A stretch of DNA of 64,000 nt from Meloidogyne chitwoodi (taxonomy: Eukaryota > Nematoda > Chromadorea > Rhabditida > Meloidogynidae), in the NCBI GenBank assembly GCA_015183035.1, contig JACZZP010000001.1:62001-126000 (forward strand), written 5' to 3'. The notes beneath the pieces are model-generated. The model searched no databases. It was not told the origin of the DNA and saw only the letters and a program-made list of their open reading frames with translations. Positions within the stretch are counted from its first letter, which is position 1, and each line of letters opens with the position of its first letter. Positions 1-64,000 of the stretch are shown in pieces. A program made the position numbers and the translations under genes.

Positions 1-518
1 GCAATTTGGAGAATTTCGAAAGAAATATAATTTCTCATTCAAATGTCCAAATATAAATTGATATCCGTTATGTCGAATGATACCACTAAAATTGAAAAAC
101 AAAAATAATAAACAATTTAAAAATAAACCTTAAATCATCAATATTACATAAATGCAGAACACTGTGTTCTCCTCGATAATCAACAGCTTCATAAATACAC
201 TGAACAGCCTATAAAAATTAGAGACAATTTAGAATTTTATGGCTCCACTTTTTCACTTTCTCAAAAATGGTTTCTTATGAATTTAAATTACCGGTAACGT
301 CCTGAAGAACTCTAATTCAAAAGCATCGGAAAAGTCAACAAACTTGCTGAAAACAAGCAACAATGAATCATCAGTAGATTTGGCCTAAAAATATGAAAAA
401 GTAACTAATAGGAAACTGTTAAAACCAAATTAATTAGTCCAGTTGCATCAATTCCATAATTAGTATTGTTTAAACCGTCTTGAACAAACAATGTGCAAGC
501 CAGATAGTTCATCATCAT
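1..518 (-). CDS. Unrecognised protein, 5' part (runs off the window)
   Basis: Four exons can be joined in frame on the minus strand, at about 518-415, 386-290, 211-131 and 105-1, separated by short GT...AG introns. The first exon opens with three consecutive ATGs (MMMNYLACTLF); the first is taken as the start. The readable protein is about 125 residues with no obvious signal peptide, membrane segment or low-complexity run. It includes a segment ending FRTLP, then AVQCIYEAVDYRGEHSVLH and GIIRHNGYQFIFGHLNEK. The even composition and in-phase joins argue for a real gene. I do not recognise the family. The 3' end lies outside the window. It is transcribed in the same direction as the kinase gene upstream, whose stop is about 520 bp away. 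Confidence 0.6.
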
Positions 519-1038
519 AAAATAAATTTTTTTAATATTGTATGGAAAATATTAAATACAAATAAGTTCAACCAATAAAGGTTTTATTAAATTTAAATAA
601 TAAAGGATAAAAAATTTTTAATAATTTTATTTAAATAAATATATAGCATTTAAAATACATATAAAATTAAACATTTAATTTCAGTCAAGTCCATTTGCGT
701 ATTAAAAAAAAGCATTGATATTTTAGAACAAATAAGTATATAAATATATTTTATTTTAATAAATTGCGTTAAATTTCTTATCAATTTCTTAAATAAATTT
801 AAAATTGATCATTGCTTTGAAAAATAAAAATAGGTTTTAATTTGGCAGTTTAAGTGAAAAAATAATAAATTTTTTAAAATGTAAAGATAAATAAAATAAG
901 ACAAATAGAATTGATGTACAATTAAACATTTACTCTAGTCAAGTGGCTTATTCCATTTGCGCATTTAAAAAAGTGAAATAACCAATATGTTAATAATGTA
1001 TAATATAGGCTCAAAAATAGTAAAAGTATACATTGGTG
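519..1038. other. AT-rich intergenic spacer
   Basis: This spacer of about 520 bp lies between two minus-strand genes. It is dominated by A/T runs and holds the 3' flank of the kinase gene. No open frame, RNA gene or clear repeat was seen. Confidence 0.6.
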
Positions 1039-5774
<4,736 letters not shown>

Positions 5775-6329
5775 TTATTGCCTAAAGATATTAAATTTAT
5801 TTTTAATGAATATGTAAAGGTTTTAGAGGTATCGAATGATCGATAAACAGTGAAAATGTAAAAAATGTAATCAAAACAATTTTTCATCAAATTTTCTAAG
5901 AAATATATTTATAAAAGAAATAAATTAATGCATGATTCACCCAACCCAATCTCTTTACACAATACCTCTTCATTTTAAAATAAATTATAGGCAATCAAAT
6001 GTAAAAGAAAGGACTCATACAAATTTGAACACTAAATTGCAAGACATTTCGTCCCAACGAAAAAACACTACATTTCGTTCGCACGAGTCAGCGATTTTTT
6101 GCCGTTGGGACGAAATGTCGTGCAATTTCGTTACCAAAATGTCAGTATAGTCCAGGTAGGCGCGGCCAAAGTAGCGGCATAGTCGCAAGACCATCTATTC
6201 GCAAGACATTCAATTATTTAATTTCGGACTCGCAACTTGGTATTGAAGTTGATATAGCGATTCTTTAATCTCTTCCGCGGCTATAATTTTTTATTTTTAG
6301 TAAAACTATTTTATTTTCTTTTGAATAAA
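5775..6329. promoter_or_regulatory. Divergent promoter region, kinase gene / SF3A1
   Basis: About 555 bp lie between two genes transcribed away from each other, so promoters for both should be here. A 91-bp hairpin element (6036-6126) occupies the middle. A T-rich stretch ending in TTTTTAG just before 6300 could be a trans-splice acceptor for the SF3A1 message. No TATA box stands out. Confidence 0.5.
6036..6126. mobile_element. 91-bp hairpin element, copy 1 (MITE-like)
   Basis: The ends are near-perfect inverted repeats: ATTGCAAGACATTTCGTCCC on the left answers GGGACGAAATGTCGTGCAAT on the right. A short central part contains CATTTCGTTCGCACGAG. A second copy of the same length and the same ends lies at 16956-17046 inside a let-23 intron. 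The family resemblance and foldback shape suggest a miniature inverted-repeat transposable element. No coding capacity. Confidence 0.75.
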
Positions 6330-9094
6330 ATGCCACCAGTAGAAAACATGGCGCCAACGGCACAAGAGCCTATCAAGGTTTCTGGACGAGAAGAAGATTC
6401 AATGAACAATGAACCTTCAATGAGTGGACAACAAATTGTTGGTTTAATTATTCCACCACCAGATATTCGAAGTTTGTTAAAATATTAGTGTACCTTAAAC
6501 GACAAAATCCTTTTAGCAATTGTCGACAAAACTGCTCTTTTTGTTGCACGAAATGGAGTTGAATTTGAGAATAAAATTCGTGAAAGAGAAGCAGCCAATA
6601 TACGTTTCAATTTTCTTACAGCTGTTGATCCATACCATGCTTATTATAAAAATAAAGTAAAGGAATTCGAGACGGGCGTAGCTTCTGCAGAATTATTGTC
6701 AAAAATTAAAATTCCTGATGCTGTTCGTGAGCATATACAAAAGGCTGAATTTGTTCCGAAGAATCCACCAAAGACTTTTGAATTTTGTGCAGATCCATCG
6801 ACGATAAACGCTTTTGATTTGTAAATTTAATTTAAAGTAAAAATAACTAGACCTTCATCTTTCATAGGGATCTCATTCAACTTACTGCTTTATTTGTTGC
6901 AAGGAATGGTCGTCAATTTCTCACTCAATTAATGAACCGAGAGGTTTACTTTTTAATTTTAAAAAAGTTTTTTAATTTTTAGGTGCGAAATTTCCAATTT
7001 GACTTTTTAAAACCACAACATTCCAACTTTCAATATTTTACAAAACTGGTTGAGCAATACACAAAAGTGAGTTCTTTCATTTTTACAATTTTTGCTTTTT
7101 TTACACTTATCTTTTAAAGGTAATAATTCCACCAAAGAATGTTTATGATGAATTACGCAACTCTTCTTCACACAAAAAAATTTTAGAAGATGTTCGTTAT
7201 AGAGTTGGTTGGGAAAAGTTTCAACGTGCTGTAAAAGATAGAGAAGACGCTGAAGTTGAACAGGAACGAATCGCTTATAATCAAATTGATTGGCACGATT
7301 TTGTAGTAGTTCAGACAGTGGACTTTCAACCATCTGAAACACGTTAAGATTTTTAAAAATACTAAAAGGTCAACCCACGACCATGAAGATATTTAACTAG
7401 TCCTTGCTATTTTATAATTATTTTTTAGTTAATTTACCTTCACTTTGTACTCCTCGCGATGTGGGCGCCCGAATTCTACTTCAACAGCGTACTGAAGCAG
7501 CCAAAGCTGCAGCTGAAAGTGTTGCAATGGATATGGATGAATCAGAATCTGAAGATGAAGAAGATAATAGGAAGCAGAAAAATAGAGAAGATTTTGATGA
7601 AATACAGCAACAAGTTGATGGAATGAATATTGCTGAGAGACAACATGCTGGCTCTACTGTTACTCAACCAACACCGGCTGCTCCAATAGCTGGAAACGTT
7701 GTGATTCGAGATTATGATCCTAAAAAAGGTTTATATTTGTACTTTAATTATATAGATTTTTGTTTTAAGCACGTTCCGGCACTGTTACCAAAGGACAGAA
7801 TGAAAAGTACATAATTTCACCTTTAACAAATGAACGAATTCCTGCAGACAAATTACACGAACACGTGCGATATAATACTGTTGATCCTCAATTTAAGGAA
7901 CAAAGAGATCGGTATTTTAACAATTAAATGTTTTAAAAATTAAATACTCAAAAATAGTGAACACATGGAACGGCAAGACGAAGATCCAATTACAGCATCG
8001 GGCACAGAAATATCTCGCAACATTGCCAAGTTGGCAGAGCGTCGTACTGATATTTTCGGTATTGGAGAAAAAGGAGTTGAACAAACAATTATTGGAAAGA
8101 AACTTGGGGAGGAAGAGCGACAATTACCCCGATCTGATCCAAAAACAATTTGGGATGGGCAACAAGCTACGATTGATGCTACAACTCGAGCAGCTCAACA
8201 GGCTGTTTCCTTAGAGCAGCAAATAACAGAAATTCAACGCCAACATGGTTACTTACCGAATCCTGCTGCTGACCGTTTTGCGCCAAATACCCAAAGTACT
8301 ACTGCTGCAACAACAACTGCTTCTGCCGCTACTTCAATGCCACCGCAAGCAACTGCTGTTCCGGCTCCTATTCCACCTGTTAAAATTTTCCTCAAACTAA
8401 ATTTTAAAATAATATTTTAGCGTCCTCCACACATTCCACCTCCTCCAATTGTTTCGAATGTTGCTAAAATTATACCTGGAAATGTTGGTCCTCCACCTCA
8501 ACAACAACCTATGCGTATGCCACGTATGCCATTACCTGGAATGCTTCCACCTCCGCATATGCTTCCAATGGGCATGCAAATTCCTGGAATGCCCCCAAAT
8601 TTGGCTATGGCTCAACATGGTGGTCATTTTATGCCTCCTCCACCACAACCTTTTTCTGATGAAGCCTCTTCTGCAAAGAAATTCCGAGCGGATGATGCTT
8701 TGGAACCAGAAGAATTTTGGCTGCAAAAAGTCTCAGGTCAAATAACCGTAAAGTTGAGCACACCACAAACTGATGAATGGAACCTTAAAGGTCAAACGTT
8801 CAATATACAATTGGAGATTACATCAACTGTAAAAAAATAAATATTTAATAATCTTTCATTAAAATTTTTTAGGTAAATGCACTCAAATCACTTATACAGG
8901 AACAAACATCTGTACCCGCATCAAAAGCTAAGCTTGTTTATCAGGTTTCATTTAAAGAAATTTATTCAAAATTTTTATTTTTTTTAAAGAATACTTTTCT
9001 CAAAGACAATTTTACTTTGGCATATTACAATTTTGTGAATGAAGCAAATGTTCAATTAATGTTGAAAGAACGTGGTGGAAAGAAGAAAAATTAA
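6330..9094 (+). CDS. SF3A1: Splicing factor 3A subunit 1 (SF3A1/Prp21)
   Basis: Component of the SF3A complex of U2 snRNP, acting in the nucleus during pre-spliceosome assembly. Two SURP modules are visible. The first carries KTALFVARNGVEFENKI and FNFLTAVDPYHAYYKNKV; the second carries QLTALFVARNGRQFL and FDFLKPQHSNFQYFTKLVEQY. They are followed by the conserved WHDFVVVQTVDF segment, an acidic stretch, IISPLTNERIPADKLHEHVR, a Pro/Met-rich segment (about 8420-8650) and a C-terminal ubiquitin-like domain (NALKSLIQEQTSVPASKAKL ... NTFLKDNFTLAYYNF). It ends in a GGKKKN tail. The start is the first ATG after the T-rich acceptor near 6300. Length and domain order match the family. About nine introns, mostly 40-60 bp. 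Confidence 0.95.
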
Positions 9095-9546
9095 AAATTT
9101 GATCGAAGATTTAGTTTTTATTATTTTTTTAAATTTTGTTCTATAAAATGAGCATGATAATCGTTTTATTTTTAGAATTTTACATTAAGATATAATTGTA
9201 TTAACTAGAATAATTATCCAAATATTTGGTAATGAAAATAAAATTTAAAAAAAATATAACAAATAAAAAGATTAAAAATAATTTAAAGGTGAAAATGGCA
9301 AGAGAAAGGAAAGTGAAGCTGTGAAATTATATAATTGATTTTTGAAATAAAAGAATCTTGATTGTTAATAAAACTATTGTTTAATAAGTTAAAGTTAAAC
9401 CAAACCTTTGAAGTTGAAACATTTCAAAAATTGATTCTACCTCTTGTGTATGAGCAAAATATAAATTTAAAAAGACACGCAGAGATGATTTGTATTGAAA
9501 GATTATGCTAATCACCATCATAAGAATAAGGCAACTTGTATAATTT
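9095..9546. other. Convergent 3' intergenic region
   Basis: Here the 3' ends of SF3A1 (+) and merlin (-) face each other. AATAAA-like signals are present but A/T richness makes them unspecific. No gene was seen. Confidence 0.55.
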
Positions 9547-12498
9547 TTAAGTTGTTGTTTTAGATGTTAATTTAGAATTAGTCATTTCTTCAAACATCTT
9601 TGCTTTTGATTTGGATGATCCAAAACCACTCTGAAAAATTTAAATGAAAAGATAAAATATTATTTTTTTAAATCACTTCAAACCATAAAAATTTTTAAAC
9701 AGTCAAATTACGGAAAAAAACTCAAAATAAAAAAATTTAAATCAACATAAAAAAATTAAAGACAACAAGACAAAGGTTTACACCACAGATTACAAAATCC
9801 AACCTATTTCCCTACTTATTTAAAAATATCATTGTTGTCTCATTAGACTTGTTTAAGGCCAGAAGCCGAATTTGACTATATTATTAAAGAACATTTAAGA
9901 AAATTATAAATTAAAAACCTTTCTAAGTGTTGAATGTTTGTCAAAACATCCTGTTACTGCTACCTTTTGTGCAAAAAGTCGATCTTGTTCCGTTTCAGTG
10001 CCCTCACGCTTAAGCGCTTCTAATTCCATTCGAAAATCTTTAAAATATATTTTTAAATTCTCAAAAAATAATATAAAAAAACCTGCAAGCTTTTCACGTA
10101 GTGAATGATCCTTCGCTTGCCAGTCACCTCTACAAAAAAATTAATTTAGTAAAAAGAAAGAATTAATACTTAGATTTTTCCAGTTCTGCATGTGTAGAAT
10201 TTCTATTAAAAAAAATTTTTTTTAATAAATAATTTGTAAAAATACATGATATGTTGAAGTTCATTTGTAATTGACTGTCTTTGTTGTTCTGTAGCAGCTA
10301 ATGCAGCAAGAACTCCACTTCCTCCAGTAAACTCATTATTCAGATCATTATTTTGTTGCTGCTGCTTTTGTTGTTTTCGTTGCTGCTGTGCTAAAGAAGC
10401 AGATCCTTTTGTAAATAATTTATTATTTGATGAAGAATTAGAAATAGGAGGAGGTGGAGGTAGAAGAGAACCGCCGCCATGTCCATTAACTACAGCAACA
10501 TTATTATTTTGAGGGAATTGTTGTAAATTATTTATTGTTCCTTCATCTACTCCTTCATCAGTTTCAACTGTAGTTTCCTCCTCTAGTGATGACGAATTGG
10601 TAGGGATATGTTTAACTGCATTATTACAAACATTTGAAAGGCGTAGCTGCTCGTGATAAGATGGAGGCTTAAAATAAAAATTTAAAATTCTAATTCACAA
10701 AATAGTAAACCTGTGACAACGGAATACCATTATTATTATTAGTAAATTGTTGCTGATTTTGTTGCTGTTGAATTAATCGATTAGCAATCAATTCTGCATC
10801 TTTATATTTTCGTTCCAATACCAATTTTCTTTCTCCTGCACGTAAATTTGAACGTCTGATTCTTTGCATTTCTGCCTCAGCATCATTCGCACGCCTTGTC
10901 ATTTCAAAAACTTCTTGTTCAGAGATCCGTGCCCGTTCTGCTAGTAATTGATGGCTTTCTTCAGCATTTTTCATTACAACCTTCAAAGCAATTTTAATTT
11001 AATAAAATTGTATAAACCTGCATAGTGTTTAATTGCTCTGCTAAATGTCCCAACTCTGTTCGCAATTTGTCACGTTGTGACTCAGCTTGCACTCGTTGCT
11101 CTTTCTCTCGTTGAAGACGTGTTTGTTCGGCTAGTCTTCTTTGTCGCTGCCAAAAATTGAATAAGTCAGGATGAATTAATAAATCAAACCAACTTACTCT
11201 TGTGCTTGAATTCTCATTTGTTGAACTTCAAGTAAATCAGGTTGCCGTCGTCGAAGGTACAAATTGTGCGTTCCAACGCATAAATCCAAAAGTGATTGGT
11301 TTATGCTCATATCCTCAGCACGAAAACGAATTTTACTTTTGTCAGCTGTACATATTGTGAACTTGAAATCAAAGTGAAATTAAAAACTTAAAATAAATTC
11401 TTTTACCATTTTATTTTTAAACGAAATGCATTTTATTTCAGTCCATGGAAAGAATGGACGAGGAGAGAGTTTATTGTCTGGTTCATATATACCTAAACTT
11501 TGATTAAAATTCCCCTTAAATATAAAAAACAAACCCAATCCTTGCGCAGACACACCCAACAGCAATTCAGTGCCACGTTGATTCTATTAAAAAATAAATG
11601 TAAATATAAACTTATTTGTGGAATTGAATTCACCAAAATTTTGTAAAACGATGTTCCATACATGTCCAATTCCTCTGCTATGCACAAAAACTCCTCTTCA
11701 GCATCTTCGCGACTAAGTCCGCTGTTGTTAGCCCACCAATTTCCTCAAATAAAAATTTTATATTTTACAGTTAAATTTAAACATGCGAATCAATAAATCT
11801 TAATATTAAAAAGGAAAAAAATAAACAACCGATTTTCTCATGCCACATATCCGCACTCATATCATATTGTTGAATAACAGAGGGAGGAATTAATTTTGCC
11901 AAGTCTAGCTCAATATTTTCATCATTATGATAATCACCATACATTGCTTGAACAGCATATGATGCCAATAAAATGGCCTAAAATTTAAAAAAAAAATTAT
12001 TAAAAATTAGATTATTAAAAAATACCGCTTCAGAAGGGCAATAAAGATCCATTGAAAGAATTGATTGGCGAATTTGAAGAAAAAAGAGGTGTCTTTAAAA
12101 TAAATTTAAAGTATTTAATATCACTTTGTCTAACCTTGTCAAGTCTTGAATAAGTTCAGTTTTAACAGATTCAGGGAAAAATTTAACAAGGAAAAGAAAG
12201 TGCAAAGATCCATCATGTTTGGGCATTGGATGATGCCGAACCTATAAAAAACAAATTTAAAAAAATAATAAATCAAGAAAACCTTTTTATCAAGCTGTAG
12301 CCAGCATGTGTACCCTTTACGATTTGTAAAGCAAAGTCCAAAATACCAAACTTCTCGAAGCCCAATGATTTTACAAACTGTGTCAAACAAATCTTGTCCT
12401 AATGCTTCTCTATCCATACTAATTGCATTCAGATCAGCATCCATAGTTGTTACCTTTACATGTAATGTTTTCCCACGGCCAGTCAACCAGTCAAGCAT
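9547..12498 (-). CDS. nfm-1: Merlin/NF2-type FERM protein
   Basis: A membrane-cytoskeleton linker and growth regulator of the band 4.1 superfamily. The N-terminal FERM domain (12498 to about 11200) shows [72 protein letters not shown] and the F3 part with GLGLFFIF and [17 protein letters not shown] Glu/Arg-rich alpha-helical coiled coil follows (about 11200-10700). Next come a Gln/Asn- and Pro-rich linker (about 10690-10290) and a C-terminal tail with [20 protein letters not shown] and MFEEM. That tail resembles the merlin tail more than the actin-binding tail of ezrin/moesin, so merlin is preferred over ERM. The start [10 protein letters not shown] is the only ATG before the FERM core. It lies 600 bp downstream of let-23 on the same strand. 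Confidence 0.9.
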
Positions 12499-13097
12499 TT
12501 TGACACAAAATTTATTTATAAAAGATATGATTTATACATATTATAAATTGTGAACAAGTTTAATCTGTAATTAAATGAGAAATAAAAAAAAAAGAAATTG
12601 CATAAATTAAGCTTTAAAAAATAAAATTTTATTCAAAAAATTAATGTTTATCTATAATATTATAAGAAAATTGCACGAAAATTGGAGTATATAAAATATT
12701 AAAAACCGTATTAATAATTATTAGGCCTCTATATTTTTAGATTTTTAAAAATAAAAAAAATTGTCTAAAAAATATTTAAAAAAAGATAAGAATATTTAGA
12801 AAAAATAGAGGCATTATTAGGTATTATTTAATTTAAAAAAAAAGAATTTGCACATTTTAGGTTAGAAAAGGAATGTGTGTGTTGTTGATTTTTGGACAAA
12901 GTGGTAAAATATGGGAATAAAATAAGGGAAAAAGGTGATTGATGAAAACGAGTATAGATTTTGATTTTTACATTCATCATTAAAATAAATCACCTCTTTT
13001 TGATTTAAATTATTTCGATTTGTAAAACTTTTCACAAACCAAAACAAAAATTAAGGTTAAAATTTAAAAAAAATTCAATATATTAATCACGCTTATT
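12499..13097. other. Intergenic region between let-23 and merlin
   Basis: Both neighbours are on the minus strand, so this should hold the let-23 3' flank and the merlin promoter. It is A/T rich, with a small imperfect repeat of TTTAAAAATAAAAAA-like runs. No gene was recognised. Confidence 0.5.
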
Positions 13098-16000
13098 TTA
13101 ACTAACTGTTTCAGTTTGCAACAACAATTGATTGTTATTGTCACTTTTATCTTCTTCATCATTTTTATTACCGGCGGTCACCTTTGCTGTTCTATTATTA
13201 TCATTTGAAGTATTCACATACCCTTTACCCAATAATTCTTTTTCAATATTATTATTATTTTTACCAGAACCATTGATGACAACATTTTTTTCTTCTCCGT
13301 TCTTTTCATTTATATATTCACCAAATTGATTTGTGTATAAAGCCATTAAGTGGGGCAATTGTGTTGAGGGGAATAATTCTGAGTAAAGAAAAATTTTTCT
13401 TTTTGTTAAAAGTTACTTACTTTTATCACACTTTCCCTCCACAACAGGTGTATAAAGACTAGCATGTTCATCATATTCTTCTTCCTCTTCTTCTCCAAAT
13501 TTTTCAGTTTCTCCATCAAAAACTGAATCAAGTTTTTTTCTTGGCATTAAATAATTATCTTCATCAGTTAAAGAAAGTTTTGGTAAAGGTCCATCTTCAT
13601 CTCTAGACCAAGAGGAATGTGAACATTTTCGGCTACTGCTACATAAAGGGTCACTTTTATATCGCGAAGATATTGTTGTTGCAACACTTCCATGGCGATC
13701 TGGCTTTCCAGCGCACTTTAAATTTAAAATAAAATGTGTAAAAAAATAAAACTTTGCAAACATTTTTAGGCGACGATGTTTTATTAATTCGCGCAATTTC
13801 AACAGTTGAAAAGAAGCATTCATCATCAGTAAGTGTCGTTGTATTCGTGTCATTTGTATTTTCACGCTGGGGACTGCTACCACTGTTGGCATCTTTTTCT
13901 TTAAAATAGAAAAAAGTTAAAATTAAAAACAAATAATCAAAAGCAAACCTCTAATATTAGAGTTATTACTATATTCAGCAGGATCAACAAATATAGGATC
14001 AGCAAAATCACTATCATGAAGTAAACGTGCAATCATTTTCCTTTGCCCAATATTTCCAATACGTGATTCCATTTGTTGTTGCTGTTGATTATCAATATTT
14101 CGTCGTCTACGTTCTTGAATGTAAATGTGTGGAGCACGACAAAACTGTTCAAAACGTTCTTTTATCTGTCGAAAACTTGGTCGAGATTCTGGATCAGAAA
14201 GCCAACCTTTATAAAAATAATTTTAAAAATAAATTGCTCTACTTAAAAACAAACAATTAAGCAATTCTTCGTACAATTCTTGACTGCAATTGTTTGGTTG
14301 TTCTAATCGATAACCACATTCGAGTTTGTCCACAAGTTCTCTGGCTAAACGTTCACGTGGTAATCCCAATTCCTTATAAGGACTGCATGCTCCCATAGTC
14401 AAAATTTCCCAACAAGTTATTCCGAATGACCAAACATCTGTTCTTTGATTATAAACTGAATGCCTTAAACTTTCTGGTGCTAGCCATTTTACAGCTACAC
14501 GTCCTTCAATAATAACAGAATCATTCGGCCTTTGTAAAATTGTTGCTAATCCAAAATCTGTAACTTCAACGTGTAAAGCACTTTTTACCAAAACATTTCT
14601 AGCAGCTAGATCACGATGAACAATTGCACGTTTTGTCAAATATTCCATTGCTGAGGAAATCTATTTTAAAAATTTTGAATTTTTCAAGAAAAAATATTCC
14701 AAAATAAACCTGATAACAATATAACATTAATTGCTTTGAACCCAATTGAGAATTATATTGTTCGAAAAAGCGTAGTAAAGAACCTAGAGGACGCAATAAT
14801 GTGACGATTTTAAGTCCTCCACCACCTCCTAGACATATTCCTGCTACTGGAAGTAAATGTTCATGCTGAACAGAGTGCATTATTCCAGCCTCTCGCAACA
14901 ATTCTTTTTCGTTAAGTCGACTGTCTAGAGCACTTATTGCCTATAACTTTTTTAATTAAAATATAAATTAAGAAAAGAAAAACCTTGATTGCAACAGGGA
15001 TGTTTACCTTGACGCCCGGTGGACGCCATTTTCCCTACAACATTTTTATACAATCAGAAAACGAAAAATTAAACTAACTGCATAAACAATTCCAAATGCT
15101 CCCTGGCCAAGAACAGTTGATTTACTTGGGAGAAAATCTAACTCATTAAGTTGAATAAGATTTAGACGACGCATATTCGGACGCTGAGTAACTTTTAACG
15201 GATCCAATGGAGGAATTTCTTTATAAAAAATAATTGAAAAAATAAATATTTTTTTCAACAAACCGGGTAGATGCATTTGCACTTCCTTTATATACTTTTT
15301 CTGATAAATTAAACAACGATACACTAAAAACTAAAAAGAAGGATAATTAAATAAAAATTAGAAAATTTTAACAGAATTTAGAATATTTAAAAACAAACCC
15401 CTATTATAGTTGCCAACAAAATAATAACCAAAAACACTGCACCAACAATTTTGATTTGTTTTAGCTTGCGTGCCCTTTCACGGTCATTAATTTGACAAAT
15501 TCCTTCTTCATCCGCATATGGTAATTCGGGAGGACAAACATTTAAGCACTTAAAAAATAAAGTTAAAAATTTATTTAATTTTTAAACATACTTTAATAGT
15601 TCCATTTTTATCGATAATACCACCATGAGCACATCTCTCACAATTCGAAGGTCCATCATCATAACAAGAACGATGAATATCACAAAATGGATGACAACGT
15701 CTACATTCTCCAATTCCAGTAAGAGTTTCATTTGGATATTTTATAACATAAGAGCCTCTTAAAATGATTTTTTTTATAAAATAAAAACAAAATACTTTCC
15801 GCAATCCATTGAACATTCAGTTGGACGATCGTTATTGACAACATCAGCTTGTAAACGCCAAAATGCACAGTTACAAAAAGAAATACTTCCATGAGCGCTC
15901 ATTTCTATTACACCATCTCGAGTGCAATTTCGACATTCGGGTTGACATTTACGGCACATCTAAAATTTTGGAAAATAATTTTTTGAATACATATTAAAAG

Positions 16001-19000
16001 AAAATAATACAAATTTTGTCAAAGGATTCTGCGACTCTAATGCAAGAAAATAATCTTCTCTGAAGGTATTTTTAAGACCGCAAACATCGCTTGAGGATAA
16101 AGATCCATCGCCAATGAGGCAGCGTAACTTAAATATATGAGAAAGTTTAGATAATTTCATTCTATAATTACATCTTCTTTGTCATCTCTCAATCCATACA
16201 AGCATTTTTTGCAACCATTTTCGCCTACTATATCAAGAGGTCCTGTACAGCCATTTAAGCATGCCTTATGGCAAGGTCGGCATTCATGTTCAAAAACGTA
16301 AGTTGTTGAATTTGGGCAATGTTCAACACCTAAAAATATTATTTACCTTGATCTCTAAACAATAAAATAATCTCTCACATTTCTTAATTGCGCCAGATGT
16401 CCAACCTCCATCAGCCAATTGCTCCATTGGAGTAGTTGTCAATAATTCATCATCTTCAAATTCTTCATAATCATATTCAATATTATCGCTAATATTATCC
16501 GCAGAAAACGAATTGTTTAAAATCCAAACATGAAAACTGTTGCAAATAGAACATTGTGTAGGCAATGGACCATAACATTTTTTGCATTGATCGTTGCAAC
16601 GTTGACAAATCCAGGGTTTGGCAGAATTGACAAAATAACTTTAAATATTTTTCAATTTAAAAACAAAACTGAAAACTAACCCTTCATGTGGACATTCAGT
16701 TACACATTCTTTATCGCGCAAATATTTTTTACATTTAACACATTGTTCTGGACCTGGACCCCAACAGCCAAATTCGGGTGCTAAGTTAAAAAGATTGATT
16801 TTTTAAATAAAAGTTCAAAATAATTTACCACAATTTTCATCACACTTGTGTCCTTCAGCATCTTTATATTAAAAAAAAATAATTTTTTTAAGAATGCAAA
16901 ATTTCACTAAAAATCTAACAATCCTGGAACGTGTCCAGCCATTTCGTCAACAGAAATTGCACGACATTTCGTCCAAACGGTAAAAAATCGTGGGCTCGGG
17001 TAAACGAAATGTAGTTTTTTTGTCATAGAGGTGAAATGTCGTGCAATTTTGTTCGACGAAATGTACAGGTCCCATCTTGGAAAGAGAAAAATTTAAAAAG
17101 TTTAGATTTTATAAAAAAGTAGGGGTTTTGAAAAGTTGGTATTTCAAACATTTTGAATAAATTATTTCATTACACCAAAAAACAACAAAGACAAAAAACA
17201 AAAAGGTATTATACCACAATCTATTTCATCTCGGTTGTCTATTGTTAAACTTCGATTAATTGCGAAGATTTGTTTAAATGGAATTGATTGTGAATAACAA
17301 AGTTGACTATTATTTCTTATAGAGATATCTTAAAAATATAAGAGGAAATTTAAATATTAAAAAAAAAATTTTTAAGCTTACTTCCATTCGTGACATTAGA
17401 AAGTGAACGTAAACCCATATATTTTAATTTTGGATTTCCATAAATATTGAGTGCAAATTTCTTTTTTAAATTAAAAATTATTTTTAAAAAATACTTATTT
17501 TTACTCCAAAATAAAGTTGTCGTCCTTCAATTAATTCAAGATTTTCAAGAAAGCTTAATGTGCTTGGTCTTGTTTTGCTCTTGTTTAATGTTGCATAACC
17601 TTCTATTGATACATAACCAGTTATTATTTTTATCTAAAAAATGTTGTTAAATTTTAATTAAATGTAATTAATTATTTATTATACCGATTTTAAAATATCC
17701 AATTGAGAAATATTTAATGGTGGGATATCTCTGAACTTTTTTTCATAATTAATACTAAAAAAAATAATATTTATAAATTTATATAAATAAATTACTATTC
17801 GTCATTTCCACTATAATCACGAGTCACTTCGAAAGACATATCATGAATGTGAATAAAGCCTTAAAAATTTTTTATTAAATTTTCGATTATTGACTCAAAA
17901 AAAATTTTAACCTTCAATTTCAGTGCAATTTTCAAGAAGAAAAATATTTTCAGAATTTAAGTGTTCACTTCCCTAAAATTATTAAAAATTAAAACTAAAA
18001 TTTTTATAACACAAAAAAAAAAATAAACCGCTGGAGGAAATTGACAAACATTTGGACATTTTCCTTCAGGACATTGAATACAATTATTTGGATCACCTTT
18101 AGCATCTCGATAAAATCCAGGAGAACATCTAATCACACAACTAGACAATTCAATTAAAGTGCCAGATGGACATTTAGAAAGACAATCTTTTCCATAAGAA
18201 TATTTTATCTTTGATTTTGGAATCATTTCGTTAATCTTTTGTTTGTTATTGTATCTAAAAATTAAAAAAACGGTTTTAAAAATACTCTTTTTTTAATATA
18301 AAAAAATACTTTTGTGTTCCTGCACAATGTGACACGCATTTTCCGTCTTCTCTAAGGTCCTGACATCCCTTTAGTAAATTTATAAAATTAAAAATAATAA
18401 AATTTTAAAATATATACAATGCATTTTCCTCGACCTTCTCCCCAGCAACCACCAACACAGGATTCATCACAGCATCGGCTAATTCCATATCCATCAATAA
18501 AACATGCTCTGCTTTCACAATCCTCTTGACAATTTTTCCGATAAACTAAAAAATGAGGAAAAATAAAGAAATAAAAGGTTAAAACTAAAAAAACAAAAGT
18601 AAAAATATTTTTACAACAATTAGATTTAAATTTTAGAATAAATAAAAAAATTTAAAAAAGCAAAAATTAATTCGCAGCCGACAGGATTCGAACCTGCGCG
18701 GGTAAAACCCAGTAGATTTCAAGTCTACCTCCTTAACCACTCGGACACGGCTGCTATGAATTATATTCCCATTTTTTACCCCACATTCTCTTTCTTTTCT
18801 ATTTAGGATGCGTCATTCCTTTCATTTTAAGTGTGAGAACAGAGGGAGTGGTTTGCGTTCTCTTTAATATTTAATTTTTAATGTTTAAATTAATTTTTTC
18901 TTTAAAAGATAAAATTACTACTTACTGGTTTGACATTGATCTTCCCGGCTTCTTTAAAAAAAATTGTTTTATAATTAATTTTATTAAAAAAAATAAAAAT

Positions 19001-20268
19001 ACCCAAAACAATTTCTTTCTTTACATTTTTTATTACATGTTGGTGCTGCTCTACATGTATCACTAAAAGTCATACTAAAATTTAAACGTTGTCTAAATTC
19101 ATCGCCAAGAAACTTTAAAAAATTAAAAAAAATTTTTTAAATTTAAATTAAATTTAAAAATTAAAAAAACCTCTCTATAATCCACAGATTTATCATTATT
19201 TGTATTTTCTTTTGTTGGATTTTGCATTAAATAACACAAATTAGGTGAAGATGATATTCTTAGTTGACCGGAATGGATTGCTAAAAAAAATAAAATAATT
19301 ATAAAATTAAAATAAAATAAACCTCTTAATGAAGGTAAATTTAAATATCTCAAAGAAGAAGAAAGTTCAATAATTAATCCACTCTCTTCCATAAGTTTTT
19401 CTCCCCAAATAATTTTAAGATTAGGTAAAGAAATTTCATCAAGTTCAACATTATAAATTAACAAATAGCCATAAATCTAGAGAAAAAAAATTAATTTTTT
19501 TTTAACATTTTTATTTATATAAAAATCAAAATAAATTTTTTTGGAACACCCATATTGTCGCAAGTAACTTTGTCGCGATAAAATTGCCTGCGACAAAGTT
19601 GTCGCGACAATACGGGTTGTACCCATTTTTACCTCTTCCAAATTTTCTAAAAAATCAAATGGTTTAGGTGGTTGTTCTTGTAAATTTATTAAAGTTAAAT
19701 TAATATTATTTTGTTGTTTTTGTATTTTTTCTTCTATTTGTAATAAAAAATCATTTTCAATATCATTTTGATTAATATAAACAATTTCAAGATTTCCTAT
19801 TATTTGTCGACAATTTTCATAAGCTTTTCTTAAAAATGTATATCTATTTATTGAAGAAACATTTAAAATTGTTCGACGATTTTCTGTGCCAGTACAAACT
19901 TTAAAAAATTAAAAAAATATTTTTATTTTTTGAAAAATAGTGTTCGTCCCCGTTCCCCCGACGGGAAATTTGGACTCAAAAAATGACAAAAAAGGGTCCC
20001 CGTTTGGATTGTCCCCGGTAATTTTCCCTACATTTTATAATCTCTCCCCCCATTTTCGGCGTTTCCCCGTTAACATTTCTTGTCTTTCTTTTCCCCGTTC
20101 CCGTTTAAATCCCTCCCCGAGGCTCGGGGACGAACTCTAATATAAATTTTTTTTAATTCTCTTACATTTTCTTAATTTATTAGAAGACAATATTTTATCA
20201 TTAGAAGTGGAAGAAGAAAATAAAATTAATAAAAATAAAAGTAAAAAGAAGTGGCCAAAAAAATTCAT
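13098..20268 (-). CDS. let-23: EGF-receptor-family receptor tyrosine kinase (LET-23)
   Basis: Plasma-membrane receptor for LIN-3/EGF-like ligand. The start [17 protein letters not shown] gives a signal peptide. Then come the L1 domain (about 19880-19170), a first furin-like Cys-rich region (18540-18030), the L2 domain (17940-17220) and a second Cys-rich region running to about 15500, including [10 protein letters not shown] and [12 protein letters not shown]. The transmembrane helix [16 protein letters not shown] is at about 15450-15405. Kinase motifs are [46 protein letters not shown] and [16 protein letters not shown]. The C-tail is acidic with one YLMP tyrosine site and ends QTETVS. More than 20 exons. 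Introns carry a complete tRNA-Ser and three inverted-repeat elements. The end does not match the C-terminal PDZ motif known for C. elegans LET-23. Confidence 0.95.
16940..17063. mobile_element. Hairpin element, copy 2, in a let-23 intron
   Basis: The core (16956-17046) is 91 bp, with ATTGCACGACATTTCGTCC at one end and GAAATGTCGTGCAAT at the other, the same ends as the copy at 6036-6126. An outer inverted repeat, CATTTCGTC / GACGAAATG, extends it to about 124 bp. It lies in the intron between the second Cys-rich region and the L2-domain exons, in non-coding DNA. Confidence 0.75.
18673..18754 (-). tRNA. tRNA-Ser (anticodon UGA), inside a let-23 intron
   Basis: The 82-nt minus-strand sequence folds as a complete cloverleaf. 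The acceptor pairs GCAGCCG with CGGCTGC and a G discriminator base follows. The D arm has the A-box GTCCGAGTGGTTAAGG. The anticodon stem GTAGA/TCTAC encloses loop CTTGAAA (anticodon TGA). There is a class II variable arm (TGGGTTTTACCC) and a T arm GCAGGTTCGAATCCTGT (B-box). It sits between the Cys-rich exon ending near 18546 and the L1 exons, on the same strand as let-23, and carries its own internal polymerase III promoter. Confidence 0.95.
19543..19624. mobile_element. 82-bp hairpin element in a let-23 intron
   Basis: The left arm GGAACACCCATATTGTCGC and an inner ACTTTGTCGCG are matched by right-arm GCGACAAAGT and CGACAATACGGGTTGTACCC. The arms pair with a few mismatches around a short loop. 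It is not coding and lies between two L1-domain exons. One copy only was seen in this window, so its mobility is inferred from shape alone. Confidence 0.55.
19938..20140. mobile_element. 203-bp GC-rich inverted-repeat element in the first let-23 introns
   Basis: The ends are TAGTGTTCGTCCCCG and CGGGGACGAACTCTAA, which are inverted repeats of each other with one or two mismatches. The interior is rich in CCCCG and CCGTT words, in sharp contrast to the A/T-rich surroundings. The TA bases at the extreme ends could be a target duplication. It lies between the signal-peptide exon and the next exon. No convincing protein is encoded. Confidence 0.6.
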
Positions 20269-22400
20269 TAATTTTATTTTTTCTAAAATTTAAAAAAATA
20301 AATTATTTAATGAAAAAAAGACAATTTACTACAAAAAAAAATTATTTTTTTTTTTGTTAAATAAAAATGATCTCTTTTCCCCTGTTATTTTGTCCTCCTT
20401 TCCCAAGGCATTATTCATTTTTATTTCAAGAAAAAAAAAATTTTTTTTTATAAGCTTTAAATTTAGAAGAGGAGAACACGTCATTTAACACCTTTTTTGG
20501 GAAGGGGGAAAAGTACATTTTGAAGTAAATAATAATTTCAATAATTTTTTAAATTAAATAATTTTATTTTTTAATAATTTTTAGAGCTTAATAAAGTAAA
20601 AAATAAATAAAAATAATATAGAAAAAAAGGAATGATCAAGCAGTGTAAAAATGAAGAAGAATAATAATAAAAGCAAAAAAAATTGAACTTCCGGCCTAAG
20701 TTATAGTAATACAAAAAAAGAAAAGGGGAAGGCCAGGGGAGGAGATAATCGCGATATTTTTGGAGTGAATGAGGCGAAAATTAATATATAAAAATTTAGA
20801 AAAAAAAATTGTAGAGGAAAGAAGGTAAAAAAGGTGTTTTAGAAGAAAAATAAAAAATATAAATATTTAAAAATTAATTTTGAATTTTTTGGCAATTTTC
20901 TTTAATTTTTATTTAAAAAAATTTTTTATTTTTGGTTAAAAAAAAAATTAAATTAATTTTTTTTATTCTTGTCCTTTTCCATCATTTTTAATGCCAAAAT
21001 TGATATTAAAAAAAAAAAGCTTGGCCACAAGGTCAAGAAAAGAGAATATTTTAAAAAAAAATAATTTTAATAGAAAAATAAAAATAAATTGAAGAAAAAT
21101 AAAGAAAAGTATTTAAATATCCTTTTTTAATTTTTTAAATTTAAAAAAATAGGACTGAATTTCACAAAAACTTTCCCACAGCGCGTATATTTATTTTTTT
21201 ATTTTCTAAGAATTTAAAAAAAGATTTTTTATTTTTGTGTGTGTCGCTTTTTCTTAAAAAAAAATTTTTAAAGTTTGAACTGAAAAAAATGAATAAAATT
21301 AAATAATTAAGGGGGAAAAGGATATTTTAAAAAAATAGAAGGATGGGGGTAAAATAAAAAAAAGAAAAGGACACCGCAGGGAGTACCAAAGGCTAAAAAA
21401 ATAAGAAAATGGACACAATTGGATGTTTTACAAAACCTAAAAAAATTGGAATCCAAAAGATCAAAAAGTGAAGAAAATAAAAAAATTAGAAAGATCAACA
21501 CATTTTACTGTGTTGATCTAATGGTTTTAAAAATTCTAATGGATAAAAAAAAGAAAAATGGGGTGAAAAAATTCTGCCGTTGTTATTGAATGACTTTACT
21601 ACTTTTATTAAACTGGCAGCAACAAAAAAAAACAACATAATATAGAGTGCCCATCCAAGCAAAATCAACACATTTTATTTAGCTTTTTGTGGCTCTCTTT
21701 TCTGTCAACCGATCGGCCGATAAAAATTATATAAAAATGTTCTTATGTACAATAAAAGCAACAACAAGAAATATAAAAATTAATATTTTATATAGAATAT
21801 AATTGTGTAGGAGGGGAAAGATAAAAAATAAAAAAGGGGGAGGGGGATGAAAAAAGAAGAAGCATTTTTAAGTGTAAAGTGAGGAAATATAAAATATTAA
21901 TAATTTTTATTAAAAAAAAAAATAAAATAAAAATAGGGAAAGTTTTTAATTGACCTTGGTTATTTTTTATAGTTTTTGAAGGTTTCAGAGAAGAAGATTA
22001 TGGCTTAAGAAAAAAAGTTTCTCATCAGATGAGTTTTAGAAGAACGACATTTTTTCAAAATTATGACAAGTAACACAGTTATTTTATTAAAAAATATATT
22101 TGTTAATTAAATTTATTAGATTGATGAAAGAGAAGAAAAATTAGAAAGAGCAATCTTAATAAAAAAATTACAATTTTTTTATGGAGGGCGCCCAAGTGTC
22201 CACACTCAAATAACTTCGCCAAAGCGTCATAATTCAAAATAAAAAAAAGATTTTTTTGAATTTGCGCGTTTTTTTTGGCGTTAATTTGGCATTAAGTTTT
22301 AGAAAAATGACGTTAGATAATTTCATTTTCTTAGATTTTCCGTAGCTGATCGCTTATATTTCATTAATTGCTTAAAATTAATCTCTTTTTACAGGAAAAA
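20269..22400. promoter_or_regulatory. Divergent promoter region, let-23 / LUC7L
   Basis: About 2.1 kb separate two genes transcribed away from each other. The sequence is strongly A/T rich with G-rich patches (for example around 20500 and 21830). A T-rich stretch ending TTTTTACAG immediately before 22396 is a good spliced-leader acceptor for the LUC7L message. No further gene or RNA was recognised. Confidence 0.5.
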
Positions 22401-23931
22401 ATGAGTGCTAAAGATCAAATTGCTGCAATGTTAAATGAATTGATGGGCCCTGGTCGGAATCAAGATAAAAATCTTGATCTTAATTTTAGAGTATTTTTTT
22501 TATAATTTTGGACCTTTTAAAAATTTCAAACTTTCAGGATAACGATGTTTGCAAATTCTATCTTTCTGGATTTTGCCCTCATGAAGAATTTTCTAATACT
22601 AAAGCTGATTTGGGTAAATTGCATTTTTAAATGAAAAAAAATCCCCAAACTTTAACTTTCTTTTTTTAGGAGCGTGCAAATATGTTCATGATGAGTAAGA
22701 TTATATTTATAAATTAACCTTTAAAATTGTTTTTTTAGTAATCTTCGAATTACCTATCGAAAGAGCGAATATTTTGAGAAATTGGGTTATGAGAAGCAAT
22801 TTTACAATTTTCTGGTAAGAATTCAAGACGACATGCGAAGAAAAATTGAAAGAAATAAGGAACGTTTGGCGTTAACTCAAGGGCCACAGGTTTTTTAAAG
22901 AAAAGTCTTAAAATGTTTTTTCAATATTAGAATATGGATGAATCAACTAAAAAACACTTATATGAGAAAATTGGACGTCTAGAAAAAGAAATGGGTGAAT
23001 ATGTTGAAATTGCTGAAAAAGCTGGTCTAAAAGGAGATTTGGACAGATCACAAAGATATGTAAAGAGAGCAGAAGAAATTAATCAAGAATTAGATGCTGT
23101 TAGAAAGGTTTTTTTTATAAATTGAGAAAAGAATAAAATAGAAAATACAAAAATATATTGCCCAACATTTTTAGCTTTTGGATCCTACACCACCCGAATA
23201 CACGGCTGGTTATAAAGATCCTACAGGTTTTTAAATAAAATTATTTTATTATGCCCACCTTTTATTATTATAGCTCCAAAGCCAATGCGTATATGCGAAG
23301 TTTGTGGAAGCTTCTTAATTATTGGAGATGTTCAACAACGGTTTTTTTAACTTTGATTTGACTATTTTATCATTTTGTAGAATCGATGATCATATGCAAG
23401 GAAAGCAACATTTGGGCTTTGCAAGAGTTGCTGCGACGGTTGAAGAACTCAAGGTTTGTTGTTTAAATTGATTTTGAGATCCCAATCATGATTGATCGAT
23501 TCATCTGAATATTAACTGTTAAATTTTTAAGGAAATGTATTTATTTTGATTCCCTACTTTTTACTAATTTATTTTTCAATTGGAACAATTTTAGTCTATT
23601 ATACTATTTTTAGGAAAAACTTGGCAACCAGACTTCGCCAATTCGTTCACGTAGTCGTACGCGTTCAAAAAGTGCAGATCGTCGACAACTTCATTCGAGT
23701 TCACATCAACGCGATCGCACTGGCTCATCACACAAAGTTGAATCGTCGCATAAAAGTGGTAGACGACATGACGAGAAGCATCACAAAAGGTTGAATTTAG
23801 CGCTTAATTGTTAAAAACTAAAAATATTTTTAAGAAACCGAGACCGCTCTTCACGTTCAAAAGATCGTTCTCCACGTCACAAAGGTCGTTCATCGCGTTC
23901 ACGTTCTCCTCGTAAAAAATCGCGCCGTTAG
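22401..23931 (+). CDS. LUC7L: LUC7-like U1 snRNP-associated protein
   Basis: Expected to bind U1 snRNP and influence 5' splice-site choice in the nucleus. The N terminus is MSAKDQIAAMLNELMGPGRN. A first CCCH-type zinc finger follows (VCKFYLSGFCPHEEF ... CKYVHD). Next are a charged coiled coil (RRKIERNKERLAL, EKIGRLEKEMGEYVE), the second finger of C2H2 type (CEVCGSFLII ... HMQGKQHLGF) and a C-terminal RS-rich tail (RSRSRTRSKSADRR ... SRSRSPRKKSRR). The ATG lies six bases after a TTTTTACAG acceptor, which supports it as the start. About eight introns, several under 50 bp. Domain order and length agree with LUC7L proteins. Confidence 0.95.
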
Positions 23932-24501
23932 AGGTTACTCCACCCCATTCAACACACGATGGACACATTCAGGTATGCTGATCATCTCTTGTTATGTTTT
24001 CAAACAATTGCATTGAATCTGTGATGTTTATGTTGTGCAAAAATTGACTAAAAACGAGGTTTAAAATCCCAAGCATTGCGAGGATTTTTATATAATTTGT
24101 TAGGTACAAAGACCAAGTGAAATTGCTTCTTTCAAGGTTTATTCAAAAGATTTCAATCGATTCCCCACAATTTACTCCTCTTCCCCTAAATATGAAAAAA
24201 ACTTTAAAAGAATTCTTTAACTAATTATTCTATATCTTTAACTTTATTTTTTTAACTTAAACAGATTGTGCACAATTTCTTTTGCTTGGAATATGAGAAG
24301 ATGAAAACGAATTTTATTCACAATTTTGTCAACTTATGTTAGATTGATATCCTATCCACATTATTATTTTTTTCTAATGAAATAAACATTTTTTAAAAGT
24401 TCCAAGTATCTTACATCAAAAACCTAAAAACTTTCTATCCACCGAATTAAAAATTTTGCCTAAAATAATAACAAAAACAACTTTCAACAAACTTAGAAAT
24501 G
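23932..24501. other. Convergent 3' intergenic region
   Basis: The LUC7L (+) and rpom-1 (-) 3' ends meet here. AAATAAAC near 24380 may serve as a polyadenylation signal. Nothing else was recognised. Confidence 0.5.
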
Positions 24502-27500
24502 TTAACAAAAGAAATACTTCGATTTTAGTACATCATTAATATCCAAATCTCCTAATTTTAATGACGAGGGGTCGAAAACATTGCTAATCTCAGACACTAG
24601 CTTTTCTGGAATTTTTTCTCGAACCGAATCCGTTAGATAAGTTGAATTAAATGACTAAGAAATAGAAGGAAATTTTTAAAAGAAAAGGTTAAAAAATTAA
24701 ACCTGCGATAAATTTTGAATTATGGGCTGCTTATGAAGTGCAATAAATTGTTCTCGACAAATCTTTAAAAAAATATTTAGATTAATTTTTATTTATACTT
24801 TATTCATTTCATCAACATCACAAGCATGTGTCCAATAGCAATCATGTATTGCAGCAAATGTTATTCCTCTCTTTCGACAATAAAGAGATGTAAGCATCAT
24901 ATGAGTTGAATCAAGAGAATGAACAAAATTGGGTGGAAATGCATTCATCTGAGTTTAAAAAACAACAAATTTTAAACAAAAAATCTCTGACTTTTTGTAT
25001 AAAAGCGTTCTTTAAAGTTTAAAATAAATACTTGTTTATGATGAACTGGCAAGAAAGATAAAGTATCATCAACTTTTTCAACAGTAACATATGGTTGGAC
25101 AACAGGTAGACCAAGAGGAGTGGTCCATTCTACCGGTTGCCTCAATTCTAAAATTTTACTGGCACAAGATTTGAACCAAATCATTATATTCCTTAATTTT
25201 GATGATTAATGTACATATTATAATAAAAATAAAAAATGATTTAGCAAACTTTGAATTTTCAAAAGCATCTGTCAGTCCATCAAATGTACGTTTTGTTAAA
25301 TAAGTTGCAAATCGGGAAGCCTAAAAATTACAAAAATAAAATCATTTAAAAATTAAAAAAAACCTCTTTATTCTTGTCAGTAACATCAATTGCTGTTAGC
25401 TGCCTTTTTATTTGCTCTCTTGCTCCGTATTGAGTGACGCCATAAGCCACGGTCATTACCTAAATAATTGAATCTTTTTTAAATGATAAAAATAAACCGT
25501 TTGTTTAATAATTTTCCGTTCAATTGGAACTTTTATAAATTCTCTCATTTCTTTTGAAATTTCATGATATTTGCTTGCACTGTCATTTTCATCTTCTTTT
25601 CGAAATGTTTCAACTCTTAAAATTTTAAAATTTTTTTAATTTTTTAAATGATAAATTAACTGTTCTAATACAGTTGTATAAATATCTTGAGGCATTTCAG
25701 AAGGCACAAGATTAACACCAACACCTCCTTTTAGATCACGCCCGAGTGCTGCATAATGTTGTAGACCGTTGCAAGAGCCATCCTAAATTTAAAAAAAAAA
25801 ATTTCATTTTTATTAAACTGAAAAATATTTAAGAAGATTATCCAAAAATATTTTTTAAAGGCCCAAAAATTAGTTTTCTAAAATTAAAAAAAAAAATAGT
25901 TACTTGATGTATAGGTAAATGACTGCAAAAGTTGTGAGGATCGCCACTTTTTATAGCATCTCTAATTTCTATACAAGCAGCAAGAGTTTGCCAAGGCTCT
26001 TCAGAATCTTCCCACCACCAACTTCCTCCTAAAAAAATTTCTTTTAAGTAAAATTTAAATTAAAAAAAACCGTCAAAAGGTTTCTCTGCAGATTCGATAA
26101 TATTATTAATATTTTTTTCAGCATATTCAAGTCTTTCTGAAATAGGTCGCCTTTTTAATTTTCCAGTAATATTAATGCAATGTAATTTTAACCAACGAAA
26201 GCCGTCGGCACCCAAAGGTTTTCCTTCAAAAAAAATTATTTAATTTAATTTATATAAAAAAACCTTTTGAAAATTTTAAAAGTCCTCTATTTAAATCATC
26301 TCCCATATGATTTATTTGTGGTGAAATTGGATAACAACGACCACGAAAATCCAAATTATGAGGAAAATAAACGTCTTGATTAGTATAATGTTTTGCCAAA
26401 ATTAGTCGATAAGTAAGCCAACACCAAAGAGAATTTTGTTCTTTTCTTTAAGACAAAAAAAAAAATAATTAGAAAAATAATTTTAAAAAATACTTTAATT
26501 TTATCATTATTGCTTGTGCTTGTTTAAATTCTTTTCTAATATATTCATCCTTTTCTTCATCATTTTCTCCTTTTATATATTTATTCTTTTTTAAATAAAA
26601 TTTTTTAAAATTATCATAATCATAAGGAATCCAAAAATTTTTTGGATGTAAAGGAATTGACAATTTTTTAAGAAAAGAATTATTTGAAGAAATATAAGTC
26701 ATTTCCAATACTTTCATCATATGTCCAAGCATTTCCTTAAAAAAAAAAAGATTTTTTGAAAATAATGTAAGGCCGGCTAAGTTTCTTTCGTCTTAATTAA
26801 AATAAAAACGAAAAGCCTCCTATCGGTGTGGATGGCCGAGTGGATTAGAGCGCTGACTTCGAAAGCTTCCCCCAAATCTTTTGCTATTTTCTAGAGTGGG
26901 TTGGGCCGCTTTACTATTATAAAAAACAATAAACCTCATTTATTTTCCATGGAGTAGAACCCAAATCATTTAATGCATCAAAAACAGGTCTAGCTTGTAC
27001 TCTATTTTCAATTCGTTTATCTAATAATTCAAAATTTAGATTCATTTGTGGATATTCTTCCAAATCTCGAATTAATTTTGAGCTGAAAAAGTAATTTGGG
27101 CCACATTTGCCTCTGTCTAACCATGGACGTGGAGGAGCCTAAAAAATATTATTCTACTAAAATTTTTTAAAATTCAAACCTTCATCGGTAATAAATTACT
27201 TGGAAAATATAAATATTCAAATTGATGTCTTAAACAATAAATATCAGAAATTTGCCAATGAATTTTGAGCATTTTACAAAAATTAGTTTTGTAACCCATT
27301 CCCTCGTGAGGATTTAATTCTTCAATTTGAACTTCTCCGATAGAAAAGGCACGTTGCCAACGTTTTTTGGTGGTTGTGTTTTCGCTCGTTTTTTTCTTTC
27401 CTACATAAAGAGGAAATTCACAATGTTCAACAATAAAAGAAGTGAATAAATTGGTAATCTGAATAGATAAAAAAAATTTTTGTTGTCAAAAACTTTTTTT

Positions 27501-28522
27501 AATTTAATAAAAATAAAAAACCCTACATCCTGCATAGGTGTTTTGAAAAATTCTTCAAATTGAGGAAAATAATTTGCCGGTAATTGAAGTCGAGAAGCAC
27601 AATTACACCTTTAAAAGTGGAATTTTCTTAGAAAAAAGTCGTTTGTTTACCACCAATCCCGAATTGTAAATCTTTTTGAAATATTTTTATCAAGATAATA
27701 TTTTACATATTCGTTAAATAATAGTTCTATATTCTAAAAAAAGTTTAAAATTTTAAAATAAAAAACAAACCTTTCTATATTCAACAGATAAAAGTCTAAA
27801 GAAAGGATCACGATATAAATTAATTATAATTTTTGGAAATATTTGGTTTAATTCAGCTATCGAAACAGCTCTTTGACCACGACATAAAATTGATTGCAAT
27901 AGTAATAATAAATTGTCAGCACATTCCTTTGTGTCAATATTGTTAAAGAAGAGTCGCACTGAGAAAATAAAAATTGTCACAAAATCAAGGGGGAAGCCCA
28001 GTCCGAAAATTAAAAAAGAACAAAAAAGGTTAAAACTAACATTCTTTACTTAACGGCTTTTCTGCAATCACTCGATTTAAATTTTCTTCAATATGTTCAC
28101 GCCATTCCCAACTATCAATTAATTTTTCCATAGGTTCCAAATCACTGCGTCTAGCCGTATTTTTAATCTAAAACTTTTTTAAAGTAATCTAATTAATAAA
28201 AAGAAAACCTTTGTAAAAAAGCCTTCTTCAGTATCCAATTGTTCTCGAAAGAGCTCAATTAGTTCACTCTTTAAAAAATTTCCTTCAAAAGATTTAACAG
28301 AAAAACCTGTGTTTTACCAGCCAAAACTAAAGGACTTCCAATTTCATCAAAATTTTCATAATTCAAAGCTTCAACAAGTTTCAAAGTTGTATCATATCGA
28401 CAAAATTTATTTGAAGATGAAGGAACTGTTATTGAATTGTCAAAAGCTAAAGTTGTTGCTGTCCTTCTTTTGACAATAAATAAACGATAAAAAAGGCGCA
28501 AAGTTGAAATCCTTGTTACCAT
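24502..28522 (-). CDS. rpom-1: Mitochondrial DNA-directed RNA polymerase
   Basis: A single-subunit T7-like polymerase that transcribes mtDNA and primes its replication. The start [20 protein letters not shown] gives a basic, amphipathic mitochondrial presequence; an AG acceptor lies just upstream. Conserved polymerase pieces appear in order: [21 protein letters not shown] (26999-26937); then [20 protein letters not shown], the palm motif with the catalytic Asp (about 25785-25720). Next is [20 protein letters not shown], the O-helix/fingers region (about 25460-25400). Last come [17 protein letters not shown] and [15 protein letters not shown] with the second catalytic Asp (24940-24830). It ends KSKYFFC. 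The gene has many short introns; one carries a tRNA fragment. The protein is read in pieces, and some N-terminal exon joins are uncertain. Confidence 0.92.
26827..26866 (+). pseudogene. 5' fragment of a tRNA-Ser, in an rpom-1 intron
   Basis: GATGGCCGAGTGGATTAGAG matches the D-arm/A-box part of a class II tRNA and is followed by GCTGACTTCGAAAGC, resembling a Ser (CGA) anticodon arm. The expected variable arm, T arm (B-box) and acceptor 3' half are not visible downstream. It lies antisense to rpom-1, in an intron of about 200 bp. Confidence 0.6.
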
Positions 28523-29085
28523 TTTTCGTTTTATTTCAAACACCTTAAAATTGATAAAAAAAAAAAGTAAGAAAGTGTTAATAAGTGAAAATAAGGGACA
28601 GCTCTGCACAGGCCATGAAGGCGCAGGTCATAAAGGCGCAAGTAGTCTCTAGATTCCTTTTTATCTCTAATTCTCTTCATTTGAAATAGTATTGCACGCC
28701 TTCCTGGTCTGCGCCTTCATGGGCTGATCCTCAGCAGAAGCCATTTGGCGTTTGATGATCGCGGGAAATTACCTACCTCTTTGGTATTATGCCGACCTAC
28801 GCTTTACCCTTTCTATTAGTTGATGCATATTTACATATATTTTATTTTATTTCAATTTCAAAAGGTTAACGCAAAACTAAAGCAGTATGCCGACAGAAAA
28901 TCAATTGAAAATAATAAATATGTATAAATAAGTTAATAGAAGGGGGAAGAATGATCAAGTTAGGGTGGAATATTAGGAAACGGCAATGTATCATCATAAC
29001 AAATATTCAAATAATTTTACATTAACGTTCATTTAATTTTTATTAATAAATTTTAATTTTTAGTTAGAAAAATAAAAAAAAAAGT
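28523..29085. promoter_or_regulatory. Divergent region, rpom-1 / F-box-like gene
   Basis: About 560 bp between genes transcribed away from each other. It contains a GGCGC-family inverted-repeat element (28620-28735) and otherwise A/T-rich sequence. Confidence 0.5.
28620..28735. mobile_element. GGCGC-family inverted-repeat element, copy 1
   Basis: The ends CCATGAAGGCGCAG and CTGCGCCTTCATGG are perfect inverted repeats, and a second GGCGC motif lies inside each arm. The core reads AGTAGTCTCTAGATTCC, then TATCTCTAATTCTCT, then ATAGTATTGCACGCC. The same core, in the other orientation, is found at 36719-36815, 42404-42515 and (degraded) 37829-37898. No coding capacity. Confidence 0.75.
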
Positions 29086-30527
29086 ATGGAATATTTACCA
29101 GCAGAAATACAACTTAAAATTTTAAAAAATCTAAACTTTGATGAATTGTTTAAACTTAAACTAACTAATAAATACTTTTGTTATTTTATTAATAAATACG
29201 AGGATGAATTGGCCCGTAAAAAATTCGATGAACTTTCCTTTGTATTTTTAGTTTTTTATTTTAAATTTATTTTATTAATTAAGACGGCCATAGATTATAA
29301 GAAACTAAAACTCAAATTGATTGATTTTCCTTTGAGTAATCATCTTCAGGAGAAGGTATAAAATTTTATTATAATTGAAATTTCATTTTTCAGTGGCAAT
29401 CTGCTGTGGATAAACAAATAAAAATTCCTCTTTATTTAGATATTGAGGTACTCCTTTAGTTTATATTCGCTAAAAAATGTTTCGAATCAATTATAATTTG
29501 AAAAAAGGTCCACCACTCTTCCTTTTTTCGAAATATAAATGAGATAACTCGTCCCCGAATTTAGTAGCTGACTAATTTTAATTAATTCGACTCAGCTCGA
29601 CTAGCTCTCTCGAATGATTAAGTGACCATTTTTAGAAGTTTGAAAAAAGGCATCTTTTAGCGGATATAAACTATAGGCGATTAACATATTTGGCGAATAT
29701 CCTTTTTGTAAATGTAGAACTTTACTTTTTCATCCAGAAGGTAATAAATTTTAGATATTAAAAGCAAATTCTTATTTAAATCAATATATTATTCGACAGA
29801 AAACTCACAAGAAAAGGATCTTTTTTCTTTAAAGCTACCTATATATCCAGAAAACATCGAGGAATTAAAAATTGTTCGTTATTGGTTAAATCAAATCAGT
29901 CGTTGTGATTTTCGATATCTCAACTTTGGCGAAATTATTTTTAATCCAGAAATAATTAAATTGATTTTTGATAATGATGAAATTGCTAAATTTAAACTTA
30001 ATTGCAAAGATGCTATATTTTTCTTTCTTTATCGAAATACTTTTACTTGGAAATTCACTTTTGAGCATTTGATTAGTGAATATCTTCAGATATATTTTTC
30101 CTGTAAACAAGGGATAACTACAACAGAGGAAGCCAGCAATTTTCTATTATTATCAAACACAGGTGATGGAACTCGTATAGTTACTTTGTGTGAATTGGGA
30201 AATAATAATCTTGAATTTTACAATCTTCTTATAAATGTAAATGAAGGGAATTAGAGTTGTTTAAATCAAAAATTAATTTAAAAATTTTAGCATCTAGAAA
30301 CATCAACAGGCTTATCAAAAATAAATAAAATTACATTTATTTGTTGTGGAGGATGGCCTCGTTCTAAATTAATTGTCAGAGGAAGTGAAATGAATGAAAG
30401 CAATAATAAAAAAAAATGTTATAAAATTACAAATATCCACAACCCTAAAATGATTATTTTAATAGAATGGTATTTCTATGGATATGAAAACGATTTAGTT
30501 GGTCAAATTAAGATGTCTGCTCAGTAA
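29086..30527 (+). CDS. F-box-like protein of a plant-parasitic-nematode family
   Basis: The N terminus [20 protein letters not shown] followed by [20 protein letters not shown] has the Leu-Pro ... Ile-Leu ... Leu pattern of an F-box, which in other proteins binds SKP1 of SCF ubiquitin ligases. The part after it ([11 protein letters not shown]; then [20 protein letters not shown]; then [12 protein letters not shown]) recurs in the gene at 32588-34092, so both belong to one family. Such F-box plus C-terminal region families are expanded in root-knot and cyst nematodes (family knowledge). Exons are about 29086-29357, 29394-29448, 29675-29735, about 29799-30231 and 30290-30527, and it ends QIKMSAQ. 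A 219-bp inverted-repeat element fills one intron. Substrate unknown. Confidence 0.75.
29456..29674. mobile_element. 219-bp inverted-repeat element in an F-box-gene intron
   Basis: The terminal inverted repeats are about 22 bp: AGTTTATATTCGCTAAAAAA on the left is answered on the right by TTTTAGCGGATATAAACT. The interior contains GACTCAGCTCGAC, a word also found near the right end of the larger element at 32241. It is non-coding; the neighbouring exons read into each other across it. Confidence 0.65.
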
Positions 30528-31136
30528 ATTCTCTCAATATTGATTATCTCTATATTGAGATATCAAATTTTATTTTTTGATTTATTGGGCCTATTTCATT
30601 TTTTTCAGGTTCGTGGGCAGATAATCCATAATTTGTGGACAATTGAAATAGTCCTTTTGGAAATAATATAAAATTGCAATTTAATTGAAACGTTTATATG
30701 TCCTCCTTTTGTTAACCTTTATTTGTTAATATTTTTATTGTTAATCTTCCTAATATTTTTATTTCAACTTATAAATATTGTCCCCCATAAATATTTTGAA
30801 TAAAGATTTGTAAAAACTTATTTTTTTGAGTTGCAGTTGGTTAAGAAAAATAATAAAAAAAATGGCTACATTTTCGTCGTTTCAGTGTAAAAGATTGATT
30901 ATTTATTAAATTATTTTCTTATTTGCGGAATCAGTTCGGAAAAATAGAAAATAATTTTCTTGGCCATGACTCTGAAGATGAACCTGACGTCTATATTAAC
31001 TCTTACGAAGATAAGGAAATGTTTGACTTTACTTAAAAAGACAAAGTCTATAATCATATATTTTTGTTATATTTTAATATATATATATTAAATATAAAAT
31101 AATTTTTATCAGAGAATAAATTAAAAGGGTCGCTTT
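30528..31136. other. Intergenic region downstream of the F-box-like gene
   Basis: A/T-rich DNA with AATAAA-type signals near 30800 and short unsupported frames. No gene was recognised. It ends at the inverted-repeat element beginning at 31137. Confidence 0.45.
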
Positions 31137-32305
31137 AGTATATGAGGTCCGAGCTCGGAACATGTAATACATATCATTCGATTACTCTTATCGAGCTGAG
31201 CACAAGGGCTGGGTCGAAATTGGGAAAAGTTCGAAAGCGAAATTTCTTCGAAATCGAAATTTGTTAATTTCGCGAAATCGAAATAATTCGAAAACCCCGA
31301 AAATAAAAAAGATAAAAAAGTAGCTAATTATAATTTTTGCACTTGGCACCAGTGTTGTTATGAATTGGCTTAAGTTTCGGATCGAGTTAATTTTCATAAA
31401 GTTCGAATTACTTTAGCGCCGCAGGCGTAAAATTTTGAAAAAATTTTAAACATGCGTCGAAAATTAAACTTTTTTAGTGCAATTGGTAAAATTTTTTGGC
31501 TCCCGGAAAATTGGGCAGTGGAACAATGGGCATTGAAGAAACAATAGAAAAACTTGCAAGAAATACAAAAATACATAAAACACAAAAATACACATAAAAA
31601 TATAAAAATACATAAAAACATAAAAATAGATAAAACACAAAAATACATAAAATCACAAAAATACATAAAACACAAAAATACATAAAATCACAAAAATACA
31701 TAAAACACAAAAATACATAAAAACATAAAAATACATAAAAACACAAAAATACATAAAAACATAAAAATAGATAAAACACAAAAATACATAAAATCACAAA
31801 AATACATAAAACACAAAAATACATAAAACACAAAAATACATAAAACACAAAAATACATAAAAACACAAAAATACATAAAAACATAAAAATACATAAAAAA
31901 ACACAAAAAATTTTAAGTGTTTTTGTATTTTTCATTTATTTTTGTATTTCTTGCAAGTTTTTGTATTGTTTCTTCACTGCCCAATATTCCAAGCACGAAT
32001 TTTTTTAAATTCCTTTGCAAAACAATTATTTCCTCATTTCCAAGCCTATGGCTGGTTGGCTTTTGGTACATGCGTTATTCTACGGTGCACATTACAACAA
32101 AATAATTTTTCAGTGAAAAAATTTAATAGCAGCAACAGTAATCACTTAGTAGAGCTTACTCCCTCCTATAGTTTTGCAATTTTCAGGGACCTGTAACTCG
32201 GCGAGTTTTTGCCTCCCGCAAGAAATTCTTATATAGTCGAACTCAGCTCGACAAGAGGAATCCAAAGGCATGTATTACATATTTCGAGCTCGGACCCCAT
32301 ATACT
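31137..32305. mobile_element. 1.17-kb inverted-repeat element with an internal minisatellite
   Basis: The outer ends pair: AGTATATGAGGTCCGAGCTC on the left and GAGCTCGGACCCCATATACT on the right, with further matches inward through ATGTAATACAT and the TCGAGCTGAG block (about 70 bp in all). A second inverted pair lies inside: the left part around 31510-31565 (TTGGGCAGTGG, ACTTGCAAGAAATAC) and the right part 31945-31985. Between these is a tandem-repeat block. No transposase is visible, so it would be a non-autonomous element. No clear target duplication was seen. Confidence 0.65.
31560..31913. repeat. AT-rich minisatellite
   Basis: About 350 bp of degenerate tandem units of 17-18 bp built on ACACAAAAATACATAAA and ACATAAAAATACATAAA. 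The long frames over it, which give Cys/Phe/Ile/Val-rich translations on the minus strand, are a product of the repeat. Confidence 0.9.
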
Positions 32306-32587
32306 CAAGAACAGCCAATAAAAAATTAAACAAAATAAAAAAACCATCTGTCAAGGATGGGCAAAAATTAGAAAAAAATACGAAATCCAAAATAAAAAAA
32401 TAAAAACCAAAAAAAGTCTAAAAACCCGAAAAATAAGAAACTTGCTAAAAAAATTTTCTAAATTTTAAAAATTTCATCATTTCACAAAATTTCGAATTTC
32501 TTCCAAACAACCAAAATACGAAAAAAATGGTCAAAAACCTAAAACATACGAAATCCTTCACATCCCTGCCATATATATATATTATTG

Positions 32588-34092
32588 TCAATTTCGATTA
32601 AGTTCAATCATGTTGATATCATTAGATGCCCCAATATAATAAAATGTAGCCAAAAATTTAATTTTAGAATATGACAAAAATTGAATTGAACTAATTCTTC
32701 CACTTCCATCTATTTTAAATTCTTCTTTTCCCATTTTAATTTTAAAATGCAATTCTTTTCCACTAAACTGAATAAAAGGCACAATTTTTGAACAATCTTT
32801 TGATAATTTAATATTCTAAATTTTAATACATTATTAAATTATAAAAATCAATTATATATATTCGGGATATTAGCGGTAGCGCTTTATTATATCTCCTAGA
32901 TAGCTGAAGTTTCGAAAATAAAAAAATATCAAAATAGAGAAAAGAAACCTTCGAAAATCGGAAAAAAATTCTAAAATTTTAAAGAACTTAATTTGAAGAT
33001 AAAAATAAAAAAAGTTAATAGTTCGGGCCAAACCTACAGAATTACAAAAGTCTGAGTATTATTAAAATTACTTACATCAATAATTAAATAAAATAACATT
33101 GAAATATCTTTAATCCCATAGATAATTACATTTGATATTGAAGAAGTGAATAAATAATTTAATAAAAAATTAATTTGATCTTCTTTATTATTCATTTGTT
33201 GAAAATTTAAATTAATTTTATTTTTTAAAACCAAATGATTTAAAAGAAATTCAAATTGATGTTTATAGCTGGAATCGTAGAAAGATACTTTATAATCCAT
33301 TTTTTGTATATTTAATTTTATAATTTTATTTTCAAAAAGTAAATTAATAATTTCTGGATTAAACATAATTTCAAAAAAGTAAGCATCTTCAAAAGAACAT
33401 CTAAATATTTGTTCTAACCAAAAACGAATAATTTGTAAATCTTCAATATTTTTCGGTTGGTTTGGTAAATTGATGTTTATATTCTCCCCTGATAAATAAA
33501 AATTACTCTGAGAAATATTATATTTAGAAAAATATACCAGTTTTTGTATAAATACGTATCACATATTCTTGTAAAAATAAATCACCAAATATAAATAATT
33601 GAATATGTTTGTCCAAAGCAGATTGCCACTAAAAGGAAAGAAAAATGAAGAGCGTGTTTAGGGATTCCAAAATTTGTAAAGTTTAACATTTGGTACTTTC
33701 CTATTAGCTCACCCATCTTTCCTTTTTCTCCTTTACTTATAAAATAAATTTTGACTAGACAAATAAATCAAATATTTAAACTAACTTAAGACAAAATACA
33801 ATGCAATATTTTACCTTTTTTAAAAGTTGATCATTTAATGGATAATAAACAATTTTTGAATTATCAGTAAAATTAACACCATCATAGTCAATTAAGAAAC
33901 ACTAGAGAAAATAAAAAAATTTTTTTTAAATAAACTTAAAATTACTATATTTATTCGATCCATTTCTTTTAATGCCAATATCCATTTATTTTGTTCAATT
34001 AATAAATTAAGATAATAATTGGTTTGTTGTATAGGCGATAACTTAGAATACTCTAAGTTTTTTAAGACATCAATTTGTTCATAAACGGACAA
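32588..34092 (-). CDS. F-box-like family protein, 5' end unresolved
   Basis: Minus-strand exons give YEQIDVLKNLEYSKLSPIQQ, then FLIDYDGVNFTDNSKIVYYP, WQSALDKHIQLFIFGDLF, PKNIEDLQIIRFWLEQIFR, IMFNPEIINLLFENKI, NVIIYGIKDISMLFYLIIDV, and a last exon ending MIELNRN. The KWQSA-D-K-I and F-N-P-E-I-I blocks match the gene at 29086-30527, placing it in the same F-box-like family. The first exon begins at a TTTTTTTAG acceptor with no ATG in frame. Either a start exon was missed, the gene is decaying, or it is spliced to the glycogenin exon just upstream, with which it is in phase. The given 5' boundary is therefore only the edge of the first readable exon. Confidence 0.6.
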
Positions 34093-34173
34093 ATTTTCCT
34101 AAAAAAATAGACTTCTCGGAAATATTTTTAATCCCAAAATTAATGAAAAATCTTGTATTGTTAGTTTTTCAAT

Positions 34174-36491
34174 TTAAAATTCTTTTTTTGTTAGGTTCAT
34201 TTTTAACTAAAAATATTTAAAGTATAAACAGGAAACTCACAAATGGAAAAGAATTAAAAGGTAAAACAGCAGACAAAGAATGAGAACTATCGCAATGATT
34301 ATGAGCTTGAGATACCTTTGAATTATCTGACAAATTTTCTTGTACCACACGAGAATAGACATCAAGCCATTCCTGAAAGATCTGTGCTTAAATTCGGCTG
34401 AAACTAACCTGATGGTAATTTGAAATAAAACGGATTCCTTTTAATCCACTTTCATAATGCAAAAGCGACGGCTTTTGTTTACCAAGAAAACGAACAATTT
34501 TAATCTGAGATGCAAAACTACAAGAGGAATTCAAACTAATTTAAATTGGAACAAAAATAACCGTTTTAAAGCAGCCACATAAGCATAAATTGCACCAGTG
34601 GTAACATTATATGTAAAAGGAAGTCGGTGCTCAGGATCCCATTCACGCCATCCACTGCAATTGAAAATAATAGACAACATTACAACAAAATCATACCTAA
34701 AGTATTCATTCAAAAGTCCATGATCGCCACCATCAAATGAGCCATGTGTCAAAGCAAATTGTAGCAAATTTTTGTAAGTTTCCAGAGATGGCACATAAAC
34801 AAAAACACCTAAAGAGATATGAGAGCAGTTGTAAAAATATATACCAGTATTAAAGAAGTCGGGCCATCCAATATCCGGAGCAGCAGAAAATTCAGGTCTC
34901 TCAAAAAGTTCGTCGCAATTTTTAACGACCTTTTTAATTGATTTTATTTTTAAACTAAAAACACAAAAATTACAAAAGTATTCGCATCCAGAAAAACACA
35001 TTTGTTATACATAGTAAGTTTCCAACAGTGCATCTTACTTAGGGTGTCCCATAAGTTCTGCACGTTGGTACGCCATTTTGCGTACAGTAGTCCAATTTTT
35101 ACAAGTGATATACCAAATTAAAGTTCTAACTGTGCACTACAAGATGACCGAAGCACTTTTCCCAATTTTCATTTCTGGCAGAGATATAGCGGATATCCGG
35201 GATATACCAAACTTCCTTAATCCGGATATATGTCAAAAAAAATTTTTAATTTTTTTTAAATTTATATTAAAATTCTGCGTATTTTTATGAATAGAATGCA
35301 AAAAAAATCCACAAAAAATTATGAATTTGAGTCGAGTTATGATTTTTTGAAACTTTACTGCTTTTTACCCTAAATTTAAAAAAAAAATTGAAATTTTTTT
35401 TATTATATATAAATGTTAGCTCATTTGAAAGAGCTCGTTGAGATGAGTTGATTAAGAGCAAAATTAATAAATTTGGTTGAATTTTAACAGCGCTGGAAAA
35501 ACTGTAATCATTTATGATAAGCTTTGTCCTTTGAGTATAACTTTGTTTAAATTTTTTTAAATCGAGCTGATTTGCTCTTAATCAACTCATCTCAACGAGC
35601 TCTTTCAAATGAGCTAACATTTATATATAATAAAAAAAATTTCAATTTTTTTTTAAATTTAGGGTAAAAAGCAGTAAAGTTTCAAAAAATCATAACTCGA
35701 CTCAAATTCATAATTTTTTGTGGATTTTTTTGCATTCTATTCATAAAAATACGCAGAATTTTAATATAAATTTAAAAAAAATTAAAAAATTTTTTTGACA
35801 TATATCCGGATTAAGGAAGTTTGGTATATCCCGGATATCCGCTATATCTCTGCCAGAAATGAAAATTGGGAAAAGTGCTTCGGTCATCTTGTAGTGCACA
35901 GTTAGAACTTTAATTTGGTATATCACTTGTAAAAATTGGACTACTGTACGCAAAATGGCGTACCAACGTGCAGAACTTATGGGACACCCTAAGTAGTAAA
36001 TGTGCTTCCGAGATCCGGACGGCCAATTAAGTCTAGGTTAGCTTCATGTCCGATGTCCAGCACATTTACCTGTTTTAGATATGAATTAAATTGCAAAATT
36101 AGGGCTGTTTTTAAAAGGTTGTTTTAATTGAAAACAACGAACTTCAGTAGCATTGTCGAAGACCTCCTTCAATTTGTTTCTAAAAAATAAACGGTATAAT
36201 TGTAAAGGCATAATAATACTCGTGATTTGAATTTTAAAGTACTAATTTTAAGATAATAACATAATTTAATAGAACGGAAAGGATAATCTAATATTGTTCT
36301 TGAGAAGGTATTCATATACTTCCTAAAAATTGTAAAAAAAACCTAAGATTAAGAGAGACTCCAGAAGTGTAAAGAACATGAAGCTTGTGACACGTGGCAA
36401 CATTGCGAAGAGAATAGGCTAATACAAGAGCCCCAACAGCGTATCCGTCAGTAGTAGCCAATGTGACCCAAGCAGTGTCTTCCGAAACCAT
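34174..36491 (-). pseudogene. gyg-1: Glycogenin gene interrupted by a transposable element
   Basis: Glycogenin (GT8) primes glycogen synthesis by glucosylating itself. The start MVSEDTAWVTLATTDGYAVG matches the family, and the next blocks are [78 protein letters not shown] and LPFTYNVTTGAIYAY (with the acceptor tyrosine). A 956-bp palindromic element (35038-35993) splits the exon between GSTFT and KMHCW and supplies an immediate in-frame TAG. The DxD motif reads DAN instead of DAD, and the usual His of VxHFLG is Arg (IVRFLG). The C-terminal glycogen-synthase-binding region is not evident; the last small exon ends NLTKKEF. Other alleles or copies may be intact. Confidence 0.85.
35038..35993. 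mobile_element. 956-bp palindromic element with TA target duplication
   Basis: The ends CTTAGGGTGTCCCATAAG and CTTATGGGACACCCTAAG are perfect inverted repeats, flanked by TA on both sides. The arms (about 35038-35462 and 35571-35993, some 425 bp each) are nearly identical in inverted orientation around a loop of about 110 bp. TA duplication and these ends fit the Tc1/mariner superfamily; no transposase is present. Each arm has the same 70-residue frame starting [13 protein letters not shown], with no recognised domain. Removing the element and one TA restores an uninterrupted glycogenin exon. Confidence 0.93.
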
Positions 36492-37134
36492 TATATATGT
36501 ACGTATGAAAAAACTTGTAAACTGAAAAAATAAAACATGTAAAACGCAAACATATAATTAAAAATATTTAAAATGTGTAATGCCTGTGTATGGAAGAGAA
36601 CATATTTATAGAGAAGGAAAAATCTCTAATGACAATTTGGGAAAACTTAAAAATGGTCAATAATGAACGCACTTGACATCTCTAACATGTAAACATGTCA
36701 AGTAAATCAATGTGCCAATGAAGGCGCAGGCTAGGAAGGCGCACAATAGTATATCGAATGCAAAGAATTAGAAATAAAAAGGAATCTAGAGACTACTTGC
36801 GCCTTCCCAGGCTGTTAGAGAAATCAATAATTTATTGACCATTTAGTTTTGGACAATTAAGTCTCTACTTTCTATAATGTATATGGAAAAAAAACAGGTA
36901 AAAACATTGATCTTCAATCAATAAACATAAAAAATAAATAATTAATTGTTGTTTCAACAAACAAGTTTTTGATTTAAAAAAAAAATAAAAATTCATTAAA
37001 TATTTTAAAAATACATATTATAAAATCTATTATTAATCTCTTAAAACTTGGCAAAATTATAATATAGAAAATGAAAAAAGGAGAGAAATTAGACATAAAA
37101 TTTTTTAAATCACAGAAAATAAGAAAGTAAAAAT
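36492..37134. other. Intergenic region upstream of glycogenin
   Basis: This region contains the GGCGC-family copy 2 (36719-36815), a small hairpin ACTTGACAT/ATGTCAAGT (36671-36702), and A/T-rich sequence. It should include the glycogenin promoter and the 3' flank of the carrier gene. Confidence 0.5.
36719..36815. mobile_element. GGCGC-family inverted-repeat element, copy 2
   Basis: It begins TGAAGGCGCAGGCTAGGAAG, continues GCGCACAATAGTAT and ends GAATCTAGAGACTACTTGCG CC. It is the same core as copy 1 (28620-28735) but inverted. The right arm looks shortened. Confidence 0.75.
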
Positions 37135-39891
37135 TTAAACATGTTGACTCTTTTCCCGTCCAAGTAAAAATTCAGCAACACCAATATAATAAACCATTTG
37201 TGCAATACCAAAAAGTGGAGCCATTACCATCATTCGACAACCAGCACCTTTGAAAAAAGCGCGAGGGCCTTCGTTTTTTATAATTTTTCTTTAAAAAAAT
37301 TTTTTTTTTAAACTATTTGATAAATATTAAACCTAAATGCATCCAATATTCCTTTATATTGGGGAGAATTAGTTGAGGATTTTTCAATTAGTTGTATCCG
37401 TGTTTTGATTACCTAAATATATATATAAATTTCAAATTTTAAAAATAAAATCATACATCTAAAGGTGTTACTGAAAAAGAAGCTATAGCACCTGATACAA
37501 TACCAGCTAGAAAAGAAGCATAAAAAACGGCATCTCCACTTCCATGTGCTTTTCTTGGGCCCTTAAAATTTTTATTAAAAAAAAATTTTTTTTAATTAAA
37601 GCTTACAAGTGCATCTAATGCAGCAAAAAGTGGAAAATACATAACAGAAAACGTTACATCCCTAGCCATTGTTGGTGCTAGACCTCGATAAAGTCCGAAT
37701 ATTCCATTTTCTTTTATTAGATTTAATGCCAATTTTGTTGCTGAAACTTTACTGGAAGAACTGGCTTCTAAAAATTAAAAAGGATTTAATTTAAAAATGG
37801 TGACTCTAATGATTGTTATAAATAAATTAGGCGCGAAATAGTATATTATATTAAAAAATTAGAGATAAAGAGGAAGTTAAATACTAGTTGATGGCCGCGA
37901 CTATTCGGACGAATAAGAGTCAATATGAAAGAACGGACATTAGAGTATAAACATATTAATTAACGCAATAAATTTTTAAAACGCAACACCCCAAAATGTT
38001 ATAAATTGCGCACAGTAAATGCCTTATTACTCATTCACTCGCCACACCCCTTTCTCTTTTGTTCTCTTTTTTTAAATTATTCTACAACATTCTAGAATGT
38101 TCCACAACCTTCTTTTCTTTCAAAACAACTGGTAAAAATAAATTCTTTTTTAATCTTGTTAATTCGAGAAAGTTCTAGAACAATCCACATATCCACCCAT
38201 TCGCCCATATAAATATGCCTAAAAATAAGCAGTTCAATAATTCCAAAAACGACAAACTACTTCCAAACCAAAACTCTCTTTAATCTAACAAATATTAAAA
38301 ATGCCATTCTCTGTTATTGACCCATTCTTTTGGCCTGTAAGTGCTGAGCCTCATTCTTCTCGAAAATTGTGTTCTTCATCATTGCGTTCAAATCGACATG
38401 ATGACAATAATGACTTTTGGAATGTTCCAAAAACAATTTCAATTTATTGGCCTACATTAAATGGGGCACTTGAAAGTATTTATAATAATGAAGATGATCG
38501 TCAAATGTAAGTTATCTTGTTTTTTAATTTTTAATTAAAATTTTTTTAAGTCGTGATTTGGAACGCAAATTATCTTCTTCTTTTGGTATATTTGGCAACA
38601 ACAATGATCAATCTGAAGACAATTCTTCGTTTAAATTTACTTGTGATGCTTCTGATTACCAACCTGGAGAAATTTATATCAAAATTGAAGGTGAAGAATT
38701 AGTAATTACTGGAGAACATAAAAAAGAAGACAAACATCAATCTGTTCATCGTTCATTTACTAGACGCGTTTCATTACCAAAAACAATCAAAAAAGAAACT
38801 ATTGAGTGCAATGTTGATTCAAAAGGACGTTTAAATGTTGTAGCTGAATTAATTAAACCAAAAGAAGAAAAACCAAAAACTATCAAAATTCCAATAAAAT
38901 TTGTTGGAGATAGATCAATTGAAATTGAGAAGACGAAAGAAGCAGCAACAACTAATTTGGGTGAAGAAAAAACGAAAGAAGACAACAAAGAAGTTAATAA
39001 GAAGGAAGAAGAGAAGAAAAAGTAAGAGAAATTTTTGAAAGAAATTAAGGTTTTTTGACTTATTTTTCGTAAATTTTTGAATTTTCATATGGCTTTGTAT
39101 TTTAATTGAAAGTAAATTTTTTAAATTAAGTCTTTCTTAATAATATTCAAAAAACACCCAAAAAGAGGTAAAACCAGTAACCCAATTCACAAAAAAAATT
39201 TAAAAAAATCCAAAAAATTAACTAACGTTGTAATTGTATTTTGAGTAATTCCATAGGAGTAGTTACTATAATTTGACAAAATCCAGCTGCTCCACCTGCA
39301 AGCATTCCTTTAGGAATTGAAAGTTTTCTGAATTATAAATTTTTTTTAACATTTATAAAAAAAACAAACTTTTCATTTGGAGATGCCAATTTATATCTGA
39401 AAAAGTCATTTGCAACCAATTTTATTGCCTTTTCAGGTGTTATTAATAATATATTTACACCAGAGCCAGAATATAAGGAACGAACTTTGCTTTAATAAAA
39501 TAAAGATTAAACCACTTAACCAAAAGGAAGTTAAATAAACTTTAATAAAACCTGTATACATTTGGGCCACCATTCCTCCACGTTTGACGTCCACAATCCA
39601 GACTAAATTTTTTCAAATTAAATTTTTTTTTAAATTCTTCTCTTACATTCCTTGATATTGAACTCTTCCATCTGTCAAAACTTTTTGATTTTGTAAACGA
39701 GTTTTAATTAAATCTATAGGAAATACACAAGTAACGCCAACAATTCCTGCAATTCCACCGTTGATTATTTTTGGTAAATAACTTTAAAAACAAAATAAAA
39801 AAACTTTTCTTCAATAAAATAAAATAAAAAACCTAAATTTCTGCTGTTGTTGTTGTCCACGTAATTCAGCAGCTGAAACTGTTATTGACAT
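37135..39891 (-). CDS. SLC25A22: Mitochondrial carrier, glutamate-carrier type (SLC25A22/A18-like)
   Basis: An inner-membrane carrier expected to move glutamate with a proton. Three carrier repeats are readable. The first has [13 protein letters not shown] and [19 protein letters not shown]; the second has [15 protein letters not shown] and [20 protein letters not shown]; the third has [15 protein letters not shown] and [20 protein letters not shown]. It ends REKSQHV. Each carries the PX[DE]XX[KR] signature. The order of motifs follows C. elegans SLC-25A18 proteins. A 1.46-kb intron (about 37770-39228) between MELLKIQLQ and ASSSSKVSA holds a small heat-shock gene on the opposite strand; the carrier frame joins in phase across it (CAA). 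Start [13 protein letters not shown]. Confidence 0.93.
37829..37898. mobile_element. GGCGC-family element, degraded copy 3
   Basis: The sequence reads TTAGGCGCGAAATAGTAT, then AATTAGAGATAAAGAGGAAG, then ACTAGTTGATGGCCGCG. It shares the core of copies at 28620, 36719 and 42404, but the right arm has lost ACTACTTGCGCC. It lies in the carrier intron, upstream of the heat-shock promoter. Confidence 0.55.
38090..38102 (+). promoter_or_regulatory. Heat-shock element (distal)
   Basis: TTCTAGAATGTTC gives three alternating pentamers (TTCnnGAAnnTTC), the binding pattern of HSF trimers. It lies about 210 bp upstream of the small heat-shock protein start. Confidence 0.85.
38163..38180 (+). promoter_or_regulatory. 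Heat-shock element (proximal)
   Basis: TTCGAGAAAGTTCTAGAA is four perfect alternating nTTCn/nGAAn units, about 28 bp upstream of the TATA box. Confidence 0.9.
38208..38215 (+). promoter_or_regulatory. TATA box of the small heat-shock gene
   Basis: TATAAATA lies 93 bp upstream of the ATG and just downstream of the proximal heat-shock element, the usual hsp-16-type arrangement. Confidence 0.8.
38301..39025 (+). CDS. Small heat-shock protein (HSP20/alpha-crystallin)
   Basis: A holdase chaperone that keeps unfolding proteins soluble. Two exons (38301-38506 and 38551-39025) join through GTAAGT...TTTAAG. The N-terminal part is Ser/Asn-rich. The alpha-crystallin domain shows [47 protein letters not shown] and the beta-strand region [15 protein letters not shown]. 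The C-terminal extension contains KTIKIPIKF, which carries an I-x-I motif, and ends in a Glu/Lys-rich tail (NKKEEEKKK). Two strong heat-shock elements and a TATA box precede it. The whole gene sits antisense inside an intron of the mitochondrial carrier gene. Confidence 0.95.
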
Positions 39892-40328
39892 TAGTTGTGT
39901 AAAAACTTTAAAATAATTGAAAAAATAAATTTAAAATTATTTAAAATATATAAATTTTAAAAAATTAAATTCATACAATAAAATTAAAAAAAATAGCTCC
40001 ACAAAATTTATCACAGGAAAAAAAAATAAAAATAATTTAGAAAAAAAAACAATTAATAAAGACCCGTCAGAATGAGTAAAAGAAGAGAAGATATATTTTG
40101 AAGCACCTTATGAACATATAACTTAAATTTCATTCTCAAATTTTAATAAAAAATAAAATAAATTTTTTAACATATTCCCTATATTAAATAAGGCCAAAAA
40201 TAACAATAAAACTAAAAAAATAAATTAAATAGAGGAATGAGAATATTCTTAAAAATAAAAGAGAAAATTAATTTTAGAAAAACAAAATAAATAATGCCGA
40301 ATGAGTATTTAAAAAAAATAAAAATAAA
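39892..40328. other. Intergenic region between ERGIC2 and the carrier gene
   Basis: About 440 bp of A/T-rich DNA between two minus-strand genes. It should hold the ERGIC2 3' end and the carrier promoter. No other feature was recognised. Confidence 0.45.
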
Positions 40329-42091
40329 TTAAAACAAGAAAAAGAAAACTCTAAAAATGAAGAAAGCAATCAATTTAGACACGGTTGCTTCCAAAAATTT
40401 TGAAGTTGCAAAAATACCTCCAACAATCGAACAAATACGTAAAAATAATTGTAATAATGACCTTAAAAAATTAAATAAATAATTAAATTTAAAAAAAAAT
40501 AAAACAAACATAGAAACAGGATGCACTTCAATTGCTGTAGCAACAAATTCATAATCAAAAATAATTGAATCGTGCACATGTTCATCACCCTCAGCCTCAT
40601 GTTTCTAAATTTATTTAAAAAATTAATTTTAAAAATAAAATTTAAAAAAAAACCGAATATGTAACAGCATATTGATAAGTACTCAAATAATTTTGCCCAA
40701 ATAATAATCCTTTAGAATATATACGTGTTGGAACAACTTTAATTTTATTTAATATTCTTAATTTAAAAAAAATTAAAAAACCTTTAATAAAATATTTGTA
40801 GACTGTGCTGGCTAAGAAAATGAGAAAAAAAAATAAATTTGTAAAAATAAAATTAAAAAAATCATACGTTTTGAAGCAAATTGTTCATTGCCAGCTAAAG
40901 GAGTAACCAAACCCCAAATATGCTGACCAAAATGAAATTTTTCTATTCGATGAGAAATATTTCCATCTAAAAATGCAAAATATAATTAAAATTTATTATT
41001 AATAAAGTAAAAAAACGTTGATTTGGTCCAAGATGTTGAATCATATTTCCAATAGGTAATGATTTTCCAACTGTTATTGTTAGGCGATCACCACTTCCTT
41101 TGAGTACTGGCACTTTTCCGCTAATTCGACAAGCACTTCCTTCTTCTAATTCATCGCTTCCACCTTTTTTAAAAAAATAAATTTTTAAATTTGTTTTATA
41201 GTAAAATAATTTTCACATACCACCACCACCTCCTGCGGCAATAATTTGGAAAAAACCCAATCCAGTTCCAATCATCATAATAATATGTTCTTCTTCATGA
41301 CCACCACCATCTTTTTCTCCTTTTTTTGCTTTTAACTTTGCTCTTTGCTGTTCTAATTCTAGACGTTCTAAGCGCTCTTTTTCTTCTTCTGCCAAGTCAA
41401 GACCTTCTTCAATATGACTGCCAACATATTTTATCTTTTATATTTAATTATAAAAGAAAATATATTAAAAAAAACCTTATCGAGACCTTTCAATGGAGTT
41501 CCAGGTTTGAAATGTTCACGATGGACACGCTTTAATGCTTCCCATAATTTTCCTTCCTCTTCGTCCATTTCATACATAAAATTTTAAACATTAAAGAAAA
41601 AAATAAATTTTCAAAAAATACCGAGTTGGACTTTTTTTAATACGTGTTCCATCTTTTGTCATCTCTAAAGAGTCAACGCCCATTGGCATAATTGCCAAAT
41701 TGTTACAAGGTGAAGCAACAATCATATCGATCTCCAACATCGGATTACTTTAAAAAACAAAGTTAAATAAAAATATATCAAAAATTTTAAACTTAATACC
41801 TTTCGTCTGTGTCAACAGAAAATCGATATTCAACTTCGTCATTGGTAAAGTAATTGTGAACTTCGCCAATAAATAAAACAAAAATGAGGGTAAAACTGAG
41901 CACTGTTACTGAAAATATATAAACTCAATTTATAAAAAGTTATGTAAAAAAAGTATACAAATGCCATTCACTGCCTTTGGCTCTTCTTTAACATCATCTA
42001 TAACTTTAATAAAAGCATCAACTTCTTGAACCATTTCGCGAACACTACCAACTCGTCTTTGCCGTATAACCTGCCCATTAGGCAATTCCAT
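40329..42091 (-). CDS. ERGIC2: ERGIC2/Erv41-type COPII cargo receptor
   Basis: A membrane protein cycling between ER and Golgi with its Erv46/ERGIC3 partner. It starts MELPNGQVIRQRRVGSVREM and continues VQEVDAFIKVIDDVKEEPK. The first membrane segment is VTVLSFTLIFVLFIGEV. The lumenal domain follows, with YRFSVDTDESNPMLEIDMIV, SGKVPVLKGSGDRLTITVGK, IEKFHFGQHIWGLVTPLAG and FDYEFVATAIEVHPVS. A charged insert (EEKERLERLELEQQRAKLKA) and a Gly run lie in its middle. The second membrane segment is near the end (SLLQLFLRICSIVGGIFATS), and a short Phe-rich tail ends VFFFLF. The two-membrane-span, large-loop architecture matches the family. Exact splice joins around the Gly run are uncertain. Confidence 0.88.
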
Positions 42092-43133
42092 AAATAAATA
42101 TGTATATTAAATTCTAAAAAATTGGCAAAATTAATTAAAAAATGGACGTATCAAAAATCAATACGATTACAATATATTATTCGATGTAAACTTAAATCTA
42201 TTAAGTAAAACAGTCTGACTTAAAATTATTTTTAAACTCTGCTTCTCTAAATAAAGTTTTTAAATTATATATTAAAAACTTTAATTGTCTAACCCAAAGT
42301 CTTTTTATATTTTCTGTTTCTTTAGAGTCAAATTAAAAAAACGAAACACCAACTTTTCAAAAAATATATTTTACAAATGACTCATTAACTAGAAACAACA
42401 CAAAAAGGCGCAGGCTAGGTAGGCGCAGGACGTTTAGGCGCGGAATAGTATGCTAAATAAAGAGAATTAGAGACAAAGAGGAAACTAGAGACTACTTGCG
42501 CCTAGTCGTTGTGCTTATCTTCTATTAGAATTACCCCAAAAAATATTTCAAGTTATTTTTACTTGTATAAAATAAAATAATATTTTGAAAATAAATATAT
42601 ATTTAAAAATATCATCTCTATATTTTTTTTCGCTATATAAAATTAAAATTTGAGTAATGAATTTGAATAAAAAATATATTAAGTAGAGAAATAAAGAAAA
42701 AAATAGCATGTAGAATATAATATAAATTTTGATTTAAAATTTTCTCCATTTTTTTTCGCAAAAATGAAAAAAAAATAAAGAAATCTAAGTAAAATAATTA
42801 TATAAGATTTAAAAAAAAAATTTCTTTTTTTTTAAAGATTATAGCCCTGAAAAATAAAATTCTGATGAGAGGTCTCAAAGCTATGTATAAATATATAAAA
42901 TGTTGTAGCCAAAACTTTTTTTGTAAAAAAATTTTAAATTTTTGAAAAAAAAAATATTTTCAGCTACAACATAAATATATAATTTAAATTTACATTTATT
43001 AAAAATATTTAAGTAAATCTGTTGTTTAAAAAAAAATAAAAATCATTTAAAATTTAATAAAAAAATATTTATACTCATTTTCTTCTCTCTTTTTTTAATA
43101 TATTTTTTAAATTAAAAAATATATTATATTTAT
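42092..43133. other. Intergenic region dve-1 / ERGIC2
   Basis: A GGCGC-family element (42404-42515) lies in A/T-rich DNA with long homopolymer runs after 42550. No gene was recognised. Confidence 0.5.
42404..42515. mobile_element. GGCGC-family inverted-repeat element, copy 4
   Basis: Three GGCGC words appear on the left (AGGCGCAGGCTAGGTAGGCG, then TTAGGCGCGGAATAGTAT). The core is AGAGAATTAGAGACAAAGAG and the right arm is CTAGAGACTACTTGCGCC. It lies in the same orientation as copy 2. Confidence 0.75.
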
Positions 43134-46100
43134 TCAACCAGTAATTGGTGGAGCAGAAGGTCCAACATCACTGTTTCCAAGCAATCTTTTTTTTTAAAAA
43201 AAAAATATTTAAAAAATTTAAAAAAAAAGAAAACCTTTTAGTCTTTGCACGTCTATTTTTAAACCAAATTTTTACATTGTGCGTGCTAACCGGAGGATAA
43301 TTTTGTCGATAATTCATAGAATTTAAGTATTCGGTATACTTAAAAAAATAAAATTAAAAAAAAAAATTTTTATTTAAATTAAAAAATAAACCTGTTCAAT
43401 TTGTAACCATCCTGGATGAGGATTATCATCAAACCAACGTTCAAGTATTGGCTTTAAAAAAAAATTTAAAAAAAAAATTAAAATTAAATTTTCCAAACAA
43501 ACCAATTCACTCAAAGGATCAAACATTAATCTCGATCTCGATTGATTATTTGAATTCCCACTATTATTTGCAACATTTTGTTGTTGTTGTCCCTCAATAT
43601 TATTATTTAAATTATTATTATTTTGTGGAGGAGAAGAAAATTCATTATTTTCCAATTTAATGTTATTTAATCCAGCCTCGAATTTTAAGGCTAAAAAAAC
43701 AAAATAATCAAAAAAAATTTCAAAAAAATAAAATACGTGATGTAGAAGATGGAATTAATGAATTTGAAGAATATGAAGGTGAAGACCCAACATTATTATT
43801 AATTAATGCAGTAGCTGTTGTACTGTTTACCATAGTCGAAGAAGACAAAGCAAAAGCAGAAGAAAAATTATTATTATTATTAACAACATTTTCATTTATA
43901 TTTGACGAAGATTGTGTCGAAAATTCCTTAAAAAATACATTTTTAAAAATTCAAAAAAATATTTAAAAAAAAAACCGTTGTATTTCCTCCATCAAATTTA
44001 GATCGAATATCAATAGGAGGACCATTTGCTAATGGAATTTGTACATTATTATTTTCTTCATTTTGTACTATTTCAGTCATTTTAACATCAGAATTATTAT
44101 TATTATTATTATTAATATTATTATTTAATCCAGAAGCAAAAAGTGAAGCCATTTTTTGTTGTAAATGAATTGCTGTATCCATATTACCTGTTGCTAATGC
44201 TGATGCTAATGAATAAAATAAAATATTATTATTATTGTTGTTGTTATTATTGTTGAATAATGCTGAAAAAAAAAAAGAAATTAAAAAATTTTTTCTAAAG
44301 AGAAAAGCCCAATTGGACAATTTTAAGCTAAAAGAAGATAGATGGGGATAGAGGAAAAGGACAGGACCGCGACCGGAATCGAAACTCGTCTTTGCCCACT
44401 TGCAAAATCAAAGTGCTAAACCATTACACCACAAAATCATTTAAAAGGTGGACAATTTAAATACAAATAAACTCTCAAAGGATCAACTGAAAGGATTGGG
44501 GAGAAAATGTTGCATTCAATTACACAATTATATAAAATTTAAAATTAAAAAAAAATTTAAAAAAACAACGTTGATGATGATTCTCAGCATTTGGCAAAAC
44601 AGACATCATTTGTTGAACATTATTAGTATTATTAGGAGTATGAACAATTCCTCCTCCACCATTTACAACACCACCACCTGGAGAAGAAGCAGAAGAACAA
44701 GATTGACGTTGTTGTTGTTGCTCTTGTTGTGCTAAAAAATTAATTTTTAAATTTTATAAGAAAAAGGGAATGTACTCAAATATTTTTTTTTAATTTAAAA
44801 AAAGAAAAATATAATAAAATCGGACAGTTGAGAACCAGCGTCCCAGTTCAATAGACTTTAGCCCAAAAAAAAAATAAATAAAAAACCTTGATGTTCAGTA
44901 TTACCACCACTACCATTACCAGTAGCATTTAAAGGTAATATAGCTATTGGTTGATTATTTGAAGAAAGTCCAACACCACCACCACCACTAACAACATTAA
45001 TAGCAGTTCCAGAAGAAGAAGAATTTGAAGAACAAGATTGTCTTTGTCTTTTGGTCAAATGTTTTTGTTGTTGTTGTGAATTTGCTAAACGTTGTATTGT
45101 TCTTCTTTGATTAGCAAACCAATTACAAATTTGTTGATAAGTAACTTTATTATTTACACGACGATAAGGCGAAGAATTTAAAATGTTCATATAAGAGATC
45201 AATTTTTGACGTGATGGATTTGAATCTGAATGGAACCAACGTTCTAAACGTGGAAGTTCGGTCAATGGACTAAAACGAGCACCAAAATGTGTGCTACTAT
45301 AAAAATAAAAAAATTTAAATAAAAAAGGTGGGGGACGTTTCGGTGCCAATCATTCAAAAAATATTGTTTCTGCAATTAGCAAAACCCCAAATATCAAAAA
45401 AAGAAAACCTTTTTTTATTATTTTCATCTTGTTGTGAAGCCATTTGTTCTAACCATTCATTAACTGCTTGCATTTGTTCTTGATTATTAGACCAAGCAGA
45501 ACATTGCTGGTCATTTTGTATAACATGTTGAAGAATTTGCTTTAAAAAAAATATTTAAAAAAATTTGAAAAATCTTTTTTTGTAACATGCGATAAACACA
45601 CACCCCATTTATTCGCAGACACACACCCCACTTAATCGCAATTTTTTTTTGTCATTTTTCTACGAATAAATGGGTTGTTGTGTACTTAAAGTCCCCCAAA
45701 TTAAAATTTATAAAAATATACTTTAACTTCTTGACCATTTGCAGTTGTTAAAATACGTGGTTGTTGCTCTATAGCAGTTTTAAGAAGTCTTTGTTTTAAT
45801 TCTGTAAGGCACTGGCTATTTGAGTCTGATTGGGAACTTTAAAAAAAAAATAAAATAAAAAAATAATTTTTTGGCCAAAGTCCCCCAAAATTCTTCATTT
45901 TTTACTACTTTTCTCTATCCAAAAAAAAAATATTTTCACCACTTTCTTCACAACACATCCCTTCTTATCAGGGCCAAATATTATTAGAGAAAAGGAGATA
46001 GATAAATAAATAGTTAATATTTTGAAATAAAAGGAAAAAAAGTTTGCTCGCTCTAATCCCCCAATTGATCTCCCTTTCTTTTTTCCTTTTTAATTTAAGA

Positions 46101-47878
46101 AAAAAAAATAAGGAAAAGAATCACGCGATGAGCAACAAAAAGATAAATAAATAAATTTGTCACAAAAAAAAAAATTAAAAAAAGGAGATAAAAGAGGGGG
46201 TAAAGGTAAGATAGAAGAGGTAAGATAGAAGAGGTAAGAGAGAAGAGGTAAGAGAGAAGAGGTAAGAGCAACTAATTCAAGTGGAAAAAATTTAAAAAAA
46301 AAAATTTTTTTTTAAACTAACTGTTTTGCTAAAATTTTGAGTGTCATATATGTCGAAATTTCACGAAAAAGATTTGAGACCAACTCTTCAGGATTATCTG
46401 TTATTACTTCAAAAGAGATTGGTTTCCATCCATTAATTTGAATTAAACCTAGAAAAAAAATAAAAATTAAATTTTATATTATTTTTTTATTAATTTAAAT
46501 TTTTTAATAAAAATAAAAAATATTTTTTTTTCCCTTGTCCCCCCCCCCCCTCCACCCAACACTTTTTTTATTTTTAAGTATTAATATAAATCCAAAATTT
46601 AATATTTTTATTTTTAAAAATTCAAAATTGATCTCATCTAATATATTATTTTTCTCTCTCTCTTTTTCTTCCCGTTAAAATAAAAATATATGCAAATCAG
46701 TATTTTTTTTTAGTTTAGAGAAGAGCATTTTTAATCTAAAATATATTATATATTCTTCCCCCCTTTATTTCTCTTTTTTTTTTCTTTAGCCTGAATTTTT
46801 GGATTGTGAATTAAAATATAAATATATAAATTGAGAAAGTGGATAGAGAAAATAAATATAAATAAAATAAATATAAAAATGTTTTGTTAATGATGATCAT
46901 CGTGTCGTGGCCAAAACAAAACAAACAATATAAATAAATTAATAAAAATAAAATTATATTTACAGACATAAATAAATAAATATTTTTTAATTTAACAAAT
47001 CTCTTTTAAAGCTTATATATTAATTACTTAAACTCTCAATAGATTTAAAGGATAAATAAAAAATTAAAATTTGTTGGTTTTCTCTCAGTATTAATTTTAG
47101 AATTTAATATAAGAATGCTAAAAATTAATTTAAAAAAAAAAAAATTTTTTTGTTGTTGTTTCCCTTCTTTCTTAGCATATAACTATTGTAATACTTTTAA
47201 TTTGCCAACTATGTAGAAGAAAAAAAAGATGTGAGAAGGCCAAAACTGTATTATTATAAAAAAAGATGTTAAATAATAAAAAGAATCGATTTTAAACTGG
47301 TTGGATTCCGATAAAGGCTTTTTAATAAAAAAGAAAAAATTGGATATATAAACACAAAAAAATTGTTTATATCTATAAAAGAAATAATTAAATGATGAAA
47401 AATATTTTAGAAAAAAACCAAGGACATAAAATAACAAAAAAAAATATTTAAAAAATACATATAGGTATTTTAAATAAGTGTAAAATAAAAAAACAGATAT
47501 TTTTAAATGCCAAAAATTATTTTAAAAATAAAGAGATAAAATAATTTGATAAGAAAATTTTTTTTTAATAAAAAGACAATAATTATATTTATTTAAATGA
47601 CTATATATTAATTTACTATTTTTTAAAATTAATTTAAATAATTTTTTTAAATAATTTTAATTAATTTTAATTTAAATAATTTTACCTTTAGAATCTTTAA
47701 CCAATTGAGGCAATCCTAATGCAGCTAGCACCGTTTCAATTAATTGACAAAGCATTGTTTGACCACCAACAACTGCAAAAGTATCAACTAAAGGATTTCC
47801 ATCGTGTGCACAGCCAATACAATGCTGTGATTTAACAGTTTCCACAATAACACGCACCGGGAACATATCAGGCGCCAT
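43134..47878 (-). CDS. dve-1: DVE-1/SATB-type homeodomain protein
   Basis: A chromatin-associated transcription factor; in C. elegans DVE-1 acts in the mitochondrial unfolded-protein response. The first exon (47878-47685) gives [20 protein letters not shown] and [20 protein letters not shown]. The next (about 46450-46322) gives [20 protein letters not shown] and [13 protein letters not shown]. Together they match the SATB/Dve ubiquitin-like oligomerisation domain. Two divergent homeodomains follow: one with [20 protein letters not shown] and [15 protein letters not shown] (45303-45000), one with [12 protein letters not shown] and [15 protein letters not shown] (43450-43240). Between them are Asn runs and Ser/Gly-rich linkers. 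The end is [12 protein letters not shown]. The intron pattern is complex, and an intron near 44400 carries a tRNA-derived sequence. Confidence 0.9.
44366..44438 (-). pseudogene. tRNA-derived pseudogene in a dve-1 intron
   Basis: On the minus strand TGTGGTGTAATGGTTTAGCA has the D-arm/A-box of a Gln-type tRNA, a TTTTGCA stretch could be the anticodon loop, and GAGTTTCGATTCCGGTC resembles a T arm. The acceptor halves do not pair and the T stem is poor. It resembles the sequence at 54957-55023. Confidence 0.55.
46205..46268. repeat. 14-bp purine-rich tandem repeat
   Basis: About 4.5 copies of GGTAAGAKAGAAGA in a dve-1 intron. The first two copies have T at the variable base and the later ones G. 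Confidence 0.85.
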
Positions 47879-48029
47879 TTTTTAATAAATAAATATATAA
47901 CTTAATGGCTATAAAGTCTGTAGAAATAGAATAAAATTAAAATAATAAGTAGTAGTAGAAATATATCAAGTCAAAATGATGAAAGACAATTTAATATTTT
48001 GAAGGCTGTATTTGAAAAATGAAGAACCT

Positions 48030-48195
48030 GAAAATAAAATAAACTTTCCGGAAAAATTATATTTTATGATAATAAATAAACCTTCCGGAAAAAAAATAAA
48101 TTTTCCGGAAAATAAAATAAACGTTCCGGAAAATAAAATAAACTTTCCTGAAAATAAAATAAACTTTACGGAAAATAATATAAACTTTTCGGAAA
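48030..48195. repeat. 21-bp tandem repeat built on TTTCCGGAAAATAAA
   Basis: About seven units of GGAAAATAAAATAAACTTTCC with variants at the CC/TA step. Because 21 is a multiple of three, it leaves one long open frame with a repeated Glu-Asn-Lys-Ile-Asn-Phe-Pro pattern, which I regard as an artefact. Related units lie at 52215-52400. Confidence 0.85.
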
Positions 48196-49457
48196 ATAAG
48201 CTTTAATAGAAAAAATACAACTTTCCGGAAAAGTTGAATATATTTTATTCCGGAATTAAATATAACTATAAAACTATAAAGAATTATTAATATTCAAAGT
48301 TTATTTAAAAAGATAAAAAATAGAGAGAGGGTAAAAATATAGATAAAAGGATGTGTTTCTTTTCTCTTTACCAAATTCCTAAACTTTATGTTTTTTCTCT
48401 AAAAAATATAAATGCGTAATAATCATAATAAAACTTGCCATTCGCCAATATAAAAATACTAGCATTTCAAGTTTAATATATTTATAATTTAAAAAAAGGT
48501 ATTTAAGAGAATATATAAATGATGAGTGAGATGAATGAATTAGGGGAATAAATTTAAAAAAAAAATATAGAGAAAAGGGCAGAGAGAAAAAAGGTTTAAC
48601 GTAAAAATGACAAAAAAATGGGATTAGAAATCATTTTATATAAGAGAAAAATTGGAGGGAAAAGATTCCTTTTGAGAGAAATCTTTTCAAAAATTGAACA
48701 TTTATTTATATTAAACCTTTATATATATAAATATATTTGTGTAGGGGCAGAGAATTGTCCAAATTCGATCAAAAAATTAAATTATTTTCTTTTTTTTTGT
48801 AAATAAATAAATATATAAAATTGGAAAATAAATATTATCAAATCTAAATTTTTACACCCTTGAAAGATGAAATTTTTTTAATTAATCTTTTGTTGGACAT
48901 ATAATTTTTAAATATATATTTATTTTAATCATTATGTCTTAACAAAAAGAAGATATTTAATAAATATAATTTTATTATTAAATCAGCTAAAATATATATT
49001 AATACTTTAAATGGCGTGACCAAAAAAAGCGAATTTAAAATAAAATATAAATATTTAGTTGTGATAAAATAAATAATGAAGAGAGAAAAGACTGGGGACA
49101 CTGGGATTATCAAAATAATTTAAAAATTTTTTGTTTAAGGCAAAAAAAACGGGGAGAAAAGAAAAAAGTGGATCCAATCTTAAGCGACTAAAAAAAAAAT
49201 ATATATAAAGGTATGAAAAAGGAATTAAAAATTGGAAAGATAGAGGAGAAGGAGGAGCAAAAGTTAATGAGATTTTGGTGCTGTTTTCTTCTTTTTTTCT
49301 CGGCCATCTTTTACCCCCCGTCACACACAAAAATACCAACATACACACACATCTCTTCCCATCCATATCTTTTTTTTTTTTAATTTTTTTCTTTTATAAA
49401 TTTTGTCCATCATCATCTATCCGGCCCTTTTACCATTACTACTACTACCACACCTTT

Positions 49458-49478
49458 CCCCCCCCCCCCCCCCCCCCC
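49458..49478. repeat. Run of 21 C
   Basis: An uninterrupted poly-C run in an otherwise A/T-rich region. Its length may be uncertain, because such runs are error-prone in assembly. Confidence 0.9.
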
Positions 49479-52214
49479 TTCTCCAATCATCTACCATCTT
49501 TTATTTTATTTTTAATTTTCAGCCAAATTCTCGCCTTATCAAATCATCTCACCATAAAAATATTATTTATTAATATCGTTCCTTATACTTAAAATTATTA
49601 TACCTTTGAGAGATAATGCAGCTGTTATTAAAATATATAAATGTTGCTCTCGCTCAATCTCTTCTTTCTTAACTTTTAACTCTTCTTATATGTATATATT
49701 CTTATTTTATCAATTATTTAATCGCCCAATCTCTTCTTTAAATAAATAATATTTCAAAAAAAAAAAATTTAAAAAGGGGGGAAGAGAAGGATGAAATAAA
49801 TATAAATAAAATTTTTAGGAAACAAGGGTTTTTGTATTTTTTTGTAAAATAAAAATAGGGGGAAAATTAAAAAAAAAGATAGAGAGAAGGGACATGAATG
49901 AAAGAAGAAACAAGAGGAGGATGTGGCAAATAAAAATCGCGAGATTCAATGGTTTTGTCCCAAAATATGAAAGAAAAAAGAAGAAGAATGTGTTTATATA
50001 ATACATTTTTAATATTATTATTTATTTATATAAGAGGGGAAGAGATTTTTTATTTTTTTTTTTTCAATGAAATATCGGATGATAGCAATATTTTTAATAA
50101 AAATAATAATAATCAGAGCTCTTCATATTTTTGGACACAATTTTATATTATTTAAGGATTGTATAAAATAGAGGAAATGAAGAAGAAAAACTTTGAACTG
50201 ATTAAAACTAACTATCTACTAATACTTTTGGAAGGAAGAAAAAATAACAATAAGAATCTGAAAATTAAAAAAAAAATATTTTTATTAAAAGTGAAAGTTT
50301 TTTTTTAGTTTTTTTTGTTATTTTCTCTAAGAGCGGATGATTTTTGTATATTATTTTTTCTCAATTGAAAAAGAAAAAAAAAAGAGATTGAGGTGGTGAT
50401 TATAAAATAAAAGAAAAATAACAACAAAACAAAACAAAGCATTGACGAAGAAGACTGTGTTATTGTTGTAATTATGATGATGAGGCCGATTAATCGCGCA
50501 TATTCACCCTTTTTTACCCCGCGCGCCAAGGAGGAGGAGAAAATTAAAAAATTTTAGTCTTTTTCCAGCTTTTTTTTTCTTTTCTTTTTTCTCTCAATTT
50601 CCTCATTTTCACTAAAACCAACCTTAACAGTCTCAACTCTTTCCTTTTCTTCTCTCTCTCTTTCCTTGTATAATCATTGCTTTTATCGTTTTGCCCCGCC
50701 CCAATCCTTTCTTTTCTCTCTCTCTCTCATCTTTTTTTTTTGCCTTACCCTCTCCGCCCTTTTTTTCAAAAAAAAAAAAAAAATTATTTTTTTTTCAGGA
50801 CCAGACATTCTTCTCCTCTCAAAAATGTCTAATAGGCTATAAGAGGAACTGGAACCGTTTTTGCGCTAAAAATAAAAAAAATAATTTTATTTTTTATTTT
50901 GTGGAATTAAAAAAAATGAGAAAGAGGAACGGCCAGACAGACCCCCCTCCTCTTTATCACATCATCCTTGTATTTATATAATTTTGCCTAAAGTAAAAAA
51001 TAATTTTCTTTTTTTTTTCACTTTCTCCGTGAATCGCGCGTGTGCATGTGATGAGCTGATTTGTTGTTTTGTTCTTCGCGCATTATTATATAACAAAAAA
51101 GAAAACAATAAAAAGCCCCGCAGCAGCTTTTACTTTTTTTTAATTTTATTTATTTTCTTGCTTGAATGATTTAGTTGCGTGTTGTGCTGCGCTTTCACTT
51201 TTCTTTATCTTTTTTTTATTTAATTTGTTATTTTTTTTTTTCATCGCTATTTGTTGTATCGCATTTTTTTAAAGAGTGTATTTTTACGTGCTCTACCGCT
51301 TTTTTTTATTTTATAATTTTGTTTAAGCGCTTTCAGATCATCTCTCCTTTCTTTTTCCTTGTTCCGCTTAAAATTCCAATTTTCTTGTCTAGTAAAAAAA
51401 AAACTTTTTATGGCCAAAATTAAAAAAATATATAAATTGAGCAAGACAACAATAATAATAAAAAAAAATAAAATAAAAATGTGTGGTTTTGGATGCGCAC
51501 AATAAAAAAAATATATAAAGAATTTTTAAAGCGCAAGTATTTATATAATCGTTGTTGATCACCCCTTACCCCTCTTCTAAACCATTTTTACGCGATTATT
51601 TAAAAGAAAAAAAATAAAAAATTTTTTTCAAAAAAGTGAAAGTTCATAGTGAAAAACAATACGAAAATAAAATAGAATCCACACACACACACAAAATTTG
51701 GAAGAAAAATTAAAAAAATGAAATAAGAAAAGTATTTGTTGCGCGAGATGTTTTGTTTGTGAATAAATATTTTATAATAATAATAAAAAAAAATTTTTTA
51801 TTGGACACTGATTAAAATAAAATATTAAAAAAAAATTAAAGGAAGCAAAAATAATTAATAGATTATTTTTTTTTTTAATTTCGTTTAATTTAAAAAAAAA
51901 TTTTATATCGCGTTGGGAGAAATTAAAAAAAAAATTTTTTTTAAGATTAAAATATAAATATTATCGTATATTGAGTCATAAATATAATATTAAAAGACTC
52001 AATCACATTTTTATCAAATAAAAAGGAAAAAACGTTAATAAAATAAAGGATGTGTATTTATTTATTTATTTATTTGTGTGACAAGGATTTAAAAAATTAA
52101 AACTTTGTTTAGGGCAAAATTATATGTGTTTTATGGGAAAAATCCAGGTTGTAAAAATTATTGGAAAAGATTATATTTAAATATTTAAAAATTAGTGAAA
52201 AAGAATACGTTAGA

Positions 52215-52400
52215 GTCATAATAAAATTAAGAGAATATTCCGGAAATATAAAAGAAAACAAAATATTAAATAAACTTTCCGGAAAATAAATAAATTTAAT
52301 ATTCTTCAAGTTTATTAAAATAAACTTTTACCGGAAAATAAATAAATAAACTTAATATTTTTCAAGTTATAAAAAATAAACTTTTTCCGGAAAATACATT
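52215..52400. repeat. Diverged copies of the TTTCCGGAAAATAAA repeat
   Basis: Four or five spaced units with TTCCGGAAA or ACCGGAAAATAAATAAA, interspersed with CTTCAAGTTTATTAAAATAA. They resemble the tandem array at 48030-48195. Confidence 0.7.
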
Positions 52401-54956
52401 ACTCACTGTTAAACAATTTTATATTTCTTATACTCTGATTAAAGAGAGAATTAAACTGAAGGAGAGAGATAGATAGAATTAGAGAAAAATTAGACTTAAA
52501 CTTAAGGTATATAAAAACCTTCCCCAACTTTATCAATCATCCAACACGTATTTCTGTGTTATTATAGAGGCCATAAAATGAATAATTCAAAAACTAATCT
52601 CTATCCAAATAGCACACACAATCACTTTCTTTTCTTCCCCTATATACAAATATTTATATTTATTTATTTATTCCACCGCCTTTTTCTCTCCAATCCCCTC
52701 AAAATTAACCAAAAATCGAGGAAATATTCCCTAACATATAAAATAATATTTTAAATGTTTATAATCAGTTATTATAATTCTCCCCCTTTTTTTAAATCAT
52801 TAAAAAAAAAATTATGTGCGTTGGATATATAAATTAAGTAAAATAAAATTTTAAGATTATACATAAAGGATGAAAGAATTTAAATCAAATTAATAATGAA
52901 GGGAAAAAAAATATTAATTTATAAATTAAATTTTTCTTTTCTTAATAAAACAGTTTAATTTTTCCTCTATAGAAAGGCAACAAAAAAAAGGAGATAAGAC
53001 ACAAGTAAATTTAAAAACGAATAAAAAAAGGGGGTAAAGAGAAGGGCAAAAAATCAAATATCTTACTACTATTTATTTGACGTTTTTATTAGTTATATTA
53101 ATTAATCAAATATGGTACCTTTTTAAAATTAAATTAAAAAAATATATATAATAAATTGGCCAAGCAAAAAAAAATAATTAGAGGATCACTTGGTCCTCTC
53201 GGAAGATTTTCCAAAAATCCTTCGATAGGAATATTAGTAATTACACCAATTTAAAGAGGAAAGTTTATAAAACATGCAATAATAGCTCCCCAAAAATTAA
53301 AAAACAACAAAAAATATGCACAAAAAAGACCAACAAATAGATTTTAAAAAAAGGATTGAATAAAAAATAGAAAAATATAAATAATTGTAAAAATGATGTA
53401 TAAAAGATGTATTATTATTAGGTAAAAATGTAAATATATAAATACATATAAAAGGTGATTTGCCTAAAAAAAGCGCTAAAAACAACACAAAATATATAAT
53501 AGAGGAAAGAAGTTTTTTTTTTTATTCCTTCCAATAACTGTTAGAGAGAGAGAGAAAAGCCAACAAATAGGTTATACATATATAAAGCCGACAAATCATC
53601 TCTCCATCCGTCCCCCCTCTTCTTCTTCTTCTTCTTCCCCCCATTTTATTCTTTTTATTTTTTTTATTTCCTCAAAAATTCTTTTTATACTAATAGTCTT
53701 GAATATATTTATTTATTTAAAAATTTATTTATTTATTTATTTATTTATTTGTGTGTGATTCAGCAAAATATATCACACACACACACATACATCCATTTTT
53801 GTCCTCAAACACACTAACAATCTATCCTTTTTTTATTATATTATAAAATGTTTTTTTATTTTTTGTAAAGCTATAAATCGCGCTTACTACTAATATATTT
53901 GTGTTGTTGATTGAATGAATAAAAATATTACAAGAAAAGATTTTCTAAAATATATTAATGTTTTTTTGAGTTGGCCTAAACTAGTCATATATATGTAGCT
54001 CTAAATAAGAGTTTTAGCAGCTCTCTCTTCTTTAGGATTGACGGAATTTTTTATTTTTATTTTTTTAGTCATATATATTAAAAAAGAATAATAATTAGTA
54101 AAAGTTTTTTTTTCTTGATTTTTTTATAAAAATTAATTAATTAATTTTGGCCAAGACATTTTTATTATTTTAAAAAATCCAAAATTTTGGACAATTTAAG
54201 GTATTTAAAAATTAAAAAAAAATTTTCTCACATTAAAAAGCCTCAAGAAAATATTAAAAAAAATATTATAAATTGCGCATATAATGGAGAGAAATCAATG
54301 AGGCATTTAAAAAAAAATAAATAAATAAAGTAAAGAAAATAGATAGAAGGATTGGCCCGCCCTTAATAAATAAATATTTTTGTTGATGAAAATGAAAAAA
54401 AAAAGGTGATCGAGAAAAAAGCATTTAGTAGATATTTAGCTTTAATAGAGATAGAGGAAAGAGCTTACGATATAAGCCGAAAGAAAAACTAAAAAAAAAA
54501 AGATGAAAGACGGCGGATTGGCTAAAAATTTTTATATATAAATTAAAAGAAGGAAGAAGAAGAAGAAAAAAAGTTTTTGTGTGTGAGCTCTGCCGGCTCC
54601 CGCAAACAATAATAAATATATAAAAATTAAAAATACAAAAAAAGTGAACATAGAAAGTATCTAAATATTTATTTATATGATGGCTTTAAATTATTTTATA
54701 TATTTTAGCCTCTCACCACACACACAAAAAATTTAAGAAAAGTAAAGTAAATCCTGCGGGATTAATTTACTCATTCCTCTCTCTCTTTCTTTCTTCAAGA
54801 GAGATTATTTATATAGCTCTACCAAAAGATTGGCTTTAGAAAAAAAGGAATAAAATACTAATTTTAAAATTATAAAAATTTTTAAGTAAATAAAATAAAA
54901 AAAATAATATATAAAAAGTTTTTAAAAGTAAAAGAACGATTAAATATTAAAATAGA

Positions 54957-55023
54957 CTCGACCGGAATCGAACCGGAATAGATCGCACAATCAAAACAAG
55001 GCGCTTATCCATTACACCACAAG
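54957..55023 (-). pseudogene. tRNA-derived sequence, degenerate
   Basis: The minus strand reads TGTGGTGTAATGGATAAGCG (A-box type) and later CCGGTTCGATTCCGGTCGAG (B-box type). The 3' acceptor half CGAGTC has no matching 5' half, so a functional cloverleaf is unlikely. It shares GGTGTAATGG and CGATTCCGGTCG with the sequence at 44366-44438. Confidence 0.55.
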
Positions 55024-56101
55024 GTTTATTAAACTTGTTTCATTTAAAATAAGTTATATACAATATAGATAATACTTTTTAATCAAAAAGATACATGTAG
55101 ATAATAAAAAAGAAAAAGCGCAACGATGCTTTAAGAAATAAAAAAAATTTAAAAATAAAAAAAAGAAAAATACTACTAAAAGGAAATTAACTATAATATC
55201 ATCCTTTTGTGGAAAAAAGCTTAAAAAAAAAGATTTTTATTTATTTATCCAATTAAGGAGATGAAAGAGCAGCAATGACTTTGTTTAAGTTAAGGAGTCT
55301 ACTAAAAGTATATATAAATCTTTTTTTTATTTTTATAAAAAAATTAAAATGAGATGAGATTAAAATAAATGTTGAAAAAAAAATAATTAAAAAAAAATAA
55401 TAAATTTTTTTTTTAATTTTGAGGGTCAAAAAAAAATTAAAAATTAAATTTAAAAAATATTATTTATTTTCAAAAAAAAATAATAATTTTTTTTTTCAAG
55501 TCTAAGTATATATCTTCCCCACAATAAATTATTTTACTAAAATATTATTTAAAAATAAAAGTGTGTACTTCTTCTCTTATATCCTTTAACAAAAAGCCAA
55601 TCTTCTCTCTTCTCTTTTTTTATATTTAAAATTCACAAAAAAAAAATTTTTTTTTAGGCTTTTCTCTCCCATATCACATTATTCATTATTCACAAAAAGC
55701 CCCCACTTTTAGTAGTTTTTAAAAAGCCCGAGTTTTTTTTTTGGTTGGATTTTCTTTTTTTTTTAATTTTCCTATTTTAAATATATCGCCCCAACCAACT
55801 AATCCTCCCCTTTTTTTCGGCTTTTTCTTTTTTTTTAATATTTTTTATAAAAATATATATACTTTTTTCTATTATTTTGCCAAAAATAAAAGGAGAGAAG
55901 ATAAAAATAAAAAAAAAAGATAAAATATTTTAATAATAAAAATTGAAAGAATTATTAAAAAAAAAATTATTATTAGTTTTACATACATATCAGGGATTGG
56001 TGCCGAAATACAAAATGTAAAATAAAAAAAATAAAAACCGAAATAAAAATGGACTAAAAAAATCCGAAATTTCAGAAACTTACCCAGCCTGATATATATA
56101 T

Positions 56102-56326
56102 ACAAGTTTATTTTCAAGTTTTAATTTAAAGTTTATTTTCAAGTTTTAAGTTCAAGTTTTAAGTTCAAGTTTATTTTCAAGTTCTAATTTCAAGTTTTAA
56201 GTTCAAGTTTATTTTCAAGTTCTAATTTCAAGTTTTAAGTTCAAGTTTATTTTCAAGTTCTAATTTCAAGTTTTAAGTTCAAGTTTATTTTCAAGTTTTA
56301 ATTTAAAGTTTATTTTCAAGTTTCAA
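56102..56326. repeat. 38-bp tandem repeat
   Basis: About five units of TTCAAGTTTATTTTCAAG followed by TTCTAATTTCAAGTTTTAAG. The outer units are slightly diverged (TTTTAATTTAAAG). Confidence 0.9.
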
Positions 56327-58681
56327 ACCCTACTATAAAAACCCCTCATTTTCACTTCCCCCAATCACTTGTCTATAAAAACCGGACAAACAAACAAACA
56401 GACAAACATTCTCAATTATATATATCCTCTCCTTTATACATATAAAATCCTTTTTTTAAAAAAATCAATATAAAAGCCAAATAGATGAAAAAAAAAAGAT
56501 ATATATTTATTTATATATATATCCTTTTAAATAATCCTCTCTCTTAAATATATATTTTTAAATAATATATATATCTCTTTTTAATCCATCTCTCTTTTGT
56601 TTGTGTTAATCCCAAAAAGTGACATATTATAAAACTAAAAGAAAATGAAGAAAAACAAAATAAAAAAATAAAATAATAATAATAATTTTTGAAACCTTTT
56701 TTAAACAACATAAACTGAAAAAAAAATAAAATAAAAAGATTTAGAAATATTCAAGGTAAATTTGAAAAAAAAAATAACTAAATTAAATAAATTTAAAAGT
56801 ATATTAATATATTTTTAAAAAATTAATTTTATTTACAAAAAATTAAAGAAAAAAAAATAAAAAATAAAAAAAAATTTTTTTTTTTTTAAAATATTAGAAA
56901 AAAATTTTAATAAAAATAAAAAATATAAATTATTATTATTATAGCCACAAAAAGATATAATAATAATATTAATAGTAGAGTAGTAATATAAAAGGAGAGA
57001 GAAGGAGATTTGTTGGGAGAAGAAGGCGATAAAGCTTTTTTTTTAAGCCAAACAAATAAAATAAAAAAAAATTTTTTATTAGAAAATAAATATTAAAACT
57101 AACTATAACAAATAAATATATCTACTCTTTTGGCTTTAAAAGAAAAAGAATATAATAAATCCCATATATAAAAGCGTGTGCGTGTCTCTTCTCTTTACTC
57201 CCTTTTTCAAGTAAAAATTAGTAGAAAAATTAAAATAAAAAGATATTAAGAAAGCTTTAAAGCTTTTATTTATTTAAAAATTAGAAAAAAGAATATAAAT
57301 AAAGAGATTTTTAGTTTTGTTAAAAAAATGAGAAGTTTAAGTAAAAAATAACAGGGGGGGGATAATTTTTACTATAAAAATTATTATTTATTTTTTAAAA
57401 AGGCAGGTGAAAAAAAAGAAAAGTTTTCAATTAATTTTTTTTTTAAATTGTCAAAAATCTTTCTCTCTCTTTTTTTCAAAAATTCATGCGTAAATTATAC
57501 AAGTTAGTGTAGTAAATATATCCCCTATTTTTAAATAATTTTTAAAGAAAGTAGTAGAAATAAAAAATAAAGGATAAAAAAGAGAGAAGAAAAAAGGCAA
57601 AAAAAAAAATTAAAAAAAAATCCAAAAAATAGAATATAGGTAACTAAAAAATTTTTTTTTTAAATTTTATTGCCTTATCCCTTTAATTATTATAATAAAT
57701 ATTTAAAATATAAAAAAACAAACAAACAAATTAAATCAAGGTTAAAAAGCGCCTCCTCGCGCTCAAAAATCCTTTTTCCAAGGTTAAGAAGAGAAAAAAA
57801 CAAAGAAAAAAGAATATAATCAAAACAATGAAGATAAATAAAATAAAAATAATTTATTTAAAAAATTAATTAAAAAGGAACACTAAAAAAACAACTTTTT
57901 GATAAAAATATCAAAAGAACAGTAGTTAAAGAAGAATTAATTATTATTTTTTAAATTTTTACAAAAAGATGATGATAGTAGAATAATAAAAAAATATTAA
58001 AGAAAAGTCGCGTAATAAAAAAAGAAAAAAAATAAATTAAAAAAAAAAGTGAATCTTCCCCCGTCCCTTATCCCCTTCTTTTGCGTGTGCTTTATCCTCT
58101 ACTAGTAAGAGAAAGGAGAAGAAGAATATATTTAACCTAAGAAGAAGAGATTTTAAAATAAATAAAAAATAAAAATACTCCTCTACACACCTTAAAAATT
58201 GGAAAAAAAAAAAAAAGAAAAATTGTGAACCCAAAAACAATGTTAAAAAAAACAAAAAAAAAAAACAGGTTTTTCTTAGCAACAAAAATCTCTCCCCTTT
58301 TCTTTAAAAATGGATATATAAAAAATATAAATAAATAAAATTTAAATTAAAATAAAAAATTTAAATTAAATTAAAAAAAATTTTTTTTTAAATCCTAGAG
58401 ATGTTAATTAATTAAAAATCTCTCCTTTTCTATCTCAAAAAAAAATAAATACATAAAATACCTATATTAAATAAAATTAAAAAAAAAAATATATTTAAAT
58501 AAAAAATTTAATTTTTTAATAATTTAAAATAATCAAAAATAAATAATCAAAAAAAAAAAAATAAAATTAATTTTTATTATATTCTCTTTCCTTTTTTTAA
58601 AGCACAGAAGTAAAATGATTTAGCCCCTAAAAATTATTATTTAAATATATTTTTTCTTTTTTTCCAAATTAATTAAATTTA

Positions 58682-60586
58682 TTAAAAATTAAAATTTACC
58701 TGTCCCAAGTCCCATATTGCAATGCCTCCAATTCCTAATTCCTTTGCCAAATCTAATCGAATTTGAATTGATTGTTTTGTTGGATAGTAGAGAATACCTC
58801 CACTATATTTACTAAAATTTAATTTATTCATTTTAATTAAAAAAAATTTAAATTTAACCCAAAAGTAAGTTTGTGTTCCCCATCATTCTCATCAAAAGAA
58901 AGTATAGAATCGGGTTCAGAAAGTAATTCAATAAATCTTTAAAAATAAATATTACATATCAATTTTTATTTAAATTTATTAAAAAGAAAATATTTAGAAG
59001 AAAAAAACCTTTTAGAAAGAATAGCATCATTTGAACCACCACTTCTATCATAACCATAAAAATTAAGTCCCATTAATATTTTTAAATTACTTCCAACAGA
59101 TTCGTCTGATGAGTCAATGTAATATTGAAGATTTGCTTTAACCCATTCAATTGGGGCAACGCCAGAAATTCTTAAAAAAAATTAATAAAAATAAACAAAT
59201 AAATAAAACAAACTGAGGACTATTATAATCATAAGTCATAACATTCAAATAATCAACACTTAACATTAAACGATTCATAATTTCTCTGTTAACAATTCCG
59301 GTTTCTTCAAAACTAAAAATTAAAAAATAATAAAAAATTTAAACTATTTATTTTAAAAATTAAAAAACAAACAAACTTAGAATCGAGTGCAGGCATTATT
59401 GGAAGTATAAATAAAAGACCAGCTTTATGAAATTCTTTTGACCAAAATTCAACAATTTCCAATAAATAACTAAAATTTAAAAAATAAATTAAATTAAAAA
59501 ATTGAAAAAAATGACCAAAATATTTAAAAAAAGTTTAAATTTTTAATTTACTCACTCAACAGCACTACCCTTTGTCATTGACATTATTTGAACCCACATT
59601 TCTATTACAGCGCCATCCATTTGATTTTTCTAAAAAATAAATTAATTAACAAGTAAAAAGATTTTTAAATTTAAAAAAAACTGGAAAATTGAATTTTTAA
59701 AAATTATATCTTTAAAGTTTGAACATTATTAAATTCTAACGTAGCTCGGAAAAATAAAAAATCATCTTTTTTACACCTGAGCTACGCTCAGTATTCGAAC
59801 CTTCACGTTTTCGAAGAAAATCAAGAGCGCAACCACTCTACCACCGAGTCGCATTAAACTAACTCACAAAATAAATATTAAATAATTTTAACCTGAAGTA
59901 AATTAATAATATCCTTCACACATCTTCGTTGAGCTTCTTCCATAAACAGAAATCGTTTCAAATCTTCCACAGGCCAAGATTCAAATAAAAAGCGAGGAAC
60001 TATCAATGTTTTCGAATTATTTTTGCGAATATCATCCATCCATCCTTTTAAAAAAATTAAAAAAATTATTAATAAAAAACCTTTATCAATATCATGAGTT
60101 CCAGTTATTTGACAAAATAAGGGATCACCTCCAGAACTTTTTAATTGAAACCAAACAGGTGAAATGTGTGTAAATTTTTGCGCTGCCCATTTTGCAACAT
60201 CATAACCATGATTATTCCACTAAAAAATTTAGTTAAAAATTAAAAAATTTAAAAAAACCGGAGTAACATAACCAAGGGTAACCTCAGAATTAAAATTTCG
60301 TTTACCAATATCCAAATTTTGGTAATCATTTAAAATTTCATCTTTTACAATATCATCGTCCTAAAATTTTATTTTTCCAAAACAATTGTTATAAAATTAA
60401 AAAATATTTTAAAAAAACCTTTTCATGTAAATTCCCAAAGTTTTCATCATTATCATCATCAACAAAAGTTTCAATTTCAAATGATCCATCATTATTAACA
60501 TCATTTTCATCATCTTCTTCGAAACAAAAAGTTTTTGTCAAAATCAAAAAAACAATTATATTAATTAATAATTTTTGAATCATCAT
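58682..60586 (-). CDS. CHID1: Chitinase-domain-containing protein 1 (CHID1, GH18 fold)
   Basis: A secreted or lysosomal glycoside-hydrolase-18-like lectin. The start [20 protein letters not shown] gives a signal peptide, followed by an acidic stretch. GH18 segments are [104 protein letters not shown] and [13 protein letters not shown]. The catalytic DxxDxDxE motif of true chitinases is absent (GAVIEMWVQ in its place), as in CHID1 orthologues. The end is uncertain: the last readable exon runs into a good donor (CAG/GTAAAT), and reading through gives a short VNFNF tail before a stop. The family usually ends in a few more residues, so a small last exon may lie below 58682. Confidence 0.88.
59770..59855 (-). 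pseudogene. tRNA-like sequence in a CHID1 intron
   Basis: The minus strand reads GCGACTCGGTGGTAGAGTGG (A-box type) and AAGGTTCGAATACTGAGCG (B-box type). The anticodon arm and acceptor do not fold cleanly, so it is called degenerate. Confidence 0.5.
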
Positions 60587-60741
60587 TTCATAAAAAGGGT
60601 AAAAAAAAATATTTTTTAAGTGAAAAAATGTATTCAAATTAATTCAAAATAATTAAAAGAAACAAAAATATATTATCAAAAAGTTTATTCAAAAATTAAA
60701 AAATAAATCTAAAAAATAATAATAAAACAACTCAAACGTCT

Positions 60742-61149
60742 TTAATGTCGTTGTTGATCTTCCAATAAATCTTTTGCTTCATTTATTTTTGATGCAAGGT
60801 ATGGAGAACCTCCTCTATCTAAAAAATAAAATTTTAATTTGACAAATTCATTTTTAAAATTTAAAAAAGAAAAACCTGGATGATTAGCAATCATTACACG
60901 TTTATAAGCCACTCTAATTTTATCCATTTTTGTAGAAGATGAAACACCAAGTATTTTTGCTGCTTCTGTTCTTGTCATTTTTTGTTCAAAACCACCACGT
61001 TCATATTTAGAAAAGAACAATTCCTCCATTGATTTTTTAGGTAAAAAACCATAAATTTTTGTCAAGTTCTGTCTATTCCTCAAAAGATAGCGACCACCAT
61101 AACCAGCTGCAGCTAAACCAAGTGCTACCAAAACAAATCCACTTGACAT
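60742..61149 (-). CDS. dnj-21: TIM14/Pam18 (DnaJ-like, inner-membrane import motor)
   Basis: The J-protein that stimulates mitochondrial Hsp70 at the TIM23 channel. The start is MSSGFVLVALGLAAAGYGGR, whose hydrophobic stretch (residues 4-17) is the inner-membrane anchor. The matrix J domain has KMTRTEAAKILGVSSST, MDKIRVAYKRVMIANHP and DRGGSPYLASKINEAKDLL, ending EDQQRH. The HPD signature is completed by splicing: one exon ends CATCCAG and the next begins ATAGAGG. Length (about 115 residues) is normal. It lies 156 bp upstream of CHID1 and 167 bp downstream of TAF4. Confidence 0.95.
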   Translation of the reverse strand: MSSGFVLVALGLAAAGYGGRYLLRNRQNLTKIYGFLPKKSMEELFFSKYERGGFEQKMTRTEAAKILGVSSSTKMDKIRVAYKRVMIANHPGFSFLNFKNEFVKLKFYFLDRGGSPYLASKINEAKDLLEDQQRH

Positions 61150-61315
61150 TTTTTTAGATTTTATAAAAGAAAAAATTAATTTAAAAATGAAAAATATTTA
61201 AAAATAAAACCTTGAAAAAAACAAAACTATAAAAAAGAATAAAAAATAAAATATTTATAATTAAATTAAATACAAATAGTGTGTCATATTAAAAATTATA
61301 AAAAATACATTTGGG

Positions 61316-63332
61316 TTAAATTAAAGTATTTTCATCAGCACAAAGTGTATAAAGTGCAATCCGATGACGAAGCTTTGAATTACTTGGAATTGATGGATCA
61401 TTGTCAAGATAATATTGAAGATCACGAATTGTAACACGTTTAAGTCGGGCAATTTTCTAAAGAAAAACAATTCTTAAAAATCAGAAAAAAATTAAATTAA
61501 ACCGCAGCTCCTGTTAAGCCAATACTTAAACCCTGATTTTGCATTCCACTTTTCCAATCAACAGTTGCACCAATAGTTGGAGCAAAAGGTCGTTTAGAGC
61601 CAACCCGACTTCCTCCGAGTGCAGCAAAAGCAGCAGCATTTGCTTCACGATTAACCATAGCTTCTCTGTCAGCTTTTTGCATCTTTAATTTTTATAAAAT
61701 TGTTATGATTAAAATATAAACCTGTTTTGCCTTTTCCATTGCATCCTTATCTTTTCCTTTACTTTTAGTAATTTTTAAAAGTGCCTCTTTTTCTGCTGTT
61801 TGTCTGTGGTTATGGGCACGTCTATCTTAAACAAAAAGTTTTGTTTTTAATTAATTAAATAATTTAATAAAACCAATATCCTCCACAAATCGAATTTGCT
61901 TTCTTGGCTCATCAAATAAACTATAAAGAGGATTTGCTCTTAAAGGCTCAAGTCGATGTTCAGCCAAAGTAGCTAATTGAGCAAGAATTGTAGTAAGACG
62001 AGCTTCTGCTGCCTAAAAATTATTTTTTATCGTTCAAAAATTATAAAAAAATACATTTGAAATAACAGCTAATACTTCACCATCAACACCTTCAGCATTA
62101 GGCATTCGCATTAAAATCCGGTCAGCAAGAGCTTGAGGATTAAGAAGCATTTTAGGCAAATTCTAAAATTAAAATTTATTTTTTTGAATTGTTCCAAGTA
62201 AAAAAAGAAACTCCAAATATTAAATTTTACAAAAAAAACTCAAAAAACATACACTCAAATTGTCATTATTAATTTCAGCCTGAGATGACATGACAAAGTC
62301 CAAGTTTTTTTCATTAATTGTAGTCAATTCTTCCTTTTTAAAAGTTGAAACCTTTAAAATATTTTATTTAAAATCCTATTTAAATTTAAAAAACCTCATA
62401 TTTTGATTCATTTGATCGAACAAATTTATAGTTATCCAAAGAATTTTGTATGCTCTCCACACTTTTAGGATTAGATTGAATTGTTGAGGTTGCTGGAGAG
62501 TATTGACCAATTTTTGGACTTTTCGCAGAAATTTGATAAATCTGAGTATTTGAAAAAGCCAATTCATCAGAATTATTAGACAATTGCTTAAAAATAGATT
62601 CAAATTTTAATAAATACCAAAATAAACCTGCCCGCTAGAACCAGATTCATCAATATCAAGTGCTTGTCTCAAATCTAAATGTTCACCATTTTGGATAGAA
62701 CGACGCAATGAAGGAAGTGAACGACGAAGAAAAGGAAGCAAATTCCCTTTATCTTGAGATTTAGTTAACCCACGTAATTTAACTGTAAAATCTTCAGGTG
62801 ATTGTTCTCCAAGAAGAACATCCTTTAAAAAATAAATTAATATAAAATTAAAAAATATATACCCGAAGCAAATGCTTCATATCAAGCAAATTAAATGACT
62901 GATGTGGTCGCATCTTTAACAACGATTTGAAAAAGTGTGCGCACTTCAAAATGTCCTAAAATGCTTATTTAAACAAATATTCATCCGATTGTTTAAAAAA
63001 ACCTGTTCTGTAGGTTGAACAATTGTATCATTTGACAAAGACATTAATGCTGGAGATGCCGAAGAACGCGAGGCTGATGAAGAAATAATTTGAGGAGACT
63101 GTGTGGATGAACGACTACTTAACATTGCTGTCGTTGATGGCATAGAAACACTTGAAAATGGAGGAATATTTTGTGGATAATTATGATTTTGTTGTTCCAT
63201 TATACGTTGTTGATGGACAACGTAAACATTATTATTTTTTTGAATTTGTTGTTTATCTATTTGTGAAAGAGTTGTTGGTTGTTGATTTAAATAATATATT
63301 GTCCTTGCAGGGAAATGTTCACCATTTGACAT
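61316..63332 (-). CDS. taf-4: TFIID subunit TAF4
   Basis: A TBP-associated factor of the RNA polymerase II pre-initiation complex. The start MSNGEHFPARTIYYLNQQP lies five bases after an ATTTTTACAG acceptor, a likely spliced-leader site. The N terminus is Gln/Ser-rich. A TAFH/NHR1 domain follows: LKCAHFFKSLLKM, LDMKHLLRDVLLGEQSPEDF, NLLPFLRRSLPSLRRS. The C-terminal TAF4 histone-fold and conserved region include LLNPQALADRI (about 62140) and AAEARLTTILAQLATLAEHR. Next are KAEKEALLKI-like charged sequence, RVGSKRPFAPTIGA and the final RVTIRDLQYYLDNDPS, ending ENTLI. This order is that of TAF4. About seven introns. Confidence 0.93.
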
Positions 63333-63641
63333 TTTTTCTGTAAAAATCAATAAAAAAGAACATTTCAGTGTGAGAGAATGACTAATTGACCACTATAAGA
63401 GAAAAGTGATCAGTACAAAGTCCATCACTTTCTAACACATTATTCACTTATGTTAAACAAAGTGTTAATAAAGTAATGGTTATCTAATACTGTTGGACTT
63501 AGCCTAAACTCTGATATAATCATTAAATCGAATAAAACATTAAAAAGTATAATGATTGAAAACATAAATAACAAAAATAAGTAAACTTTAGGCGATATAT
63601 TAAAAATAAACAAAAACAAACAAATTTAATATTTAAACTAT
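63333..63641. other. Intergenic region upstream of TAF4
   Basis: About 310 bp between the preceding minus-strand gene and TAF4. It contains AGTGTTAATAAAG-like sequence but no clear promoter element. Shortness and shared strand would fit an operon spacer. Confidence 0.45.
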
Positions 63642-64000
63642 TTATAATTCCTCTAAATTCTTATCCTTTTTAGCAATCATTCCAACACTCGGAGCCGTAA
63701 AGAATCCTTCATAAACATTTTTGGCATTAAAAAACACCTTAAAATTAAAAAATAAAAATGTGACTAACAAAAAACCTCATTCATTGATTCATTTTCACAA
63801 ATAATATCATCTCGTGAAGGGCATGTAATATAATCTTCAATAATATTATACAAAGGCTCTACATTCTAAAAAATAAATAATAAAGTTTCCAGTTTTAAAC
63901 CTCAGTGTTAACATGTAAAATCCTTGTAGACAACAAAACATCATCTTCCAAATTTCTAACATCCTCAGAATTCATTTTGAGCGCTGAAAGTCGTTCTAGT
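63642..64000 (-). CDS. Unrecognised protein, 3' part (enters from the window edge)
   Basis: Three exons join in phase. The first has LERLSALKMNSEDVRNLEDD and LLSTRILHVNTE; the second NVEPLYNIIEDYITCPSRDD and IICENESMNE; the last VFFNAKNVYEGFFTAPSVGM and IAKKDKNLEEL followed by the stop. The sequence is acidic, with no low complexity and no motif I can name. The 5' part lies outside the window. Confidence 0.65.

Follow-up and report, generated by a model that had tools for sequence, protein, structure and literature searches.

Within the window, by which we mean the whole stretch of 64,000 nucleotides of Meloidogyne chitwoodi DNA that was analysed (C1:62001-126000), a glycogenin gene on the minus strand, here called copy A, is interrupted in its third coding exon by a palindromic element of 956 bp (Table 1). 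The exon borders of this gene, like those of a second glycogenin gene elsewhere on the contig (copy B), were set by eye. Other features of the window, likewise recognised by eye, are an open reading frame resembling a small heat-shock (HSP20-like) protein (38528-39025) and the mitochondrial-carrier-like exons that flank it (37135-37774 and 39222-39783). At its very start (L025:1-861), contig C1 contains a possibly subtelomeric tandem repeat whose period is ~168 bp.

Table 1. Features of glycogenin copy A and of the inserted element, in window coordinates
Feature	Position	Strand	Basis or remark
Glycogenin copy A, exon 1	36343..36491	-	Comparison with copy B, by eye
Glycogenin copy A, exon 2	36143..36179	-	Comparison with copy B, by eye
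Glycogenin copy A, exon 3, 5' part, one TA included	35994..36069	-	Comparison with copy B, by eye
Target-site duplication TA, right	35994..35995	.	
Non-autonomous palindromic mariner-type element	35038..35993	.	956 bp; ends, arms and three further copies
Right Mcmar1-like inverted repeat	35652..35993	-	Inner limit approximate
Element centre	35386..35650	.	Match to a dispersed, partly palindromic repeat; mostly without Mcmar1 match
Left Mcmar1-like inverted repeat	35038..35380	+	Inner limit approximate; identity to Mcmar1 repeat
Target-site duplication TA, left	35036..35037	.	
Glycogenin copy A, exon 3, 3' part past the element	34974..35035	-	Comparison with copy B, by eye
Glycogenin copy A, exon 4	34845..34929	-	By eye
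Glycogenin copy A, exon 5	34697..34808	-	By eye
Glycogenin copy A, exon 6	34562..34654	-	By eye
Glycogenin copy A, exon 7	34409..34517	-	By eye
Glycogenin copy A, last recognisable exon	34217..34372	-	By eye

Anatomy of the element and its insertion site

The ends and flanks of the element are as the first-pass annotation had described them, namely a palindrome bordered by TA on both sides and followed on the coding strand by an immediate stop: The minus strand reads TTT ACT ACT TAG across the junction, the TAG being bases 3-5 of the element. In the third coding exon, the frame of copy A is thereby closed after 88 codons by a stop within the element. When the flanks are joined and one TA is removed, they encode T-F-T-K-M-H-C-W, which aligns with the glycogenin block T-K-L-H-C-W; the Met of copy A in this block is Leu in 17 of the 18 aligned homologues. 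The glycogenin frame is open across the joined flanks, which bears out the earlier assignment of the site to a coding exon and not to an intron.

The two arms of the element are inverted repeats of each other. Their outermost block spans 282 nt with the TA counted (98%), and the repeat goes on inwards with single-base shifts to ~425 nt per arm of the 956; an arm-versus-arm alignment of 432 columns contains 5 mismatches and 4 gap columns. Inverted repeats make up most of the 956-bp element, which gives it its foldback-like character. As a single strand it is predicted to fold into one long stem with a minimum free energy (MFE) of -705.1 kcal/mol, far beyond chance (mean of 20 shuffles -168.6 kcal/mol, 0 of 20 as low), the apical ~100 nt of the predicted stem being imperfectly paired. 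Open reading frames inside the element, counted from stop to stop, are at most 98 aa long, and none of the matches of a transposase search in the nematode's own assembly represents transposase coding within it.

The element family and its mariner relatives

A search of the assembly (47,477,280 bp in 30 contigs), for which the first-pass annotation had called, yielded three more full-length copies at other sites, C26:1903443-1904396, C26:2433272-2434227 and C28:2494536-2495490, which are 99.2-99.5% identical to the window copy. In this whole-element search the best 40 of 84 candidates were scored, so that repeat counts are lower bounds; a search with the inverted repeat, in which 10 of 10 candidates were scored, lists the same four full copies. 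Comparison of 900 bp on each side of the four element sites revealed no similarity between their flanks. Clean TA/TA flanks surround the window copy and the copy at C26:2433272; for the remaining two, flanking TAs emerge only on the assumption that a terminal base is missing. These one-base end losses (L012 and L014, two of the four copies) lie at opposite ends relative to the loop. Recency of the insertion, as claimed earlier, is upheld by the comparison with the three other copies; the similarity of the arms, from which it had been argued, does not date the insertion.

The outer parts of the element match the inverted repeats of Mcmar1, reportedly the DD34D mariner of Meloidogyne chitwoodi from Leroy et al. 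2003, with 86-92% identity over about 312-379 bp; for the left arm, identity to the Mcmar1 repeat is 92% over ~314 bp and 87% over ~378 bp. Mcmar1 is present in the assembly at C28:457585, C28:479827 and C30:963163. All three copies are identical over 2000 bp, possess perfect 355-bp inverted repeats and are flanked by TA, each at a site of its own; their uninterrupted transposase ORF encodes 340 aa, with 100% identity to the M. chitwoodi protein Q869A8. The presence of three identical 2000-bp copies at different sites suggests that Mcmar1 moved very recently. Its 355-bp inverted repeats are printed in PMC3169594, and PMC3158080 terms its transposase active, referring to Renault et al. 2010 for recombination in vitro. 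With its shared ends, Mcmar1 is a plausible candidate for the autonomous partner that had been sought. A second mariner on C5 (L034:1805-3082) encodes an uninterrupted 342-aa transposase, 58% identical to that of Mcmar1, and was rejected as partner: Its ~31-bp inverted repeats are unlike those of the element. The transposase search also yields an uninterrupted frame at C25:1071118 with 25% identity; the comparison of partners by end repeats covered some of the transposase matches, with this frame left out.

The centre of the element corresponds to a dispersed repeat with at least 85 matches in both orientations, the four element copies counted (best 40 of 102 candidates). Among the matches listed, longer relatives of the centre on C25, C8 and C4 are 71-75% identical to it, and three of the inspected places with a centre match (L016, L036, L044) are themselves palindromic over 336-367 bp at ~70%. 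We rejected a purely Mcmar1-derived element that had arisen by internal deletion, as the mid-part is without Mcmar1 match and matches this dispersed, partly palindromic family instead. The centre motif also occurs in another dispersed repeat (L037-L041, L043), of which six sequences were aligned; most of them have ends resembling GGGAGCAGTTCAACTGAGT, and at several sites the repeat is nearly identical. A degraded relative on C12, near 1913404-1913561, comprises pieces of both the outer parts and the centre at ~85%, which suggests that the composite element may be older than its four young copies.

A sister of Mcmar1, now extinct or not sampled, could have moved the element in place of Mcmar1 itself, and to this reading we assign an appreciable minority chance. 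The repeats of the element and of Mcmar1 diverge by 8-14%, yet each element's own arms agree closely; the terminal bases read CTTAGGG in the element versus CTAGGG in Mcmar1, and the degraded C12 relative suggests an old family. Against such a sister, however, nothing in the assembly matches the repeats (10 of 10 candidates scored) apart from the four element copies, Mcmar1 and some short scraps, and over the outermost ~100 bp the element and the Mcmar1 repeats are nearly alike, with few differing positions. On the simplest account, the element would have been cut and pasted in trans by the Mcmar1 transposase.

Glycogenin copies A and B

The eight glycogenin exon matches listed for the whole assembly all fall at two places on C1. 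Copy B is located at C1:27936-28888 on the strand opposite to copy A, with DNA similarity reaching 29295, and the similar stretches of the two copies are 66.9 kb apart. Copy B is uninterrupted and reads ACC AAG at the homologous point, without the TA that was used in copy A. In a self-comparison of C1:1-126000 (matches of at least 150 bp, E up to 1e-20), the similarity between A and B is confined to the gene, with 83-90% DNA identity. A large inverted or haplotypic duplication near the window start was rejected on the same comparison, which contains the glycogenin gene in two inverted copies and no long mirrored arm. Between A and B, Ka is 0.044 and Ks 0.23, and the introns contain 83 mismatches in 410 positions; by this measure, Ka/Ks shows both copies as mostly constrained after the duplication. 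Copy B is, judged by its sequence, a good glycogenin: It has a GT8 domain, its best PDB relatives are GYG2 and GYG1 (E about 1e-83), and its closest named homologues come from Meloidogyne. Copy B itself departs at 2 of 91 homologue-invariant columns (Q96M, which is also found in A, and L103M).

Invariant columns were counted among those in which at least 16 of 18 homologues, chosen by hand from 120 listed, have a residue. Copy A differs at 6 of the 89 columns that are invariant in homologues and copy B, namely by S68I, D70H, D106N, Q166H, H214R and W222S, and at each of these positions 18 of 18 homologues have one and the same residue. In the DxD motif, copy A reads DAN, having lost the second Asp of DAD, which is D in all 18 homologues and in copy B. 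According to the alignment offset, residues 106 and 214 correspond, in our own numbering, to Asp104 and His212 of GYG1, and we take the DxD Asp (106) and His214 to be metal-binding residues; a search of open-access papers for the metal ligands of glycogenin gave Tyr195 but no metal ligands. The number of departures alone is no proof of lost function because distant homologues also depart: When each homologue was left out in turn, 15 of the 18 departed at 0-2 near-invariant columns, and the three distant ones from Ascaris (P0167), Trichinella (P0188) and C. elegans (P0211) at 7, 12 and 5, respectively. The identities of the changed residues argue more strongly than their count for a putative loss of function in copy A. 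Missing from copy A, moreover, is the DYLGxDSFDNI-type end that is present in Meloidogyne homologues. The C-terminus of glycogenin binds glycogen synthase. When the last 43 residues of a Meloidogyne homologue were searched against the assembly, up to E 10, matches occurred at C1:29385-29543 only, next to copy B; no C-terminal exons were found for copy A. Within the nine exon pieces of copy A, as bordered by eye, no further stops or frameshifts were found, and all seven introns compared with copy B have GT-AG borders.

Glycogenin might still be made from copy A if the element acted as a new, introner-like intron that is spliced out, a reading that we consider very improbable. An AG does precede the TA at the right element end, and five listed donor-acceptor choices keep the downstream frame. 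Exact excision, however, would require the borders TA-AG, AC-GT or CT-TA, none of which is GT-AG, and only two of the five listed choices use a GT donor. The enumeration took GT or GC donors from the first base of exon 3 onwards, combined them with AG acceptors as far as the 3' border of the second part of that exon, and listed products with their first stop at residue 270 or later. The five products so obtained have 270-283 aa, compared with 292 aa for the joined product, with residues of exon 3 changed or dropped, so that precise splicing was rejected: No enumerated product (first stop at residue 270 or later) restores the protein. Copy A would in any case be without its C-terminal exons and with changed active-site residues. 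An assembly artefact, in which the palindrome was misjoined into the exon, is hardly credible: Long palindromes are awkward to sequence, but the TA duplication is clean, the exon resumes exactly on either side, and three further copies have the same anatomy with different flanks.

Order of events and comparison with known systems

To place the insertion relative to the changes in copy A, we used the four element copies as a clock. Over its 956 bp, the window copy differs from the other three by 1 private substitution and 2 private indels of a single base. Copy A would, at this rate, have gained 0.7 nonsynonymous changes since the insertion, or 3.3 at the 95% upper bound. For the 29 columns at which A and B differ, four close homologues (three named as Meloidogyne, and P0123) decided by simple majority: 13 columns were assigned to A and 6 to B, a terminal gap column among the latter, with 10 left unassigned. 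At some of these columns the homologues contain a residue found in neither copy, and the poorly covered C-terminal stretch holds two of the 13. The 13 amino-acid changes of copy A have a P of 4e-5 under the 95% upper bound of the rate, and the 11 that remain without these two columns a P of 6e-4. The six invariant-site changes alone are not decisive, as their dating depends on the yardstick (at the upper bound, P 0.0007 counting those codons and 0.12 counting all nonsynonymous sites). Since one private substitution stands against 13 changes, most of the changes in copy A probably predate the insertion. Any homogenisation among the copies of the element would weaken this clock, as they would then appear younger than they are.

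With a probability of roughly 0.85, the locus represents a foldback-like non-autonomous mariner that was moved by Mcmar1 or a close relative into a TA of a glycogenin duplicate. The element combines a pair of long Mcmar1-like inverted repeats with a different palindromic repeat, one copy of which forms its centre; the transposase of Mcmar1, or of a close relative, would have cut and pasted it in trans into the TA in the third coding exon of copy A, whose frame ends after 88 codons. The implied reading that a working glycogenin was knocked out is supported in part: A coding exon is interrupted by a transposon, but the host gene is a 3'-truncated, altered duplicate with an uninterrupted paralogue, which does not support its having been a working gene. 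The event is best seen as an insertion into an already degenerate-looking duplicate and not as a functional glycogenin being lost recently. We infer that copy A was already no working enzyme when it was hit and that the insertion probably mattered little to the worm. The low Ka/Ks speaks against a plain dead-gene account, as it shows copy A to have been constrained for much of its existence; with no other stop or frameshift and with its GT-AG introns kept, it may have been in use until recently. A long shot is that transcription through the palindrome would produce a ~430-bp double-stranded hairpin RNA with arms similar to the Mcmar1 inverted repeats, from which small RNAs might restrain Mcmar1; Mu killer of maize, an inverted duplication, is said to silence its parent transposon.

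A TA duplication, shared repeats and the lack of its own transposase place the element, as a new representative, among the non-autonomous (MITE-type) elements of the known Tc1/mariner group. A description of the 956-bp element was not found in the open-access papers that were covered in part, which is weak evidence of absence. M. chitwoodi harbours three intact, identical Mcmar1 copies together with a young four-copy palindromic family, one copy of which sits in a coding exon; the species is a natural setting for asking whether a mariner still jumps and how a genome copes with long inverted repeats. The locus also illustrates that a striking insertion, even one in a well-known gene, may have come late, in a duplicate already decaying.

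Among known systems, the glycogenins GYG1 and GYG2 (GT8) are resembled by copy B, which matches the solved structures and has a C-terminal match downstream; copy A is unlike them in being without a C-terminal match and in having changed residues in the DxD, GDQG and VHFLG blocks. The Tm1 Mutator/Foldback elements of root-knot nematodes resemble the element in their foldback-like anatomy and occur in the same genus, but, according to PMC3169594, duplicate 9 bp of their target and have a transposase of the Mutator type, in contrast to the TA found here; the same paper likens Mcmar to foldback elements. The rearranged mariner MITEs of Drosophila are likewise non-autonomous mariner derivatives with long inverted repeats, and those with unusually long repeats have, according to PMC4161770, their 3' part replaced by the 5' part. 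Unlike them, the parent type here already has 355-bp repeats, and the centre stems from another repeat family. With Mcmar1, finally, the element has in common long inverted repeats of the Mcmar1 type, the TA duplication and the genome, and it differs in being without transposase, in repeats that are 86-92% identical and in a centre that comes from a different repeat.
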